Source: Crocinitomicaceae bacterium | Lineage (GTDB): Bacteria; Bacteroidota; Bacteroidia; Flavobacteriales_D; Crocinitomicaceae | Direction: 5' to 3' | DNA length: 64,000 bases | Assembly: GCA_024643365.1 (NCBI GenBank) | Contig: JAHENC010000021.1 | Span: 1 to 64,000 of the forward strand | In this document: piece after piece, positions 1 through 64,000 of the stretch | Layout: each line of letters begins with the position of its first letter | Numbering within the stretch: position 1 is the first letter of the stretch | Notes under the pieces: generated by a model | What the model was told of the DNA's origin: nothing | Databases searched by the model: none | What the model saw: only the letters and a program-made list of their open reading frames with translations | Translations under genes and position numbers: made by a program

Positions 1-191
1 TGAGTAGAGGAACAGTAAAGTTCTTTAATGAATCTAAAGGATTTGGATTTATTATCGAAGACGACACGAACAAAGAATATTTTGTTCATGTTACAGGATT
101 AATCGACAAAGTCAAAGAAAATGACGAAGTTGAGTACGATTTACAAGAAGGTCGTAAAGGTTTGAATGCAATCAATGTAAAAAAAGCATAG
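1..191 (+). CDS. Cold-shock domain protein (first base of start codon lies outside the window)
   Basis: The first codon is cut: bases 1-2 are 'tg' and the frame from base 3 runs 62 codons to TAG at 189-191, so the intact protein would be 63 residues if the preceding base is A. It is a single five-stranded OB-fold CSD. RNP1-like KGFGFI (about residues 14-19) and RNP2-like YFVHV (about 28-32) are both visible. The family binds single-stranded RNA/DNA and acts as an RNA chaperone in the cytoplasm. It is slightly shorter than E. coli CspA (70 aa), which is usual for Bacteroidota CSD proteins. A strong intrinsic terminator follows 20 bp downstream, so it is probably monocistronic. Which csp paralogue it is cannot be decided. 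Confidence 0.93.
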   Translation, partial: SRGTVKFFNESKGFGFIIEDDTNKEYFVHVTGLIDKVKENDEVEYDLQEGRKGLNAINVKKA

Positions 192-210
192 TAGTACATT
201 CTCATCATGA

Positions 211-239
211 AAATCCCGCCTCTCGCGGGATTTTTTTTT
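211..239 (+). terminator. Intrinsic terminator after the cold-shock gene
   Basis: A perfect 9-bp stem (AAATCCCGC at 211-219 with GCGGGATTT at 225-233) closes a 5-nt loop and runs into nine T residues (231-239). It separates the cold-shock gene from gldF. Confidence 0.93.
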
Positions 240-297
240 GATCTATATTTTCCTGTCTAGCAATTTCAAACTCTGTTCATCGTACGCGGAAAATCCT

Positions 298-305
298 TAT
301 TTTTG
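298..305 (+). promoter_or_regulatory. Bacteroidota -7 box for gldF
   Basis: TATTTTTG matches the TAnnTTTG -7 consensus and lies 17 nt before the gldF ATG. No clear -33 TTTG is seen at the expected spacing. Confidence 0.5.
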
Positions 306-322
306 AGGATTGAAATCATCAT

Positions 323-1054
323 ATGCGCGCATTATTTTTTAAGGAAATCAATAGTTTTCTAAGTTCTATTATTGGATATGTGTTTATCCTTATCTATTTA
401 ATTGCCTCCGGACTTTTTCACTGGGTTCTTTCGTACAACACGAATCTGCTTGAAGGGACAGAAGCAGACATGATTCCTTTCTTCAATTTATCTCCTGTTA
501 TTTTCTTTATTTTGATCCCGGCCATTACCATGCGTTCCATCGCTGAGGAAAGAAGAACCGGGACCATTGAATTACTCCTCACACGACCTATTTCCGATTT
601 CAAACTCGTTTTCGCTAAATACCTTGCTGGTGTTGCATTACTTGTTGTGGCCATCATTCCAACTATTATTTATTTCATCTCCATGTATTACCTCGGGAAA
701 CCAGCCGGAAATATTGATGCAGGTGCAACCATGACATCCTATGTTGGACTCATTTTACTTGGAGCTGTCTTTGTATCCATTGGTATTTTCGCTTCCTCAC
801 TCACCAACAGTCAAATTGTTGCGTTCATTCTAGCGATGTTCTTGTGTTGGGTGTTTTACGATGGATTTAACTTGTTAGGTAATTTTAGTCAATTTGGTGG
901 ACTTGATTACTTCATTAAGTATGTTGGAATAGCGTTTCATTACGATTCCATTAAAAAAGGCGTCATAGATTCTGGTGACATCATCTATTTCATTTCCCTC
1001 AATACACTGTTCTTATTCGCTTCTTTAACAGTGATTAAAACATTGAAAAAATAA
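323..1054 (+). CDS. gldF: Gliding-motility ABC transporter permease GldF
   Basis: This 243-aa polytopic inner-membrane protein of the ABC-2 permease type has about six hydrophobic segments (roughly residues 15-35, 55-75, 95-120, 138-158, 165-185, 218-238). The ABC-2 hallmark EERRTGTIELLLTRP lies near residue 75-90. In Flavobacterium johnsoniae, GldF works with GldG and the ATPase GldA in an ABC transporter first identified through gliding mutants, although some gliding Bacteroidota lack it. The next gene, gldG, starts after one base, and the NosY/GldF plus auxiliary-domain GldG order is diagnostic. No gldA-type ATPase is in the window, so it must lie elsewhere, as it does in F. johnsoniae. 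Confidence 0.92.
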   Translation: MRALFFKEINSFLSSIIGYVFILIYLIASGLFHWVLSYNTNLLEGTEADMIPFFNLSPVIFFILIPAITMRSIAEERRTGTIELLLTRPISDFKLVFAKYLAGVALLVVAIIPTIIYFISMYYLGKPAGNIDAGATMTSYVGLILLGAVFVSIGIFASSLTNSQIVAFILAMFLCWVFYDGFNLLGNFSQFGGLDYFIKYVGIAFHYDSIKKGVIDSGDIIYFISLNTLFLFASLTVIKTLKK

Positions 1055-1055
1055 C

Positions 1056-2849
1056 ATGAAAAAGAATCTCACAAAAGGACTTTTCAACTGGACAGTTCTC
1101 GCACTTGTTGGTGTAGCGATTGTGCTCGTAAATATTATTGGTTCATTGATCTATTATAAGATCGATATGACCAAAGATCAGCGTTATTCATTGGCTAATA
1201 GTACCGAAAACTTCTTGTCCAACAAGGATAATTTCGAAAACAGAATCAGCATTCAAATCTACCTGGAAGGAAATATGCCTTCTGAAATAAAACACTTTCA
1301 AACAGCCTTAAAGGATAAACTACAGGACTTCAAACGTGTTGCAGGAAATCGCATTGAGTATTTATTTACGGACATCAATGTTGGATCTGAAGAAGAAGTG
1401 AATGCCATGCGCGCGCAATTGTACGATAAAGGAAAAGGAATCATGCCTTTGGAGATCTTGTACATGAAGGATGGCACACAAAGTAAAGTGATGCTATTTC
1501 CAGGTGCAATCATGAGTTATACCGTTAATGGTATTACGAAGGAGAACATGGTGCAATTCCTGCCAGGAACGCAACCCGGACATCCAAACAGCTTGGAAGA
1601 CATGGCGGAAATCATTGAAACCTCGCTGAACAACCTAGAATACAACTTGATTGCTAGTATGCGTCGTTTGACACAAGTGAATAAGCCAAGAATTGCTTTC
1701 CTACAAGGACACGGTGAATTAACCTACCAACAAACCATGCGTGCGAGAGCTCTTTTAGCGCCTTATTTCACGCTTTCCGATGTGAATTTAACCGATTCTA
1801 TTGCTGCGTTAAACGACATCGATGGTGTCATCATCGCTAATCCACGTATTCCGTACTCGGACAGCAGCATGTACATTTTAGATCAATTTGTCATGCGCGG
1901 TGGAAAGTTAATGGTGTTCATGAATACACTGGAACATGATGAGGATACGCTCATGGCACGGGGAATGACTCATTCTATGAGGAAGAACCTAAAATTAGAC
2001 AGACTTCTTTTTGACTATGGCATTAAGGTGCATGAAAATTACATGATGGATGTTCAATGTGCTCCCAAAATTGTCCCTTTTGCTGAATCTACCTTTATCC
2101 CATGGTTTTTTCACGTGATGGCAACTCCGTCAAAGCACCCAATTACCCGAAATGTGGATCCAATATTGTTGAAATACGCAAACGAAGTTAGCTTCGTGGA
2201 TTTACCAAATATCAAGCAAACAAGCCTGCTTACATCCTCAACAAATTCCATTCCATCTGGACTTCAACCATTTGTTAATCTTGGTTTGCCCTTGAATTAT
2301 GGTAAATCACCAAAATTAGTTGACAATCCAGAAGATGAGATCAATAAAGTCTGTCTTGGTGGAATGGTGGAAGGTTATTTTAGCTCCCATTACAACAACC
2401 GCCTTCCTCCTGAATTTGTAAAAAACCTTCCAAAAAAATATGCATTTCAAGCAAAAAGTCAAAAAGAAGGAAAGGTATTGCTTATTGGGAACGGAACTTT
2501 CTTCGCCAATACTTATGATTCTATGCCGAATCCAAAAGGATTGAACTACTTGTACCGTCCGAATGGATTCAATGAATTAAAAATGGATTACGACTTATAC
2601 CAACGTCGCATCTCACTTTATTACGGAAATCAAGAGTTTTTTCAAAACATAGTCGATTACATGATGGGAGACAATTCCGTTCTTGACATCCGTAGTCGTC
2701 AAATTGACATCAAGGAAATTGACAAGGAAAAGGTGACGAAATTCGCTGGATTCTACAAAACAATAAACATGCTTTTGCCGCTTGGGATCATCATTCTACT
2801 CAGCATGCTCATGAACTACATTCGAACTCGTCGTTACGCAAGAAAATAA
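1056..2849 (+). CDS. gldG: Gliding-associated ABC transporter auxiliary component GldG
   Basis: The 597-aa protein has an N-terminal transmembrane helix (about 13-35), a large extracytoplasmic region related to the ABC_transp_aux/GldG family and a C-terminal transmembrane helix (about 570-590) followed by a basic tail (RTRRYARK). The region around residues 200-300, with FLQGHGE and a DGVIIANP stretch, is the characteristic DUF4350/ABC auxiliary fold. It is thought to be the substrate-side partner of the GldAFG transporter. It starts 1 bp after gldF and is followed 6 bp later by a DUF4340-like gene, so the three form one operon. Confidence 0.92.
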   Translation: MKKNLTKGLFNWTVLALVGVAIVLVNIIGSLIYYKIDMTKDQRYSLANSTENFLSNKDNFENRISIQIYLEGNMPSEIKHFQTALKDKLQDFKRVAGNRIEYLFTDINVGSEEEVNAMRAQLYDKGKGIMPLEILYMKDGTQSKVMLFPGAIMSYTVNGITKENMVQFLPGTQPGHPNSLEDMAEIIETSLNNLEYNLIASMRRLTQVNKPRIAFLQGHGELTYQQTMRARALLAPYFTLSDVNLTDSIAALNDIDGVIIANPRIPYSDSSMYILDQFVMRGGKLMVFMNTLEHDEDTLMARGMTHSMRKNLKLDRLLFDYGIKVHENYMMDVQCAPKIVPFAESTFIPWFFHVMATPSKHPITRNVDPILLKYANEVSFVDLPNIKQTSLLTSSTNSIPSGLQPFVNLGLPLNYGKSPKLVDNPEDEINKVCLGGMVEGYFSSHYNNRLPPEFVKNLPKKYAFQAKSQKEGKVLLIGNGTFFANTYDSMPNPKGLNYLYRPNGFNELKMDYDLYQRRISLYYGNQEFFQNIVDYMMGDNSVLDIRSRQIDIKEIDKEKVTKFAGFYKTINMLLPLGIIILLSMLMNYIRTRRYARK

Positions 2850-2855
2850 TCCTCC

Positions 2856-3884
2856 ATGAAAAAAATAAGTATCCTCCTCTCCCTAGTCGTAGTGTTAGTC
2901 GTTCTTGGATGGTTTGCGATAGACTTAACGCGTAAAGACGGCGCAAGTGACTCGGAATTCATTGAATTTGCGGTAAAAGACACGAATTCGGTTACTAAAA
3001 TCATCATATCTGATGCTTTTTCAAATACATTCACGTTGATGAGAAAAGGAGATGAATGGACGGACAAAAATGGAGGTTGTATTATGCAATCAGGCGCTCA
3101 TTACATTCTTGAAGCACTCGGAAACATTTCTTTAAAAGGGTATTTATCCGAAAAAAGCCATAAACAATTTATAAAACTGATGTCTGCAAGTCATACCAAA
3201 GTGGAAATTTTCCAGGATGGTGAATGGACAAAAACGTGGTACATTGGTCCATCTGCTCAAGATCACAACGGCCAAATCATGTTATTAGAAACGGCAGATG
3301 GCGGCAAGAGTTCAAATCCCGTGATGATGCAAATTAAAGGAATGGCTGGAATCATTGAACCTCGTTTTTTTGCTGACCCAAGAAAATGGGCTTGCACGAA
3401 CATATTCGAGCTCGAAATGGAGCAAATTGCCAGTGTTGATATTAAATATCCTCAAGAAAAACACCGTAATTTCCATATTACTGCTACTGGAAATCGTTTC
3501 AAATTGACTCAAAACGGCAGTAAAATACCTAGCGTTGACACCTTAAACATTTACCGTTATTTACAGGGTTACAAGAAAATTCACTTTGAATTAGCGAATT
3601 ACGAATTAAGCAAAAAACAATGCGATAGCCTGAAACGTTCTTCACCGTTTTGCGTGCTTACAGTGAAAGAAAAACAAGGGCCAACAACAAAATTGCGTAT
3701 GTTCAAAATCGCAACCAAGGAAGCGCAACGAAACGAATTTGGAGAGATGGAAAACATGGACATGAATAAGTTCTGGTGCCAACTACCGAGTGGAGAATTG
3801 GTGAAATGTCAATATTTTGTTTTCAATCCACTCATTATGGGACATGTGTTCTTCCCAGGGATGGAATTGAATTTCCCAAAATAG
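2856..3884 (+). CDS. DUF4340-like periplasmic protein, gldFG operon
   Basis: The 342-aa product has an N-terminal membrane anchor or uncleaved signal (about residues 4-24, followed by DLTRKDG) and a beta-rich periplasmic body. The early region with ...VTKIIISD...FTLMRKGDEW resembles DUF4340 proteins, which are repeatedly found beside GldG/ABC_transp_aux genes, but the assignment rests on context and general appearance. Its position 6 bp after gldG suggests that it works with that transporter. There are no recognisable catalytic motifs. Nothing resembling a terminator follows in the 144-bp gap to the next gene. Confidence 0.65.
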   Translation: MKKISILLSLVVVLVVLGWFAIDLTRKDGASDSEFIEFAVKDTNSVTKIIISDAFSNTFTLMRKGDEWTDKNGGCIMQSGAHYILEALGNISLKGYLSEKSHKQFIKLMSASHTKVEIFQDGEWTKTWYIGPSAQDHNGQIMLLETADGGKSSNPVMMQIKGMAGIIEPRFFADPRKWACTNIFELEMEQIASVDIKYPQEKHRNFHITATGNRFKLTQNGSKIPSVDTLNIYRYLQGYKKIHFELANYELSKKQCDSLKRSSPFCVLTVKEKQGPTTKLRMFKIATKEAQRNEFGEMENMDMNKFWCQLPSGELVKCQYFVFNPLIMGHVFFPGMELNFPK

Positions 3885-4028
3885 CATCCAAATTACGGTT
3901 TTCAGTTAATTCCAAAAACCTGTCGTTTTAAGAACCATTTACTTTGTGAAATCAAGATAAATCAATCGTTGGTTTATTAAAAAAGCAACTAATTTTTTCT
4001 ATCCATGAGGATTTGAAGTCAAGTTTTC

Positions 4029-7000
4029 TTGATAAAAATGTCTAATCAAGCAACTTTAAGTCACTATTTTGCGTTATTGCTAAGACCTAAACTACTAGCT
4101 TCCTTCATGCGCATACTATTAGCTGTAATTCTACTTGCATTGACGTTTTTTTCGCGTGCACAAACACCTACAGCTAATTTTACAGCAAATCCTTTGGTGG
4201 TGTGTGTTGGTGTCCCGGTGAACTTTACGAATACTTCGCTGCCAAATGGAGCAAGTGCCATCGTTTCAAATGCTTGGGATTTTGGAGATGGGGCACTTTC
4301 AACACTGGTTAGCCCATCTCATGCGTTCAGCACAGCAGGTACATTTACCATTACTTTAGTCGTGACAAATTCAGTTGGTAACGTGGATGCAGAAATAAAA
4401 ACGGCTTTTATCACTGTAAATCCCCTACCGATTGTTGCCTTTTCTGTTAACGGTTTGGGTTGTACCGTTCCTCTGACCTTGTCCTTTGTCAATAATTCTT
4501 CAAGTGGAGCGAATTTCAGTAATGCTTGGAATTTTGGGAATAGTCAAAACTCAAGTGCCGCGAATCCACCAAATATTACCTATAATTCAGCCGGAAATTA
4601 TACCATTACTTTAAACGTTACGAATACAACTACTTCCTGTATAGCCACAAGTACACAAAGCATTCAAGTAGCAAATTTCCAAGCTGGAATTACAGCTCCT
4701 ACCTTTGGCTGTGTTGGACAAGCGATTTCATTTCAAGATAATTCAACCGCTGGAGCGAATTCATGGAGTTGGAATTTTGGTACCCAAGGAAACAGCTCCT
4801 TGGAAAATCCTTCTTTCGCATTCAATGCTCCTGGAACATATACTGTTCAATTGACCTCACAAAATACGAGCTCAGGTTGTACCTCAACGATAACACAACC
4901 CATTACCATTCAAGCTAATACGAATCCAATTTTTAGTGCGAATCCAACTACGAATTGTGCACCAGGATCCATACAATTTACCAGTAACACAACAATTCCA
5001 GGTACATATGTTTGGTCTTTTGGAGATGGTCAAACCTACACAGGATTGACACCACCGCCTCATGTTTATACACAAAGTGGCTTGTACGATGTCACACTAA
5101 GTCTAACTACAGCAGCTGGATGCACTGGTTTAACGACCTTGAATGATTATATAAATATTACAAACGTACAAGCTGGATTCTATGCCATTGATACTGCAGG
5201 TTGTGATCCACTCATTGTAAATTTCATTGATACTTCTTTTACGCCATCGAACCCCATTGTTAGTTGGCAATGGAATTTCGGAAATGGTCAAACCTTCAAT
5301 GGTCATTTTCCACCAGCACAATCATATCCAGTTGGCGTTTACGATGTTCAATTAATTATCACCACCCAATCAGGCTGTACGGATACAATCATTAAAAACG
5401 ATTATGTCACTGTAGGACACATTGACTCCGTAAATTTCACCTACAATCCATTGATTGCTTGCTCCAACGAAGATGTAATATTCACCAGTTCAACATATAT
5501 CTCAGTACCGCACACTGCCAATGAAGTTACATATTTCTGGGATTTTGGTGACGGTACATCCATTGACCAGAATCCAACACACCAATTTCAATCAGATACG
5601 GGCTATTTCGACGTAACATTCATAGCAGACTTTCGGGGTTGTAAGGATACGTTTATCGTTGAAGATGCCGTTTATATTCTCGCGCCAATTGCTCAATTTA
5701 CACCGAGTTCTTTTCTGTTTTGTAATCCAAGCTCCTTTCCTGTAAACGTTACCATCGATGATAATTCCATTCATGGGGTACTTTCCGATAATGTAGACAT
5801 GCATTATGAGTTCTTTGATAATACACCAAATGTAAATTTCACCAATGCCCAACTCGATGTCCCCAACGGTGGAAATACTAGTCATACCTATTCAACGTAT
5901 GGAACATATAACATTGAACAGGTCATACACAACTATACCACCGGCTGCTCTGACAGTATCACTTCAACCATAACCATTTCTCAGTTGGCCAGTCAGTTCA
6001 GTATGTCCAATGATACTGTTTGTAACGGCACAGCCATCAATTTAACGGATATCAGTACTTCATGGAGTAGTGCTTCGGGATCACATCCAGTAAGTAATTG
6101 GTTTTACAACATGGGAAATGGTCAGTTTATTAATAATGCACCGAATATTTCCTATACCTATCCGGCTCCAGGAAATTACACCATTTCACACATGGTGATC
6201 AATAGTGTGGGTTGTTCATCAACGGCCACACAGACGGTTAAAGTTGTGAATAAACCGATTGCTGGAATTCTAGCGAATACGTACAATGGTTGTTCACCTT
6301 TTACAGTTCCTTTCACCAATTCATCTTTTAGTCTATCAAATGGACTTCCATTAAGTTCATTCAGTACCAATTTTTCAGATGATAATTCCACGATAGTTAC
6401 GAATAATGTCAATCAACCCATCGTTCATACCTTCTTTGGAGAAGGGGCTTACACCGCTACTATCATAGCAACTGATATTTTCGGCTGTACATCCTTGCCA
6501 ACCGGAGTGACCATTACCATTACGAAACCGACAGCAGACTTTGACATCGATACTGTTTTATGTGATTTGGATACGAATCTAACGATCAACCAATCGACTG
6601 GTACAGGCAATTTAAGTTACGAATGGTTTCTGAATGGTTCAACGATTGGAACGAGTACAGACACGCTTGTTACCTTAACTAATCCAAATAATGGGCAATT
6701 GTCAAATTCGCACATTTTAACACTCATTACTACGGATGGAAATGGCTGCAAAGACACCATTGATCGCACCTTGATTATGTCAACGCCGTTAGCCATTCCA
6801 AATTTCTACTTCACCGGTGCTATTCCAAATTCAAACGGCGAATACGATTGTCCTCCAATCTTTTGTAATTTTCAAGATTCCTCCTTCTCCTATGGTGACA
6901 TTACTGGATGGAATTGGTCATTTGGGAATGGAAACAACTCCATACTTCAGAATCCGTCAAATACGCTTGTGACCAACGGAACCTTTGATTTAAACTTCAT

Positions 7001-7856
7001 TGTGACAGATCAATATGGTTGTACCGATGATTCAACGGTGCTGAACTACATTTCAATTGGCGGTCCGATGGGTACACCAAATTGGCTACAAGATGCCACG
7101 ATTTGCACACAAGGAGCGCTGTTTTACTTGACGAATATATCTAACATCGATAGTTTAGTTTGGAATCTAGGTGATGGCACTATCTACTCTGATTCGTTAA
7201 ACTTTAATTACTTCTACGCAACACCAGGGACATACCAACCAAGCATTACCATTTTCGACTCTGTTGGGTGTCAGATTCTTATGCCTTTAGATCCAATTAC
7301 GGTAAATGACGACGATTTGGATGCCTTTTTTGTTCCAAATCCAGTTTATGCGGACATAAACGGGATCATCAATTTTAATGACCAATCAACCTTTACAAAT
7401 GCACCGATTGTCAGTTGGACCTGGAATTTAGATGCAGACACGTCCTTTACTTGGACATCCAACATTGCACCAACAACAACCTTTTCAGAAGGTGGTCCTC
7501 ATGTCATCACACTCACAGTTGTAGATCAAGTAGGATGTATTTCAACGTACGAAACAACTGTTTTCGTAAGTGATCCGGACATTTGGATACCAAACGTGTT
7601 TACACCAAATGGGGATGGTGTCAATGACTTCGTGGTACTACCATATCCAGCATTTAAATCCTATGACATATCCATTTTCAATCGCTGGGGTAATTTGGTA
7701 AGCATTTTAGAGGATCAAACCGGTGTAGCTGCTTGGGATGGACTTTCGACCGATGGAAAACCACATACGGATGGTGTCTATTTTTACTTGTTAAACGGCG
7801 TCATGCTAGGTGGAACCGAAATCAAAAAACAAGGATTTATCACCTTGATTCGCTAA
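4029..7856 (+). CDS. Giant PKD-repeat secreted protein with T9SS type B (gliding-associated) C-terminal domain
   Basis: A 1275-aa extracellular protein. A signal peptide (MRILLAVILLALTFFSRA, cleaved before QTPT) begins at internal Met27; starting at 4107 would give a conventional signal peptide, while the A-rich sequence before 4029 favours the longer form. The body holds about ten PKD-type Ig-like modules, recognised by repeated W-D/N-F-G-D/N-G turns (WDFGDG, WNFGNG, WSFGDG, WNLGDG), many with one cysteine pair. The last ~85 residues (IPNVFTPNGDGVND ... SIFNRWGNLV ... DGVYFYLL) are the CHU_C/type B T9SS sorting domain. Such proteins are secreted through the outer membrane and act as adhesins or surface scaffolds. 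It is flanked by about 140-190 bp on each side and is probably its own transcription unit. Confidence 0.93.
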   Translation: MIKMSNQATLSHYFALLLRPKLLASFMRILLAVILLALTFFSRAQTPTANFTANPLVVCVGVPVNFTNTSLPNGASAIVSNAWDFGDGALSTLVSPSHAFSTAGTFTITLVVTNSVGNVDAEIKTAFITVNPLPIVAFSVNGLGCTVPLTLSFVNNSSSGANFSNAWNFGNSQNSSAANPPNITYNSAGNYTITLNVTNTTTSCIATSTQSIQVANFQAGITAPTFGCVGQAISFQDNSTAGANSWSWNFGTQGNSSLENPSFAFNAPGTYTVQLTSQNTSSGCTSTITQPITIQANTNPIFSANPTTNCAPGSIQFTSNTTIPGTYVWSFGDGQTYTGLTPPPHVYTQSGLYDVTLSLTTAAGCTGLTTLNDYINITNVQAGFYAIDTAGCDPLIVNFIDTSFTPSNPIVSWQWNFGNGQTFNGHFPPAQSYPVGVYDVQLIITTQSGCTDTIIKNDYVTVGHIDSVNFTYNPLIACSNEDVIFTSSTYISVPHTANEVTYFWDFGDGTSIDQNPTHQFQSDTGYFDVTFIADFRGCKDTFIVEDAVYILAPIAQFTPSSFLFCNPSSFPVNVTIDDNSIHGVLSDNVDMHYEFFDNTPNVNFTNAQLDVPNGGNTSHTYSTYGTYNIEQVIHNYTTGCSDSITSTITISQLASQFSMSNDTVCNGTAINLTDISTSWSSASGSHPVSNWFYNMGNGQFINNAPNISYTYPAPGNYTISHMVINSVGCSSTATQTVKVVNKPIAGILANTYNGCSPFTVPFTNSSFSLSNGLPLSSFSTNFSDDNSTIVTNNVNQPIVHTFFGEGAYTATIIATDIFGCTSLPTGVTITITKPTADFDIDTVLCDLDTNLTINQSTGTGNLSYEWFLNGSTIGTSTDTLVTLTNPNNGQLSNSHILTLITTDGNGCKDTIDRTLIMSTPLAIPNFYFTGAIPNSNGEYDCPPIFCNFQDSSFSYGDITGWNWSFGNGNNSILQNPSNTLVTNGTFDLNFIVTDQYGCTDDSTVLNYISIGGPMGTPNWLQDATICTQGALFYLTNISNIDSLVWNLGDGTIYSDSLNFNYFYATPGTYQPSITIFDSVGCQILMPLDPITVNDDDLDAFFVPNPVYADINGIINFNDQSTFTNAPIVSWTWNLDADTSFTWTSNIAPTTTFSEGGPHVITLTVVDQVGCISTYETTVFVSDPDIWIPNVFTPNGDGVNDFVVLPYPAFKSYDISIFNRWGNLVSILEDQTGVAAWDGLSTDGKPHTDGVYFYLLNGVMLGGTEIKKQGFITLIR

Positions 7857-7906
7857 TCTCATAATTTCGAGCAACAAATATTAACTACTTCCCACTGGGT
7901 CGCAGT

Positions 7907-7963
7907 TTACCGCATTAGCTCACCAGACAAGGAAAAGAGTTTCAAAACATACACAAAATACAT
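7907..7963 (-). pseudogene. Remnant start of a second GIY-YIG nuclease gene
   Basis: Read on the minus strand this begins ATG TAT TTT GTG TAT GTT TTG AAA and gives MYFVYVLK followed by ten unrelated residues and TAA. The first seven residues equal those of the intact neighbouring GIY-YIG protein, but codons 6-7 differ silently (GTT TTG against GTA TTA), so protein-level similarity extends just beyond the 77-bp identical DNA repeat. As in the intact copy, it starts three bases after a tRNA-type terminator T-tract. I read it as the stump of an older cassette; chance for the last residues cannot be excluded. Confidence 0.4.
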
Positions 7964-8023
7964 CTCAAAAAAAAAGTCCTGACGTTTCCGTCAGGACTTT
8001 TGCTAGTGGTGCCTCCAGGAATC
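7947..8023. repeat. 77-bp perfect direct repeat, copy 1 (tRNA-Phe 3' end + terminator + GIY-YIG start)
   Basis: These 77 bases are identical to 8276-8352, offset 329 bp. In minus-strand order the repeat contains the last ~17 nt of tRNA-Phe (from the T-loop to the discriminator), the tRNA terminator hairpin with its nine-T tail, and the first 17 nt of a GIY-YIG reading frame. Perfect identity over non-coding DNA implies a recent duplication or insertion, or ongoing conversion. Confidence 0.95.
7967..8001 (-). terminator. Duplicated tRNA-Phe terminator
   Basis: This is the copy of the hairpin at 8296-8330: a 13-bp stem (AAAAGTCCTGACG with CGTCAGGACTTTT) around a TTTC loop. Read on the minus strand it is followed by a nine-T tract. 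Here it closes transcription of the GIY-YIG gene. Confidence 0.85.
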
Positions 8024-8037
8024 TCCGCCGCGGCGGA
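8024..8037. repeat. 14-bp perfect GC palindrome TCCGCCGCGGCGGA inside a tRNA T-loop copy
   Basis: TCCGCCG followed by CGGCGGA is a perfect inverted repeat, entirely GC apart from its end bases in an AT-rich genome. It sits where the duplicated tRNA-Phe T-loop should be: GATTCCTGG-type tRNA sequence lies on one side and GTCCCTGG on the other. It could be a nuclease recognition or cleavage site, or a stem of a cassette-borne structured RNA. Confidence 0.85.
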
Positions 8038-8046
8038 CCAGGGACT

Positions 8047-8292
8047 TTAATATCCCGTCTTTTGCTTAATGTAATCTCGTCCTTTTCCTGTTTTTAATTC
8101 CTTTTCTCGGATGATGGCTTCCTTTCTAGTGGAGAATTCCTCCACATGTATCAAAATCCAAGGACCTTTTCCTTTTGTGAACTTTCCTAATAATCCTTGA
8201 TTGTGTTCATTTAATCGACGTGGGAGATCTTCAGTATAGCCAGTATACTTACATTTTGCCTTTTCCGAATATAATACATACACAAAATACAT
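8047..8292 (-). CDS. Solitary GIY-YIG nuclease-domain protein, 81 aa
   Basis: The whole protein is one GIY-YIG domain: FVYVLYS (the GIY strand), YTGYT (the YIG strand) at about 16-20, catalytic Arg at 25/26 in DLPRRLNEHN, and the metal-binding Glu in AIIREKELK (about 63-65). Single-domain GIY-YIG proteins (UPF0213/YhbQ-like) are common and of unclear role; the fold cuts DNA in UvrC and in homing nucleases. The ATG lies three bases after the T-tract of the tRNA-Phe terminator, with no promoter of its own visible, so it would be expressed by read-through from the tRNA. Its stop codon is followed within two bases by a partial tRNA-Phe 3' end interrupted by a GC palindrome. The arrangement suggests a mobile cassette. 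Confidence 0.93.
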   Translation of the reverse strand: MYFVYVLYSEKAKCKYTGYTEDLPRRLNEHNQGLLGKFTKGKGPWILIHVEEFSTRKEAIIREKELKTGKGRDYIKQKTGY

Positions 8293-8352
8293 CTCAAAAA
8301 AAAAGTCCTGACGTTTCCGTCAGGACTTTTGCTAGTGGTGCCTCCAGGAATC
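8276..8352. repeat. 77-bp perfect direct repeat, copy 2 (native tRNA-Phe side)
   Basis: Identical to 7947-8023. This copy covers the genuine 3' end of tRNA-Phe, its terminator and the first 17 nt of the intact GIY-YIG gene. Together the two copies delimit a 329-bp unit. Confidence 0.95.
8296..8330 (-). terminator. Intrinsic terminator of tRNA-Phe
   Basis: A 13-bp perfect stem (8301-8313 with 8318-8330) and a TTTC loop. On the minus strand nine T residues follow (8304-8296). It starts six bases after the tRNA 3' end. Confidence 0.93.
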
Positions 8353-8408
8353 GAACCAGGGACACAAGGATTTTCAGTCCTTTGCTCTACCAACTGAGCT
8401 AAGGCACC
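8336..8408 (-). tRNA. tRNA-Phe (anticodon GAA)
   Basis: Reading the minus strand: acceptor GGTGCCT pairs with AGGCACC, the D-arm contains AGCTCAGTTGGTAGAGC, the anticodon loop CTGAAAA is closed by AAGGA/TCCTT and gives GAA, the T-arm is CCTGG-TTCGATT-CCTGG-like, and the discriminator is A. The 73-nt cloverleaf is complete. CCA is not encoded (ACTA follows), so it must be added by the CCA enzyme. The variable-loop region is short (class I). Its 3' portion is duplicated at about 8010-8023. Confidence 0.97.
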
Positions 8409-8422
8409 AGCTATTGGTGGGG

Positions 8423-8455
8423 CAAATTTAACACTTTTTTTTATTTCTAATCAAA
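8423..8455 (-). promoter_or_regulatory. Promoter of tRNA-Phe
   Basis: On the minus strand, a -33 TTTG (8455-8452) and a -7 box TAAATTTG (8430-8423) are separated by 21 nt. The box ends 14 nt before the tRNA 5' end. This matches the Bacteroidota TTTG / TAnnTTTG promoter form. Confidence 0.65.
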
Positions 8456-8484
8456 AAGTCGCGTAAATTTCTTTGAAAGCTACT

Positions 8485-8492
8485 TAACTTTG
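8485..8492 (+). promoter_or_regulatory. -7 box of coaX, four bases before the ATG
   Basis: TAACTTTG ends four nt before the coaX ATG at 8497, so the transcript start should fall at or next to the A of the start codon (predicted leaderless). Confidence 0.55.
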
Positions 8493-8496
8493 TGTC

Positions 8497-9225
8497 ATGC
8501 TCGACGAAACAACTGCCTATTTATTGGATGCTGGGAACACTCAAGTGAAACTTGGATCAGTGATAAACGGTGTGGTTTCTCATGTTAAACGCTTCGATTT
8601 GAGCTCTTTTCCTTGGAATGAAATCGATGGTAACATTCCTATCGTCATATCGTCTGTGCTTACAGAAGAATGGAAAAAACCACTGGAAGATTTTTTTCAT
8701 AACAGGATTTACATCAATGCTCAAATGAATTTGCCTTTCAAAATGGACTACCTAACTCCCGAAACATTGGGAATCGACCGTCTGTGCAATATGGCAGCTG
8801 TGGCAAGCAAGAATACAACGAAAGCAAAATTAGTTGTTGATCTAGGAACCTGCATCAAATTTGACTTCATGAGTTCAACGCAAACGTATGAAGGTGGATC
8901 CATTTCCCCCGGATTAGAGATGAGAGCGAAATCCCTGCAAACGTTTACCGCAAAACTACCGTTGATTCCAGTTCTTTCAACTGCGACACTCATTGGAAAA
9001 AATACGAAGGAATCCATTGAAAGTGGTGTATTTAATGGATGGAAAGCCGAAATCACCCAATTTATCCAACTATACCAAACAAAATTCCCTGAATTAGACG
9101 TTTACCTCACTGGAGGAGACGCACGATATTTTGATTTCGAGCAAAAAAGTAACATCTTTGTACTCGAACATTTAACCCTAGAAGGAATTCTAGAAATTTA
9201 CCGTCTGAATGAAGATTCTCTTTAA
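8497..9225 (+). CDS. coaX: Type III pantothenate kinase CoaX
   Basis: A 242-aa ASKHA-fold kinase that catalyses the first step of CoA synthesis (pantothenate to 4'-phosphopantothenate). Motifs are in order: LLDAGNT (residues 9-15, phosphate 1), GIDR (92-95), DLGT (115-118, phosphate 2) and GGSISPGL (133-140). Type III enzymes lack feedback inhibition by CoA and usually need a monovalent cation. Its length is slightly under the usual 250-260 aa. It overlaps the next gene by 17 bp, so it begins an operon with an outer-membrane protein and lptC, a common order in Bacteroidota. Confidence 0.95.
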   Translation: MLDETTAYLLDAGNTQVKLGSVINGVVSHVKRFDLSSFPWNEIDGNIPIVISSVLTEEWKKPLEDFFHNRIYINAQMNLPFKMDYLTPETLGIDRLCNMAAVASKNTTKAKLVVDLGTCIKFDFMSSTQTYEGGSISPGLEMRAKSLQTFTAKLPLIPVLSTATLIGKNTKESIESGVFNGWKAEITQFIQLYQTKFPELDVYLTGGDARYFDFEQKSNIFVLEHLTLEGILEIYRLNEDSL

Positions 9226-10549
9226 TTTCCTTGTCCTTTTTGTTTTCTCACAAACTTGGTCGCAATCTACTACCAATCAACCTGCTTCCTACTACGGACT
9301 CGGTGAAAGTTCAGCACAAAACCATGGCATTTTCGATGCATTAGGTAAAAACACCATCAATGTATTTGACTCCACAATTTTGAATTTTTATAATCCAGCA
9401 ACATATAACACGCTCAGTACAGGAAATACTCTTTATTCGTATGGAATTCAAACAAGAATTTCTAATTATTCTGAGCAATCCAAAACGCAAGTTGGATTTA
9501 CCGGAATGATCGATCATATTGCCATTGGGGTAAGAATCAAAAAAAACATGGGACTCGCTTTCGGATTAAAACCTTATTCGGCGAGAGGTTACCAAATTAC
9601 CGACAAATCTTTTACCGGTTTCGATTCATTGGAATATACTTACAAAGGTAGCGGAGCCATTCAGGACTTATTTTTAGGCTATTCTTACGGACTCGTTTAT
9701 CGTCCCAAAACCAAACTTTCGATTGGCGGTAACGCTTCGTATTTATTTGGGACAGTAACCAATGAACGTCAAGCAAAATTAATCGCTTCTGGTTCTAATC
9801 AAGGTGGAATAAACATCAACTCCTTGATTATACGTTCATTTCACTACGAACTCGGAGCCTATTTTCAGCAACAACTTGGTAAAAACCATTTGATCAGTCT
9901 TAGTTCTGTATATCTCCCTAATCAAACCATCACTGGTGATTACCAAGATGAATTTTACACCGCATCAAACATAAACTCTAGTTCAACTTATGACACCATC
10001 GCGTTTAGTCGTAGTCGCATTCACTTGTTGAACTCATCCACTTTAGAACTTGGTCTTAACTACAGCATTCTACTTCCAAGATGGAAACGCGAAACAAGAG
10101 AACTTCATCCAAAATTGAGTTTGATGGCTTCCCTTTATCAATTTGGTGCACTTGATCACAATGCTCATGATTTAATTCCTGACTTCGGAATGACTTCATT
10201 TCAACGTCTTTCTTTTGGTGCACAATTTAGTCCAGAGTCCCGATTGATGGAAAACATTTCTACCTTGAAGGGTTTAGAGAAAATGACTTATCGAATTGGT
10301 TACTACACGCAATCTCTGCCATACACCACGAATGCAATTCAATACCAAGAATCTGCAGTAAGTTTTGGATTAGGACTTCCTATTATGGCTCAAATGTCAG
10401 CTTCTTCCGTTAACTTCTCCATTAATTTGGGTTCTCGCACTAGCAATCAAAGTTTCGGAATACAAGAGAAATTTGCTTCCGTAAATCTAAGTTTTATACT
10501 TGCACCCTCCAATTTTGACAAGTGGTTCAGACAACGAAAATTGGATTAA
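9209..10549 (+). CDS. Outer-membrane beta-barrel protein (coaX-lptC linked)
   Basis: 446 aa with a signal peptide (MKILFNFLVLFVFSQTWSQ, cleavage before STTN). The mature protein starts SYYGLGESSAQ and has a FYNPATYNTL segment like FadL/OMPP1-type barrels, then many alternating hydrophobic/aromatic strands ending in SVNLSFILAPSNFDKWF. No catalytic motif is seen and the exact family is not certain. Position between coaX and lptC is conserved in many Bacteroidota and hints at an envelope-assembly role, which is inference. It overlaps coaX (17 bp) and lptC (28 bp). Confidence 0.75.
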   Translation: MKILFNFLVLFVFSQTWSQSTTNQPASYYGLGESSAQNHGIFDALGKNTINVFDSTILNFYNPATYNTLSTGNTLYSYGIQTRISNYSEQSKTQVGFTGMIDHIAIGVRIKKNMGLAFGLKPYSARGYQITDKSFTGFDSLEYTYKGSGAIQDLFLGYSYGLVYRPKTKLSIGGNASYLFGTVTNERQAKLIASGSNQGGININSLIIRSFHYELGAYFQQQLGKNHLISLSSVYLPNQTITGDYQDEFYTASNINSSSTYDTIAFSRSRIHLLNSSTLELGLNYSILLPRWKRETRELHPKLSLMASLYQFGALDHNAHDLIPDFGMTSFQRLSFGAQFSPESRLMENISTLKGLEKMTYRIGYYTQSLPYTTNAIQYQESAVSFGLGLPIMAQMSASSVNFSINLGSRTSNQSFGIQEKFASVNLSFILAPSNFDKWFRQRKLD

Positions 10550-11091
10550 TCAGTTTACTGAGTCTTTTTCTAGTGGGACTTAACTCCTGCGAAAATGATT
10601 TAGATGCCATCGAGCGTATTAGCTTTGATGCGCATTCTCCCGATGAAACCACAAAAAACCTGAAGATGATTTATGCGGACGAAGGATATGCCCGCGTAGA
10701 AATTTTTGCTGCATTAGCAGAAACGTTTCGTGGAAAAGAGGAAATCACCAAGATAAAGGACAGTTTGAAAGTTCATTTTTTCAATGAGAAAGGTGAAATC
10801 GTTTCAAAACTTACAGCTCTTTATGGTGAAATAAACAACACTAAAGGAACACTAATGGTTAGAGACTCAGTGAGACTCTACAACTATGAAAAGAAGCAAA
10901 CATTAGAAACAGAAGCACTATATTGGAACCAAAAAGATAGTACAATCTATTCTAAATCTTCGGTTAAGGTCCGCTCTCCAAAAGGTACAATTTTTGGGGA
11001 AGGCATCAGAACCAAGCAGGACTTTAGTAAATATGAATTAATTAAACCCGTTGGAAAATTCCAATTGGAAAACGAACTCGAATTCAAATAA
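10522..11091 (+). CDS. lptC: LPS export protein LptC (lipoprotein form)
   Basis: 189 aa. The only usable start in this frame is GTG at 10522, inside the previous gene; it is followed by a hydrophobic stretch and the lipobox LNSC (about residues 20-23), so this LptC is probably a lipoprotein rather than a bitopic protein. The body has the LptA/LptC-like beta-jellyroll repeats (EEITKIKDSLKVHFFNEKGE, LTALYGEINNTKGTL, VRLYNYEKKQTLETEALYW), which carry lipopolysaccharide from the LptBFG transporter toward LptA. The order barrel-lptC-small membrane protein is typical of the phylum. A separate LptF/G permease lies at the other end of the window (62.2 kb). Confidence 0.88.
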   Translation: MVQTTKIGLISLLSLFLVGLNSCENDLDAIERISFDAHSPDETTKNLKMIYADEGYARVEIFAALAETFRGKEEITKIKDSLKVHFFNEKGEIVSKLTALYGEINNTKGTLMVRDSVRLYNYEKKQTLETEALYWNQKDSTIYSKSSVKVRSPKGTIFGEGIRTKQDFSKYELIKPVGKFQLENELEFK

Positions 11092-11092
11092 C

Positions 11093-11320
11093 ATGAACCT
11101 ATACAACACCATTATGAGCTACTTCTGGTTAGCAGTAGCAAGCGTTTCTTTCGTTACGGTAACTTACTTATGTTTCACGGAGGGATTTGAAAAATATGCA
11201 TCCAATTATGTTTTCTCAATCATCGCACTCGCAACGTTCTTCGTCAAACGTTGGATGATGAAACGCGTTGGAAATCATCAACAATTCCTAAAAGACAAAT
11301 CCAACGAAAAAGAGGCCTAA
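11093..11320 (+). CDS. Small membrane protein downstream of lptC
   Basis: 75 aa from the ATG at 11093, one base after the lptC stop; an upstream start at 11051 would only add low-complexity Asn/Ser residues read from the lptC overlap. Two hydrophobic helices are predicted (about 8-28 and 35-52), followed by a basic, charged tail (KRWMMKRVG...KDKSNEKEA). There is no known function; operon position suggests an envelope role. Its stop codon lies inside the loop of a terminator hairpin. Confidence 0.8.
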   Translation: MNLYNTIMSYFWLAVASVSFVTVTYLCFTEGFEKYASNYVFSIIALATFFVKRWMMKRVGNHQQFLKDKSNEKEA

Positions 11321-11330
11321 AACCTCTTTT
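11308..11330 (+). terminator. Terminator at the end of the coaX-lptC operon
   Basis: An 8-bp stem AAAAGAGG/CCTCTTTT (11308-11315 with 11323-11330) with the stop codon TAA in its 7-nt loop. The T run is inside the stem's 3' arm, so strength is moderate. Confidence 0.6.
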
Positions 11331-11367
11331 GTGTAACAAAAACCAACATAGTTAGTCATAACTCCAA

Positions 11368-13854
11368 ATGAAATTATTCTCTCTCATCTTCTTCCTCTTA
11401 CTTGTAAATGGACTTTTCGCTCAGAATTTTGTCCGTGGAAAGGTCGTTGATGAGCGAAAATCTCCTATCCCATTCGCTAAAATTTATGTAAAAAACTCCG
11501 CGGATCAGCGCACCGTTGCTGCGGTTGATGGATCATACGAACTTTCCCTAATGCCTGGAGAATATTTCCTAGTGATTGCAGCATTAGGTTACCAAGATAG
11601 AGAAACGTATATCTCCATCAGTAACGCAGATCTTCAACGCGATATTCAGTTATTTCCAGAAAAGGAACAGGACTACAAAGAGATTGTTGTGAATACAAAA
11701 AAAGGAAATATTGGACGAGAAATCATGCTCGAAGTGGTCAAACGCAGGGAGCAAATGAATCCTTGGAATTATGCGCATGCCGTTGATGTCTACATCAAAG
11801 CAAGTGAGCAGAAGGACGTCAAAGTAAAGGAACAAAAAAATAAAAAAGGAGATAAAGTCGAATCTGAGGACGCAACAGTGGCGGCGGACCCATTGGAAGC
11901 AAGTTTGCCAAAAGCGCCAGCTTGGGTTGACAACATGAATCTTTTGGAGGTTCAATTGAAACGTAATTATGCACCCGGAAACAAAGTCAAAGAAATTCGG
12001 AATGCCTATACATTGCATGGATCAGATCAATCCTTGTACTATACAACAACGGTTAAATCTAATTTTAACTTTTTTGAGAATTTATTACACTTAGATGACT
12101 TACATCAAACACCCGTAAGTTCCCCTATTTCGGTTCCAGGGATCCTTTCCTATAAATATAGATTGGAAGAAACCTATGTGGAGAATGGTCAAACCATTTG
12201 TAAAATTAAAATCATTCCCAGAAACACCGCAACTACAACCCTAGAGGGATATATCTATGTGATAGACTCCTTATTTCTCGTTCAGAAACTTCAGCTAACG
12301 ATGAACAAAGGAAACTTGCTCATTTATGATCATTTTGAAATTGATCAAACATTTTCGATCCTTGGTGACACAATGTGTGTTCTTGACAAACAAGTTTTAA
12401 GCTATGGAGTTAAATACAAAAACGAAACGTCGGCTTGTCAAACAACAGCACTCTTTTCCAATTACAATTTCGATCCAGAATTCAGTAAAAAATTCTTTAA
12501 CACAGAATTAGCGGTAACAACAAAAGAAGCATACGAACGTGATACAAATTACTGGTCATCTGCACGTCAAACCAGCCTTAGTCCAGAAGAACAACGATTT
12601 ATTATTATCAAGGACAGCATCCGCGATTTTTACAATCGAAAGGAATACCTTGACTCCGTCGATGAGGTATTCAATAAAATTACCGCACTCAAGATTCTTT
12701 GGCTTGGAGTGGATCACCGAAATCGGGAGCAAAAGATTCAATGGTCTCTTGGTTCTGTTGCGACACTCATACAACCTTTTGGACTAGGTGGACCAAGACT
12801 GAATCCGAGTTTTGACTATTTCAAAAAATGGAAAGATGAACGTTCTTTAGAAACCTACTCTCGAATCTCGTACGGATTTTTAAATAAAGATGTGAAAGGT
12901 GATACTTGGTGGCGTTACCGATTTGATCCCTTTCATTTTGGATTTGTCCGCTTCGCAATTAACCATGATTTCGATGTCATCCGTGGCTACGATGCCATTA
13001 CACAAATTTATAAACGAGATAATTTCATTGAAGCGACGAAAATGACCTTGTCTGCTGATTACGAACTGTTCAATGGCTTTTACGCCTACTCTTCCCTTGG
13101 ATTTTCGGAACGAAGAAGTCTAACAGACTTTAAATTTCTCAACACCATTGACGACATCATTCCGAATAATGATCCTACGGATTTCAAACCATATCAAACA
13201 TTGATTGCTTATTTAGGATTCAGTTACACACCTAAACAAAAGTATATGCGTGAACCATATCGAAAAGTGGTCTTAGGTTCTGCTTGGCCAACGTTTAGTG
13301 TGAATTATGAACGTGGCATTCCGAAATTATTTGGAAGCGATGTGGACCATGAATACCTGCAGGTGGATGCCATGCAATCCTTCAAAATTTCAACATTGGG
13401 AACAATGAATTACCGAATTTCTGTCGGGAAATTTCTCAGCGCTCGACAATTGTACAATCCAGATTATAAATACCAACGTAGAAGCGATCCGATTTGGTTC
13501 TCTAATCCTCTTTACTCCTTCCAAGGTCTCGACACAACGTTGCCTACGATCGATTATGTATTTCAAGCGCACGTTGTTCACCATGACAATGGAGCCATCC
13601 TTAATAAGATTCCCTACTTCAAGAAAACAAGAATTGGTTTAGTTGCCGGAGCAGGTGCCATGTACGTCAAAGAATACGATTGGCAACATTACGAGGTTCT
13701 TGGCGGACTGGAACGCAACTTCAAGATGTCTAGAAGAAGATTAAGAGTGGGGATTTATGGTGTTCTATCTGACGGAAATCAAATCAAACCGACTTTTGAC
13801 TGGAAGATTTCCTTTGCCATTCTAGATGACCGAAACATGAAATGGAATTTCTAA
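11368..13854 (+). CDS. DUF5686 outer-membrane protein with carboxypeptidase-regulatory-like domain
   Basis: 828 aa. The signal peptide is MKLFSLIFFLLLVNGLFA, cleaved before QNFV. Residues about 20-95 form a CarboxypepD_reg-like beta-sandwich (FVRGKVVDERKSPIPFAKIYVKN...DGSYELSL...YLVIAALGYQD). The remainder is the DUF5686 region, with a long periplasmic part and a C-terminal beta-barrel ending in ILDDRNMKWNF, whose terminal Phe is a typical outer-membrane signature. A Lys-rich linker (about 150-170) is notable. It is common in Bacteroidota and of unknown biochemical role; a plug-like domain followed by a barrel recalls TonB-dependent proteins, but no TonB box is obvious. It ends 4 bp inside convergent lspA. 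Confidence 0.88.
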   Translation: MKLFSLIFFLLLVNGLFAQNFVRGKVVDERKSPIPFAKIYVKNSADQRTVAAVDGSYELSLMPGEYFLVIAALGYQDRETYISISNADLQRDIQLFPEKEQDYKEIVVNTKKGNIGREIMLEVVKRREQMNPWNYAHAVDVYIKASEQKDVKVKEQKNKKGDKVESEDATVAADPLEASLPKAPAWVDNMNLLEVQLKRNYAPGNKVKEIRNAYTLHGSDQSLYYTTTVKSNFNFFENLLHLDDLHQTPVSSPISVPGILSYKYRLEETYVENGQTICKIKIIPRNTATTTLEGYIYVIDSLFLVQKLQLTMNKGNLLIYDHFEIDQTFSILGDTMCVLDKQVLSYGVKYKNETSACQTTALFSNYNFDPEFSKKFFNTELAVTTKEAYERDTNYWSSARQTSLSPEEQRFIIIKDSIRDFYNRKEYLDSVDEVFNKITALKILWLGVDHRNREQKIQWSLGSVATLIQPFGLGGPRLNPSFDYFKKWKDERSLETYSRISYGFLNKDVKGDTWWRYRFDPFHFGFVRFAINHDFDVIRGYDAITQIYKRDNFIEATKMTLSADYELFNGFYAYSSLGFSERRSLTDFKFLNTIDDIIPNNDPTDFKPYQTLIAYLGFSYTPKQKYMREPYRKVVLGSAWPTFSVNYERGIPKLFGSDVDHEYLQVDAMQSFKISTLGTMNYRISVGKFLSARQLYNPDYKYQRRSDPIWFSNPLYSFQGLDTTLPTIDYVFQAHVVHHDNGAILNKIPYFKKTRIGLVAGAGAMYVKEYDWQHYEVLGGLERNFKMSRRRLRVGIYGVLSDGNQIKPTFDWKISFAILDDRNMKWNF

Positions 13855-14519
13855 TCTTCGGATTCGCTTGATTCTTTTTTCTTCGGGAAATACACTTTCT
13901 GTCTAATTAAAATCAAGATAACCCCTGTAGAAATACTTGCATCCGCCACGTTCCAGATTGCTGGAAATATTTGCTCTCCTCCTACACCCGGAATCCATTT
14001 TGGCCAGTTAACGTTGAACTGAAACATATCCACAACACTACCTAACATAAATCCTTGATGACGGAGTTCCACTGGATAATTAAAACCATAATCTGTACAA
14101 ACACCTTTTATACCCGATCCTGAAAGTTGATTAAACGAATCACATGGATTTAAGGTGAAAAAGTAATCATAGAACATCGAATCGATGAGATTACCTGTTG
14201 CGCCGGCAAGGATTAACCCAAAAACGAGTAAAAATTCCAGGGACGCACCTTTTCTTGCTTGTTTCACTAAATAATAGACAATGAATCCAATGGCGATAAG
14301 ACGAAATATACTTAGCGCAAGTTTGTGCCAAATACCGGATCCAAAAGTAGTTCCGAAAGCCATTCCAGGATTTTCAATGTAATGCAGTACAAACCAATCT
14401 CCGAATAAGGCACGTGTTTGACCAGGTTCAAAACTTGTTTTAATGTAGACCTTCATGAATTGATCGATGATCAATAGAATGGCAATAAATAGAAAAACGA
14501 ACAAGAGTTTTTTACGCAC
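13851..14519 (-). CDS. lspA: Lipoprotein signal peptidase (signal peptidase II)
   Basis: 222 aa, an inner-membrane aspartic protease that cleaves prolipoproteins before the lipidated Cys. Four hydrophobic helices are visible (about 5-22, 67-88, 95-113, 187-207). Family motifs are NPGMAFG (50-56), GNLID (109-113) and WNVADASI (189-196), with D113 and D193 as the expected catalytic pair. It is about 55 residues longer than E. coli LspA because of an extracytoplasmic insert (about 122-180). The start is GTG at 14519-14517, overlapping the upstream stop as TAGTG; the next Met (residue 23) would remove the first helix. Its many lipoprotein substrates include several encoded in this window. Confidence 0.95.
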   Translation of the reverse strand: MRKKLLFVFLFIAILLIIDQFMKVYIKTSFEPGQTRALFGDWFVLHYIENPGMAFGTTFGSGIWHKLALSIFRLIAIGFIVYYLVKQARKGASLEFLLVFGLILAGATGNLIDSMFYDYFFTLNPCDSFNQLSGSGIKGVCTDYGFNYPVELRHQGFMLGSVVDMFQFNVNWPKWIPGVGGEQIFPAIWNVADASISTGVILILIRQKVYFPKKKESSESED

Positions 14520-14899
14520 TATTTTTGAGCGTTTTTAGCATCAATACTCATTGTTGCATGTGGAACTAAACGAAGTCTTTCCTTCGGAATTAATGTTCCA
14601 TTCACACGACAAATTCCGTATGTTTTGTTTTCGATGCGCATCAACGCAGCTTGTAAACTTTGAATGAATTTCTCTTGACGAGCGGCTAACTGAGCAACTT
14701 CCTCTCTCGAAAGTGTTTCAGATCCATCTTCCATCATATTAAAAGTTCTACCAGTGTCGTCTGTCCCGTGATCATCATTGTGAGACAATGAACCAACCAG
14801 TAGGGAATAATCCACTTGTGCTTCCTTTAATTTATTTAGAATCAATTCTTTGAACTCAGCGAGTTCAGCATCTGAAAACTTATTTCTTTCTTTAGTCAT
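14519..14899 (-). CDS. DksA/TraR-family protein lacking the zinc-finger cysteines
   Basis: 126 aa with the DksA layout: an N-terminal helical coiled coil (FSDAELAEFKELILNKLKEAQ, then SREEVAQLAARQEKFIQSL...) followed by a short C-terminal globular part. In place of the C4 zinc finger (CxxC...CxxC) only one Cys remains (YGICRVNGTLIPKERLRLVPHATMSID), a form I recall as usual in Bacteroidota. DksA proteins bind in the RNA polymerase secondary channel and tune initiation with ppGpp; whether this one does so is inference. It forms an operon with lspA through a one-base overlap, an order common in the phylum. Confidence 0.85.
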   Translation of the reverse strand: MTKERNKFSDAELAEFKELILNKLKEAQVDYSLLVGSLSHNDDHGTDDTGRTFNMMEDGSETLSREEVAQLAARQEKFIQSLQAALMRIENKTYGICRVNGTLIPKERLRLVPHATMSIDAKNAQK

Positions 14900-14940
14900 A
14901 CCGGTAATCTTTCAAAATCATCCCCATTTGAGAACGAAAG

Positions 14941-14948
14941 CAAATATA
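14941..14948 (-). promoter_or_regulatory. -7 box of the dksA-like/lspA operon
   Basis: TATATTTG on the minus strand, 41 nt before the ATG at 14899, in the divergent gap facing the DUF6427 gene. Confidence 0.5.
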
Positions 14949-15062
14949 TCATTTTTAGTGAAAATCAAAAACCAAAAAAGAATTAATTTATCGTTAATTG
15001 AGTCATTTTGAACAATTCCATCGAGTTATTCACAATAGTACAAAGTGCCCGTCAGAAAAAAG

Positions 15063-15070
15063 TACCTTCG
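15063..15070 (+). promoter_or_regulatory. Near-consensus -7 box of the DUF6427 gene
   Basis: TACCTTCG (one mismatch to TAnnTTTG) ends four bases before the ATG at 15075. This spacing recurs at other genes in the window and supports the downstream start over 15045. Confidence 0.4.
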
Positions 15071-15074
15071 CTTT

Positions 15075-16043
15075 ATGATTCGACTGTTTTTAGACAACCG
15101 AACAGCGGTTTTGTTACTATTACCTTTGCTCATCGCCCTTTATGTTCTTGGGGACATTCTTGGGGTGGAACAAGTCGTGTCAAACAGAGTAGATGGACTC
15201 TTTTTCAGTCAAACAACATCAAGTAATTTCTGGGTCTATTTAGGTCAATCATTTTTGATTCTGATAAATGCCGTTTTTCTTAATGCAGTTTTCAATAGTC
15301 ATGAATTCCTCGACAAAAACACGTACATAATCAGTTTGATTTACGTGGTGCTCACTCCCATGTTTGTGCCCTTAAATCAATTTAACCCCGTTTTACTTGC
15401 TCACTTTTTTGTCATAGCAACACTTGGAGCAATTTTCTACTTGAAGCAAAATACCGATGGTAAGATGACCATTTTTAATGCGGGAATGTTGTTCAGTATG
15501 GCAATGACCTTACTTCCCTATCTAACAATCCTCATTCCCATTATTTTAATCATGATTGTGATCATACGTCCGTTTAATTGGCGAGAACTGTTCTTATGCC
15601 TTGCTGGAATAAGCGTTCCCCTCCTCTATTATTTTAGCTACCTATTTCTAACGGACGCACTTGTTTTCACCTGGAAATTTCCCGTTTGGCAACTTCATGA
15701 TTTTCGTTTGGCCTTGAATGCCTACCCAATTGCAGGTTTGTATTTCATTCTTTTATTCATAAGCCTTCTTAGTCTAGGAGCTCGCATGGTTAAATCTTCC
15801 TTGCGATTGAAAAAACAAATCCAAATGCTCGGATTGATTTTTACAGCATTATTCCTCTTGGGTTGTGTCGACTTTTATTTTTCAGGATCATTACTCTATT
15901 TATCCTTGGCAATTATCCCTCTGACCTATTTTCTAACGTATGCCTTTTTAAGTAAAAGATCAGGTATTCCTGCTAATATCTTTTTCTACATAGCACTTCT
16001 CTACTCTTTTGTGAAATTTTTCCTCAACTTCACACCGGAATGA
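15075..16043 (+). CDS. DUF6427-type polytopic membrane protein
   Basis: 322 aa from ATG 15075 (MIRLFLDNR); an in-frame start ten codons upstream would overlap the predicted promoter. About nine or ten hydrophobic helices span nearly the whole length, with short loops and a C-terminus ending in FFLNFTPE. It resembles the DUF6427 family, which in Flavobacteria is often next to purine genes; the role is unknown. A transporter or glycosyltransferase-like function cannot be inferred from any motif here. The next gene, purQ, has its own -7 box, so co-transcription is uncertain. Confidence 0.75.
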   Translation: MIRLFLDNRTAVLLLLPLLIALYVLGDILGVEQVVSNRVDGLFFSQTTSSNFWVYLGQSFLILINAVFLNAVFNSHEFLDKNTYIISLIYVVLTPMFVPLNQFNPVLLAHFFVIATLGAIFYLKQNTDGKMTIFNAGMLFSMAMTLLPYLTILIPIILIMIVIIRPFNWRELFLCLAGISVPLLYYFSYLFLTDALVFTWKFPVWQLHDFRLALNAYPIAGLYFILLFISLLSLGARMVKSSLRLKKQIQMLGLIFTALFLLGCVDFYFSGSLLYLSLAIIPLTYFLTYAFLSKRSGIPANIFFYIALLYSFVKFFLNFTPE

Positions 16044-16057
16044 GCGGTTTAAATGAT

Positions 16058-16065
16058 TAATTTTG
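16058..16065 (+). promoter_or_regulatory. -7 box of purQ
   Basis: TAATTTTG lies 19 nt before the purQ ATG at 16085. Confidence 0.5.
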
Positions 16066-16084
16066 AACGATAATTTAAGATAAA

Positions 16085-16774
16085 ATGAAATTTGGAGTTG
16101 TAACATTTCCAGGATCAAATTGCGATCAAGACATGGTTTATGTTTTGAGTGACTTACTGGGTCAACAGGTTGAGCAATTGTGGCACAAAGATACGGACTT
16201 GAAAAAGGTCGATATGGTAATTATTCCAGGAGGATTCTCCTACGGGGATTACCTGCGCTCAGGTGCTATTGCAAAATTCTCGCCAATCATGTCAGAAGTC
16301 ATTCAACATGCGAATCGCGGTGGTTACGTCATGGGGATTTGTAATGGATTTCAAATTCTTACGGAGTCAGGATTACTAGAGGGAGCATTGCTTCATAATA
16401 ATACACAGAAATTCATTTGTAAAAATGTATTCTTGAAACCTTCGAGTTCAAGTGCCGCTCCAAGTATGGACCTAAACCAAAATCAAGCATATAAAATTCC
16501 AATTGCTCACGGTGAGGGTAGATTTTTCGCAAGTGACGACACACTAAAATCAATTCAAGATAACGATCAAGTTTTATTTCACTACTGTGATGAAAATGCT
16601 TCGATAACGGATGAATCGAATCCAAATGGTTCCATTCATTCAATTGCAGGTATTACGAACAAAAACAAAAATGTTTTTGGAATGATGCCGCATCCGGAAA
16701 GAGCAGCCGACCAACATCTAGGGAATAAAGATGGACTTGCTTTATTTGAATCGATTTTAAATCATTGTTCATGA
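16085..16774 (+). CDS. purQ: Phosphoribosylformylglycinamidine synthase, glutaminase subunit PurQ
   Basis: 229 aa, a stand-alone class I glutamine amidotransferase that supplies ammonia to PurL for the FGAR-to-FGAM step of purine synthesis. The triad is visible: Cys86 in MGICNGFQIL, and His203/Glu205 in MMPHPERAADQ. IIPGGFSYGDYLRSG (46-60) is typical PurQ. The length matches the Bacillus-type small subunit (about 227 aa), so this organism should use the three-part PurLQS enzyme rather than the ~1220-aa fused PurL of many relatives. The stop overlaps purD as ATGA. Confidence 0.96.
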   Translation: MKFGVVTFPGSNCDQDMVYVLSDLLGQQVEQLWHKDTDLKKVDMVIIPGGFSYGDYLRSGAIAKFSPIMSEVIQHANRGGYVMGICNGFQILTESGLLEGALLHNNTQKFICKNVFLKPSSSSAAPSMDLNQNQAYKIPIAHGEGRFFASDDTLKSIQDNDQVLFHYCDENASITDESNPNGSIHSIAGITNKNKNVFGMMPHPERAADQHLGNKDGLALFESILNHCS

Positions 16775-18045
16775 AAGTACTCTTACTAGGATCCGGTGGA
16801 CGAGAACATGCCCTCGCATGGAAAATTGCACAAAGCTCCATTTTAGATGAACTTTTTATCGCTCCAGGAAATGCTGGAACAAAAAAACATGGTAAAAATG
16901 TAGATTTGTCTCCAACAGACTTCGATGGAATTAAAGATTTCGTTGTCACTCAACAAATTGACATGGTCATTGTTGGACCAGAAGAACCGCTTGTAAACGG
17001 AATATACGATTACTTTCAAGCAGATGAACAACTTAAAAAAGTTGGAATCATTGGTCCAAGTAAATTTGGTGCTCAACTAGAAGGTAGTAAGGATTTCGCT
17101 AAAGCTTTCATGGCACGACATGCCATTCCAACTGCGAAATACGGAACATTTACCGCAGAAACAATCACACAAGGACTTTCATTCCTAGATGCAATGAAAG
17201 GTCCATACGTACTGAAAGCCGACGGACTTGCCGCTGGAAAAGGAGTCTTGATTCTTTCAGACTTAGACGAAGCGAAAAGCGAACTCAAAAGCATGCTTCT
17301 TGACGAAAAATTTGGCGCAGCAAGCAGCAAAGTTGTCATTGAACAATTTCTTGATGGAATTGAACTTTCTGTTTTCGTTCTAACAGATGGCGAATCGTTT
17401 AAATTACTTCCCGAAGCAAAAGATTACAAACGAATTGGAGAAGGTGATACCGGACTTAATACAGGTGGAATGGGCGCTATCTCACCAGTTCCATTCGCAG
17501 ATGCAAGCTTCATGGATAAGGTACACAACCGTATTATTGTTCCAACAATCAAAGGACTGAAATCAGAGAAAATCACCTACAAAGGATTTGTTTTCTTTGG
17601 CTTGATCAGCGTTAAAGGAGATCCTTATGTGATTGAATACAATTGCAGAATGGGTGACCCAGAGACAGAAGTAGTTATTCCAAGATTGAAATCTGACATC
17701 CTTGATTTATTCGAAGGAGTGGCAAGCAATACACTTTCAGAAAGAGACATTCAATTTATTGACAAAAGTGCAGCAACAGTCATGATGGTTTCTGGTGGAT
17801 ATCCAGGAGATTACGAAAAAGGGAAATCCATTTTTGGACTAAATAGCATCGTTGACAGCATCGTATTCCACGCCGGAACAAGTGCTGACGGACCATCTGT
17901 TCTTACAGCCGGTGGACGAGTTCTTGCGGTTACATCCTATGGAAAAAACTTAGAAGCTGCTTTAGAGAAATCGTATGATTCTATTTCTAAAATTACCTAC
18001 GACGGAGCTTATTACCGTAAGGACATCGGTCAAGATGTACGTTAA
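16771..18045 (+). CDS. purD: Phosphoribosylamine-glycine ligase PurD
   Basis: 424 aa, starting at ATG 16771 inside the purQ stop (ATGA); a TTG two codons earlier is less likely. It makes GAR from phosphoribosylamine, glycine and ATP, the second step of purine synthesis. The N-terminus MKVLLLGSGGREHALAWK is diagnostic. ATP-grasp residues follow: VLKADGLAAGKGV, GEGDTGLNTGGMGA and the metal site EYNCRMGDPETEVV. Length is normal. Translational coupling with purQ implies that the two are made in fixed ratio. Confidence 0.97.
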   Translation: MKVLLLGSGGREHALAWKIAQSSILDELFIAPGNAGTKKHGKNVDLSPTDFDGIKDFVVTQQIDMVIVGPEEPLVNGIYDYFQADEQLKKVGIIGPSKFGAQLEGSKDFAKAFMARHAIPTAKYGTFTAETITQGLSFLDAMKGPYVLKADGLAAGKGVLILSDLDEAKSELKSMLLDEKFGAASSKVVIEQFLDGIELSVFVLTDGESFKLLPEAKDYKRIGEGDTGLNTGGMGAISPVPFADASFMDKVHNRIIVPTIKGLKSEKITYKGFVFFGLISVKGDPYVIEYNCRMGDPETEVVIPRLKSDILDLFEGVASNTLSERDIQFIDKSAATVMMVSGGYPGDYEKGKSIFGLNSIVDSIVFHAGTSADGPSVLTAGGRVLAVTSYGKNLEAALEKSYDSISKITYDGAYYRKDIGQDVR

Positions 18046-18069
18046 CCCGCGGATATTTATTCCACAACT

Positions 18070-19326
18070 ATGAGTGTAGATCTTATCATCATTCTCATTT
18101 CCATTCTTGCTTCTGCTTTCTTTTCAGCAATGGAACTAGCTTTTTTATCTTCAAACCGACTTCGGATTGAAGTAATGAAGAAAAACCGTTCGTTGAAAAG
18201 TAGAATTATTGGTCTTTTCTTTCATCGTGAATCAACAATGATTGCCTCCCTTCTCATGGGAAATAATATTGCATTGGTGATGTACGGAATCGCTGCAGCA
18301 CGCGTATTGAATCAATTTTTTATGGGGCTAGGTATTTCGGATGAAGTACTGTTACTGGTTCTTCAAACGATTGCTTCCACTATCATTGTGCTCGTTACAG
18401 CAGAATTTTTACCGAAGGCACTCGTTCAACTGAATCCTAACCGATTTCTAGATGTTACACTCGCTCCAATGCTTGTTCTGTACATTCTATTGTATCTCCC
18501 AACTCAATTTGTCCTCTTCTTTAGCTATATCATTCTAAAATTATTCGGTTCCAACCAAGAACAATCCGCTCGTGTTTTTTCGAAGGTGGATCTCGAGCAT
18601 TATGTGGATGAACTCAGTGCACGCATCAAAGATGAAGAAGAATTTAGCAACGAGATGCTTATTCTTCGTAATGCCCTTGATTTTACGAATATCAAAGCGC
18701 GTGACTGTATGATTCCAAGAACGGAGATAATTGGAGTAGAAATTGAAGATGACATCGAAGAAGTCAAACAATTACTGATCACAAAAGGACTCTCAAAATT
18801 AATCGTTTACCGAGACGACATCGATAACATTATTGGATATGTCCATTCGTTCGATTTATTCTCGAAACCTAAATCGATCAAACAAATTCTCAAGCCAATC
18901 AGCTTTGTTCCAACAGTGATTTCCGGAAAAGAATTATTAGAAAAATTCACGAAACAAGCGGGAAGTTTCGCCGTTGTCACCGATGAATATGGTGGGACAG
19001 CAGGAATCATCACCCTAGAAGATGTCATTGAAGAAATTTTTGGTGAAATTGAGGACGAACATGATAAAGAAATTTGGCTGGAAGAAAAAGTGAGCGAAGT
19101 GGAATTTCTATTCTCCGCGAGAATCGATATTGACTACTTAAATGAAACCTTTAAACTTTCATTAGAAGAATCGGAAGAATATGACACACTTGCAGGATTA
19201 ATCATTCATCACATAGAATCCATTCCTACACAAGGTGACAGTGTTCAACTTGAAAAATACAGATTAGTTGTGGAAGAAGTCAGTGATCGAAAAATTGAAA
19301 CTGTTCGACTTTTTATTGAATCGTGA
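18070..19326 (+). CDS. CNNM/CBS-pair/CorC transporter-like protein (hemolysin family)
   Basis: 418 aa. An N-terminal DUF21/CNNM membrane domain (about 1-175, helices near 5-25, 60-80, 90-115, 130-155), a CBS pair (about 195-320, with MIPRTEI and the SFAVVTDEYGGTAGIITLEDVIEEIFGEI-type signature, here 310-340), then a CorC_HlyC domain that binds nucleotides or senses ions (about 335-418). The family is implicated in Mg2+/Co2+ homeostasis or export; 'hemolysin' is a historical label. GldE has the same architecture, but no gldD or ssb neighbours are present, so that name is not used. It ends in a TGATG overlap with the next gene. Confidence 0.9.
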   Translation: MSVDLIIILISILASAFFSAMELAFLSSNRLRIEVMKKNRSLKSRIIGLFFHRESTMIASLLMGNNIALVMYGIAAARVLNQFFMGLGISDEVLLLVLQTIASTIIVLVTAEFLPKALVQLNPNRFLDVTLAPMLVLYILLYLPTQFVLFFSYIILKLFGSNQEQSARVFSKVDLEHYVDELSARIKDEEEFSNEMLILRNALDFTNIKARDCMIPRTEIIGVEIEDDIEEVKQLLITKGLSKLIVYRDDIDNIIGYVHSFDLFSKPKSIKQILKPISFVPTVISGKELLEKFTKQAGSFAVVTDEYGGTAGIITLEDVIEEIFGEIEDEHDKEIWLEEKVSEVEFLFSARIDIDYLNETFKLSLEESEEYDTLAGLIIHHIESIPTQGDSVQLEKYRLVVEEVSDRKIETVRLFIES

Positions 19327-20156
19327 TGAAGAACACGCTTGGACTATTTATCTTATTTTTAAGTTCATTCGTCTCTGCACAAACAGACTTCCCACTTCCT
19401 TCTGAATTATCTGAAATATCCGGTTTAGAAAAATGGAATGATTCAACGTTAATTGCCATCAACGATGGTGGTAACGAACCCATACTTTTTTTGCTCAACT
19501 TAAGTGGACAGATCACCCGTAAAATTAATATCACAAATGCGACTAACATCGATTGGGAAGCCATCGCAATGGATGAAAACTACCTGTATATCGGCGATTT
19601 TGGCAACAACTTGAATGAACGTAAGGATCTGTGTATTTACAGGGTCAATCGCAGCGACATTGCTATACTGAACGAGGTGACCGCTGAAAAAATGTCCATT
19701 TCTTACCGAGAACAAAAAGAATTCCCCCCCAATAATCATGATCGCTATTTCGATGCTGAAGCGATGACCTATTTTGAAGGACAACTTTGGATTTTCACAA
19801 AAAATAGCACTAAACCTTTCGATGGACTTTCTTTTATTTATATGGTGCAATTTGAATCCAATCAAACGAAAACGCTTTCCAAAGTGACAGAATTAAAATT
19901 GAACAGAACATCCTATTTAAAAGATGCCGTCACAAGTGCTTGCACTCAAAACAATTCAATGATTTTAACAACGTATAATCGAATGATAAAATTGGAATTC
20001 CAAAAACAAGGAATGACAAAATCTAACTTATATTTCTATCCACACATCCAACAGGTAGAATCATGTGTGGCGATTGGTCCTGGTACCTTTTTCATTTCAA
20101 ACGAAAAAAATAATTTTCTAGGACCTGCAAAATTTACTAAACTTCAATTGCCATGA
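19326..20156 (+). CDS. Secreted protein of unknown function (possible beta-propeller)
   Basis: 276 aa from ATG 19326, which overlaps the previous stop by one base (TGATG); a GTG lies one codon upstream. It has a signal peptide (MKNTLGLFILFLSSFVSA, then QTDFP). The mature sequence LPSELSEISGLEKWNDSTLIAINDGGNE...LFLLNLSGQI...TNIDWEAIAMDENYLYIGDFGNN recalls SdiA-regulated/esterase-like six-bladed propeller proteins, in which 'DWEgia' and 'GDfGNN' recur. This is recognition by pattern only. No lipobox and no T9SS C-terminal domain were seen, so it is probably periplasmic. It overlaps the following phosphatase gene by four bases. Confidence 0.75.
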   Translation: MKNTLGLFILFLSSFVSAQTDFPLPSELSEISGLEKWNDSTLIAINDGGNEPILFLLNLSGQITRKINITNATNIDWEAIAMDENYLYIGDFGNNLNERKDLCIYRVNRSDIAILNEVTAEKMSISYREQKEFPPNNHDRYFDAEAMTYFEGQLWIFTKNSTKPFDGLSFIYMVQFESNQTKTLSKVTELKLNRTSYLKDAVTSACTQNNSMILTTYNRMIKLEFQKQGMTKSNLYFYPHIQQVESCVAIGPGTFFISNEKNNFLGPAKFTKLQLP

Positions 20157-20815
20157 TTCATTTATCCCAATTCGAAGCGGTCATTTTTGACATGGACGGT
20201 GTCCTAATCGACTCTGAACCACTTTGGAAAATCGCTATGGAAGAAGTATTTCATTCCCTTGGTTCAACCCTGAAAAAATCCGATTTTCAAAAAACCGTTG
20301 GATTGCGCATTGATGAAGTCATTCATTTTTGGAATATCCAAGAAAATTGGGGAGTAGAAAATGAACGAGATGTGGAAGAGGCCATAATCGTGAAAATGAT
20401 TGAACTCATCTCTCAAAATGCTGCACCATTAGCTGGTGTTATCGAAACATTGGATTATTTAAGGTATCAAAACATTAAAATTGGACTTGGAACATCCTCT
20501 TCAAACCGTCTTATTCAAGTCGTATTGAGGGAATTGAACATTCATTCCTACTTTGACGTGACACATTCTGCTGAAAATGAAGCATTTGGAAAGCCTCATC
20601 CGGCTGTATACCTTACAGTCGCTCAACAACTGCAGGTTTCCCCAAACAGATGTTTGGTGATTGAAGATTCATTTAATGGTGTCATTGCTGGACTTGCTGC
20701 GAAAATGAAAGTCGTTTGTATTCCAGAGAAAACTCATTTCCCAAATCCCCGTTTATCCGTAGCGGATTTTCATTTCGAAACGATGAATGAATTCTTATTG
20801 GAAATACAGAAATAG
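20153..20815 (+). CDS. hxpB: HAD-family sugar phosphatase (HxpB/YniC-like)
   Basis: 220 aa, HAD subfamily IA. Motif I is [14 protein letters not shown] (about 13-26; nucleophile Asp and general-acid Asp), motif II GLGTSSS (about 107), motif III Lys in GKPHPAVY and motif [10 protein letters not shown]. Length and the [11 protein letters not shown] segment match E. coli YniC/HxpB (222 aa), which dephosphorylates 2-deoxyglucose-6-P and hexitol phosphates; the exact substrate here is unproven. It starts in an ATGA overlap with the preceding secreted-protein gene. Confidence 0.85.
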
Positions 20816-20842
20816 AACTGAGCTCCATTTGGAATGCTTTTG

Positions 20843-20850
20843 TATTTTTG
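20843..20850 (+). promoter_or_regulatory. -7 box of ruvB
   Basis: TATTTTTG ends six bases before ATG 20857, so the ruvB message probably has almost no leader. It also argues against the in-frame TTG at 20848, which lies inside the box. Confidence 0.5.
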
Positions 20851-20856
20851 TATAAG

Positions 20857-21879
20857 ATGGAAGATTCTTTTGATTATAGAGACGAAGCGGCACAAAATGG
20901 CGAACAGGAAATTGATAAAGTCCTGCGTCCCAAAACACTCAGTGATTTTGCTGGACAACCGACCGTAGTCGAAAACTTAGAAGTATTCGTCCGCGCGGCT
21001 CAACTGAGAAACGAACCATTAGACCATGTGCTACTTCATGGACCTCCGGGACTAGGAAAAACTACTCTTGCAAATATTATCGCTAATGAACTTGGCGTTG
21101 GATTCAAAGTTACATCCGGACCCGTACTAGATAAAGCAGGCGACCTAGCTGGATTACTCACAAACCTTGGTGTTGGCGATGTCTTATTCATCGATGAAAT
21201 CCACCGGTTGAGTCCTGTCATCGAAGAATACTTGTATTCAGCGATGGAGGATTACGTCATCGACATCATGCTCGATTCTGGAGCGAATGCTCGCAGTATT
21301 CAGATTAATTTAAATCCATTTACACTGATCGGTGCTACTACTCGCTCAGGACTACTCACCTCTCCCCTTCGAGCGCGATTTGGTATCAATTCACGCTTGG
21401 AATACTACGATTCAAAAACACTTACTTCCATCGTTGAACGTTCTGCTCATTTACTTCACATTGAAATAGATGAATCCGCAGCCTATAAAATCTCCAGCAG
21501 AAGCCGCGGAACTCCAAGGATTGCAAATGCACTTCTTCGTCGTGTACGTGACTTTGCGCAAATCAAGGGAAGTGGGAAAATCGATGAGGAAATCACCGAA
21601 TTTGCATTGAAAGCCTTGAATGTAGACGAAAATGGACTGGACGAAATGGACATCCGTATTCTGAAAGTCATCATCGATAAATTTAGCGGAGGCCCTGTTG
21701 GACTCACAACAATCGCGACGGCAATTGGTGAAAATGCAGGAACGTTAGAAGAGGTGTATGAACCTTTCTTAATTCAAGAAGGATTCCTCATGAGAACACC
21801 GAGAGGAAGAAAAGCAACTGAGAAAACGTATCGTCACCTTGGAAAAGATATTGGCTGGACTCAAGGTGGGCTTTTCTAA
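20857..21879 (+). CDS. ruvB: Holliday junction branch-migration helicase RuvB
   Basis: 340 aa from ATG 20857 ([10 protein letters not shown]). AAA+ motor that drives RuvA-bound Holliday junctions. Walker A is [10 protein letters not shown] (61-70), Walker [10 protein letters not shown] (110-118), sensor 1 GATTRSG and the arginine-finger region PLRARFG. The C-terminal winged helix ends with [16 protein letters not shown], typical of RuvB. Length is normal. queG follows 11 bp downstream. RuvA and RuvC are not in this window; ruvX (yqgF), an unrelated resolvase-like gene, is at 42.4 kb. Confidence 0.97.
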
Positions 21880-21890
21880 TCATTCCAAAA

Positions 21891-22811
<921 letters not shown>

Positions 22812-22872
22812 TTTTCCCGGAATCCGTGTTGAAAATTCTACCTTGAAAAGTGTTTTCATCCGTGTAAGTTTT

Positions 22873-22880
22873 TAACTTTG
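22873..22880 (+). promoter_or_regulatory. -7 box upstream of the kmo leader ORF
   Basis: TAACTTTG ends six bases before the ATG of a 13-codon ORF and 50 bases before the kmo ATG. Confidence 0.5.
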
Positions 22881-22886
22881 TTGGAC

Positions 22887-22928
22887 ATGAGAAAAGTCAG
22901 CTCGAACCTACATTACCTTAACAATTGA
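22887..22928 (+). CDS. Possible 13-aa leader peptide upstream of kmo
   Basis: ATG to TGA encodes MRKVSSNLHYLNN. The ATG is six bases past a TAnnTTTG box, the spacing seen at other predicted leaderless genes in this window, and the stop lies two bases before the kmo ATG, allowing translational coupling. The peptide has no Trp and no obvious regulatory codon run. A chance ORF is possible. Confidence 0.3.
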   Translation: MRKVSSNLHYLNN

Positions 22929-22930
22929 AC

Positions 22931-24292
22931 ATGGAACAGAAAAAAGAAGTCATCATTATTGGAGCTGGATTAGTTGGTTCTCTTTGGGCAGTTTACCTAT
23001 CGAAAGCTGGATACAATGTAACCATCTATGAAAGACGCTCAGACATACGTAAAGCTGATATTAGTGCCGGTAAATCAATCAATTTGGCACTTTCTGTACG
23101 CGGATGGACCGCACTTGATGCTGTTGGTGTTGGTGATGAGATTCGTAAAATTGGAATTCCAATGTACGGACGAATGATGCATGACATGCAAGGGAATTTA
23201 ACCTACCAACCATACGGAAAAGAAGGTCAAGCCATTTATTCGATTTCTAGGGGTAGAACCAATGCGGTGATGATGGATATGGCCGAAAAACATGGCGATG
23301 CAACCATTCATTACAATCATGAATGTAAAAAAGTTGACCTGAAAGCAGGAATTGTTACCCTTACAAATACTTTGACAAACGAAGAGTTCACCGTGCAAGC
23401 GGATCTCGTTTTTGGCGTTGATGGTGCTTTCTCAGCAGTAAGATATAATTCATTCCAAAAAATAAACCGTTTCAATTACAGTCAAAATTTTGTAGCGGAC
23501 GGATACCGAGAGATTTTATTACCTGCCAATGCGGACGGATCATATAAAATGGACAAAAACGCTTTGCATATTTGGCCGAGAGGACGTTTTATGCTGATGG
23601 CAATGGCGAATGAAGACGGATCGTTTACCTGTACTTTATTTATGCCGCATGAAGGTGGTGAAAACGCTTTCGATAAACTTACTTCACGTGATTCCGTGAA
23701 CAACTTCTTCCAAACGACCTTCCCGGATTTCTATGAAATGATGCCAAACATTGCTGACGCTTGGGATGATCATCCATTATCCAACTTGGCTATCATCCGT
23801 TGTTATCCTTGGTCACATGGCAAAGTCGCTTTAATGGGAGATGCTGCACATGCGACGGTTCCGTTCTACGGACAAGGAATGAATGCCGGTTTTGAAGATT
23901 GTACAGTGATGAATCGCCTGATGCACAAACATAATCACGATTGGAACGCCATCTTTGATGAATACAGCATCGAACGGAAACCAGATGGAGATGCATTGCA
24001 AGATTTATCCTTAGATAATTACTTCGTGATGCGCGACTACGTGGCAGACCCAGAATTTCTATTGAGAAAGAAAATTGAAGCGAAATTTAGTGACCTGCAC
24101 CCAGATCGTTGGTTGCCTCTTTATTCTCAAGTAACATTTAGCAACATTCGCTACAGCGAAGCATATAAACAAGGAAAAGTCCAAAGCGACATCATGGATG
24201 AAGTGATGGCGCTACCGAACATTGAAACGGAATGGGACTCAAAAATTGTGATGGATATTTTATTGGAAAAGAGCGCTGACTTTAAATTCTAA
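22931..24292 (+). CDS. kmo: Kynurenine 3-monooxygenase
   Basis: 453 aa from ATG 22931. FAD/NADPH aromatic hydroxylase converting L-kynurenine to 3-hydroxykynurenine. The dinucleotide fold VIIIGAGLVGSLWA (7-20) leads into YERR. Class A flavoprotein motifs DLVFGVDGAFSAVR and GDAAHATVPFYGQGMNAGFEDC (second FAD motif) are intact. Near the C-terminus, sequences corresponding to the membrane-anchoring part of eukaryotic KMO are short. In Bacteroidota this enzyme belongs to the aerobic tryptophan-to-NAD pathway; the 3-hydroxyanthranilate dioxygenase for the same route is at 52.7 kb. A secreted-protein gene follows after two bases. Confidence 0.95.
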   Translation: MEQKKEVIIIGAGLVGSLWAVYLSKAGYNVTIYERRSDIRKADISAGKSINLALSVRGWTALDAVGVGDEIRKIGIPMYGRMMHDMQGNLTYQPYGKEGQAIYSISRGRTNAVMMDMAEKHGDATIHYNHECKKVDLKAGIVTLTNTLTNEEFTVQADLVFGVDGAFSAVRYNSFQKINRFNYSQNFVADGYREILLPANADGSYKMDKNALHIWPRGRFMLMAMANEDGSFTCTLFMPHEGGENAFDKLTSRDSVNNFFQTTFPDFYEMMPNIADAWDDHPLSNLAIIRCYPWSHGKVALMGDAAHATVPFYGQGMNAGFEDCTVMNRLMHKHNHDWNAIFDEYSIERKPDGDALQDLSLDNYFVMRDYVADPEFLLRKKIEAKFSDLHPDRWLPLYSQVTFSNIRYSEAYKQGKVQSDIMDEVMALPNIETEWDSKIVMDILLEKSADFKF

Positions 24293-24294
24293 GT

Positions 24295-25194
24295 ATGAAA
24301 AATTTCATTTGTATCGTTGGACTACTATTTTCTTCGCAACTATTTTCACAAGGCGGATTTGTGAAATCAGAGAAAAAAGGAAACGATTACATGGTGGTGA
24401 GTAACCACGGTATTCAATTTTCAATTGGTCCAACCTACTCCTTTCATACGAAACCAATTCTTGGTGATCTTACCACGTTAAACGGTGCTAGAGGAAATTA
24501 CAGCATAACACCACAAAGCAAATTGGGTTTTTATGCAGAATTCGGAATGGTACATTTTCCAAAATGGAAAGGAACACCCATAAAAGCCTTAAAGAAAAGC
24601 CGTGTCATTGATTACTTTGATTGGGGAATTGGTTTTAGCTTAATTCGTGGAACGGAAGAAACCGAAATCACCTATAAAAATGCGTTTGGCGATGTGATTA
24701 GTACACAAAACGAATTTGGACAAATGAAAAACGGCTACTTATACGGTCGATATAGCGCACATTCATTGATTTACTTCGGTAAAAAGAAAATTGTAAAAGT
24801 TAGAAAACATTTCGTCGATAACAGCATCGGTATTCAATTCGCATATTGTGCTTCCACTCATGACACGACCTATTCGAACTATTTTTATCCGATTTTTGCA
24901 ACACGCAACTATCAAGGTTTAACAGAAGAAAAACTAGCTGCTCAATTCGTCTACAGTTTAGGGGTCGGTATTCGTTTAAACAAGGCGTGGATGTTCGTCC
25001 CAAGTGTTACAATTCCAATCGTAACGGTGAAAAACTGGGATGGATTTAATGCCTATTTTGATTGGCATTCATCTGGATATTGGCCTATTCAAGCACAAGT
25101 GAAGTTTATTAAGTTGTTTGAAAAACCGAATAAATGTGGTGTTTATAGTACTCCAGAGGATAAAGAAATGCAGAAGCAATACGAAATGCAATAA
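24295..25194 (+). CDS. Secreted hypothetical protein, possible small outer-membrane barrel
   Basis: 299 aa with a signal peptide (MKNFICIVGLLFSSQLFS, then QGGFV). The mature chain alternates aromatic/hydrophobic residues (IQFSIGPTYSF, LGFYAEFGMVHF, FDWGIGFSLIRG, YLYGRYSAHSLIYF, IGIQFAYCAS, FVYSLGVGIRLN, WPIQAQVKFIKLF), consistent with beta-barrel strands. No family was recognised. It begins two bases after kmo, but a link to tryptophan metabolism is only positional. It ends six bases before a convergent gene with no hairpin between them. Confidence 0.7.
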   Translation: MKNFICIVGLLFSSQLFSQGGFVKSEKKGNDYMVVSNHGIQFSIGPTYSFHTKPILGDLTTLNGARGNYSITPQSKLGFYAEFGMVHFPKWKGTPIKALKKSRVIDYFDWGIGFSLIRGTEETEITYKNAFGDVISTQNEFGQMKNGYLYGRYSAHSLIYFGKKKIVKVRKHFVDNSIGIQFAYCASTHDTTYSNYFYPIFATRNYQGLTEEKLAAQFVYSLGVGIRLNKAWMFVPSVTIPIVTVKNWDGFNAYFDWHSSGYWPIQAQVKFIKLFEKPNKCGVYSTPEDKEMQKQYEMQ

Positions 25195-25200
25195 GCACGT

Positions 25201-25734
25201 TTACGATTTCCAATCCTTCGCGATTGTTTTAGGTAATTTCTTTCTAAATCGTTTCATCACGGAATCACGATCAGAAACGTTACCGCATTTCAATAAACTT
25301 CGTCCAATCAATTGATTATTCAAATCGAAAAAGGTGAATTCAAACGTTACTGAAGTAGCTTCGTCTCTGTAAATGTGATAAATACTCGTCATATCTAACA
25401 TTTCCTTCAAGGTCGTTTTCGACTCAGAAGATTTGAACTTACGGTCATATCCTCTAACATTTAACACAACGTAAGCATCAATTCCTTTTGATTTTAATAG
25501 GTTACGGGTAGAATCATTTAATAAATTCCCTAACGCTTCTCCTTGTTTCAAAAGATTGAATGACGGCAAGGCTTTGTAACCGTTTTGTTGAAGAATCTCC
25601 ACTAAATTCAATTCCATTGCATAACGATCCTCTGTCTTATCAAATTGACCAATAACCAATGCATTTTTAAACGCGATCTGTTGACCATAAACAGATAGGG
25701 TGAACAATAAAAATAAGCTAAGGATTGCTTTCAT
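25201..25734 (-). CDS. Secreted hypothetical protein
   Basis: 177 aa from the ATG at 25734, chosen because it begins a clean signal peptide (MKAILSLFLLFTLSVYG, then QQIAF); the open frame extends 29 codons further upstream into metF without a better start. The mature part has alpha/beta character (KNALVIGQFDKTEDRYAMELNLVEILQQNGY...SKGIDAYVVLNVRGYD) and a single Cys. No family was recognised; a GNA1162/LPP20-like fold is conceivable but unproven. It follows metF by ten bases and is probably co-transcribed. Confidence 0.75.
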   Translation of the reverse strand: MKAILSLFLLFTLSVYGQQIAFKNALVIGQFDKTEDRYAMELNLVEILQQNGYKALPSFNLLKQGEALGNLLNDSTRNLLKSKGIDAYVVLNVRGYDRKFKSSESKTTLKEMLDMTSIYHIYRDEATSVTFEFTFFDLNNQLIGRSLLKCGNVSDRDSVMKRFRKKLPKTIAKDWKS

Positions 25735-25744
25735 AGTTACTACT

Positions 25745-26695
25745 TTAAAATACTTCACGCGCAATTTTTTGAACCGAAGTTGAATTAGACATCGTGTAAT
25801 AATGTATACATGGAACGCCATGTGCTTTTAGTTCTTTCGATTGCTGAATTCCCCATTCAATTCCAACTTGCTCTACATCCCTATTGTCTTTACATTTTAA
25901 CAACTCAGTAGAAAGTTCGATTGGATAATCTATGTGAAAGAATTTAGGCAAGAATGAAATATGGGTTAAGGTTTTCAATGGTTTCACACCCGGAATAATC
26001 GGAACCGTAATTCCAGCTGCCCGACAAGCGTCAACAAAACGGAAAAACTTAGCGTTATCAAAAAACATCTGAGTGACAATATAAGAAGCTCCTGCATCCA
26101 CTTTTCGTTTCACATTCAATAAATCCGTTTCCAAATTCATTGCTTCAAAGTGTTTTTCAGGATATCCTGCGGCGCCAATACAGAAGTTCGTTGGTTCTAA
26201 TTGAACATCGTCCATCATATAATTCCCCTTATTCATATCACTGATCTGATGAATTAGGTCGACAGCAAACTCATGTCCCTCTTTGTGTGGCCGAAAAGAA
26301 CTTTCTGTTTTTATGGAGTCTCCTCTTAAAGCCAAAACATTGTCAATTCCCAAAAATTGCAAATCAATTAATGCGTTTTCCGTTTCCTCCTTGCTGAAAC
26401 CACCACAAATTAAGTGTGGTATAGCATCCACATCATATTTATTCATAATGGCCGCACAGATTCCAACGGTACCTGGTCGTTTACGAATGGCGATTTTTTC
26501 TAGTAATCCATTTTCACGCTCCTTGTAGATAAATTCTTCACGGTGATAGGTAACGTTCACAAATTTGGGCTTGAATTCCATTAAAGGATCAATCCCTTCA
26601 TAAATTGATTGAATACTCTTTCCTTTCAAAGGGGGTAAAATCTCAAAGGAGAATAGAGTGTCTTGAGCGTTTTCTATATGGTCTGTTACTTTCAT
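25745..26695 (-). CDS. metF: Methylenetetrahydrofolate reductase MetF
   Basis: 316 aa TIM-barrel flavoenzyme that reduces 5,10-methylene-THF to 5-methyl-THF for methionine synthesis. N-terminal FSFEILPPLKGKS (contains the catalytic Glu), VNVTYHREE, PHLICGGFSKEE, NVLALRGD (folate/FAD contact), CIGAAGYPEKH and YIVTQMFFDN motifs are all present in the expected order. Length is close to E. coli MetF (296 aa). A -7 box 17 nt upstream gives it its own promoter. No metE/metH or SAM riboswitch was found near it. Confidence 0.96.
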   Translation of the reverse strand: MKVTDHIENAQDTLFSFEILPPLKGKSIQSIYEGIDPLMEFKPKFVNVTYHREEFIYKERENGLLEKIAIRKRPGTVGICAAIMNKYDVDAIPHLICGGFSKEETENALIDLQFLGIDNVLALRGDSIKTESSFRPHKEGHEFAVDLIHQISDMNKGNYMMDDVQLEPTNFCIGAAGYPEKHFEAMNLETDLLNVKRKVDAGASYIVTQMFFDNAKFFRFVDACRAAGITVPIIPGVKPLKTLTHISFLPKFFHIDYPIELSTELLKCKDNRDVEQVGIEWGIQQSKELKAHGVPCIHYYTMSNSTSVQKIAREVF

Positions 26696-26712
26696 TATTT
26701 TTTTAGCGTCTG

Positions 26713-26720
26713 CAAAGATA
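26713..26720 (-). promoter_or_regulatory. -7 box of metF
   Basis: TATCTTTG on the minus strand ends 17 nt before the metF ATG. No riboswitch-sized leader is possible from this start. Confidence 0.5.
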
Positions 26721-26740
26721 CGGCTTTCGAAAGAAACGCA

Positions 26741-27934
26741 CTAATCTATGCGGGTTTCTTCTATGGCTTGAAGGATTAAATCAGCAGCCAAATTTAATTC
26801 ATCTTCTGTGATGGTTAATGGCGGTGATAACCTAAAACTATATGGATGAGACAAAAACCAAAAAGTTAAAAGTCCTTTCTCCATACAACGTGAAACAACG
26901 CGCTCCACTCGTTCAGCACTGACCATATCAAAAGCGAACATCATTCCAACTCTTCGAATTTCGACTAATTCCGGATGCTGATTAAAACGTTCTTCAAATC
27001 GTTGTGCTTTTTCTTCCAATTCTTCCCATTCAATTTCTGACTTTAACACCTGAACTGCCGCTGCTGCCGCTGCGCAAATTACTGGATGTCCGCCAAATGT
27101 TGTAATGTGACCCAACATCGGTGCATGTGTGAATTCCATCAATCTTTTTTGAGACGAAACCAAGGCCCCAATCGGCATTCCACCTCCTAAAGCTTTGCCA
27201 AGCGTTAAAATATCTGGAACAATATCGAAATGCTCAAAAGCGAACAACTTTCCTGTTCTTCCCATTCCACATTGAATTTCATCTAAAATCAACAATGCTC
27301 CTACCTCATCACATCTTTGACGTAGTGCCTTCATAAACGTTACAGTTGGACGTCGTACTCCAGCATCTCCTTGAATAGTTTCCAAAATGACACCGGCTGT
27401 TTTTCCGGTAATACGTTCTAAATCGATGTGCTGATTCAGTTGTAAAAATTGAACATCAGGCAATAATGGTCGAAATGCCTGTTTTTTAACCTCATTTCCA
27501 GAAACACTCATTGAGCCATGTGTACTGCCATGGTAGGATCCACGAAAAGAAATCAATTCTGTTCTTTCCGTCACTCTTTTAGCCAATTTCAAAGCAGCTT
27601 CAATGGCTTCTGTACCAGAATTTACAACGTAAACACCATCCAAGGAATCAGGAAGCACCTCCAACAATTCTTTCACCAATAATTGCTGAGAATCTTGAAT
27701 AAATTCTCCGTAAACCATGACATGTAAATACTTGTCAATTTGAGTTTTCAATGCAGAAACTACTTTCGGATGACGGTGTCCAATGTTGTTAACCGCCACA
27801 CCAGAAATCATATCCATGTAGGACTTTCCTTGCTTATCGTATATATAAATACCTTCTGCACGTTCCACTTCCACAAGAAATGGAAAGGGAGTTGTTTGAC
27901 CAAGGTGGGAGAGGAAAAAATCGCGATCTGACAT
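26741..27934 (-). CDS. Class III PLP-dependent aminotransferase (acetylornithine/ornithine type)
   Basis: 397 aa fold-type I aminotransferase. SGTEA (106-110, phosphate binding), SYHGSTHGS (about 133-141), LILDEIQCGMGRTG (215-228, with the PLP-ring Asp218) and Lys247 in LTLGKALGGGMPIG (Schiff-base lysine) are present. The family covers acetylornithine, ornithine, GABA and related omega-aminotransferases; the annotation 'aspartate aminotransferase family' is often applied. The substrate cannot be fixed from sequence, and no arg genes are adjacent. It starts three bases after pafA, so both are in one minus-strand transcript. Confidence 0.9.
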   Translation of the reverse strand: MSDRDFFLSHLGQTTPFPFLVEVERAEGIYIYDKQGKSYMDMISGVAVNNIGHRHPKVVSALKTQIDKYLHVMVYGEFIQDSQQLLVKELLEVLPDSLDGVYVVNSGTEAIEAALKLAKRVTERTELISFRGSYHGSTHGSMSVSGNEVKKQAFRPLLPDVQFLQLNQHIDLERITGKTAGVILETIQGDAGVRRPTVTFMKALRQRCDEVGALLILDEIQCGMGRTGKLFAFEHFDIVPDILTLGKALGGGMPIGALVSSQKRLMEFTHAPMLGHITTFGGHPVICAAAAAAVQVLKSEIEWEELEEKAQRFEERFNQHPELVEIRRVGMMFAFDMVSAERVERVVSRCMEKGLLTFWFLSHPYSFRLSPPLTITEDELNLAADLILQAIEETRID

Positions 27935-27937
27935 GGC

Positions 27938-29575
27938 TTATTTTTGAAGTAATTCTAAAATCGGAGTTCCAGTCATCGCCCCTGTGCGCTGTAAATTCAT
28001 CAAATGAATCAAAGTTGGAGCAATGTCCACAATTTGAATGGGACGAAAACAATTTTGAGAAGGAATGTTTGCACCGTACCAAAGTAAAGGGACATGAGTG
28101 TCATAATTAAACGCGGAACCGTGGGACGTTCCTGTATGCGCTTTTGGTTCGTCTATCGATTTCGATAAATAGCCAGGTTGCAACATGAAAATCACTTCAC
28201 CACTTCGGGCGATATCATACCCTTTTTGAATCATTTGTCCCCATTCATCGAGGCTTTCATTGCCAGATATAAGCGAGGATTGTGTGATGGCTAATTTTAC
28301 CTCCGGCCACTTTCTAATTTGAGCAGCAATATAATCTGCGACATCTTGTTTTGAAACGTTCAATGAATCCAATCGAGTTTGATTCAAATAAATATTTTGG
28401 TTCTCCTCAGCCTCTATCAAGTCAGCTCCATATTTCAGAACTAACTCATTTTTTAATACGGAAAGTCGTTCATTCAAGAACAGATATCCGCCAGGCATTT
28501 TACGGTCAACCAACATTTGTGGTACTGGAACAACGGCATGGTCTGCTGTCAGAAAAACCACAAAACCATCTTTTCCATACATCGACTCTAAATGAGAAAG
28601 CAATTTCTCCAATTGTCGATCCAAACGTGCATACATGTCCTCCATTTCTATGGAATAAGGCCCAAATGCATGCCCCGCAATGTCCGGTGTAGAATAAGAA
28701 ATACAAAGCATATCCGTTTTATTGTCCAAACCCAACTGTTCTCTGGACATCGCTTCAATAGCCAAATCAGTCAATAATTCGTTCGCAAATGGAGAAATGG
28801 TAAACAACTGATGAGCGTTATTGGATACTGCCGACATTTCTTTGAAATCGTATGGGAAAGTTGCCGATTTTTTGCCGCCTAAAATTACTTCATAAGGACT
28901 TTCATCTATCGATTTATAATTGGTTTTCGGATACAACAAATCCCACTTTTTCAAATACTTATCCGCATTTTTTGTTGCATTAAACTGCTGTAACCATTTA
29001 GGCAATTCTGTTTTGAAGTATGTACTCGTGATAAATGTTCCACTTGCGTAATCATACCAATACGAACCATCACTTAAATGTCCACCAGGTAAAATAGAAC
29101 TTCGGTCCTTGATAGAAATCGAAATGACCTTTGATTCAGGTGAAGCTAACTTTAATTGATCTGTAACGGTATAAGTTCTTAAATTCCGTGGAGAGGTTTG
29201 TCCTTCGTTGGAGGAGCTCCCAACTGTTTGAACAGTTTTATCCGAAACGCAATTAACAAATGATTTGGTTGAACGCTGGTACCATTCATTGGCAACAATT
29301 CCATGATTAGAAGGAGTAGTTCCTGTATAAATAGATGCATGTCCCGGTCCGGTGTAAGTCGGAACATAGTTATAAAGCGTATTTCGGCAATTTAATCCCT
29401 TGTTTAGAAAGCGATTAAATCCACCTGAACCAAAATGCTGCTGAAACCGATATAAATAATCGTAGCACATTTGATCTACAACAATTCCAACGACGATTTT
29501 GGGTTGTTTTTGTGCGTTCAATTGTCCGCCGAGTATACAGAAAAGGAGTAAAATCCTCAATCCTAAGTTTTTCAT
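27938..29575 (-). CDS. pafA: Alkaline phosphatase PafA
   Basis: 545 aa, periplasmic phosphate-monoester hydrolase of the PafA type. Signal peptide MKNLGLRILLLFCILGGQLNA. Metal ligand Asp34 in GIVVDQMCYDY, threonine nucleophile at about T75 in PTYTGPGHAS, Asn96 in VANEW, and the K-D-R motif at 156-158 (the Lys/Arg pair equivalent to K162/R164 of the Elizabethkingia enzyme) followed by SSILPGGH. DIAGHAFGP and TADHAVVP supply further metal ligands. The KxR pair separates it from nucleotide pyrophosphatase relatives. PafA enzymes are Ca2+-activated and often phosphate-insensitive. A -7 box lies four bases before the ATG. Confidence 0.93.
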   Translation of the reverse strand: MKNLGLRILLLFCILGGQLNAQKQPKIVVGIVVDQMCYDYLYRFQQHFGSGGFNRFLNKGLNCRNTLYNYVPTYTGPGHASIYTGTTPSNHGIVANEWYQRSTKSFVNCVSDKTVQTVGSSSNEGQTSPRNLRTYTVTDQLKLASPESKVISISIKDRSSILPGGHLSDGSYWYDYASGTFITSTYFKTELPKWLQQFNATKNADKYLKKWDLLYPKTNYKSIDESPYEVILGGKKSATFPYDFKEMSAVSNNAHQLFTISPFANELLTDLAIEAMSREQLGLDNKTDMLCISYSTPDIAGHAFGPYSIEMEDMYARLDRQLEKLLSHLESMYGKDGFVVFLTADHAVVPVPQMLVDRKMPGGYLFLNERLSVLKNELVLKYGADLIEAEENQNIYLNQTRLDSLNVSKQDVADYIAAQIRKWPEVKLAITQSSLISGNESLDEWGQMIQKGYDIARSGEVIFMLQPGYLSKSIDEPKAHTGTSHGSAFNYDTHVPLLWYGANIPSQNCFRPIQIVDIAPTLIHLMNLQRTGAMTGTPILELLQK

Positions 29576-29579
29576 GAAT

Positions 29580-29587
29580 CAAAATTA
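29580..29587 (-). promoter_or_regulatory. -7 box of pafA, four bases before the ATG
   Basis: TAATTTTG on the minus strand, with ATTC between it and the ATG: predicted leaderless. Confidence 0.5.
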
Positions 29588-29654
29588 AGCAATACACAAG
29601 GATTTATAAGCAACCTTTCGTAACTTCGGGTCGTCTTAACACAAAATTTTTATT

Positions 29655-31031
29655 ATGAAAAGAATCTTATTCTTAAGTTTTATCCTTTCAAGTTTATTGA
29701 CATTTGAAGCAAAATCACAAATCATTGTGAATGTTACAAATGTAAGTGCTCCCGGACTATGTGATGGTTCAGCAATTGTTGACACAAATAACTTCGTTAC
29801 TTCTGCGAGTTTAACATGGATGCAAGGTAACACCGTTATCCAAAATGGTGGTTACATGATTACTAACTTGTGCGCCGGTCAATACAACCTATTGTTTATG
29901 GGAGGTGGTTTTACTTCAACATCTACATTCACAATCGGTACGAACCTTCCAAATCCATGTGCTGGATATTCTATTTTCTGTGGAAGTACGCCAACTTCCG
30001 CTGCCAATGTGTGCGATGGGTCAGTTAGTGTTACAGCAGTTGGTGGATCAGCACCATATACGTATCAATGGTCAAATGGTGGAATGATGACCACTCCAAC
30101 TTTAATGAATCTGTGTATTGGAACGTATTCTGTTACCGTAATCGACGCAAATGGATGTTCTGAAACTTCAGGTGCTACGGTGGTTGTGGATTCAACAATC
30201 GCAAATCCATGTGCAGGGTTTTATGTGAATTGCTCAAATATCGACGCAACAAGTTCTACAGCTTGTGATGGTTCTGCTACAATTAATATTGTTGGTGGAA
30301 CTAATCCATACACTGTACTCTGGTCAAACGGATCTACTTCTCTAAGCATTGGGAATTTATGTGTTGGAAACTACACTGTTATGGTGCAAGACAATAATCA
30401 ATGTACGTTCAATTGGTCTTGTACAATTGGGAATTCTTCTCCAAACATTGATTCGGTAACCGTGATTGGTAACCTTGCAACAGGATCAAATGTCATCGGA
30501 ACAATGAGTTCAGGTTGGATTTACAACTGTTCCATTGATTTAGCTGCATTAGATACAGCTTATATGGTTTCCGCGACTTTTGGTAATACGATGTTTACAC
30601 AAGATTCTTTGTATACAACTTGGTATTTGGTTGACACGAATGGAAACTACATGTATGTAAATTACAATTACTCTATTCCTTTTGGAACTTCAGGATTGTA
30701 TAATTTAATTTTACAATTGTATTGTCCAATCAAATCTCAACCTGTTTATTACAACATCATTTCTGTATTTAATTTGGAAGAAGCTGGTATTGAAGGCAAT
30801 AATTTATCTCAAATGATCGTTTATCCTAATCCAGCTCAAAACGAATTGAACATTGGAAACATTACGTCATCGTTCGACTTTACCTTAACGAACATGGATG
30901 GAAAAATCATTCAAAGTGGTCAAGTGAATCCTTCTAATGCAACTATTGATCTAACAAACGTTGCTACAGGGACATATCTTGTTCAATTGAAAAACACTCA
31001 AAACGCGTTTACCTACCGAGTAATTAAATAA
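29655..31031 (+). CDS. SprB-repeat-like secreted protein with T9SS type A sorting domain
   Basis: 458 aa. Signal peptide [21 protein letters not shown], then QIIV. At least two, probably three, Cys-containing repeats of SprB type follow: [23 protein letters not shown]...[16 protein letters not shown] and [23 protein letters not shown]...[16 protein letters not shown]; the first (CDGSAIVD...LTWMQGN...[10 protein letters not shown]) is degenerate. The C-terminal ~80 residues ([16 protein letters not shown] ... [20 protein letters not shown]) form a type A T9SS sorting domain. SprB in F. johnsoniae is a mobile gliding adhesin; this short protein shares only the repeat type. Strong terminator downstream. 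Confidence 0.9.
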
Positions 31032-31051
31032 TCGGGTGAACTCTTATCAGG

Positions 31052-31083
31052 AAAAGGGCGGGAAGAAATTCTCGCCCTTTTTT
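31052..31083 (+). terminator. Terminator of the SprB-repeat gene
   Basis: Stem AAAAGGGCGGGAA / TTCTCGCCCTTTT (13 pairs including one G-T) closed by a GAAA loop (31065-31068), continuing into a T run to 31083. Confidence 0.92.
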
Positions 31084-31099
31084 GTATCAAAATTTGAAC

Positions 31100-31126
31100 A
31101 AAAAAAAGAGGGATATTTAATCCCTC
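31100..31126 (-). terminator. Terminator of the VWD-domain gene
   Basis: Read on the minus strand, a 7-bp stem GAGGGAT/ATCCCTC with a 5-nt loop is followed by eight T residues (31107-31100). It lies 27 bases after that gene's stop codon. Confidence 0.85.
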
Positions 31127-31152
31127 CTTCTATTTTATTTAATTTGAATAAC

Positions 31153-32736
31153 TTAACCTTTCCCTGATTTCACAGCTGGTACGGCTGGTTTGGCTGGACT
31201 CGCAGGAATTGGATTATGAGGCGGTTTCGACGGACTTGTTGGCGCAGTATTCGCAGGACGAACAGGATTCACTGGAACCGGCGTATGTGTTGGTTTATTC
31301 ACCGGAGCCTCTGGCCGACTATTAAATCCACTTGGTCTTGTTTCGTTCTCACGTCCCGGTTTCTCTATAGAGTGATTCGATTCTTCACGATTCATCGTTG
31401 GATTTTTTTCTTGCATTGGTAGCGGTACGTTTCCTCCTACTGGCGCTAAATTTTCTTCAGGAAAAACCAATTGATTGGTATGTAAAGCAGGACGATTGAT
31501 TGTTCCCAAAACCGTTTCTGTTGGATTTGGTTTTGAAGGCAAGGGAACTTGATTTGGGGGAATATTTAAATAACCTTGATCAAAGATACATCCACCCATT
31601 TCATCAGCAGGTATTCCCATAGCTTGACATCGCGCACGTGCATTATCTCGCTGAGTATCATTTAAATCGGCAACAGTTAAATGAACCATGGGGAATCTTC
31701 GATCCGTATAGTATTCTGTTGACGTTCCTGGAGCATAGTCAAACAACGTAGTTTGACTTGTTACTCTCCAATCTTCTGCGAAATCTTTGGCTAGAAAAGA
31801 AAGGTATTCCTTCTCGGCAAATGCAGATGCTTGCTGTAAGGAAGAATTTCCAAACGTTGAAAACGCCATATAATTTGGTCTTGGACGATCAATGTTACGT
31901 CCTTGAAAATCATCTTCAGCAATTCCATTTGCATTCCCTAACAATCCTTGGAAAGAAGAACGATCACACTCAAAGACATGAACAGTGGTATTCAAGAATC
32001 CACCAAATCCACCTGAGGAACGCACATCCAAAATGACCATTTCTCCAGTCGGCCAAGCAATCGTATAATTTCGTCCTTCAAATCGAACAACGCCACCATT
32101 GGGAAGGAAATATGTTCTTCCTTGAAGTTGAATCGGCATTCCATTCAATCGTAAATTACCATTCATTTGATCTGGTTTCGTGCTGGCATAATAACAAACA
32201 CGATCGCCCGAAACGTTCATAGCTACAGCTGCATTTAAAGAGAAATTGTCGGATTGAGCACGTTGACGTGTTTGAACTTCGAAGGTGTTCTTCTCTGATT
32301 TGGACAAAACAAATTCCCCAACTGTTTGAAAAGAATAAGTCGCTTGATCAAAAGACTTCAAATGCGGATCACCATAACTGCGTCCAATAATCTGACTACA
32401 CATCGAGTGTGTCACAATTAAATCAACTGTTTCCCATTGACTATTTGCAAAAGAACCATTTGGAGTTCTATTTTGCTGTATCATTGTTTCGATTTCTCTA
32501 CGTTCAGCAAGAGGAACCATGGTCAACATTTCATACGGAGTAAAATCCTCAGGGAATGTTCGGTCAGGAACGTTTTTATGTTCAGAAAGCGCAATCATCG
32601 AAAGAGCCAACCAATTGCCACGAATTGGATCCCAACGTTCCAACCTCTCCTTAACGGATTTAAACTGGTCTTCAAATGTCTGTGCATGTGCCCACTGAAA
32701 AGAGAGCAAAACGATAACGAAGTAAACTATTTTCAT
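31153..32736 (-). CDS. Secreted von Willebrand factor type D domain protein with proline-rich tail
   Basis: 527 aa from ATG 32736, which begins a clean signal peptide (MKIVYFVIVLLSFQWAHA, then QTFE). After about 110 residues a VWD domain starts: GRSYGDPHLKSFDQATYSFQTVGEFVLSKS...FEVQTRQRAQ...VAMNVSGDRVCYY, ending in CDRSSFQGLLGNANGIAEDDFQGR (compare the GLCGNYNG...DF motif of eukaryotic VWD). A short second segment (DQGYLNIPPNQ) follows; the last ~130 residues are Pro/Asn/Lys-rich with many PxxP units. There is no T9SS CTD and no membrane anchor. VWD mediates assembly or adhesion in eukaryotes; the function here is unknown. Confidence 0.85.
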   Translation of the reverse strand: MKIVYFVIVLLSFQWAHAQTFEDQFKSVKERLERWDPIRGNWLALSMIALSEHKNVPDRTFPEDFTPYEMLTMVPLAERREIETMIQQNRTPNGSFANSQWETVDLIVTHSMCSQIIGRSYGDPHLKSFDQATYSFQTVGEFVLSKSEKNTFEVQTRQRAQSDNFSLNAAVAMNVSGDRVCYYASTKPDQMNGNLRLNGMPIQLQGRTYFLPNGGVVRFEGRNYTIAWPTGEMVILDVRSSGGFGGFLNTTVHVFECDRSSFQGLLGNANGIAEDDFQGRNIDRPRPNYMAFSTFGNSSLQQASAFAEKEYLSFLAKDFAEDWRVTSQTTLFDYAPGTSTEYYTDRRFPMVHLTVADLNDTQRDNARARCQAMGIPADEMGGCIFDQGYLNIPPNQVPLPSKPNPTETVLGTINRPALHTNQLVFPEENLAPVGGNVPLPMQEKNPTMNREESNHSIEKPGRENETRPSGFNSRPEAPVNKPTHTPVPVNPVRPANTAPTSPSKPPHNPIPASPAKPAVPAVKSGKG

Positions 32737-32776
32737 AAAACTAATTTTTTGAATCCTTACAAAGATTGAACCAAAA

Positions 32777-33442
32777 TTATCTATTGAATTTATATCCAAT
32801 TCCCTTCACTGTCGAAATAGTATGTTCACCTATTTTTTCGCGCAATTTGCGAATATGTACGTCTATAGTGCGATCACCTACTACGACTTCAGAACCCCAA
32901 ACCTGCTCTAAGATAACTTCACGTTTAAAAACGAAATCTGGCCTTGATGTTAACAATGCAAGTAATTCAAACTCTTTGCGCGGCAATTGAATTTCCAATC
33001 CATCCTTTTCAACAAGATATCGTTCTCTATTTATCTTAAGTTCATGTGAAATAACATCTTTGACGTCTGATTTTGTTTTACGTCTTAGCAAGGCATGAAT
33101 TCGACTTAATAATACTTTCGGTTTGATTGGTTTTGAAATGTAGTCATCCCCTCCCGCTTCAAGTCCAGCAATCTGACTATAATCCTCACTGCGAGCAGTT
33201 AAAAAACAAATGATAATGTCTTCATTTTCCTCATTCTTCTTTATAGCTTCACATACCTCAATTCCATCCATCATTGGCATCATGACATCTAGTAAAATAA
33301 GGTCTGGTTTTTCAAGCGCTACCGCATTCAAGCAAAGACTTCCGTTTTCAAAGGTAGAAACACGGTGTCCGTCTTGAATCAAATTGTAACGCAACAATTC
33401 CCTGATATCTTCCTCGTCATCAACCACAAAAATAAAAGCCAT
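32777..33442 (-). CDS. OmpR/PhoB-family response regulator (orphan)
   Basis: 221 aa from ATG 33442 (MAFIFVVDDEED). The receiver domain (1-118) has acidic residues DDEE (9-12), phospho-acceptor Asp in DLILLDVMMPMMDG, Thr in CFLTARSED and Lys in DDYISKPIKP. The C-terminal winged helix (about 130-221) has LPRKEFELLALL and DRTIDVHIRKLREKIG...ISTVKGIGYKF. The frame stays open 61 codons upstream, but the -7 box at 33461-33468 places the transcript start after the next Met, supporting 33442. No histidine kinase is adjacent; the divergent neighbour is another response regulator. Confidence 0.92.
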   Translation of the reverse strand: MAFIFVVDDEEDIRELLRYNLIQDGHRVSTFENGSLCLNAVALEKPDLILLDVMMPMMDGIEVCEAIKKNEENEDIIICFLTARSEDYSQIAGLEAGGDDYISKPIKPKVLLSRIHALLRRKTKSDVKDVISHELKINRERYLVEKDGLEIQLPRKEFELLALLTSRPDFVFKREVILEQVWGSEVVVGDRTIDVHIRKLREKIGEHTISTVKGIGYKFNR

Positions 33443-33460
33443 ATCGTTTTTTTTATACAT

Positions 33461-33468
33461 CAAAGATA
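33461..33468 (-). promoter_or_regulatory. -7 box of the minus-strand response regulator
   Basis: TATCTTTG on the minus strand. An ATG (33460) directly abuts it and would be upstream of transcription start, so ATG 33442 is preferred. Confidence 0.5.
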
Positions 33469-33565
33469 CACTATAGCAAGAAGCAATTTCCTGTAAAACT
33501 CTATTGATTTTATTATTTAGGAAAAAATTAACATAAACTATGTAACCTAACATCTGAAATTCAAT

Positions 33566-33573
33566 TATCTTTG
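33566..33573 (+). promoter_or_regulatory. -7 box of the plus-strand response regulator
   Basis: TATCTTTG, 78 nt before the ATG at 33652. The resulting ~70-nt leader contains the hairpin at 33607-33631. Confidence 0.5.
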
Positions 33574-33606
33574 TGTGAACTAGTAGTAGGTTTAGGTTAA
33601 TAGTTG

Positions 33607-33640
33607 AGAGCTTTGGTTTTTCCAAGGCTCTTGGCTTTTT
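33607..33640 (+). promoter_or_regulatory. Leader hairpin with T run before the response-regulator start (attenuator-like)
   Basis: Stem AGAGCTTTGG / CCAAGGCTCT (10 pairs, one G-T) around a TTTTT loop, then TGGC and five T residues ending 12 bases before ATG 33652. It could terminate transcription in the leader, or simply be a structured 5' UTR. Confidence 0.45.
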
Positions 33641-33651
33641 AAGACGTTTCC

Positions 33652-34344
33652 ATGAAAATAAAAATCCTCATTGTAGAAGACGATATCAACCTTGGAATCG
33701 TTATTTCCGATCAATTGCGTTCCGATGGATACGCAGTCACACTTTGTGAAAACGGATCTGAAGGGCTACGTCGATTCAACGACGAACCCTATCACCTTTG
33801 TATTTTTGATGTAATGTTGCCAGTTAAAGATGGATTTACTTTAGCTAGGGACATTCGAAAAGTAAATACAGACATTCCCATTCTTTTCTTATCTGCAAAA
33901 TCAATGACCGAAGATAAAATCGAAGGGTTCAATGCAGGTGGAGACGACTATTTAACCAAACCCTTTAGTGTGGAGGAACTTCAATTGCGTGTGCGCGCAT
34001 TGTTGAAAAGAGTGAAGGTTAACGTCATCCAGCCGGAGGAGAAAATCGTTAAATTAGGAATCTTTCTTTTCGATACGGAAAACTTCACCTTAACATCTCC
34101 ATCAACCAAACAAACCTTAACGAAAAAAGAAGCCATGATTTTGCGAACCTTGTTTCGATTTAAAAATCAATTGCTCGCTCGAGATATTATTTTAAATACA
34201 GTTTGGGGACAAGATGACTATTTTGTTGGTCGCAGTTTAGATGTTTTCATTACAAAACTGAGAAAATACCTCAAAGAAGATTCAACGATTCAAATTACGA
34301 ACGTTCACGGTGTTGGATTTAAATTTGAACTTGGGGATGAATAA
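33652..34344 (+). CDS. OmpR-family response regulator (RprY-like)
   Basis: 230 aa. Receiver: EDD (9-11), phospho-acceptor Asp in CIFDVMLPVKDG (about 53), Ser in ILFLSAKS, Lys in DDYLTKPFSVEEL. Winged-helix DNA-binding domain (about 135-230): LTKKEAMILRTLF, DIILNTVWGQDDYFVGRSLDVFITKLRKYL, TNVHGVGFKF. The sequence style is like the RprY-type regulators of Bacteroidota, but no cognate kinase lies nearby. It overlaps tsaB by eight bases, so the regulator and the tRNA-modification gene share a transcript. Confidence 0.92.
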   Translation: MKIKILIVEDDINLGIVISDQLRSDGYAVTLCENGSEGLRRFNDEPYHLCIFDVMLPVKDGFTLARDIRKVNTDIPILFLSAKSMTEDKIEGFNAGGDDYLTKPFSVEELQLRVRALLKRVKVNVIQPEEKIVKLGIFLFDTENFTLTSPSTKQTLTKKEAMILRTLFRFKNQLLARDIILNTVWGQDDYFVGRSLDVFITKLRKYLKEDSTIQITNVHGVGFKFELGDE

Positions 34345-34996
34345 CTACATTCTTCACCTCGAAACAGCCACGAAAGTATGTAGTGTAGCACTCTCAAACA
34401 ACGGGACTGTTATCTCAATCAAGGAAACCGTTTCTGATGGTTATATTCATAGTGAGTCCCTGACACTTTTCATACAAGATGTGTTGCGAGAAGCTCAAAT
34501 TGAATTATCACAACTAGGCGCCGTGAGTGTTTCGGCGGGACCAGGTTCCTATACTGGACTGAGAATTGGGCTTTCTACAGCTAAAGGTCTTTGCTTCGCA
34601 TTAAACATTCCTTTTATTGCGATAGATACCTTAACTGCACTTAAAAACGTAATTCCAACAGGAGACATTCGGATTATTCCCATGCTTGACGCTCGACGCA
34701 TGGAAGTGTATGCCCAAGTATTTGATGCAGATGGAAAAACCCTTCAAGAATTAGATGCTATCATTTTAAGCGATGATAGTTTCTCGGAGTTCGAACCGTT
34801 TGTTGTTCTTGGCGATGGCGCATCAAAATGTAAAGAATTGTGGGCGAACAGAAAGATAACTTGGCTCGAAAATGTATTCTGTAGCGCAAAAGGACAAGCA
34901 TCCATTGCCTATGAGAAATTTCAAAAGAAAGAATTCGAAAATCTAGCCTACTTCTCTCCCATCTATTTAAAAGATGCTAACGGGGTTCGTCGATAA
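34337..34996 (+). CDS. tsaB: tRNA t6A synthesis protein TsaB
   Basis: 219 aa from ATG 34337, inside the end of the response-regulator gene. ASKHA-fold partner of TsaD in forming threonylcarbamoyl-adenosine at position 37 of ANN-decoding tRNAs. Signature sequences ILHLETATKVCSVALS (4-19), HSESLTLFIQDVL and VSAGPGSYTGLRIGLSTAKGL (about 65-85) are clear. Length is near E. coli TsaB (231 aa). It converges with the M23 peptidase gene with a 20-bp overlap of the 3' ends. Confidence 0.95.
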   Translation: MNNYILHLETATKVCSVALSNNGTVISIKETVSDGYIHSESLTLFIQDVLREAQIELSQLGAVSVSAGPGSYTGLRIGLSTAKGLCFALNIPFIAIDTLTALKNVIPTGDIRIIPMLDARRMEVYAQVFDADGKTLQELDAIILSDDSFSEFEPFVVLGDGASKCKELWANRKITWLENVFCSAKGQASIAYEKFQKKEFENLAYFSPIYLKDANGVRR

Positions 34997-36665
34997 CATT
35001 CACCACTTTCGACCATATTTGAACATTCCCACAACGATCTGTTACTCGAAATTCCATCGAAAGTACATTTTCTGACGGTGGACCAATTATCGTAGCGCGA
35101 CGGTCATTTTTCCATGTAACCAAATTGCTTTTTTGATCAAAATATACCGTATTCCATTCGCCATTTATCAATAACTCGTACTTGGCAATTCCTGATTGTC
35201 CATCCGTCATTTTCCAGGAAAATTGATTTGGAATAACCACGTTACTCGATGTTGGCATGAATACAATTTTTGGAGCTATCGTATCAACTTTGATGGAAAA
35301 AGTTCCCAATTGCTTGGACTCAGAAGCGAGCCAACCATTTTCGCGAGTAGATTCCAGCGCATCACCATTAATCGCTAAATATTGTTTTTCGATTGCAGGA
35401 GTGTTCTTCGCCCTCATTTCGATACAAATTGGCTTTTGAATGACTGTTTTTGAGTTTCCAAATTGTCCCAAAGAAAAATTCATCGTCTTTTTGATAGGCT
35501 CGTAAAAAGTATTTGGATCCACCAACACCTTCATGTTTTCGGAACGAAATATATATAATGCCTCTGGGATGAAATAAAGAAGTGAATCAAAAAACGGATG
35601 CTTATTATGATTCATATCAAACGGATATTCGATCAATAATTCATGTTGACTTACATTACCGTTTACATCTTCTAACATTAAAGAACAGGAAATTGAATCC
35701 ATTCCATTCAAGGAAATTCCTCCCAGCGATTCTAATTGATAAATAGTCAATGGATTATGCTTATTCCGAAAAAGTTTCTGGTATTTGATTCCCTTTGATT
35801 TATATTCATCGTAGTCCATATGATTATTCACGTACCTCGAATCATCAAAAGAAATTTCAGCCATTTCAAAACCAAATTGTTCGTGATTTGAACTTACTAT
35901 TTCCGCTGAAAACAAACCAAATCCATGTCCACCTAACTTCATCGGGTCCGTTGCTGAAATTGTGATTCCCAATTTACCCTTTCCTTGAATAAAATCTTGG
36001 GGAAGTTTCACTCGATGAACATTCTTGGTTAACGGAACAACCAATGATTTACCCGGAATAACATATCCATTTTCATCAATAGCAAGTAAACGAACGCCGT
36101 GTAAACTTGGTGGAGTCGCATCACTGACATGAAATCCATGTAGAAGAGGATTCAAAGCATGTTCCGTTTTTGTGTCCCGCAACTCAAAATGCAAATGTGG
36201 ACCGGTCGAATTCCCACTATTTCCAGAGAGGGCAATTTGTTCACCTTTGTTTACGGGTAGTTCATTCGGACTAAATTTCCAATCAATCTCATTTTGTTTA
36301 AATTGAATTTGAGTCGGAATAACAAAGGAGTTAATCCGCTCAGAGAATTGAGAACAGTGAGCATATACAGAAGTTAGTCCATTCGGGTGATCAATATAAA
36401 TAACACGGCCGTAGCCACTTGGGGAAATCCGAATACGCGAAATGTATCCATCAGCCACTGCGAAAAGTGGAATCCCTTCTATTCCATCCGTTCGAAAATC
36501 CAATCCCATATGAAAGTGATTAGGACGAATGTCTCCGAAACCAGCACTTAATTCCGGTTTAGCCGTTCCAATTGGCAGACACCAAATTGAATCCGCAGTA
36601 ATCATTTGAGACCAAACGGTAAAATTGACTGCTAAGAAAAGGAGGAATGTAAAGGATTTGAACAT
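34977..36665 (-). CDS. M23-family (LytM) metallopeptidase, periplasmic
   Basis: 562 aa from ATG 36665, the first codon of a clear signal peptide (MFKSFTFLLFLAVNFTVWS, then QMITAD). The peptidase domain is N-terminal: NHFHMGLDFRTDG gives Zn ligands His52 and Asp56, and GPHLHFEL gives His157/His159 (one ligand, one catalytic). The H-x3-D / HxH pattern is intact, so an active peptidoglycan endopeptidase is expected. About 390 residues follow, with beta-rich Ig-like segments of unknown function; this long extension is usual for Bacteroidota members. A -7 box three bases before the ATG predicts a leaderless message. Confidence 0.9.
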   Translation of the reverse strand: MFKSFTFLLFLAVNFTVWSQMITADSIWCLPIGTAKPELSAGFGDIRPNHFHMGLDFRTDGIEGIPLFAVADGYISRIRISPSGYGRVIYIDHPNGLTSVYAHCSQFSERINSFVIPTQIQFKQNEIDWKFSPNELPVNKGEQIALSGNSGNSTGPHLHFELRDTKTEHALNPLLHGFHVSDATPPSLHGVRLLAIDENGYVIPGKSLVVPLTKNVHRVKLPQDFIQGKGKLGITISATDPMKLGGHGFGLFSAEIVSSNHEQFGFEMAEISFDDSRYVNNHMDYDEYKSKGIKYQKLFRNKHNPLTIYQLESLGGISLNGMDSISCSLMLEDVNGNVSQHELLIEYPFDMNHNKHPFFDSLLYFIPEALYIFRSENMKVLVDPNTFYEPIKKTMNFSLGQFGNSKTVIQKPICIEMRAKNTPAIEKQYLAINGDALESTRENGWLASESKQLGTFSIKVDTIAPKIVFMPTSSNVVIPNQFSWKMTDGQSGIAKYELLINGEWNTVYFDQKSNLVTWKNDRRATIIGPPSENVLSMEFRVTDRCGNVQIWSKVVNVIDEPR

Positions 36666-36668
36666 AGA

Positions 36669-36676
36669 CAAAGATA
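36669..36676 (-). promoter_or_regulatory. -7 box of the M23 peptidase gene, three bases before the ATG
   Basis: TATCTTTG on the minus strand with TCT before the ATG at 36665; this also decides the start over the ATG 30 codons upstream. Confidence 0.5.
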
Positions 36677-36736
36677 CACTTTCAAAAAAAATGCAAAATA
36701 GATTGGGAAAAATGATAAATGTAATCGAATGCTTGT

Positions 36737-36744
36737 TAACTTTG
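36737..36744 (+). promoter_or_regulatory. -7 box of the coiled-coil/zapA/rny operon
   Basis: TAACTTTG, 16 nt before ATG 36761. Confidence 0.5.
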
Positions 36745-36760
36745 TACAAAGTCAAAAGTA

Positions 36761-37075
36761 ATGACTGAAAAGATTCAAGATACCATACAAGAAATTAGTC
36801 GAAAAGCAGTTCGAATTGGGGAAGCCCTTCGTTCAGAACGTTCGAAAAACGAGATTCTTCAAGAAGAAATCGATCGTAATAAGGAAGAATTAGCCAAAGA
36901 ATTAACGGCTAATACTCACTTGAAGGCCGAAATTGAGTCCTTAAAGTCAGCTTTACATTTGGCTGAAAACAAAGTCGTTGAAGTTCCTGCTCCGGTAATA
37001 GGGAGAACTGAACAGGAAATTGATGAACTAGTAAAAGAAATTGAATTCTGTATCGAACAGTTGAAGCAATCATAA
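36761..37075 (+). CDS. Small coiled-coil protein upstream of zapA
   Basis: 104 aa, almost entirely helical heptad repeats (about residues 5-70: IQDTIQEISRKAVRIGEALRSERSKNEILQ, then EELAKELTAN...KAEIESLKSALHLAENK), a short Pro-rich hinge (VEVPAPVIG) and a second helix (EQEIDELVKEIEFCIEQLKQ). Cytosolic; no signal. It overlaps zapA as TAATG. The position and shape resemble ZapB-like partners of ZapA, but that is inference from context only. Confidence 0.8.
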   Translation: MTEKIQDTIQEISRKAVRIGEALRSERSKNEILQEEIDRNKEELAKELTANTHLKAEIESLKSALHLAENKVVEVPAPVIGRTEQEIDELVKEIEFCIEQLKQS

Positions 37076-37368
37076 TGAGCAAAGTATCACTTAAAATTAC
37101 CATTGCAGGAAGAACTTACCCACTTAATGTGCCGGCAAGTGATGAAGAAAAGGTAACGAAAGCTGCTGCGGATATTAATAAAGCAGTGGAAATGCTGCGT
37201 AAAAATTATGCTGTAAATGATAATCAAGACTTGATCGCTATGTCTGCTTTGCAATTATTAGCCAAAGCGACGAGTGAGAATGTACCCGTTGCACAAGTTC
37301 CTGTAGACTATAGTGAAATTGAGGAGGCGTTGCAAAACCTTTCTTCAGATTTAGACGGAATTCAATAA
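37075..37368 (+). CDS. zapA: Cell-division protein ZapA
   Basis: 97 aa. The N-terminal ZapA beta-hairpin domain (SLKITIAGRTYPLNVPASDEEKVTKAAADINKAVEML) is followed by a C-terminal helix (QDLIAMSALQLLAKATSE...) that dimerises. ZapA cross-links FtsZ filaments at midcell. It is slightly shorter than E. coli ZapA (109 aa). It is coupled to the upstream coiled-coil gene and lies 46 bp before rny. Confidence 0.93.
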   Translation: MSKVSLKITIAGRTYPLNVPASDEEKVTKAAADINKAVEMLRKNYAVNDNQDLIAMSALQLLAKATSENVPVAQVPVDYSEIEEALQNLSSDLDGIQ

Positions 37369-37414
37369 TTTACGTTCGTTTCAACGACCAATATTCATAC
37401 ATAATTAAAAGAAT

Positions 37415-38944
37415 ATGTGGTCAGTAGGATTATTAATAGGTTTGATTGGTGGCGCAGGAGCAACAGTGATTGCACAGCGTTTCTTAATCAAATCTAAAAG
37501 TCAAGAAATTATTAAAAATGCCGAAATCGAGGCAGAAAACATTCGTAAAGAACGCGCACTTCAATCCAAAGAGAAATTTTTAAAACAAAAAGAAGAGCAC
37601 GAGGAATCTATTCGCGAGCGAGAAAAACGCATGCAATCAAACGAAGATCGTTACCGTGCTAAAGAAAAAACACTAAATCAAAAGCTTGAAGACCTGAACC
37701 GCAAAGAGAAAGAAGCGGAGAAATCAAAAGCTGATTATGAAGTGAAAGCAAGTGCGCTTGAGTTACGCCAACAAGAATTAGATAAAATTCAGCAAAAACA
37801 AGTGGCTGAATTATCTAAAATAAGCAACTTGAGTCCGGAGGACGCGAAAAAAGATTTGATGACTGCGCTTACAGATGAAGCTCGTACAGCAGCTATGTCT
37901 ACCATCAAAGAAATCACAGAAGAAGCGAAATTGAATGCGAATAAAGAAGCACGCAAAATCGTTATTCAATCGATTCAACGTGTAGCTACAGAGCAAGCCA
38001 TCGAAAATGCTGTTTCTGTTTTCAATATTGAATCCGACGAGGTAAAAGGTAGAATTATTGGTCGTGAAGGACGAAACATTCGTGCATTAGAAGCGGCAAC
38101 AGGTGTTGAAATTATCGTTGATGATACACCAGAGGCAATCATTCTTTCGTGTTTTGACCCAGTAAGACGCGAAATCGCACGTTTATCCTTACACCAACTT
38201 GTTTCTGATGGACGTATTCACCCAGCTCGTATTGAGGAAGTGGTAGCGAAAACACGTAAACAACTGGACGAAGAAATTGCTGAGACTGGTCGTCGTACAT
38301 GTATAGATTTAGGAATTCACGGACTTCATCCAGAATTGATGCGTATGGTGGGAAGAATGAAATACCGTTCTTCTTATGGACAAAACTTGCTTCAACACTC
38401 GAGAGAAGTAGCAAATCTTTGTGCAATCATGGCAGCTGAACTTGGATTGAATGTTAAATTGGCAAAACGCGCAGGATTACTTCATGATATTGGTAAAGTT
38501 CCAGACGAAGAGCCAGAATTACCTCACGCTATCCTAGGGATGAAAATCGCTGAGAAATTCGGTGAAAAAGGTGATGTATTGAACGCCATTGGTGCTCACC
38601 ACGACGAAATCGAAATGACCACGTTGATTTCACCAATCGTACAAGTGTGTGATGCCATTTCAGGTGCACGCCCTGGTGCAAGACGTGAAATCGTTGAGGC
38701 ATACATTAAACGTATTAAAGAACTAGAAAACCTTGCTTTATCTTATGAAGGAGTTTCTAGTGCTTATGCTATTCAAGCGGGAAGAGAACTTCGCGTTCTT
38801 GTAGAAGCAGAGAAAGTATCTGATCAGCGTTCTGAGGAACTATCTTTCACAATCTCTCAGCGCATTCAAACCGAAATGACCTATCCTGGACAAGTCAAGG
38901 TGACCGTCATTCGAGAAAAAAGATCTGTTAATTACGCTAAATAA
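37415..38944 (+). CDS. rny: Ribonuclease Y
   Basis: 509 aa. N-terminal membrane anchor (about 3-24, [20 protein letters not shown]), a long charged coiled coil (about 25-165), a KH domain (about 200-260, [21 protein letters not shown]) and an HD domain with the metal pair His-Asp in [10 protein letters not shown] plus [15 protein letters not shown]. This endoribonuclease starts mRNA decay at the membrane. Length and domain order are as in B. subtilis Rny (520 aa). A terminator follows five bases after the stop. Confidence 0.97.
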
Positions 38945-38948
38945 TCAT

Positions 38949-38972
38949 AAGGGGAATTCGTTCCCCTTTTTT
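38949..38972 (+). terminator. Terminator after rny
   Basis: 8-bp perfect stem AAGGGGAA/TTCCCCTT with a TTCG loop (38957-38960), then a T run to 38972. Confidence 0.92.
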
Positions 38973-38986
38973 GTACACGATCGAAT

Positions 38987-40033
38987 ATGATTCCAGTAAA
39001 TTCCCTAGTGATTTCTGGTCCGTGTAGCGCGGAAACCCGAGAACAAGTTCTTGAGACAGCCCTAGGATTGTCCAAAGTAGGTATCGATTACTTTCGAGCT
39101 GGTATTTGGAAACCAAGAACACGTCCTGGAGAATTCGAAGGAATTGGTGATGTAGGGATTTCATGGATGTGCGAAGTACGCGAAACGTACGGTTTGAAAA
39201 TAGCAACAGAAGTCGCAAAAGCAGAACATGTCGAATTAGCACTCAAGAATAACTTCGATATGATTTGGGTCGGTGCTCGATCTACCGTTAATCCATTTAC
39301 CGTTCAAGAAATTGCAGAATCTCTGAAAGGGACGAACATCAAAGTCATGGTGAAAAATCCGGTGAATCCAGACCTTAAACTTTGGATCGGAGCAATTGAA
39401 CGCATTTGGAAAGCTGGAATAACTGATGTGAGCGCAATTCACCGTGGATTCTCTGTTTACGAAAAAACACTTTATCGAAATGACCCGAATTGGCAAATCC
39501 CAATTGACCTTAAACAAGAATTACCAGAAATCCCATTAATTTGTGATCCCTCTCATATTGGAGGAAGGGCACATTTACTTATGCCGTTGGCTCAAAAAGC
39601 AATGGACCTGAATTATGACGGATTAATGATTGAATCCCACGTTAATCCTTCTCTTGCTTGGACAGACGCTAAACAACAAATCACTCCGGCAGAATTAAAG
39701 GAATTGTTGAATTCTCTAACAATTCGTAATCGTGCGGAAATTGATGAGGACGCCATGCTTGCCTTTCGAGAGCAATTGACTCACACGGATGAATCAATCA
39801 TTCAGTTATTGAAAAATCGCATGCGAATTTCAGAACAGATTGGGGAATTCAAGAAGGACAAAAATCATGTCATATTGCAATCCAATAGATGGGAAGAAGC
39901 ACTTCGAAGCAATGTTTTAAAAGCAAGCTCAGAAGGAATCTCAGAAGAATTTGTCACACAACTTTTCAAACTGATTCATCAGGATTCTATTCGTATTCAA
40001 TCTGATATTCTATCAAAAGATGACCACGATTAA
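38987..40033 (+). CDS. Bifunctional DAHP synthase / chorismate mutase
   Basis: 348 aa fusion. Residues 1-~245 are a type I-beta/KDO8P-like DAHP synthase: SGPCSAETREQV, FRAGIWKPRTRPGEFEG, MIWVGARSTVNPF, VMVKNPVNPD, HRGFS and CDPSHIGG motifs with the metal-site Cys, His and Glu. Residues about 255-348 are an AroQ-type (all-helical) chorismate mutase: ENQ-like EQLTHTDESIIQLLKNRMRISEQIGEFKKDKN. It thus catalyses the first committed step of the shikimate pathway and the chorismate-to-prephenate step; in such fusions the mutase domain often mediates feedback by prephenate. It overlaps aroA by 14 bases. It has no visible promoter box of its own. Confidence 0.94.
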   Translation: MIPVNSLVISGPCSAETREQVLETALGLSKVGIDYFRAGIWKPRTRPGEFEGIGDVGISWMCEVRETYGLKIATEVAKAEHVELALKNNFDMIWVGARSTVNPFTVQEIAESLKGTNIKVMVKNPVNPDLKLWIGAIERIWKAGITDVSAIHRGFSVYEKTLYRNDPNWQIPIDLKQELPEIPLICDPSHIGGRAHLLMPLAQKAMDLNYDGLMIESHVNPSLAWTDAKQQITPAELKELLNSLTIRNRAEIDEDAMLAFREQLTHTDESIIQLLKNRMRISEQIGEFKKDKNHVILQSNRWEEALRSNVLKASSEGISEEFVTQLFKLIHQDSIRIQSDILSKDDHD

Positions 40034-41252
40034 TCCATTTAAAGTTCAACATGTCATTCACTCCAACGCTTCCAAAAGTGATGCGCAACGTTGTTTGATT
40101 CTTGCCGCTCTCGCAACTAAACCAACTAAACTAATTGGACTAGATCAATCTGAAGATATCTCCGCGATGTTGAACTGTATTCGAGAATTAGGCGCGAATT
40201 ACGACGTTAAAACCTTAACCGTAAATCCCGAATCAGTTGAACAAAAGGAAAGCATTTGCTTAAACGTTCAAGAAAGTGGATTCGCCCTGCGGACGTTGGC
40301 ATTTGTTGGAATGGCTTTCACCAAAAATCTAACGTTGACTGGTACCGGAAGCCTACTACATCGCGACCATTCGCAATTGTGCCTCATTCTGAAACAAATT
40401 GGATTTGCTGTTGAGTCCAATGGATTTAAATTGCCGATACACATTAGTGGAACAGCTACTAAAAATAAGGTAAGTGTGAATGGCGAAGCAGGTTCACAAG
40501 CTATTAGTGGATTATTTTTACTCGCTCCATTTTTGCAACATGATTCTTACGTATCCGTTGAAAATCTAAAAAGCAAACCCTACTTGGAAATGACCATTAA
40601 TCGCATGCGCGATTTTGGCATTGTCATACATACAATGAATGATGGTAGCTATCATATACCCGGAAATCAACGTATTGAAAAGGAAGAAATACAAATTGAA
40701 GGAGATTGGAGCGGAGCAGCTAATCACATTGTCGGCGCGGCAATTTCGGGAATGCTTGAATTGCACGGATTAAAAAAGGACTCACTGCAAGCAGATCGAG
40801 AAATTCTTCGCGTAATTCAAGATTTCGGCGCAACGATAAGTTGGAAGGACAATGTTCTATTCGTACATAAATCGAAGTTAAACTTACCCTTCGAAACAAA
40901 CATTTCTCATTGCCCCGATTTATTCCCTATTCTAGTTGTCCTTGCTTGTGCCTCGAAAGGAACCTCCAAAATTTTAGGAGTGAATCGCCTTAAAAATAAA
41001 GAATCTGATCGTTTAAAGGTGATGTGTGAAGTCTTGAATAAATTTGAAATATCCTATCAACTAAGTGAAAATGAAATTTGCATTTATGGAACTGGCGAAG
41101 TTAAAGGCGGAGAAATTGAGACTCACAATGATCACCGAATCGCGATGGCAGGAACAATAGCAGCATGTATTGCCATCAATTTCATTCAACTTTCGAACGC
41201 ATCTTGCGTTTCAAAGTCGTATCCGGAATTCTTTAAAGACTTGGGTCGTTAA
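40020..41252 (+). CDS. aroA: 3-phosphoshikimate 1-carboxyvinyltransferase (EPSP synthase)
   Basis: 410 aa. Joins phosphoenolpyruvate to shikimate-3-phosphate. The N-terminal substrate loop SNASKSDAQRCLI replaces the usual S-K-S-x-x-x-R context in order. The glyphosate-site segment, normally LGNAGTAMRP, here reads ESGFALRTLAFV, so it is a diverged (Bacteroidota-type, class II-like) enzyme. LLHRDHSQL, VNGEAGSQAISGLFL, HCPDLFPILVVLA, RLKNKESDR and HNDHRIAMA are further family motifs. Length is slightly under E. coli AroA (427 aa). It ends one base before a convergent lipoprotein gene. Confidence 0.92.
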   Translation: MTTINPFKVQHVIHSNASKSDAQRCLILAALATKPTKLIGLDQSEDISAMLNCIRELGANYDVKTLTVNPESVEQKESICLNVQESGFALRTLAFVGMAFTKNLTLTGTGSLLHRDHSQLCLILKQIGFAVESNGFKLPIHISGTATKNKVSVNGEAGSQAISGLFLLAPFLQHDSYVSVENLKSKPYLEMTINRMRDFGIVIHTMNDGSYHIPGNQRIEKEEIQIEGDWSGAANHIVGAAISGMLELHGLKKDSLQADREILRVIQDFGATISWKDNVLFVHKSKLNLPFETNISHCPDLFPILVVLACASKGTSKILGVNRLKNKESDRLKVMCEVLNKFEISYQLSENEICIYGTGEVKGGEIETHNDHRIAMAGTIAACIAINFIQLSNASCVSKSYPEFFKDLGR

Positions 41253-41253
41253 T

Positions 41254-41805
41254 TTACTTCGCTGAAAACTGTGTTTGACTGTACTCAAAAAAGTCCATGT
41301 CAATATATTTGAGTCGGTTTTCAATATCCTTACGTTTTGTTGGTTTGATTTTCTCCTTCAACAAAAGTTCGTAGTAAAATTTTACTTTTTCAGGGTCACG
41401 CGGTTCGATTAATACATCATAAGTGCTCGCCAAACTTTCCAATAAAAAATCCTTATTAGCATAATTTGGGAACAATTGAATCAAAGTGTCACCATAGGCG
41501 ACAGATTGTTCATATGCTTGTAAATCACTGTACTTGATATGTACTTTAAACAAACAATCCGCCGAAAATGAATCCTCTGGATAGGCGCGATAATAAGCTA
41601 ATAAACGATTAATGAGTTCAATATTCGTTAAGCTAGGCATTTTAGCTGCTTGAATCGGATCTTTTTGAATAGCCATAATGGAATCTTCCATTTCCTTTAT
41701 GCTCGTTTTTAATTCTGCTTTTTTGTCCGTTTTTGCAGGACCGCCACATGATTCAACGATAAGCGCAAAACTTAGCAGTACGATTAAGGTGTAAATTGAT
41801 CTCAT
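41254..41805 (-). CDS. Lipoprotein with helical (TPR-like) repeats
   Basis: 183 aa. Lipobox VESC at about residues 17-20 (MRSIYTLIVLLSFALIVESCGG), so lipid-anchored after LspA cleavage. The mature part is helical: a coiled stretch (KAELKTSIKEMEDSIMAIQ) then TPR-like pairs (NIELINRLLAYYRAYPEDSFSADCLFKVHIKYSDLQAYEQSVAYGDTLIQLFPN). Function not recognised. It overlaps def by four bases (ATGA) in a ruvX-def-lipoprotein unit. Confidence 0.82.
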   Translation of the reverse strand: MRSIYTLIVLLSFALIVESCGGPAKTDKKAELKTSIKEMEDSIMAIQKDPIQAAKMPSLTNIELINRLLAYYRAYPEDSFSADCLFKVHIKYSDLQAYEQSVAYGDTLIQLFPNYANKDFLLESLASTYDVLIEPRDPEKVKFYYELLLKEKIKPTKRKDIENRLKYIDMDFFEYSQTQFSAK

Positions 41806-42401
41806 ATCATTTTTGGTTTTTTACCACCTGGAAAGGACATTTTGTAATCGACGTCGATTCTCCCTGAGGTAATATTTTGTAGTCGCTTCGTTAACATTTT
41901 CTTTTTCAATGGTGACAAGTGATCCGTAAACAAAATTCCTTCGATGTGATCATACTCATGCTGAATGATTCTAGCAGCATATCCGTCGAATGTTTCCTCA
42001 TGGAATTCCCAATTTTCATCGAAATATGTGATGAGTACTTTCTCTTGACGAAAAACGTTTTCACGTACTTGTGGGATTGACAAGCAACCTTCCTGAAAAG
42101 ACCACTTTTCACCTGTTTCTTCTTCAATAATCGGATTAATGAATACCTTTTTGAAATCTGAAATCCCCTCCGCTCTTGGATCTGGTTCATCGTCTTCCTC
42201 ATCAGCGAATGGACTTCCATCTACGATAAATAAACGAATACTTTTACCAATTTGTGGGGCCGCAAGTCCCACTCCCTTTGCATGATACATAGTATCAAAC
42301 ATGTTAGCAATCAACTTTGATAAGTCAGGGTATTTTTCATCAATTTCCTCAGCTTCTTTTTTTAGAACTGGGTCTCCGTAAGCGACAATAGGTAAAATCA
42401 T
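41802..42401 (-). CDS. def: Peptide deformylase
   Basis: 199 aa metalloenzyme that removes the N-formyl group from nascent proteins. All three motifs are intact: GVGLAAPQIG (43-52), EGCLSIP (104-110, ligand Cys106) and QHEYDHIEG (147-155, ligands His148/His152, catalytic Glu149). An acidic insert (FADEEDDEPDPRAEG, about 65-79) lengthens it compared with E. coli Def (169 aa); similar inserts occur in relatives. TAATTTTA, a one-mismatch -7 box, ends four bases before the ATG. ruvX lies 30 bases upstream. Confidence 0.97.
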   Translation of the reverse strand: MILPIVAYGDPVLKKEAEEIDEKYPDLSKLIANMFDTMYHAKGVGLAAPQIGKSIRLFIVDGSPFADEEDDEPDPRAEGISDFKKVFINPIIEEETGEKWSFQEGCLSIPQVRENVFRQEKVLITYFDENWEFHEETFDGYAARIIQHEYDHIEGILFTDHLSPLKKKMLTKRLQNITSGRIDVDYKMSFPGGKKPKMI

Positions 42402-42431
42402 GCTGTAAAATTAGTGAATTCCTTATTGAAA

Positions 42432-42839
42432 TTATTGTTGTGAGAGGTAATCTTGTAAAATCAACGTAGCGGCAAGTTTGTCCACTAGTGATTTTTGCTT
42501 CATTTGTTTTTTCTTACCCACTAGATGAATGGTTTCCATGGCGCGCGACGAACTGAAACGCTCATCTTGTAATACAATCTTACATTGTGGGAATTGTTTC
42601 CCTAACACCTCCTTTAACAGGCGGACATTTTCCGTAATGTGTGTATCAGACCCATCCAATCTTGTTGGGAATCCAAGTACGATCATGGAAATGGATTCCT
42701 TACTGAATAATTGAATTAAAAACTCCATTAAAGTACTAGAATCAACGGTCGTAAGTGGACTCGCAATGATCGCATAATCATCAGTGATTGCTAGGCCCGT
42801 GCGCTTCAATCCAAAATCAATTGCAAGTATTTTTGACAT
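42432..42839 (-). CDS. ruvX: RuvX/YqgF (putative Holliday junction resolvase / pre-16S rRNA nuclease)
   Basis: 135 aa RNase H-like fold. DFGLKRTGLAITDD (7-20) carries the first catalytic Asp, VLGFPTRLDGSD the middle motif, QDERFSSSRAME (about 92-103) the Glu and the last acidic residue is in LVDKLAATLILQDYL. In E. coli YqgF matures the 5' end of 16S rRNA. Length is typical (138 aa in E. coli). A perfect -7 box four bases before the ATG predicts a leaderless transcript. Confidence 0.93.
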   Translation of the reverse strand: MSKILAIDFGLKRTGLAITDDYAIIASPLTTVDSSTLMEFLIQLFSKESISMIVLGFPTRLDGSDTHITENVRLLKEVLGKQFPQCKIVLQDERFSSSRAMETIHLVGKKKQMKQKSLVDKLAATLILQDYLSQQ

Positions 42840-42843
42840 CTAA

Positions 42844-42851
42844 CAAAATTA
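42844..42851 (-). promoter_or_regulatory. -7 box of ruvX, four bases before the ATG
   Basis: TAATTTTG on the minus strand followed by TTAG and the ATG at 42839. Confidence 0.5.
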
Positions 42852-42943
42852 CGAAACAAAATCAGATACATAAAGATTTTACATACTGCATGACAAATTG
42901 AAGATGATTGCTTAATTTCACGGAGCTATTTTTTAACTGACCC

Positions 42944-43747
42944 ATGAAAGTCAACTTTTCCTTACAATTTCTCCTAAGCTTTTCCTTGCTCATTCTGATT
43001 TCATGTAAAAATCAAGGCGAAAAGACTATTGAATCCCCTTCTACAAAAAAACGTATAGCTTTTACTGAAGAAAATAAGAACCTCGCCGTATTTGAAAAAT
43101 ATGCATTGAAAATAGATGGTAACAAAACACTCTCAAAGATTCAAAGTTTGTTTTATACTGATTCTGATGGAAATACAACAGAGGCTTATGCATGGATTGA
43201 CGAAAAGATGGAAGTGCTGAAACTTCAACAAAATGAAAACTTAGCATCTGGAAAAAAAACGGAACGCACTTTTTATTTCTTGAATGGACTAAAAACAATG
43301 AGTCGTCAAATTAGTTACCATTATGAATTAAAAAAGCCATATTTCACCGAACAACGAAGTTATTATAGTTTAACTGGTGCTGTCATTGCAACGTTTAGTC
43401 GATACTCATCCACAGAGGAGTTAGATCGTACCGAACTCAAAAAAACCGAGAATCGAGCACTGAACCATCAAAATGCCTTGGCAATAATCAAACGTACGGG
43501 AGATTTCGAAACACGCTTTCGTGGATTTGACGAAGCCTTCGGAAGAAAATTCATCGTTCTAGGAACCGAAAAACAAACGAGTACCTTTGCCTTCAATGTG
43601 GAAAGTCCAATTCTGAAGCAGTTATCCCGTGCAGAAAACAAGTATAAAAACGAGCTTTTAGAAGTTCAGTTTTCTCCAATTACAGAACCTGATGGATTTA
43701 CTTTTCAAGCACTGGTGGACTTAAGCTTTACCTCTAAGGTGAAATAA
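42944..43747 (+). CDS. Hypothetical lipoprotein
   Basis: 267 aa with a lipobox LISC (MKVNFSLQFLLSFSLLILISCKNQ, lipidated Cys at about 21). The mature protein is polar and Lys/Glu-rich, with beta-strand-like stretches (TYFLNGLKTMSRQISYHYEL..., SFTFQALVDLSFTSKV) and no motif I recognise. It is on its own between ruvX (divergent) and a barrel gene. Bacteroidota lipoproteins may be surface-exposed when an acidic +2 signal is present; here KNQGE follows the Cys, so this is uncertain. Confidence 0.75.
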   Translation: MKVNFSLQFLLSFSLLILISCKNQGEKTIESPSTKKRIAFTEENKNLAVFEKYALKIDGNKTLSKIQSLFYTDSDGNTTEAYAWIDEKMEVLKLQQNENLASGKKTERTFYFLNGLKTMSRQISYHYELKKPYFTEQRSYYSLTGAVIATFSRYSSTEELDRTELKKTENRALNHQNALAIIKRTGDFETRFRGFDEAFGRKFIVLGTEKQTSTFAFNVESPILKQLSRAENKYKNELLEVQFSPITEPDGFTFQALVDLSFTSKVK

Positions 43748-43799
43748 TGAACTTTTTTCCTTTTTAAGCGTATTTACAACACAACAAATTATATCCGTT

Positions 43800-46580
43800 T
43801 TGACAAATAAATATACTTCCTCTCCAAATTCAATAAAGTACTTGTTCCTTCTTGGTTTCATGATTCTTTTCGGATTCCAGTCCACTTGGTCACAACAAAT
43901 GAAATTAAGCGGAGTCATTTACGACACTTCCAATGTCGTTCCCTTAAAGAACGTATCGGTTATGGCGCTTCGACTCAAAGATTCTGTCCTTTTAGGATTT
44001 ACACGAAGTAATCAAATGGGAGATTTCGTGCTGACTGGTTTTCCAATTGACACCTTTCAATTAATCATTGAACATCCAAAGTTAGAAACACGAACATTTT
44101 ACATTATCGGTAGCAAAGATAATTATGACATTAAAGTTCCACGCATTCAATTATTACAAAAAACACAAAATATTCGGGAAGTCACCGTATTAACGAACAA
44201 AAACGCGATTTACTTCAAAGGTGATACACTTGTATATGTGGCTGATTCCTTCAATGTTGGTCAAAATGCCGTAGTTGAAGATTTATTAAAAAAACTTCCC
44301 GGCATTAAAGTAGCTGATGATGGAAGCATAACTTCACAGGGGAAAGAAATAAGTAAAGTATTAGTGGATGGAGATGAATTCTTTGGATCTGACCCGACCA
44401 TTGCTACACGAAATCTAGGAGCAAATGGCGTAGCCTCTGTTCAAGTTTACGAGAAGAAAAATGAAGATGCAGCCGTTGGAGAAGATGACAAAATCCAAGT
44501 TCTTGATTTGAAACTAAAAGACAGTGCCAAAAAAGGGTACTTCGGGAAAATTTCTGGCGCAACAGATTTTGGATTAGTACGGGACAATCCATTCTATGAA
44601 TCCGAAGTGTTATTGAATAACTTTAATAAAAAACAAAAGATTTCCGTATTCATGTTGACATCCAACACCCCGAAATCAAACTTTGGTTTTGGCGATATGA
44701 ATAAATTCGGTTTAGAAAATGAACGTAATAATAGCGGAATGACGATGTGGGATCAGTCAAGCCGTAACAATTCTTCAGGTATTCCACAGACCTTAAAAAC
44801 GGGAATCTATTATTCAGATAAAATCGGAAAGACAGGGAAAATCGGATTTAACTACTCCTATATTGAGAACCGATTAAATGCTGTTTCAAGTAGCCAATCA
44901 CAGTACTTTTTACAACAGGATAGCTCTTATTTCACCAGAGATTCTTCTGCTAATGTTTCCAAAAACCTTTCACACAGATTTAACCTTAGCTATTCAGTTA
45001 ATTTAGATTCACTTACGTATTTAGAACTTCGTCCAAACCTTCATGTTGATATGGGTGAATCCGATAATTTTAGTCAAAACAACTTTTTGACTAAAACAGA
45101 CACCACACCTTATCTGGGAACCGGGGTTCGTAACGTAAATGGTTCGAAAGGAATGAGCAGTAATTCGGAGGCGATTTTAAGAAGGAAATTCAAAAAAGTA
45201 AACAGAGAATTAGAATTAAAATATATCCTAAGTGCTAGTTCAAATCAATCTGACGGTACCTTGTACACATTGAAAAGTGGTGCCTTGTCTGATACCATCG
45301 ACCAAAGTAAAATCAACGACAACGCAAATACCACGAATTACGGAATCCTTACGTACACAGAGCCTTTCGCAAAAAAATGGAAATTCCAAGTTGAATATTA
45401 TTTGGAATCAGGTAAATCCAATCAAAACAAACAAACGTTTGAAAAAGATGCAAGTGGGAATTACTCGGAAGCAGTTGGATTATACACCAATCAATTTGAT
45501 AATACGCGCATCCAACATCGTGGAACAGGAATGTTGATTTTCGAACACCGTCAACATACGGTTACGGGTGGAATTGGCTTTAGAAACATTGATGTTCAAA
45601 GTATGAACTTGATTAATTCTGTTGTAACCAATCAAAACATCAACAACTTCCTTCCGAAATTCTCCTATCAATTTAAACCTGGAATGAGCAAGCGAGTTGG
45701 GTTGAACTATTCAACCTCTTCATCCCCTGCTTCTATCAATGATTTACAACCTGTTCAAGACAATACAAATCCAAACCGTGTTCAAATTGGTAATCCTGAC
45801 TTAAAACCGAACTATGTACATAACTTGCGCTTGAACGCAAATGTTTGGCAAGCGTTATCTGGACGTTATTTCTGGTCAGGTGGAAATGCTAGTTTAACAA
45901 ACAATGCATTTGCCACTTCCACTGAATTCGATCAATTTGGACGAACGATTGCCAAAACGGTGAATGTAGATGGAAACATCTTCGCGAATGTATATGCTGG
46001 TGGTGGATTCCCAATCTTCAATCGAAAAATTGAGTTGGCTCCAAATGTAAATGGATCATACAACAAATACACGAACTTCATTAATGGACAAGAGAATGTA
46101 ACGAAAACAACAGCGGTCACAGGAGGTCTTGACATCGAATTGAAATTAGATTCATTGAACATTACCATTGGTAACACTTACACATACAACAATCCCGTTA
46201 GTTCCTTATCTAGTATTTCAAATCAACCATATTCAACACAGAAATACTTTATCGATGGTGAATGGCGATTACCACATCATTTCCAAATTAAATCCGATGC
46301 AACATACACAATTAATAGAGGTAGAGCCGCTGCCTTCAATAGAAATATTTTCATTATTAATTTTGAAGTGAGCAAAGCATTTTTACCTACTGAAAATGTC
46401 ATTCTTGCCATTTCCGCAAATGACATCTTAAATCAAAACCTGAATTTACAGCGTCAAATTAATGGAAACGTGATTACGGATAATTACACACAAATTATTT
46501 CTCGCTATTTCCTTGTGAAATTAACGTACAAATTCAACAACAATAAAACAAAAGAAGATGATTTTAAAGGCTGGCATTAA
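43800..46580 (+). CDS. Outer-membrane beta-barrel protein with carboxypeptidase-like plug region (TonB-dependent-like)
   Basis: 926 aa. Start taken as TTG at 43800, because the next ATG (43860) would cut the positively charged start of the signal peptide (NSIKYLFLLGFMILFGFQSTWS, then QQMK). Residues ~35-110 are a CarboxypepD_reg-like sandwich (LSGVIYDTSNVVPLKNVSVMALRLKDS...). A plug-like part follows (VVEDLLKKLPGIKVADDGSITSQGKEISKVLVDGDEFFG), as in OMP_b-brl_3 proteins, then a barrel of about 700 residues. Its last strand region FLVKLTYKFNNN is typical, but the chain ends in GWH rather than an aromatic barrel terminus. The next gene encodes a GLPGLI protein, a frequent partner. Ligand unknown. 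Confidence 0.87.
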   Translation: MTNKYTSSPNSIKYLFLLGFMILFGFQSTWSQQMKLSGVIYDTSNVVPLKNVSVMALRLKDSVLLGFTRSNQMGDFVLTGFPIDTFQLIIEHPKLETRTFYIIGSKDNYDIKVPRIQLLQKTQNIREVTVLTNKNAIYFKGDTLVYVADSFNVGQNAVVEDLLKKLPGIKVADDGSITSQGKEISKVLVDGDEFFGSDPTIATRNLGANGVASVQVYEKKNEDAAVGEDDKIQVLDLKLKDSAKKGYFGKISGATDFGLVRDNPFYESEVLLNNFNKKQKISVFMLTSNTPKSNFGFGDMNKFGLENERNNSGMTMWDQSSRNNSSGIPQTLKTGIYYSDKIGKTGKIGFNYSYIENRLNAVSSSQSQYFLQQDSSYFTRDSSANVSKNLSHRFNLSYSVNLDSLTYLELRPNLHVDMGESDNFSQNNFLTKTDTTPYLGTGVRNVNGSKGMSSNSEAILRRKFKKVNRELELKYILSASSNQSDGTLYTLKSGALSDTIDQSKINDNANTTNYGILTYTEPFAKKWKFQVEYYLESGKSNQNKQTFEKDASGNYSEAVGLYTNQFDNTRIQHRGTGMLIFEHRQHTVTGGIGFRNIDVQSMNLINSVVTNQNINNFLPKFSYQFKPGMSKRVGLNYSTSSSPASINDLQPVQDNTNPNRVQIGNPDLKPNYVHNLRLNANVWQALSGRYFWSGGNASLTNNAFATSTEFDQFGRTIAKTVNVDGNIFANVYAGGGFPIFNRKIELAPNVNGSYNKYTNFINGQENVTKTTAVTGGLDIELKLDSLNITIGNTYTYNNPVSSLSSISNQPYSTQKYFIDGEWRLPHHFQIKSDATYTINRGRAAAFNRNIFIINFEVSKAFLPTENVILAISANDILNQNLNLQRQINGNVITDNYTQIISRYFLVKLTYKFNNNKTKEDDFKGWH

Positions 46581-47286
46581 ACTACTCGTATTGATTCTTT
46601 GCCTAGGATTCAACGCATACAGTCAATATATTTCTTCAGGAAAAATTACTTTCGAACGTAGAACGAACTTGGAGAAGAAATTTACCGAAGAACGCATGCG
46701 TCGAATGGTCACAGAAGAAAATAAAATTCGCACGGAACTTTTTACCTTATATTTTAATGATACGGCATCCGTATTTAAAGCAGTTCCAACAGATAAGGTA
46801 GATGACATGGCATGGATGACAACTAAAAATAGTTATTATCAAAACCTGACATCTGGTAAACAATTAACCGTTCTTGGACTCATGGGACAAAATGTATTTT
46901 TGCAAGATAGTTTACCGGCACGAAATTGGCGGATTACGGATAGCAAAAGAAGCATCTGTGGCTATGAATGTAGAAAAGCAGTTTATCAGAAAAATGACAG
47001 TACTCGTATCTATGCATGGTATACAACTGCATTGGTTCCTTCTGTTGGCCCAGAAGGATTCTGTGGACTACCAGGAACGATTCTAGGCTTAGCAACAGAG
47101 GATGGCGGCATCATTTACTTTGCGAAAAAAGTAGAGGAAATGAAACCAACAAAAGAAGAAATGTTGATTGAAGTAGGGAAAAACAAACTCTTTACCCCAA
47201 ACGAATTTCGCATGAAAATTGAAAAAGATTACGGGAGTACACCTTGGGGTAAGCGCTTGTTTGATGACTTATTTCGTTGGCTGTAA
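46558..47286 (+). CDS. GLPGLI-family secreted protein
   Basis: 242 aa overlapping the barrel gene by 23 bases. Signal peptide MILKAGIKLLVLILCLGFNAYS, then QYISSGKITFERR. The family name-giving motif appears as GFCGLPGTILGL (about 175-186), preceded by the conserved ICGYECRKAVY and IYAWYTTALVPSVGPE segments. GLPGLI proteins are restricted to Bacteroidota and are commonly coded next to TonB-dependent barrels, as here. Their biochemical role is unknown. Cysteines in ICGYECRK suggest a disulfide in the periplasm. Confidence 0.93.
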   Translation: MILKAGIKLLVLILCLGFNAYSQYISSGKITFERRTNLEKKFTEERMRRMVTEENKIRTELFTLYFNDTASVFKAVPTDKVDDMAWMTTKNSYYQNLTSGKQLTVLGLMGQNVFLQDSLPARNWRITDSKRSICGYECRKAVYQKNDSTRIYAWYTTALVPSVGPEGFCGLPGTILGLATEDGGIIYFAKKVEEMKPTKEEMLIEVGKNKLFTPNEFRMKIEKDYGSTPWGKRLFDDLFRWL

Positions 47287-47303
47287 TAAATTAAAACTTA
47301 TCA

Positions 47304-48170
47304 ATGAAAGGAATTATCCTAGCGGGAGGATCTGGAACCAGACTTCATCCACTAACATTGGCCGTCAGTAAGCAATTAATGCCGGTTTACGACAAACCAA
47401 TGATTTATTACCCACTTTCTATATTGATGAGTGCTGGCATTAAAGAAATCTTAATTATCTCCACGCCACATGATCTCCCCCATTTTGAGAAATTATTGGG
47501 AGATGGGCAAAACCTAGGTTGTCAATTCTCTTATGCCGTTCAAGAAGTTCCAAACGGACTTGCACAAGCATTTGTTATTGGGAAATCTTTTATCGGTAAC
47601 GACAAAGTCGCACTGATTCTTGGAGATAACATTTTTTATGGTGTTGGAATGGATACCCTGTTAAAAGAAAATAATAATCCAGAAGGTGGTGTCGTTTATG
47701 CTTACCATGTAAGCGATCCTGAACGTTATGGTGTGGTAGAATTTGATGATCAAATGCATGCCGTTTCTATTGAAGAAAAACCAAAACAGCCTAAGTCGAA
47801 TTACGCCGTTCCTGGACTTTACTTCTACGATAATAGCGTGGTTGAAATTGCTGAGAATTTAAAACCATCACCACGTGGGGAATATGAAATTACCGATGTC
47901 AACGCCGAATACCTGAGACAAGGAAAATTGAAGGTTGCGGTGCTCGATCGAGGTACTGCTTGGTTAGACACCGGAACATTCGCTTCATTGATGCAAGCAG
48001 GACAATTTGTTCAAGTAATCGAGGAACGACAAGGACTCAAAATAGGATGCATTGAGGAAGTAGCATATCGAAATGACTTTATTAGCAAAGATCAATTAAA
48101 ACAAATTGCGGAACCACTTGTTAAAAGTGGATATGGATCTTATTTGCTCCAATTGTTAAAACAAAAATGA
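47304..48170 (+). CDS. rfbA: Glucose-1-phosphate thymidylyltransferase RfbA
   Basis: 288 aa. Makes dTDP-glucose from dTTP and glucose-1-phosphate, the first step to dTDP-rhamnose and related surface sugars. The nucleotide site [13 protein letters not shown] (6-18), [40 protein letters not shown] and [10 protein letters not shown] are classic RmlA sequences. Length is normal (about 290 aa). rfbB, rfbC and rfbD are absent nearby; instead a polyprenyl synthase follows with a four-base overlap. Confidence 0.96.
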
Positions 48171-49132
48171 ACACACTCGAATCATACAGTAAGCTGATAG
48201 AAAAAGAAATTTCTTCCTTTTCATTCCCAACAAGTCCATTGAACTTATACGATCCTCTTCGGTACTTCATGACCTTAGGCGGAAAACGAATGAGACCGAT
48301 GTTAACGCTGATGTCCGCGAAATTATTTGATAAATCGGTGGAAGAAAGTATTTCCGCAGCGCTTGCTGTTGAGCTATTTCACAATTTCTCACTTATTCAT
48401 GATGACATTATGGATGATGCACCGCTTCGAAGAGCCAAAGAAACGGTTCATGAGAAATGGAATACCAATATTGCCATTTTATCTGGTGATGTATTATTTG
48501 TAAAAGCTTACGAAGAAATTTGTAAAAATCCGCCACATTTAATCCCTGCACTTTTAATGTTATTCAACAAGACAGCGATTGAAGTGTGTGAAGGTCAACA
48601 AATGGATATGGACTTCGAAACGCGAAACGATGTATCGAGCGAAGAATACATTGAAATGATTCGTTTAAAAACTTCGGTGCTTCTTGGCTGTGCTTTGGAG
48701 ATGGGAGCCATTATAGGTGAAACATCCTTAGAGAATCGTAAAGCTTTGTACGATTTTGGAGTTCACCTTGGAATTGCATTCCAAATTCAAGATGACTTAT
48801 TGGATTTATACGGGAATCCAGAAAAAGTAGGTAAACAAGTTGGGGGTGATGTTCTTGCAAACAAAAAAACACTTCTCTCCATTTTGGCAAAAACATATGC
48901 TTCGGAAGATCAGCTAATGCTGTTGGAATCACTACTAAATGAACCAAATCCATCGGAGAAATTATCACAAACGAAATCCATCTTCGAATCCTTATCTATA
49001 CAAGAGCGTTGTAAAAACGAAATGTCTAAACATTATACTCATGCAATGAACGCCTTAAAGAGTATGTCCGACAACATTTCTTATCTAGAATTAGAGGAAC
49101 TTGCAGAATATTTATTTCACCGTGATTATTAA
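48167..49132 (+). CDS. Polyprenyl diphosphate synthase (trans-isoprenyl type)
   Basis: 321 aa. First aspartate-rich motif [14 protein letters not shown] (77-90) and second [12 protein letters not shown] (205-216) mark a trans-prenyltransferase that elongates allylic diphosphates with IPP, probably for menaquinone side chain or geranylgeranyl products. Residues before the first DDxxD (VELFHNFSL) set chain length, but the product cannot be read with confidence. It overlaps rfbA as ATGA; coupling of a lipid-chain enzyme with a sugar-nucleotide enzyme may be coincidental. Confidence 0.92.
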
Positions 49133-49141
49133 TCGAAACTA

Positions 49142-49172
49142 TTTGTAACCATTAGAATTTTTATTAAATTCG
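49142..49172 (+). promoter_or_regulatory. Promoter of the 605-aa T9SS cargo gene
   Basis: -33 TTTG (49142-49145), a 19-nt spacer, then TAAATTCG (49165-49172, one mismatch to TAnnTTTG). The spacing fits the Bacteroidota housekeeping promoter. About 20 nt of AT-rich leader precede the ATG. Confidence 0.6.
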
Positions 49173-49195
49173 CTTCACTTATAAATTAATTAATT

Positions 49196-51013
49196 ATGAA
49201 AAAAATCTACTTATTAACTGCTTTGGCATTTGCTAGCCTTGGAGTTTCTGCACAGAAACAAAAAGTAGCTGCAAAAGAAATGAATGTGGAAAACATTCAA
49301 CAACCATCTGTAAAACCTACTGCTCAGCAAAAGGTAACTATCTGGTCAAATGATTTTTCTACTGCTTCTCAATGGGCGTTCTCGAACGCAACTAATGATA
49401 ACCAAGATTGGGTTATCTCAACCAGTACTTCAACGTCACTTGGATACAGTACAGGTGCATGGGTTGATCCTAACAACACCGTAACAAACGAAAACGGATA
49501 TGCATTATTCGATTCAGATTTAGTTGGAACAAGTACAGGAACACAAGATGCATTTATGACATTTACAGGTTCTGTTGACTGTTCTTCTTACCCTAATGTA
49601 GTTCTTGAGTTCAACCAAAGAGTACGTATGTGGCAAACAACGGAGACAATCTTCGAAGTAAGTAACGACAATGGTGCTACTTGGATTCAGTTTCCTGTAA
49701 ACTTAGACAAAGCGACAAGTACGCTTTATCAAGAAAACTCTCAAGTAAACATCACTTCAGCTGCTGGTGGACAAGCAAACGTAAAAATACGTCTTCGTTA
49801 CATCGGTGCTTGGGATTACGCATGGTTGGTTGATGACTTGAAAATTGTTGAGCAACCAGCTTACGATTTGCGTTCATTAACACCATTTGTTGCTGGAACA
49901 AACAACATTGGTATTGAATATGGTAAAACACCAGTAGCTCACTTAGACGCTTCTTACGACATCGGTGGAAGTGCATTCAACTTTGGTGCATCTACAAACA
50001 CAAATACAGTTGCAAACGTGAACTTCGGTTCTGGATTAAGCTACAACTATGCTATTGGAACAATCGCTGCAGGAGACACAATCGCTTACGGAGCTACAGA
50101 AACTCCATCATTGGCGGTTGGATTGTATAACGGAGTTTACACCATCTCTTCTACAGAGGAAGTTGCTGGTAGTACACTATTTGCAAACAACGTTGGTAAC
50201 CGTAACTTTGAAGTAACAAACAGTGTTTACGCATTGGATGGTATCGGAGTAAATCCATCTTCATTACAAGTTACAACAACGCTTGGGTCTAACTCATTCA
50301 ATACGCCAACTGGAACAATTTTCGCAAACATGTACCACTTACGTGGAGGTAACACTAACAATGTAGTTGTTTCTTTGGAAATCGGAATTTCTAATGCTAC
50401 TACTGCAGGAACTTCAATTCAAGTAGCGATGATTGACACAGCTACTTTCTTTGCTGATGGATACCAATCTTTGACTGACTTAAACGGAAACGTTGCTGAA
50501 AGTGATTACTACACAGTTACTGCAGCTGATGTTGCAGCTGGAAAAATTACGGTATTCTTCCCCCAACCAGTAGCTTTAGGAGATGATGCTTACTACGCAG
50601 CAGTTTTGACAGAAGTTGATGCTTCTAACACGAACATCATCCGTATTTTGAATGACGAAACGGTTCTTCAACCATCTTACGCTTCAATGATTCACTTAAT
50701 TGGTGATGCTACATACTCAAACGGTAACGCATTCGCAATCCGTATGAATATGGGAGTTTTAGGATTGGATGAATCTGCTAACGCAAATCTTTCAGTTTAC
50801 CCGAACCCTTCAACTGAGGTAGTTACTATTGAAAGCAACATCACTGAAGGATCAATTCAAATCATTGACTTGACTGGAAAAGTTGTTGCTAATCAAACAG
50901 TAAATGGAACTGCTACAGCGTTCAACACAACAGCTTTAACAAACGGAATCTACACAGTAATCCTTACAAATGGATCAACTGTTGAAACACGTAAATTCAT
51001 CGTTCAACACTAA
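49196..51013 (+). CDS. Secreted protein with T9SS type A sorting domain
   Basis: 605 aa. Signal peptide MKKIYLLTALAFASLGVSA, then QKQKV. After a short linker a jelly-roll-like domain is suggested (about 50-215: WSNDFSTASQWAFSN...CSSYPNVVLEFNQRVRMW...WLVDDLKIVE, resembling 'choice-of-anchor J' modules). About 300 beta-rich residues follow. The last ~75 (LSVYPNPSTEVVTIESN ... NGIYTVILTNGSTVETRKFIVQH) are the type A T9SS sorting domain. The codons look more uniform than in its neighbours (Ala GCT, Gly GGA, Thr ACA/ACT), in line with an abundant protein. It has its own promoter and terminator. Confidence 0.92.
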   Translation: MKKIYLLTALAFASLGVSAQKQKVAAKEMNVENIQQPSVKPTAQQKVTIWSNDFSTASQWAFSNATNDNQDWVISTSTSTSLGYSTGAWVDPNNTVTNENGYALFDSDLVGTSTGTQDAFMTFTGSVDCSSYPNVVLEFNQRVRMWQTTETIFEVSNDNGATWIQFPVNLDKATSTLYQENSQVNITSAAGGQANVKIRLRYIGAWDYAWLVDDLKIVEQPAYDLRSLTPFVAGTNNIGIEYGKTPVAHLDASYDIGGSAFNFGASTNTNTVANVNFGSGLSYNYAIGTIAAGDTIAYGATETPSLAVGLYNGVYTISSTEEVAGSTLFANNVGNRNFEVTNSVYALDGIGVNPSSLQVTTTLGSNSFNTPTGTIFANMYHLRGGNTNNVVVSLEIGISNATTAGTSIQVAMIDTATFFADGYQSLTDLNGNVAESDYYTVTAADVAAGKITVFFPQPVALGDDAYYAAVLTEVDASNTNIIRILNDETVLQPSYASMIHLIGDATYSNGNAFAIRMNMGVLGLDESANANLSVYPNPSTEVVTIESNITEGSIQIIDLTGKVVANQTVNGTATAFNTTALTNGIYTVILTNGSTVETRKFIVQH

Positions 51014-51036
51014 GAACTTCGAATTAGCAAATAGGG

Positions 51037-51065
51037 AAACCGCTCAGAAATGGGCGGTTTTTTTT
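51037..51065 (+). terminator. Terminator of the T9SS cargo gene
   Basis: Stem AAACCGCTCA / TGGGCGGTTT (one G-T) with a GAAA loop (51047-51050), followed by T residues to 51065; it abuts the end of the convergent hydrolase gene. Confidence 0.9.
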
Positions 51066-51825
51066 ATCTCAAACAAAAACCAAGAACACAATCGACAAAG
51101 TCGTCTGGCGATTCTGCATGTACCCAGTGTCCCGCATTTTCAATACTCACTAATGTTGAGTCTGGAAAATAAGATTCTATGACAGGAATGTCTTCGTCCA
51201 AAATGTAATTGGACAACGCTCCGCGAATAAACAGAGTAGTAATCAAAACCTCATCTTCCGGAAGAGCACTCAATATTTCCGGCATAGCTGCCTCCAGCAC
51301 GGGAAAGTTGAGACGCCAAGAAAGTTTTCCCTTTTCCTTCCAATATAGGTTTTTCAAGAGAAATTGTCTTACCCCTTCAGAATCGATAAACTGTTTCAAA
51401 ATAGACTCAGCTTCACTACGCGCAGATAAACTGCTTAAATCAATGCGATTGAAAGCCTCAAGTATGTGCTGGTGATGCATTGGGTAAGATTTAACACCCA
51501 TATCCACTACAATCAATTTTTGCAAGTATTCCGGATATCCCTGAGCAAGATGCATCGCAACTTTACCTCCCATCGAGTGTCCAAGCAATATAACCTGCTG
51601 TAATTCCAACTTTTCAAATAAAGTAACGAGATCTTCGACCATTATTGGATAGGAAAAATCTGATGACCAAGGAGAATGACCATGGTTTCTTAAATCCACC
51701 AGAATCACTCTATAGAACTCTGAAAATTTTTTAGCTTGGGTTTGCCAATTATCCGAAAAACCAAAAAGTCCGTGTAAAATGACCAAGGGTTGTCCCTCCC
51801 CCATTTCTCGATAATACAATTCCAT
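51064..51825 (-). CDS. Alpha/beta hydrolase (YbfF-like esterase)
   Basis: 253 aa, cytosolic. LVILHGLFGFSDNW (14-27) includes the oxyanion HG, DLRNHGHSPWS (44-54) and nucleophile Ser84 in GHSMGG (82-87) are typical of the YbfF/BphD-like group; the catalytic His is in NAGHWVHAESPDDF near residue 237. The lid region ends with the acid in an ...RGALSNYI/DEDIPVI loop. E. coli YbfF hydrolyses palmitoyl-CoA and malonyl-CoA in vitro; the substrate here is unknown. The start overlaps the upstream stop as TAATG. Confidence 0.9.
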   Translation of the reverse strand: MELYYREMGEGQPLVILHGLFGFSDNWQTQAKKFSEFYRVILVDLRNHGHSPWSSDFSYPIMVEDLVTLFEKLELQQVILLGHSMGGKVAMHLAQGYPEYLQKLIVVDMGVKSYPMHHQHILEAFNRIDLSSLSARSEAESILKQFIDSEGVRQFLLKNLYWKEKGKLSWRLNFPVLEAAMPEILSALPEDEVLITTLFIRGALSNYILDEDIPVIESYFPDSTLVSIENAGHWVHAESPDDFVDCVLGFCLR

Positions 51826-52190
51826 TACAGTGCCTTATTAGAAATTAGGCTCGCTTTGAATTGTCGGTCATTGATACTGTTTAAAATCGAAGTGATTTTT
51901 TGAGTGGTTATTTTGGTGGAATCATACTGAACATGAACAACTTGCTCCTTTTGTTCTTCCACAAAATTCACTTCAACACGTTCGACTGCATCTGTCATTT
52001 TTAGTTCTTTTCGTATGGATCCACCACAACCCATTTGACAAACCATTCCTTCAACTGCATAGTCTGCCTGACTATTCGCTCGAACATCAATAGTCTTTGC
52101 TTTTTTGACAGTTAGTGGTTTCGAATTTTCGCTCGTTTCTTGACAAGAAAAAAGGACAACAACGGTAAGAGAATAGATGAACATTTTCAT
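51825..52190 (-). CDS. Lipoprotein with heavy-metal-associated (HMA-like) domain
   Basis: 121 aa. Lipobox LFSC (MKMFIYSLTVVVLFSCQE) places it on the periplasmic side or outer membrane. Residues about 45-115 form an HMA ferredoxin-like fold: YAVEGMVCQMGCGGSIRKELK...VERVEVNFVEEQKEQVVHVQYDSTKITTQKITSILNSI. The metal loop is C-x3-C (MVCQMGC), not the usual CxxC, a variation I have seen in Bacteroidota. A copper or other thiophilic metal role is inferred. A -7 box lies four bases before the ATG; the hydrolase gene is coupled downstream. Confidence 0.87.
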   Translation of the reverse strand: MKMFIYSLTVVVLFSCQETSENSKPLTVKKAKTIDVRANSQADYAVEGMVCQMGCGGSIRKELKMTDAVERVEVNFVEEQKEQVVHVQYDSTKITTQKITSILNSINDRQFKASLISNKAL

Positions 52191-52194
52191 TCTA

Positions 52195-52202
52195 CAAAAT
52201 TA
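52195..52202 (-). promoter_or_regulatory. -7 box of the HMA lipoprotein gene, four bases before the ATG
   Basis: TAATTTTG on the minus strand, then TAGA and the ATG: predicted leaderless. Confidence 0.5.
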
Positions 52203-52235
52203 CAAAGTTTATGCTGAAAATTGCAGTTTGTTTAG

Positions 52236-52243
52236 TACATTTG
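52236..52243 (+). promoter_or_regulatory. -7 box of the small lipoprotein gene
   Basis: TACATTTG, 14 nt before ATG 52258. Confidence 0.45.
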
Positions 52244-52257
52244 AAAAAAACTGAATC

Positions 52258-52689
52258 ATGAGAATCGTACTTGCAGCCCTTTTTATCTCGACTTTGTTAT
52301 TTTCTTCTTGTAATAAATACAGTGAAGGTCCTAATTATTCTATGTTAACAAGAAAAGCACGTTTGTGTAATGATTGGGAATTGAAAGCATACTCAGTAAG
52401 TGGAAACAATGCGTATGATGTGGACTACACGACAAAACTTAGCATTGATAAAGATGGGACATATTCCATGTCTAAAACCTACAATGCGCTTGGGCAAATT
52501 CAAGGAACTTATTCAAATGGTCGTTGGGAATTCGCCGAAAAAGATGAAACACTTTATTTCTACGAAGACACTACTTCGAAACCAACACATGAATACAGTA
52601 TCAAAGAGTTGCGCAATAAAGAATTAGTAATTGTTGAAGATCTATTCCAAACAGGAGAATCTCATCGCTTTACTTACCAACCTCAATAA
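52258..52689 (+). CDS. Small lipoprotein, lipocalin-like
   Basis: 143 aa with lipobox FSSC (MRIVLAALFISTLLFSSCNK). The mature part reads like a small beta-barrel of the lipocalin_4/5 type: a WELKAYSVSG strand, KLSIDKDGTYSMSKTYN, YSNGRWEFAEKDETLYFYED and ELVIVEDLF...HRFTYQ. The common 'K...W.l' start (RLCNDWELKAY) fits that group. No catalytic residues. Divergent from the HMA lipoprotein gene. Confidence 0.8.
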   Translation: MRIVLAALFISTLLFSSCNKYSEGPNYSMLTRKARLCNDWELKAYSVSGNNAYDVDYTTKLSIDKDGTYSMSKTYNALGQIQGTYSNGRWEFAEKDETLYFYEDTTSKPTHEYSIKELRNKELVIVEDLFQTGESHRFTYQPQ

Positions 52690-52708
52690 GGCTTAATTCA
52701 ACTTTTAT

Positions 52709-53233
52709 CTAGACGAAATTTGGATCAACATCCATGACATGCGAACAATTATCGCAAGTTCTCATTTCTTCTGAGCCATAAAACTCCTTGAATCGAGGAA
52801 TGAAATCCTTTTCAATATTTTCTAAAGGAAAACGATATGTCTTTAAGTGATGGTTGCATTTTTCGCAAAACCACATGAGACCATCTTGTAAATCCGTTCC
52901 TTTACGAACGCGTTCGATCACTAATCCAACTGTATTTTCTCCGCGCGACGGAGAATGTGGCGTGTTCGCTGGAAGTAAGAACATTTCTCCCTCCTTAATG
53001 ATCACATCTTTCGCTTGACCATTTTCTTGAACACGCACTAAAATATCTCCTTCTATTTGATAGAAAAGCTCCTCACTTTCATTGAAGTGATAATCCTTTC
53101 TGGCATTTGGACCAGCAACGACCATCACAATAAAATCTCCAGCCTCCCTGTATAAATTCTTATTAGAAACAGGTGGTTTCAGCAAATCTCTGTTTTCATT
53201 GATCCACTTTTGAAGATTAAAAGGAGCTAACAT
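52709..53233 (-). CDS. nbaC: 3-hydroxyanthranilate 3,4-dioxygenase
   Basis: 174 aa cupin. Opens 3-hydroxyanthranilate to aminocarboxymuconate semialdehyde, which cyclises to quinolinate for NAD. Fe(II) ligands His49, Glu55 and His93 (DYHFNESEE, TPHSPSRG); the C-terminal rubredoxin-like site C123xxC126...C160xxC163 is typical of the bacterial homodimeric enzyme. Length matches (174-175 aa). It belongs with kmo at 22.9 kb; kynureninase and tryptophan dioxygenase were not found here. It lies 19 bases after an acyl-CoA dehydrogenase gene. Confidence 0.97.
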   Translation of the reverse strand: MLAPFNLQKWINENRDLLKPPVSNKNLYREAGDFIVMVVAGPNARKDYHFNESEELFYQIEGDILVRVQENGQAKDVIIKEGEMFLLPANTPHSPSRGENTVGLVIERVRKGTDLQDGLMWFCEKCNHHLKTYRFPLENIEKDFIPRFKEFYGSEEMRTCDNCSHVMDVDPNFV

Positions 53234-53252
53234 ATTACTTGAATTAAATGAA

Positions 53253-54395
53253 TTAATCTGCTAAAAGTCCGCGTGAAATAACGATTTTCTGTACTTCAGA
53301 TGTTCCTTCATAAATCTGTGTGATTTTCGCATCGCGCATCAAACGCTCCACATGGTATTCTTTTACGAAACCATAACCACCATGAATCTGAACAGCCTCA
53401 ACAGTTTGTTCCATTGCAACTTTTGAAGCGTATAACTTCGCCATCGCGCTTGATTGGTCGTAATTTCTTCCAGCATCTTTATCTGCCGCTGATCTGTACA
53501 CCAATAAACGCGCAGCTTCAATCTCTGTCGCCATGTCAGCCAATTTAAAAGCAATTGCTTGGTGCTTGTAAATCTCTTTACCAAATGCCTTGCGTTCCTT
53601 TGAATAAGCAAGTGCTAACTCAAATCCACCTGCAGCAATTCCTAAGGCTTGTGCGGCAATACCGATACGCCCACCACTTAACACCTTCATTGCAAAAGTA
53701 AATCCAAATCCATCCTCACCAATACGGTTAGCTTTTGGAACTTTTACATCGTTAAACAATAAGGTATGTGTATCACTTCCGCGAATTCCCATTTTATCTT
53801 CTTTCGCTCCAACGATGAATCCTTCCATTCCTCTTTCGATGATCAATGCATTGATTCCTTTGTGTCCAAGCTCTGTATTCGTTTGTGCAATCACTAAGTA
53901 AGTTGATGCAGATGAACCATTGGTGATCCAGTTTTTTGTACCATTCACCAAATAATAATCTCCCATATCAATCGCAGTTGTACGTTGAGATGTTGCATCA
54001 GAACCAGCTTCAGGTTCCGATAAACAAAACGCACCGATTTTTTCTCCTGTTGCCAAAGGCACAAGGAATTTTTGTTTTTGTTCTTCTGAAGCGTATTTCT
54101 CCAATCCCCAACAAACCAATGAATTATTTACGGACATACAAACAGATGCAGAAGCATCTACTTTAGAGATTTCTTCCATCGCTAAAACATAGGACATCGT
54201 ATCCATTCCACTACCTCCGTATTTCGGATCAACCATCATTCCCATAAAACCAAGCTCAGCTAGTTGCTTGATTTCTTCAGCAGGAAAACGCTGATTATTA
54301 TCACGATCGATTACTCCTGGTTTTAAAACGTTTTGAGCAAAATCTCTAGCAGCTTCCTTAACTGCTAATTGTTCTTCTGTCAATTCAAAATTCAT
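53253..54395 (-). CDS. Acyl-CoA dehydrogenase
   Basis: 380 aa from ATG 54395 (MNFELTEEQLAVKEAARDFA); an upstream in-frame Met would add residues beyond the promoter. FAD enzyme of fatty-acid or branched-chain acyl-CoA oxidation. GAFCLSEPEAGSD and NGTKNWITNG (FAD/substrate), RKAFGKEIYKHQAI, IHGGYGFVKEYHVERLMRDAKI and the catalytic Glu in IYEGTSEVQ near residue 365 are conserved. It resembles short-chain/butyryl-type enzymes; the precise substrate is open. Confidence 0.95.
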   Translation of the reverse strand: MNFELTEEQLAVKEAARDFAQNVLKPGVIDRDNNQRFPAEEIKQLAELGFMGMMVDPKYGGSGMDTMSYVLAMEEISKVDASASVCMSVNNSLVCWGLEKYASEEQKQKFLVPLATGEKIGAFCLSEPEAGSDATSQRTTAIDMGDYYLVNGTKNWITNGSSASTYLVIAQTNTELGHKGINALIIERGMEGFIVGAKEDKMGIRGSDTHTLLFNDVKVPKANRIGEDGFGFTFAMKVLSGGRIGIAAQALGIAAGGFELALAYSKERKAFGKEIYKHQAIAFKLADMATEIEAARLLVYRSAADKDAGRNYDQSSAMAKLYASKVAMEQTVEAVQIHGGYGFVKEYHVERLMRDAKITQIYEGTSEVQKIVISRGLLAD

Positions 54396-54409
54396 GTTGA
54401 TTGATTTTT

Positions 54410-54417
54410 TAATTTTG
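54410..54417 (+). promoter_or_regulatory. -7 box of anmK
   Basis: TAATTTTG on the plus strand, 27 nt before ATG 54445, next to the oppositely oriented acyl-CoA dehydrogenase promoter. Confidence 0.45.
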
Positions 54418-54419
54418 AA

Positions 54420-54427
54420 CAAAAATA
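54420..54427 (-). promoter_or_regulatory. -7 box of the acyl-CoA dehydrogenase gene
   Basis: TATTTTTG on the minus strand, 24 nt before ATG 54395. The two divergent boxes are two bases apart, so their polymerases must compete. Confidence 0.45.
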
Positions 54428-54444
54428 ATCGAATTCTACCAAGC

Positions 54445-55530
54445 ATGAAAGAAATAAATAGGAATAAAATGGAGATTTTGGGACTTATGTCTGGTACCTC
54501 ACTTGATGGATTGGATATTGCTCATGTTTCCTTTGAATTCTATGGTGATAAAATTCACTATCAATTGCAGCATGCTCATACCTTTGATCTTGATGATACA
54601 CTATTAAAAAAACTAAATCTTGCGACGAAAATGTCCGCTGAAAAGCTGTTCATTTTAGACAAAGAACTCGGTAGATTTTATGCAGATTGCATTCTCCGTT
54701 TCATGGATGAACATGGTTTGGAGAAAAGTCAAATTGACGCGATTGCATCACATGGACAAACGATTTTTCACCAACCTCAAAATGGATTCACCCTTCAAAT
54801 CGCTTGTGGATCTACCATTGCTTTTCTTACGGGCATTCCTGTAATCAATGATTTTCGTACGTTAGATGTAATCGCTGGTGGACAAGGAGCACCGCTTGTT
54901 CCTATTGGGGACTTTGAATTATTTTCAGAGGAGGCTGACGCTTTCTTGAATCTTGGTGGCTTTGCAAATATTAGTTTCCAAAAGAACAATACCATTCACG
55001 CCTTCGATATTTCACCGGCAAATTTACCTTCCAATCTCTTGATTCAACAAACCGGAATGTTGTATGACGCCAATGGTGTAAAAGCTAAATCCGGAAATAT
55101 AAATCAATCGTTACTTTCAGCATTGAATGCGTTGCCATTTTACGCTAGTAAAGGTCCGAAATCCCTTGGGACAGAATGGTTGCAACAGGAATACATGCCC
55201 CTATTTGATCAAACTGATACTTTAGAAAACTTGCTTCGAACACATACAGAACATGTCGCATTTCAAGTAGCCCGTATATTAAACGAAGAAAAATTATCCT
55301 CTGTTTACATCACTGGTGGTGGGGCGAAAAACACATACTTCATTGAACGTTTATCCCATCATTACAAGGGAAAATGTGTGATTCCAAATAATCAAATCAT
55401 CGACTTTAAAGAAGCCATCGTCTTTGCATTTTTGGGCGCTCGTTATTTAAGAAACGAATCGACAAATGTTCCGAGTGTTACCGGTGCTTCAAAATCACTT
55501 TGTACGGGAGTATACCATCGAGGAAGATAG
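54445..55530 (+). CDS. anmK: Anhydro-N-acetylmuramic acid kinase AnmK
   Basis: 361 aa from ATG 54445; ATG 54469 (MEILGLMSGTS) is an equally credible start and has a more A-rich lead-in. Phosphorylates and opens 1,6-anhydro-MurNAc during cell-wall recycling. ASKHA motifs: GLMSGTSLDGLDIA, AIASHGQTIFHQP, VINDFRTLDVIAGGQGAPLVPIGD, NLGGFANIS (about 168-176) and VYITGGGAKN. Length is near E. coli AnmK (369 aa). No other recycling genes are adjacent. Confidence 0.95.
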   Translation: MKEINRNKMEILGLMSGTSLDGLDIAHVSFEFYGDKIHYQLQHAHTFDLDDTLLKKLNLATKMSAEKLFILDKELGRFYADCILRFMDEHGLEKSQIDAIASHGQTIFHQPQNGFTLQIACGSTIAFLTGIPVINDFRTLDVIAGGQGAPLVPIGDFELFSEEADAFLNLGGFANISFQKNNTIHAFDISPANLPSNLLIQQTGMLYDANGVKAKSGNINQSLLSALNALPFYASKGPKSLGTEWLQQEYMPLFDQTDTLENLLRTHTEHVAFQVARILNEEKLSSVYITGGGAKNTYFIERLSHHYKGKCVIPNNQIIDFKEAIVFAFLGARYLRNESTNVPSVTGASKSLCTGVYHRGR

Positions 55531-55588
55531 TCCTTGGTGAATTGTTTGAAAATAATTTTAAAAACCCGCAATAAAAGGACCATTTTCC

Positions 55589-55596
55589 TAATTTTG
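55589..55596 (+). promoter_or_regulatory. -7 box of the amino-acid dehydrogenase-nhaD-folC operon
   Basis: TAATTTTG, 20 nt before ATG 55617. Confidence 0.45.
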
Positions 55597-55616
55597 CAAC
55601 CTATACAACAAAAGAA

Positions 55617-56846
55617 ATGAAAGATTTACTCCAAAAATTTGAGAACAAACGACCTGAAATCGTTTTTGAGTGGAAAGATGCTGAAACGGAAGCAGAAGGT
55701 TGGGTTGTCATTAACTCACTTCGTGGCGGTGCAGCTGGTGGCGGTACACGTATGCGTGTTGGACTCGATAAACGTGAGGTTGAATCCTTGGCGAAAACAA
55801 TGGAAGTAAAATTCACCGTTGCTGGTCCAGCAATTGGAGGAGCGAAATCTGGAATTAACTTTGATCCAAAAGACCCAAGAAAGGAAGGTGTCTTGAAACG
55901 TTGGTTCGCGGCAGTAAGTCCTTTATTGAAAAATTACTACGGAACAGGTGGCGATTTAAATGTTGATGAAATTCACGAAGTGATTCCAATCACAGAATCA
56001 TGTGGTGTTTGGCATCCGCAAGAAGGTGTATTCAATGGACACTTTCAACCGAAAGAAGCGCAGAAAATGAACCGAATTGGTCAATTGCAACGCGGCGTTT
56101 TAAAAGTTATTGAGGATGAAACATTAACTCCAGATGTATCAAGAAAATTTGTTGTTGCTGATATGATTACCGGATTCGGAGTTTCGGAATCCATTCGACA
56201 CTATTTCTCCTTATGGGGTGGTGATGTGAAAGATAAAAAAGTGATTGTTCAAGGATGGGGAAATGTGGGGTCCGCAGCGGCTTACTACCTGGCTTTGAAT
56301 GGTGCTAAAATAGTTGGAATCATTGACCGCGTCGGTGGTATCATCAAAGAAGATGGACTCAGTTTCGAAGAAGTAAAATCATTGTTCCTTTCTAAAAATG
56401 GAAACGAATTAAAAAGTGACCAAATGCTTTCGTTTGATGAAGTAAATTCACGTATATGGAGCACGCCTGCCGATGTATTTATTCCTTGTGCTGGTAGTCG
56501 AATGTTCTCTGAAGAAAATTTGAATCAACTTCTAGCAGCAGGACTACAAGTTATTTCTTCTGGAGCAAATGTTCCTTTTGCTGATAAAGAAATTTTCTTC
56601 GGGCCAATTGCTGAAAAAGCGGATGCGAACCTTTCTCTCATACCTGATTTCATTGCAAATTGTGGAATGGCACGTGTTTTTGCATACTTGATGAGCAACG
56701 ATTTAGAAACAATTGAGGATAAATTAATCTTTGAAGATACGAGTTCGATTATTTACAATGCGCTTAAGGAAGCGTATGATTTGAATCCATCCAAAACAAC
56801 AATTGCTAAAACAGCATTCGAAATTGCCTTGAAGCAATTGGTGTAA
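55617..56846 (+). CDS. Glu/Leu/Phe/Val-type amino-acid dehydrogenase
   Basis: 409 aa. N-terminal catalytic domain with RGGAAGGGTRM (substrate loop), GPAIGGAKSGI (catalytic Lys about 82), GTGGDLNVDE and then an NAD(P)-binding Rossmann fold: VIVQGWGNVGSAAAYYLA (about 217-234), IIDRVGG. C-terminal IPDFIANCGMARVFAYLM. The family includes leucine, valine, phenylalanine and glutamate dehydrogenases; the substrate cannot be assigned by eye. It begins a tight cluster with nhaD (3-bp gap) and folC. Confidence 0.92.
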   Translation: MKDLLQKFENKRPEIVFEWKDAETEAEGWVVINSLRGGAAGGGTRMRVGLDKREVESLAKTMEVKFTVAGPAIGGAKSGINFDPKDPRKEGVLKRWFAAVSPLLKNYYGTGGDLNVDEIHEVIPITESCGVWHPQEGVFNGHFQPKEAQKMNRIGQLQRGVLKVIEDETLTPDVSRKFVVADMITGFGVSESIRHYFSLWGGDVKDKKVIVQGWGNVGSAAAYYLALNGAKIVGIIDRVGGIIKEDGLSFEEVKSLFLSKNGNELKSDQMLSFDEVNSRIWSTPADVFIPCAGSRMFSEENLNQLLAAGLQVISSGANVPFADKEIFFGPIAEKADANLSLIPDFIANCGMARVFAYLMSNDLETIEDKLIFEDTSSIIYNALKEAYDLNPSKTTIAKTAFEIALKQLV

Positions 56847-56849
56847 TAC

Positions 56850-58205
56850 ATGTACGCTACCCTTTTACTCATATTTATACTAGGTTATGTTTCAATTACA
56901 CTGGAACATACCCTTAAAATAGATAAACTCGTTCCATCTTTATTGATGATGGTCCTATCTTGGGCTGTTATTTTTATTGGTATTCCTGTATTTTGGCTCG
57001 ACCCAAGTATCGGTCTACAAATAGATCCTAAATGCGGACAAGTGAGTATCCCCGAACTGATAGGTTCTTTGTCCGAGAAACGAGAGCAATTGGATGCTAC
57101 ACTATTGCATCACTTTGGGAAAACAAGCGAAATTCTTATTTTTCTCATTGGAGCAATGACCATTGTCGAAATCATCGATCATTTTGATGGATTCAATAGC
57201 TTTAAAACACTCATTAAAACAAAACGTAAAATTTCCTTACTTTGGGTGATTAGTTTATTGGCATTTTTTCTTTCTGCACTGATTGACAACTTAACTGCAA
57301 CGATCGTTTTAATTAGCATCTTAAGGAAAATTGTTGCAGATGCTGAATTGCGCAGATGGTATACCGGATTTATCATTATCGCAGCAAATTCAGGTGGAGC
57401 ATGGTCCCCTATAGGTGATGTAACTACGACTATGTTATGGATGAATCACAAAGTGAATGCAGGAAGTCTCATTACTCATCTTTTTTTACCCGCACTTGTA
57501 TCCATCCTAGTTCCATTGGTCATCGCATTAAAAATGAAGGCCTTTAAAGGAACTATTCAACAAACAGAACCAAGAGAAAAATCAAAAAAACAAAGCGTAG
57601 TAATCTTAGTTCTCGGTTTATTCCTAATCATTCTCGTACCCATCATTAAAATGACAACTCATTTACCTCCTTACATGGGAATGATGTTTTCATTAGGACT
57701 CATTTCAGTTGTTGCAGAAATCATCAGCAAACGTCAGTTTTCATTAAGCGATATTACCACGACTAATTCGCATACTAGTCCAACGTTTAAAGCTTTGACG
57801 AAAATTGAACTCCCCAGTATTCTGTTCTTTTTAGGAATTCTTATGACCATCGCTGCCTTGGAATCGATGGGAATGATTTACGGCTTTGGCATTCAAGTTC
57901 AAGAAAGCATGGATGTGAATGTATTTGTCACATTATTGGGAGTAGCATCAGCTATTATCGATAATGTTCCAATTGTTGCCGCTTCCATGGGAATGTTTCA
58001 ATTCGGATTAGATCATGAAATATGGCATTTCATTGCATTTGCCGCGGGAACGGGTGGTTCGATGTTAATCATTGGATCAGCTGCCGGGGTCGTAGCCATG
58101 GGAATGGAGAAAATTTCCTTTTTCTGGTATTTAAAGCGTATTACCTTATTGGCTGCCCTAGGTTATTTTTCCGGAATTGCCGTGTTTTTAGTCCAATTGA
58201 TTTAG
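56850..58205 (+). CDS. nhaD: Na+/H+ antiporter NhaD
   Basis: 451 aa polytopic inner-membrane protein (about eleven or twelve helices). IDNLTATIVLISIL (about 140-155), NSGGAWSPIGDVTTTMLWM (about 178-196) and ...IIDNVPIVAASMGMF, with GTGGSMLIIGSAAGVVAMG near the end, are hallmark NhaD/arsenite-permease-superfamily motifs with the expected Asp residues. NhaD exports Na+ (and Li+) for H+ and is common in marine and alkaliphilic bacteria; here it hints at a saline or brackish habitat, though that is weak. It ends two bases before folC. Confidence 0.93.
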   Translation: MYATLLLIFILGYVSITLEHTLKIDKLVPSLLMMVLSWAVIFIGIPVFWLDPSIGLQIDPKCGQVSIPELIGSLSEKREQLDATLLHHFGKTSEILIFLIGAMTIVEIIDHFDGFNSFKTLIKTKRKISLLWVISLLAFFLSALIDNLTATIVLISILRKIVADAELRRWYTGFIIIAANSGGAWSPIGDVTTTMLWMNHKVNAGSLITHLFLPALVSILVPLVIALKMKAFKGTIQQTEPREKSKKQSVVILVLGLFLIILVPIIKMTTHLPPYMGMMFSLGLISVVAEIISKRQFSLSDITTTNSHTSPTFKALTKIELPSILFFLGILMTIAALESMGMIYGFGIQVQESMDVNVFVTLLGVASAIIDNVPIVAASMGMFQFGLDHEIWHFIAFAAGTGGSMLIIGSAAGVVAMGMEKISFFWYLKRITLLAALGYFSGIAVFLVQLI

Positions 58206-58207
58206 AA

Positions 58208-59443
58208 ATGAAATTCGAAACGTATACGCAGGCCGTTTCATGGCTTTTTGATCAGTTCCCATCCTATCAGAACAACGGTGCAAGCGCGTATAAACCAGGG
58301 TTAAAACAAACTTCAGACTTACTTCATTTCCTTGGGATTCATCCCAAAAACATTTCCATCATTCACGTTGCGGGAACAAATGGAAAAGGCTCAACCTGCT
58401 CCTACATGAGTTCTATTCTGACCGAGAACAACGAGAAAGTGGGCTTATTTACTTCCCCTCATATCTTCGATTTTAGGGAACGCATTCGCATTAACGGAAT
58501 TCAAATTGATGAATCTTCCGTGGTAGACTTTTGTCAAAGAGTTATTGATCTACAACTCGATTTTGAGCCAAGTTTCTTTGAGGTGACATTCGCCATGGCT
58601 ATTGATCATTTTCAACAAAATAAATGTACCTATGCGGTAATTGAAACGGGCATGGGTGGACGACTTGACTCAACAAATGTACTTCAGTCTAAAATTGCTG
58701 TTATCACTAACATCGGTCTCGACCACACACAATTCTTAGGAGAAACACTTTCTGAAATCGCCTTGGAAAAAGCTGGAATCATTAAGTCGAATCAACCCGT
58801 GGTGATTGGACAAACCCAAAAAGAAATTGAAGCAGTTTTTACAGAAAAAGCAAGCAGTCATAGTGCACCAATTTACTTTGCGGACCAAGAAAGTTGGGGA
58901 ATCATCGACACGTTCGAATTACCTGGACATCAAAAAACAAACCTAAAAACTGCACTTTGTGCATTGTCCAAACTAAATATCGCCGTTACAGAAGATACAT
59001 TAGCAAAGGCCCTTAAAAACCTCCATCAAAATACTGGATTGTTTGGAAGGCTAACCAAAGTGAATTCGAAACCACTTCTTTACCTTGATGTTTCACATAA
59101 TCAGGATGGTATTCAAGCAACGCTAAAGGACTTGAGAAACATTCATTTTGAAAATTTACACATCGTTTATGGTGCGTCACAGGATAAAAATGTAGGGTCA
59201 ATTTTATCGCTTTTCCCTAAAGAAACAACGATTCACTTATGTGAATTTCGAAATAATCGAAGTTTGAAAACCCCTGATTTAGCAAGATTAAAACAATCTG
59301 ATCCACGCATTTTATCCGTGTCAAACGATGTGAATGCAACAGTAAAGAAACTCATGTCCGAAGTATCAAATCAAGACCTCATACTTATTACAGGGAGTTT
59401 CTTTCTATTGGCAGATATTGATTTAGATTTATTTAATCGATAA
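58208..59443 (+). CDS. folC: Dihydrofolate synthase / folylpolyglutamate synthase FolC
   Basis: 411 aa from ATG 58208, two bases after the nhaD stop; longer in-frame starts overlap nhaD and encode non-homologous sequence. Mur-ligase fold. ATP loop HVAGTNGKGSTCSYM (53-67), FTSPHIFDFRERIRING, ETGMGGRLDSTNV (about 154-166), TNIGLDHTQFLG and LDVSHNQDGIQ are the usual landmarks. It adds glutamates to (dihydro)folate. Length is normal. No DHFR gene is near. Confidence 0.95.
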   Translation: MKFETYTQAVSWLFDQFPSYQNNGASAYKPGLKQTSDLLHFLGIHPKNISIIHVAGTNGKGSTCSYMSSILTENNEKVGLFTSPHIFDFRERIRINGIQIDESSVVDFCQRVIDLQLDFEPSFFEVTFAMAIDHFQQNKCTYAVIETGMGGRLDSTNVLQSKIAVITNIGLDHTQFLGETLSEIALEKAGIIKSNQPVVIGQTQKEIEAVFTEKASSHSAPIYFADQESWGIIDTFELPGHQKTNLKTALCALSKLNIAVTEDTLAKALKNLHQNTGLFGRLTKVNSKPLLYLDVSHNQDGIQATLKDLRNIHFENLHIVYGASQDKNVGSILSLFPKETTIHLCEFRNNRSLKTPDLARLKQSDPRILSVSNDVNATVKKLMSEVSNQDLILITGSFFLLADIDLDLFNR

Positions 59444-59480
59444 AAATTTCATCTGCACATCATTCAAACATAAAATCCCT

Positions 59481-59488
59481 TATCTTTG
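59481..59488 (+). promoter_or_regulatory. -7 box of pyrR-pyrB, five bases before the ATG
   Basis: TATCTTTG then TCTCA then ATG 59494. The transcript has no room for a PyrR-type attenuator. Confidence 0.55.
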
Positions 59489-59493
59489 TCTCA

Positions 59494-60042
59494 ATGGAAA
59501 AGCAAGTCATTCTGAATCCAACACATTTGGACCTCACTTTGAAACGTCTTTCCCATGAATTAATTGAATCCCACAACGACTTCTCGGATACTGTACTCGT
59601 TGGTTTACAACCACGGGGTATTCACGTTGTGACAAGACTTAAGTCTTATTTGGAATCTATTCTTGGAAAAGAAGTTCAATGTGGAAATCTGGACATTACG
59701 TTTTATCGCGATGATTTTCGTCGACGAGAAAAACCCATGATTCCGAGCATCACAAACATCGATTTTAGCATCGAAAATAAACGTGTCATTTTAGTTGATG
59801 ACGTGCTCTATACCGGCAGAACCATACGTTCTGGCCTTGATGCATTATTGACATTTGGACGTCCATCCAAGGTGGAGTTATTAGTACTAATCGACCGACG
59901 CTTTAGTCGTGACTTACCGATTCAAGCTGATTACATCGGTAAAACAGTCGATACACTCATTTCAGAGCGCGTTTCCGTTGAGTGGAAAGAAACAGAAGGA
60001 GAAGATAAAGTGGTTTTGTTTACAAAAGAAAGCAATGAATAA
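59494..60042 (+). CDS. pyrR: PyrR: pyrimidine regulator / uracil phosphoribosyltransferase
   Basis: 182 aa type I PRTase. The PRPP loop VILVDDVLYTGRTIRSGLDAL (about 92-112) and LVGLQPRGIHVVTRL are clear, and the RNA-contact features of PyrR (LKRLSHELIE at the start, DRRFSRDLPIQADYIGK) are kept. In Bacilli it binds pyr mRNA in response to UMP to terminate transcription; here no such RNA element is found upstream, so it may act mainly as a salvage enzyme. It overlaps pyrB by eight bases. Confidence 0.95.
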   Translation: MEKQVILNPTHLDLTLKRLSHELIESHNDFSDTVLVGLQPRGIHVVTRLKSYLESILGKEVQCGNLDITFYRDDFRRREKPMIPSITNIDFSIENKRVILVDDVLYTGRTIRSGLDALLTFGRPSKVELLVLIDRRFSRDLPIQADYIGKTVDTLISERVSVEWKETEGEDKVVLFTKESNE

Positions 60043-60964
60043 TTTAAGTGTTGATCACCTTACGGGAATTAAAGATTTAACGCGACAAGATATCGAGTTA
60101 ATCTTCAAGACAGCTGATAGCTTTAAAGAGGTTATCAATCGTCCAATTAAAAAAGTTCCATCCCTCAGAGATATTACGATTGCCAATATTTTCTTTGAAA
60201 ATTCTACTCGAACAAGACTTTCATTCGAACTTGCTGAAAAAAGACTTTCAGCTGACACTGTTAATTTTAGTGCGGCAAGTAGTTCTGTAAAAAAAGGTGA
60301 AACCTTAATAGATACGGTCAACAACATCTTAGCGATGAAGGTGGACATGGTGGTCATGAGGCATCCAAATCCAGGCGCTGCCTTGTTTCTATCTCAAAAA
60401 GTAAAAGCTCGCGTCATCAATGCTGGTGACGGAACCCATGAACACCCAACCCAGGCATTGCTCGATGCTTTCTCCATTCGTGAAAGATTAGGAAGTGTAG
60501 AAGGAAAAAAAGTGGTGATTGTAGGTGATATCCTTCATTCTCGCGTAGCCCTTTCGAATATATATTGCCTTCAAAAATTAGGTGCTGAAGTCATGGTGTG
60601 TGGTCCAACTACCTTAATACCTAAATACATAGGTGATTTAGGAGTGAAAGTATCTCACAACCTTCGTGAAGCATTGGAATGGTGTGATGTAGCAAATATG
60701 TTGCGCATTCAATTAGAGAGACAGGACATAAAATATTTCCCATCTCTAAGAGAATATACGATGTTGTTTGGGTTGAATAAAGAGATCCTAGACGGACTTT
60801 CGAAAGAAATCATCGTGATGCACCCCGGTCCAATTAACCGAGGCGTGGAAATATCAAGTGATGTTGCAGATTCAAAGCAAAGCATTATTCTTGACCAAGT
60901 AGAAAATGGAGTGGCGGTTCGCATGGCAGTAATTTATTTACTCGCATCGAAAATTGAACGCTGA
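60035..60964 (+). CDS. pyrB: Aspartate carbamoyltransferase PyrB
   Basis: 309 aa from ATG 60035, within the pyrR end; longer starts would overlap pyrR in another frame. Condenses carbamoyl phosphate with aspartate in pyrimidine synthesis. STRTRLSFE (57-65, carbamoyl-P loop with STRT), HPNPGAALFL, GDGTHEHPTQALLD (about 130-143), GDILHSRVALSN and MHPGPINRGVEI are intact. Length equals E. coli PyrB (311 aa). No pyrI regulatory subunit gene follows; a STAS-domain gene does. Confidence 0.97.
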   Translation: MNNLSVDHLTGIKDLTRQDIELIFKTADSFKEVINRPIKKVPSLRDITIANIFFENSTRTRLSFELAEKRLSADTVNFSAASSSVKKGETLIDTVNNILAMKVDMVVMRHPNPGAALFLSQKVKARVINAGDGTHEHPTQALLDAFSIRERLGSVEGKKVVIVGDILHSRVALSNIYCLQKLGAEVMVCGPTTLIPKYIGDLGVKVSHNLREALEWCDVANMLRIQLERQDIKYFPSLREYTMLFGLNKEILDGLSKEIIVMHPGPINRGVEISSDVADSKQSIILDQVENGVAVRMAVIYLLASKIER

Positions 60965-60971
60965 AAATTTT

Positions 60972-60979
60972 TACATTTG
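60972..60979 (+). promoter_or_regulatory. -7 box of the STAS-rnz pair
   Basis: TACATTTG, 14 nt before ATG 60994. Confidence 0.4.
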
Positions 60980-60993
60980 ACAAAACGATTGTG

Positions 60994-61335
60994 ATGAACT
61001 TTACAGTAGACCCTCAAGGAAAAATAGTAGTTGTATCTACACATGTCGAAAAACTCGACGCCAGTAATGCACCTGAACTGAAAAGTCATTTCTTACAATT
61101 GAATAAAATTGGAAGTAATTTCATTTTATTAGACCTCTCTAAAACCAAATATTGCGATTCATCCGGTTTAAGTGCCATCCTTATTGCAAATCGTCTTTGT
61201 AAAGACACCAACGGTGGATTTGCCTTGTGCGGACTACAAAGCAATGTTCAGAAAATGGTTGAAATCGCACAATTGGATAAAGTGTTAAGTATTTCAAGTT
61301 CGGTTGAGAAAGGAATTGATGTCCTAATCGCGTGA
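60994..61335 (+). CDS. STAS-domain protein (anti-sigma-factor antagonist-like)
   Basis: 113 aa from ATG 60994 (a GTG lies one codon before). Single STAS fold like SpoIIAA/RsbV: strand-helix order MNFTVDPQGKIVVVSTHVEKLDASNAPELKSHF..., then LLDLSKTKYCDSSGLSAILIANRL with the phosphorylatable Ser in DSSG (55-58). Partners would be a serine-kinase anti-sigma factor or PP2C phosphatase; none is nearby. Bacteroidota have few such circuits, so its target is unknown. It overlaps rnz as GTGA. Confidence 0.9.
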   Translation: MNFTVDPQGKIVVVSTHVEKLDASNAPELKSHFLQLNKIGSNFILLDLSKTKYCDSSGLSAILIANRLCKDTNGGFALCGLQSNVQKMVEIAQLDKVLSISSSVEKGIDVLIA

Positions 61336-62258
61336 GTTTAACCGTTTGTATTTTAGGCAGTGGAGCTGCTCTTCCTACAGGGAAAAGAAATCCAACAGCT
61401 CAATACATCGAATGCAATAATCGACACATATTAATTGATTGTGGTGAAGGCACCCAACTGCAACTGCGTAAGTTTGGCATTAAACTACAACGTATTACCC
61501 ATATCCTCATTTCTCACTTACATGGTGATCATTTTTTTGGACTACCCGGGTTAATTTCATCTATGCATTTATTGGGTAGAACGCGTGGCTTAACCGTTTA
61601 TGGTCCACCAGAATTACAGCAGTTAATCACCTCGTTTATTGAAGTCGGTGGACACAAACTTTGTTTCGATATTCAATTCGTTCAACTTGAAACAAAGTCT
61701 CTACACACAATTTTCGAGGACCGTCTTATTGAAATTAAAAGCTTTGCCTTAAAACACCGCATCCCAACTTGGGGGTATCGGATTGAAGAAAAACCTAAAC
61801 CCTTACACCTCAATGCTGCCGCTATCAAAGAAGCAGGATTACTTTTAGAAGACCTTCCGAAATTGAAAGCAGGAATGGATGTAGTAAAAGATGGACGTGT
61901 ATTAAAAAATACAAAATTTACCTCTCCACCTTCTCCGTCATTATCCTATGTTTACTGCTCTGACACCAAACCTTGGACAGGATATGAATCTGCAATCGAA
62001 GGGGCTCATTTAATGTACCACGAAGCAACATTCACGGAACAACATGTAGCCAGAGCAAAGCAAACCTATCACAGTACAGCTAAACAAGCTGCTCAAATGG
62101 CAGAAAAAAAGAATGTGAAGCACTTGGTTATCGGACATTTTTCCTCTCGATACGATACAAGTGAACAGCATTTATTGGAAGCAAAAAGTGTTTTTCCAAA
62201 TACGCAAACCGCCGAAGATGGTAAATGGATTGACCTAGAAAAATTACCTTATTTTTGA
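61332..62258 (+). CDS. rnz: Ribonuclease Z
   Basis: 308 aa with a GTG start at 61332 overlapping the preceding stop (GTGA). Metallo-beta-lactamase-fold endonuclease that trims tRNA 3' trailers. SHLHGDHFFGLPGL (about 62-75) supplies the HxHxDH metal site; further ligands are in YCSDTKPW, YHEATF and GHFSSRY. Because tRNA-Phe here lacks an encoded CCA, RNase Z would be needed to mature it. The length is the usual short form (about 305 aa). It converges with the LptF/G gene (10-bp overlap). Confidence 0.96.
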   Translation: MSLTVCILGSGAALPTGKRNPTAQYIECNNRHILIDCGEGTQLQLRKFGIKLQRITHILISHLHGDHFFGLPGLISSMHLLGRTRGLTVYGPPELQQLITSFIEVGGHKLCFDIQFVQLETKSLHTIFEDRLIEIKSFALKHRIPTWGYRIEEKPKPLHLNAAAIKEAGLLLEDLPKLKAGMDVVKDGRVLKNTKFTSPPSPSLSYVYCSDTKPWTGYESAIEGAHLMYHEATFTEQHVARAKQTYHSTAKQAAQMAEKKNVKHLVIGHFSSRYDTSEQHLLEAKSVFPNTQTAEDGKWIDLEKLPYF

Positions 62259-63325
62259 GAAAACCGGTATAAAATATATGCCGCTAAAGCAAACATGATG
62301 TTAGGAATCCAAACCGAAATAATCGCAGGTAAACCCACATTCATAGATGCAACCGTTAACATCTTCATCGAAAAAATGTAGACAAACACAATTGTGAGTC
62401 CGATGGCTACGTTTACGCCAATTCCTCCACGTTTCTTTCTCGAAGAAACAGAAACACCCATTATCGTTAAAATATACGACGCAAAAGGATAGGATGTTCT
62501 TTGGTGAAGTTCTATTTCATAGGTCGGAACTAACGCGGAACCCTTAATTTTCTCTCGTTCTATTAAGCGAGTTAACTCACTATAAGTCATCGTTTCCGCT
62601 ACATTTTCACGTTGAGCAATTTCCTCCAAAGTAAAGGTAAATGTAGTATCCTTTCGGGGACCATGTATGAGTTTACCTTTCGGAAATTGATAATTTTTCT
62701 CATAGTAATCCCTGACGGCCCAACGATTTGTTCCTGGAATACTTTTCGCGGTACGGGCTCTAAAAAAGTAAATGGGCTCGTTTTCGTCATTCCACTTTTG
62801 AATGGTCAAATCGTGAATCTGATTTTCTGAGGACGTGTAATTAGAGAAATAAACCATTTCGTTTCCTGGATATTCTGCTTGATAATCCTCCACGGATAAG
62901 ATATCACGGTAGTACTTTTCTTCAAACGCTAAACGAACTTTGGATGAACGAGGCACAATAAAGTGGTTAAGAACAAATGAAAGAATCATTAAAAAAGTTG
63001 CGCCAATCATATAAGGCCTTAAAAACCGTGTAATAGGTCGACCACTAAACCAAATGGGAATAATTTCTGTATCCTGGGCCATCTTGGCGGTGAACCAGAT
63101 AACAGAAATGAAAATAATCATGGATGAAAAGGTGTTTCCGTAAAAAAGAATGAAATTCACATAATAGTCAAAGATGATCTCTGACATTGGAGCTTTATTC
63201 GAAATGAACTCACTGAGTTTTTCGGAAACATCGAAAACTATCGAAAGTAACATGATGATTCCCAACATAAAAAAGAATGTTGAAAGGAATTTCTTGATAA
63301 TATAACGATCGATTATTTTCAGCAT
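62249..63325 (-). CDS. LptF/LptG-family LPS export permease
   Basis: 358 aa. YjgP/YjgQ family: three helices near the N-terminus (about 10-35, 55-80, 98-118), a periplasmic beta-jellyroll (about 130-265, e.g. MVYFSNYTSSENQIHDLTIQKW) and C-terminal helices (about 272-292, 305-325, 332-352). The opening LKIIDRYIIKKFLSTFFFMLGI is typical. With LptB it pulls LPS out of the inner membrane toward LptC. It lies six bases after tgt, a neighbour pair frequently seen in Bacteroidota. Whether this is LptF or LptG is not decided. Confidence 0.93.
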   Translation of the reverse strand: MLKIIDRYIIKKFLSTFFFMLGIIMLLSIVFDVSEKLSEFISNKAPMSEIIFDYYVNFILFYGNTFSSMIIFISVIWFTAKMAQDTEIIPIWFSGRPITRFLRPYMIGATFLMILSFVLNHFIVPRSSKVRLAFEEKYYRDILSVEDYQAEYPGNEMVYFSNYTSSENQIHDLTIQKWNDENEPIYFFRARTAKSIPGTNRWAVRDYYEKNYQFPKGKLIHGPRKDTTFTFTLEEIAQRENVAETMTYSELTRLIEREKIKGSALVPTYEIELHQRTSYPFASYILTIMGVSVSSRKKRGGIGVNVAIGLTIVFVYIFSMKMLTVASMNVGLPAIISVWIPNIMFALAAYILYRFSQK

Positions 63326-63331
63326 ATCAAT

Positions 63332-64000
63332 CTAACGTCGCACCGACAATTTTGGTATAACTTGATTTTTCCATGCAACAAAATCCCCAGCTTGAATATG
63401 TTCCCTTGCTTGCTTTACTAAATCCAAATAGAAGGCCAAATTGTGAATCGTAGCAATTTGTATTCCTAAATACTCTCCCGACTTCACTAAATGACGTAAA
63501 TATGCTTTGGTATAGACTTGGTCCACCCAGACACCACTTGTTTCATCCAAAGGCGAAAAGTCCTTTGACCATTTTTCATTTTTAATATTAATGGTTCCCT
63601 CCCAAGTGTAAAGTAGTCCATGACGGGCATTTCTACTCGGCATTACACAGTCAAACATGTCAATTCCCAATGCAATACATTCAAGAATATTCGTCGGTGT
63701 ACCAACTCCCATCAAATAGCGTGGTTTATTTACTGGTAAAATGTCACACACTAATTCCGTCATTTCATACAAATCATCATCCGGCTCTCCTACTGATAAT
63801 CCACCAATAGCATTACCTACAGCATCCCAAGAAGCGATTGTTTCCGCCGACTCTTTGCGTAAATCTTTATAAACACTACCTTGAACGATTGGAAAAAGCG
63901 CTTGTTCATAACCATATTTTGGTTCGGATGCATCCATGGCCTCAAAACAGCGTTTTAACCATCGATGCGTCATATCCATTGATCTTTTCGCATAATTGTA
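63332..64000 (-). CDS. tgt: tRNA-guanine (queuine) transglycosylase Tgt, 5' part outside the window
   Basis: 222 C-terminal residues; the frame is open to the right edge and the protein (about 376 aa) begins beyond it. Exchanges guanine 34 for the preQ1 base in tRNAs with GUN anticodons. MDMTHRWLKRCF, PIVQGSVYKDLR, GGLSVGEP, YLMGVGTPTNILECIALGIDMFDCVMPSRNARHG (active-site region with the nucleophilic Asp) are present. The zinc segment is odd: where E. coli has CxCxxC, this one reads SGVWVDQVY, with no Cys. The His in ATIHNLAFY is kept. QueG for the same pathway is at 21.9 kb. Confidence 0.95.
   Translation of the reverse strand, partial: YNYAKRSMDMTHRWLKRCFEAMDASEPKYGYEQALFPIVQGSVYKDLRKESAETIASWDAVGNAIGGLSVGEPDDDLYEMTELVCDILPVNKPRYLMGVGTPTNILECIALGIDMFDCVMPSRNARHGLLYTWEGTINIKNEKWSKDFSPLDETSGVWVDQVYTKAYLRHLVKSGEYLGIQIATIHNLAFYLDLVKQAREHIQAGDFVAWKNQVIPKLSVRR

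Follow-up and report, generated by a model that had tools for sequence, protein, structure and literature searches.

The window, the 64,000-nucleotide stretch of Crocinitomicaceae DNA analysed here, carries on its minus strand an intact tRNA-Phe gene followed in order by a terminator, a small GIY-YIG nuclease gene, a tRNA-Phe copy split by a palindrome, an identical terminator and the stump of a second nuclease gene (Table 1), an arrangement that had been predicted with coordinates and a description that hold. An 80-nt direct repeat (7944-8023 versus 8273-8352; 99% identity) recurs at a spacing of exactly 329 bp and includes 77 identical bases (7947-8023 and 8276-8352), which were recovered unchanged from the original prediction, and perfect 13-bp hairpins followed by T-runs stand at 7972-8001 and 8301-8330. 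The 81-aa open reading frame matched the Pfam GIY-YIG domain (PF01541, E = 7.6e-19); its start lies 3 bases past the T-run, as had been claimed, and its stop lies one base, not two, ahead of the tRNA piece. The palindrome TCCGCCGCGGCGGA is bordered by this 8-nt tRNA piece on one side and by an 18-nt tRNA 3' end on the other.

Within the 329-bp unit, the GIY-YIG frame is the longest, two 60-aa frames overlap either it or the tRNA, and the tyrosine or serine integrase that marks integrase-type tRNA islands was not found. In an Rfam scan of positions 7000-9500, tRNA alone passed the gathering score and no other known RNA was detected. The possibility of a defence system was rejected after PADLOC gave no match. 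The neighbouring genes are coaX, which encodes a type III pantothenate kinase, and one for a PKD/CHU_C protein that bears a type IX secretion signal; the closest named relatives are Crocinitomicaceae and Flavobacteriales metagenome-assembled genomes (MAGs).

Table 1. Parts of the tRNA-Phe locus and of the 329-bp unit in the window
Feature	Position	Strand	Basis
Intact tRNA-Phe (gaa)	8335..8408	-	ARAGORN; Rfam tRNA, 70.3 bits
Last 18 nt of the intact tRNA-Phe; copy brought by the element under the model	8335-8352	-	T-arm copy match
TTC, tRNA positions 54-56 (T-loop); replaced by the palindrome in the displaced copy	8353..8355	-	
Element-borne terminator, 13-bp perfect stem and T-run	8296..8330	-	Repeat/hairpin search
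GIY-YIG nuclease gene, 81 aa, with the family-invariant residues	8047..8292	-	ORF list, Pfam
8-nt tRNA-Phe piece, positions 46-53, from directly 5' of the insertion point	8038..8045	-	
Palindrome in place of the T-loop core	8024..8037	-	
Displaced native tRNA-Phe 3' end, positions 57-74, 18 nt	8006..8023	-	
Second terminator copy, native under the model	7967..8001	-	
Stump of a second nuclease copy, 20 bases: start codon and first codons	7944..7963	-	
Entire inserted unit, 329 bp	8024..8352	-	

Related units at other tRNA genes

Relatives of the nuclease were found at many different tRNA genes across Bacteroidota, and the family set comprised 194 nuclease copies in 166 loci (genomes and loci are designated G and L below). 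Within 700 bp, the closest tRNA shared the strand of the nuclease for 139 copies and lay on the opposite one for 0, and 55 copies had no tRNA in that range; the 'downstream' class of this count is slightly inflated, since some palindrome-split copies are reported as tRNAs by ARAGORN (L224, L053 and L060). When only the 140 copies with at least 400 bp of flank on both sides were considered, 108 had an intact same-strand tRNA within 700 bp and 32 had none, several of the latter being inner units of arrays; a protein found mostly away from tRNA genes, an outcome that had been named as fatal to the prediction, was not what we saw. Across the gene from the tRNA, 107 of 129 testable copies had a fragment of that same tRNA, as against 5/129 for the reverse complement, 35/387 for a tRNA of another isotype and 0/73 for a window 700-1065 nt out. 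A GC palindrome abutted the tRNA fragment in 78 of the 129 copies and was undetected in 51, and palindromes stood beside the gene in 47/73 cases versus 7/73 in same-size windows farther out. Copies within one array are not independent, and loci L012 and L226 hold the same gene and flank; counted by locus, the fragment was present in 96/113 and the palindrome in 72/113. The relatives thus behave as anticipated, most of those examined adjoining a tRNA, mostly with a tRNA fragment across the gene and in many cases with a palindrome.

Palindrome-split copies were seen for tRNAs including Met, Phe, Asp, Asn, Ser, Val, Arg, Leu, Pro and Lys, and the position of the palindrome was steady for a given tRNA: 22 of 24 Met rows had it at 36|47, 37|48 or 38|49, although hosts and palindromes differed. 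The original prediction needs extending in that some relatives are mirror images that restore the tRNA 5' half, with the split 5' half upstream and the intact tRNA at the end. In mirror units L054, L057, L162, L175 and L237, the nuclease frame continues into the intact tRNA-Arg, and the final residues of the protein are specified by the 5' end of that tRNA (for example RSSAG, RSSTE or RGATE).

The arrangement was also seen outside Bacteroidota, on two contigs that may be wrongly binned: a Shapirobacteria contig with a tRNA-Lys, fragment and palindrome, and an Omnitrophota contig with a tRNA-Gln and fragment only. Locus L012, on a contig named Melioribacter, and L226 (G599) carry the same nuclease gene and flank, most likely because they represent one organism in two collections, the alternatives being transfer or mis-binning. 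Carriage by phages or plasmids was rejected, given the lack of close relatives in viral contigs, INPHARED and PLSDB: scans of viral contigs turned up nothing related to the window protein and a single 30-residue match to that of L015, and the 21 INPHARED and 18 PLSDB records all had <60% identity.

Occupied, decayed and empty tRNA-Phe loci

Matches to tRNA-Phe were obtained in 84 of 86 genomes of the genus, weak matches to other tRNAs being counted in; 70 tRNA-Phe loci were inspected, and the 68 with at least 800 bp of downstream sequence served as the counting base. An intact nuclease was present at 10 of these 68 loci, all 10 with a palindrome-split T-arm copy, while 8 contained decayed remnants of the element and 50 had no recognised trace, one of the 50 (L123) having a lone T-arm copy at +823. 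The remnants comprised a nuclease 3' end with palindrome (L111), the first 31 codons of the nuclease (L121), a split copy without nuclease (L122), a cut palindrome (L119), nuclease start stumps (L071, L078 and L107) and, in our reading, the element terminator alone (L091). The comparison of orthologous target sites that had been proposed as a check returned all three states, including the empty alleles expected of a homing element, and it also revealed insertion through continuity of the flanks.

When the empty locus of G233 was compared with the occupied locus of G179, the 165 bp past the empty tRNA aligned at 338-495 of the occupied locus (75% identity), starting right behind the displaced tRNA end, although the G233 flank matches occupied loci elsewhere too because terminator-like sequence is locally repeated there. 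The G179 element has a different terminator right after the restored tRNA. Continuity was likewise found between G210 (empty) and G199 (occupied), at +329 and 74% identity. The native flank of the empty relatives thus picks up again past the displaced tRNA end, which places the entry of the unit within the tRNA; as the unit appears to supply a fresh copy of the tRNA end, the tRNA would keep working. Insertion at a tRNA with a restored end had been proposed and stands; the point of entry is the T-loop within the tRNA and not a site behind the terminator. Some empty loci could be precise losses via the direct repeats.

Tandem units and arrays

Units are also stacked in tandem. Two full nuclease copies and a truncated third, at 329-bp spacing, occur in G174 of the same genus (and in L003, which shows the same copies), and we therefore regard the stump in the window as the rest of an older, lost unit. 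Locus L125 (G202) is a stack of a nuclease-less unit, a nuclease unit and a nuclease-less unit with the native terminator last, each unit having its own palindrome, so that nuclease-less derivatives exist besides the nuclease-bearing units. At least 18 genomes, counted by eye, contained two or more same-strand nuclease copies ~310-520 bp apart, and each of the five arrays inspected had one intact tRNA, at the expected end. The G532 array consists of five copies at 315 bp, with consecutive units that are 93.3, 100 and 100% identical and in which no palindrome was recognised, and the two comparable units of the three-copy G370 array are identical.

Fold, selection and spread of the nuclease

The 81-aa protein has both the GIY-YIG domain and the conserved Y, G, R and H/E by which the superfamily is recognised, residues that we take to be those of the active site; Y16, G18, R26, H30 and E63 were invariant in all 113 family proteins. 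Its predicted model (pLDDT 93) matched UPF0213 and Slx1 as nearest folds, then UvrC and, more weakly, I-TevI. The nearest solved structures are UPF0213/YazA-type small GIY-YIG proteins (PDB 1zg2 and 1ywl), which are likewise single-domain and for which we know of no tRNA-embedded repeat anatomy. Slx1 is a branched-DNA nuclease, and since the modelled fold is closest to UPF0213 and Slx1, the protein may possibly be a structure-selective enzyme acting on cruciform DNA.

Among tRNA-Phe nucleases, dN/dS was 0.04-0.18 where measurable, values that indicate purifying selection. Synonymous divergence was compared between the nuclease and the neighbouring coaX gene for the 11 of 45 species pairs listed, coaX being cut short in G199. 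The nuclease was younger in at least four pairs, all from only two species groups: G199/G201 (0 vs 0.35), G199/G191 (0.24 vs 1.82), G201/G191 (0.24 vs 1.22) and G179/G202 (0.12 vs 0.55). Six between-group pairs gave 0.74-0.90 for the nuclease versus 0.84-1.28 for coaX, and G000/G174 (0.23 vs 0.21) looks vertical. Identity peaked over the tRNA and element and fell beyond them, steeply downstream and less so upstream. There are accordingly signs of horizontal spread at the same site, as in homing elements, in four pairs from two species groups, alongside the one vertical-looking pair.

The nuclease tree, built on 87 columns and with many open forks, tracks tRNA isotype: counted on rows with family codes, it needs 22 changes, whereas 200 shuffles averaged 51.0 with a minimum of 46. 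The nearest nuclease from another host family shared the tRNA in 33/93 cases (10.1 expected), and outside the family of the window the nearest nuclease had the same tRNA in 15/23 (2.6 expected). This signal could stem from the tRNA arms of the element and not from nuclease specificity.

The palindrome in and beyond tRNA genes

Beyond what had been predicted, the palindrome replaces a few bases at the insertion point, and it is found at other places in the genomes as well. The TCCGCCGCGGCGGA pattern, with 2 mismatches allowed, was found at 26 places in the genome of the window versus 0 for a backwards-read control, an abundance beyond chance. The palindromes of tRNA-Phe elements differ in their arms (TCC/GGA, TGC/GCA or TTC/GAA), which always pair, and have GC or TA at the centre. 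The form TCCGCCN2-4GGCGGA was present in 44 of 86 genus genomes, with copy numbers across the set of 0-38 (control, 0). Cross-tabulated by hand, it occurred in 35/40 nuclease-positive versus 9/46 nuclease-negative genomes, an association that is partly built in, as the elements themselves contain the palindrome, and is uncorrected for kinship. A flank copy without an intact palindrome lay near 37 of 94 palindromes (element ones included), compared with 60 of 470 positions in the control. In 14 of these 37 cases the palindrome takes the place of exactly 3 nt, and in 3 the second copy holds a palindrome that has mutated. The genome of the window also has two nuclease-less palindrome-split tRNA-Met copies (L034 and L038).

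The TCCGTC palindrome occurs only 1-2 times per genome in G013, G026, G027, G025 and G100, and the tRNA-Met element of G056 carries TCCGTC in a genome with 75 TCCGCC palindromes, control matches in this comparison being above zero in G278 and G509; a host-wide palindrome as the source of the element palindrome is inconsistent with both findings and was rejected. When the split copy was folded as a single strand, the version in the window was no more stable than expected (z = 0.20), and one with another palindrome showed some excess (z = -2.14). At L295-L308 (G174, G056 and G000), the element palindrome stands inside short-repeat tandem arrays and inside terminator-like units that are themselves repeated, in many cases in place of 3 or 6 nt of the neighbouring copy. 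At the tRNA-Met locus L038 (window's genome, C22), other tandem pieces bear a second palindrome, TGCCGATGTATCGGCA.

Interpretation and alternatives

We favour the reading, at a probability of roughly 0.7, that these loci represent a family of tRNA-parasitic, homing-like mini-elements of 0.33 kb living inside tRNA genes. The variable occupancy and the flank continuity support the originally predicted minimal selfish element that restores the tRNA end and terminator. In this reading the unit comprises a copy of the tRNA 3' end, a terminator, a minimal GIY-YIG nuclease, a few bases of tRNA from across the insertion point and a GC palindrome, and it enters at a tRNA loop, which in the window is the T-loop. 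The 3' end and terminator that it brings along complete the tRNA 5' half and leave the tRNA intact, and the native 3' end and terminator are pushed downstream, behind the palindrome. Probably, a break or nick made by the nuclease in the tRNA loop, or at the palindrome junction, allows the unit to be copied in by homologous recombination between the short tRNA repeats. A single crossover between a tRNA and a unit or circle (palindrome - right tRNA piece - cargo - left tRNA piece) could yield one intact and one palindrome-split copy in either arrangement seen, repeated events could build stacks and arrays, and repeat recombination or deletion could remove a unit. The palindrome may perhaps be the nuclease's own recognition or structure site.

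Classical homing introns destroy their own target. Occupied loci here keep an intact tRNA T-loop, disruption being confined to the displaced copy, so the element does not destroy its presumed recognition site; because the restored tRNA keeps its T-loop, we describe the element as homing-like in its working and not as a classical homing element. Several points count against the element reading: 81 aa leaves little room for a separate DNA-binding domain, the G000/G174 pair looks vertical, the younger-nuclease pairs originate from two groups, and there are tRNA-less (32/140) and palindrome-less (51/129) copies.

In an alternative reading, what moves is the palindrome itself, a REP-like sequence mobilised by the small GIY-YIG protein in the way that RAYT mobilises GTAG REPs. 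The tRNA genes would then be only one kind of landing site, and the tRNA duplications would have arisen as by-products when palindrome insertions were duplicated in tandem. The dispersal of the palindrome in about half the genus genomes with control 0, its partly built-in association with nuclease-positive genomes, the excess of palindrome-less flank copies, arms that vary with pairing kept and the nuclease-less tRNA-Met copies would all fit. We nevertheless consider this unlikely, as the strand lock to the tRNA and the isotype tracking are unexpected if tRNAs are incidental targets, and as it sits poorly with the scarcity of TCCGTC palindromes in five genomes and with the TCCGTC element of G056. 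The strong purifying selection could also reflect a nuclease that the host has domesticated and retains for purposes such as tRNA gene dosage or repair, and SegB is reported to raise tRNA dosage by tandem amplification in the available part of PMC13096335; that reading is quite improbable given that the units hold only part of a tRNA, that their presence is patchy with frequent decay, and that the five arrays inspected amplify the nuclease and not the intact tRNA. An old vertical tandem duplication of the tRNA end with a captured gene and no mobility, for which the unit divergence of G000/G174, equal to that of the neighbouring gene, is the evidence, is scarcely credible in view of the presence and absence across 68 loci, the insertions read from G233/G179 and G210/G199, the four pairs with a nuclease younger than coaX and the identical design at many tRNA types. 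The old vertical repeat that would have undone the prediction was thus not found overall, the one species pair apart.

The evidence for tRNA-parasitic mini-elements points to what appears to be a widespread, undescribed family of very small bacterial selfish elements. If so, its members are small enough to pass unnoticed as a 'GIY-YIG family protein' plus a tRNA fragment. More tentatively, and with some doubt on our part, small GIY-YIG nucleases might be the missing mobilisers of short palindromic repeat families, the tRNA units being autonomous, the dispersed palindromes and nuclease-less split copies non-autonomous, and the ~0.33-kb units self-mobile parasites of essential tRNA genes that do no harm; ~0.33 kb would be, to our knowledge, the smallest self-mobile protein-coding DNA unit.

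Relation to known systems

No bacterial tRNA version of such an element was found in the literature searched, in which subscription papers and bioRxiv were thinly covered. The available part of PMC3630166 describes fungal mitochondrial mORF hybrids in Allomyces atp6 and Glomus atp6, atp9, cox2 and nad3, for which horizontal acquisition was proposed. As in the window, an endonuclease gene there comes with a substitute for the 3' end of its target gene, the native end being displaced downstream. The mORF hybrids affect organelle protein genes and mostly involve LAGLIDADG enzymes, with one GIY-YIG (atp9), in the same part of PMC3630166, whereas the present element sits in a tRNA gene on a bacterial chromosome, in a genome most closely related to Flavobacteriales MAGs; it has a terminator, a nuclease of 81 aa and a palindrome, and it forms tandem arrays. 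If our reading is true, the invasion of an essential tRNA is solved by carrying a spare gene end and terminator, a logic shared with the fungal mitochondrial mORFs.

SegB of phages T4/T6 is a free-standing GIY-YIG homing endonuclease encoded next to tRNA genes; the available part of PMC13096335 reports that it cuts DNA containing tRNA genes and that it drives tandem amplification through homologous recombination. It resembles the present element as a GIY-YIG nuclease adjoining tRNA genes and differs in being phage-borne, with no palindrome or target-restoring tRNA half described in that part of the source. The phage collections searched yielded no relative with at least 60% identity to the window protein. 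REP/RAYT systems (REPtrons) share with the element short dispersed palindromes tied to a nuclease gene and small non-autonomous copies, on the available part of PMC3733652. RAYT is an HUH tyrosine transposase in that account, whereas the gene of the present element matches GIY-YIG only, and its palindrome, unlike those of REP/RAYT, lies inside tRNA copies at steady positions.

Another GIY-YIG group of the family, with no tRNA nearby, was encountered at L052, L154, L166 and L167 between 'gttagaaat'-type and 'cggggc'-/'cgtggc'-type sequences. CGTC/GTCATT-type palindromes are a class reported without a dedicated transposase in the available part of PMC3733652, and related small GIY-YIG genes that lack a tRNA adjoin palindromes or repeats of this type at L029, L030 and L031 (Zixibacteria, Howlettbacteria and Tenacibaculum).
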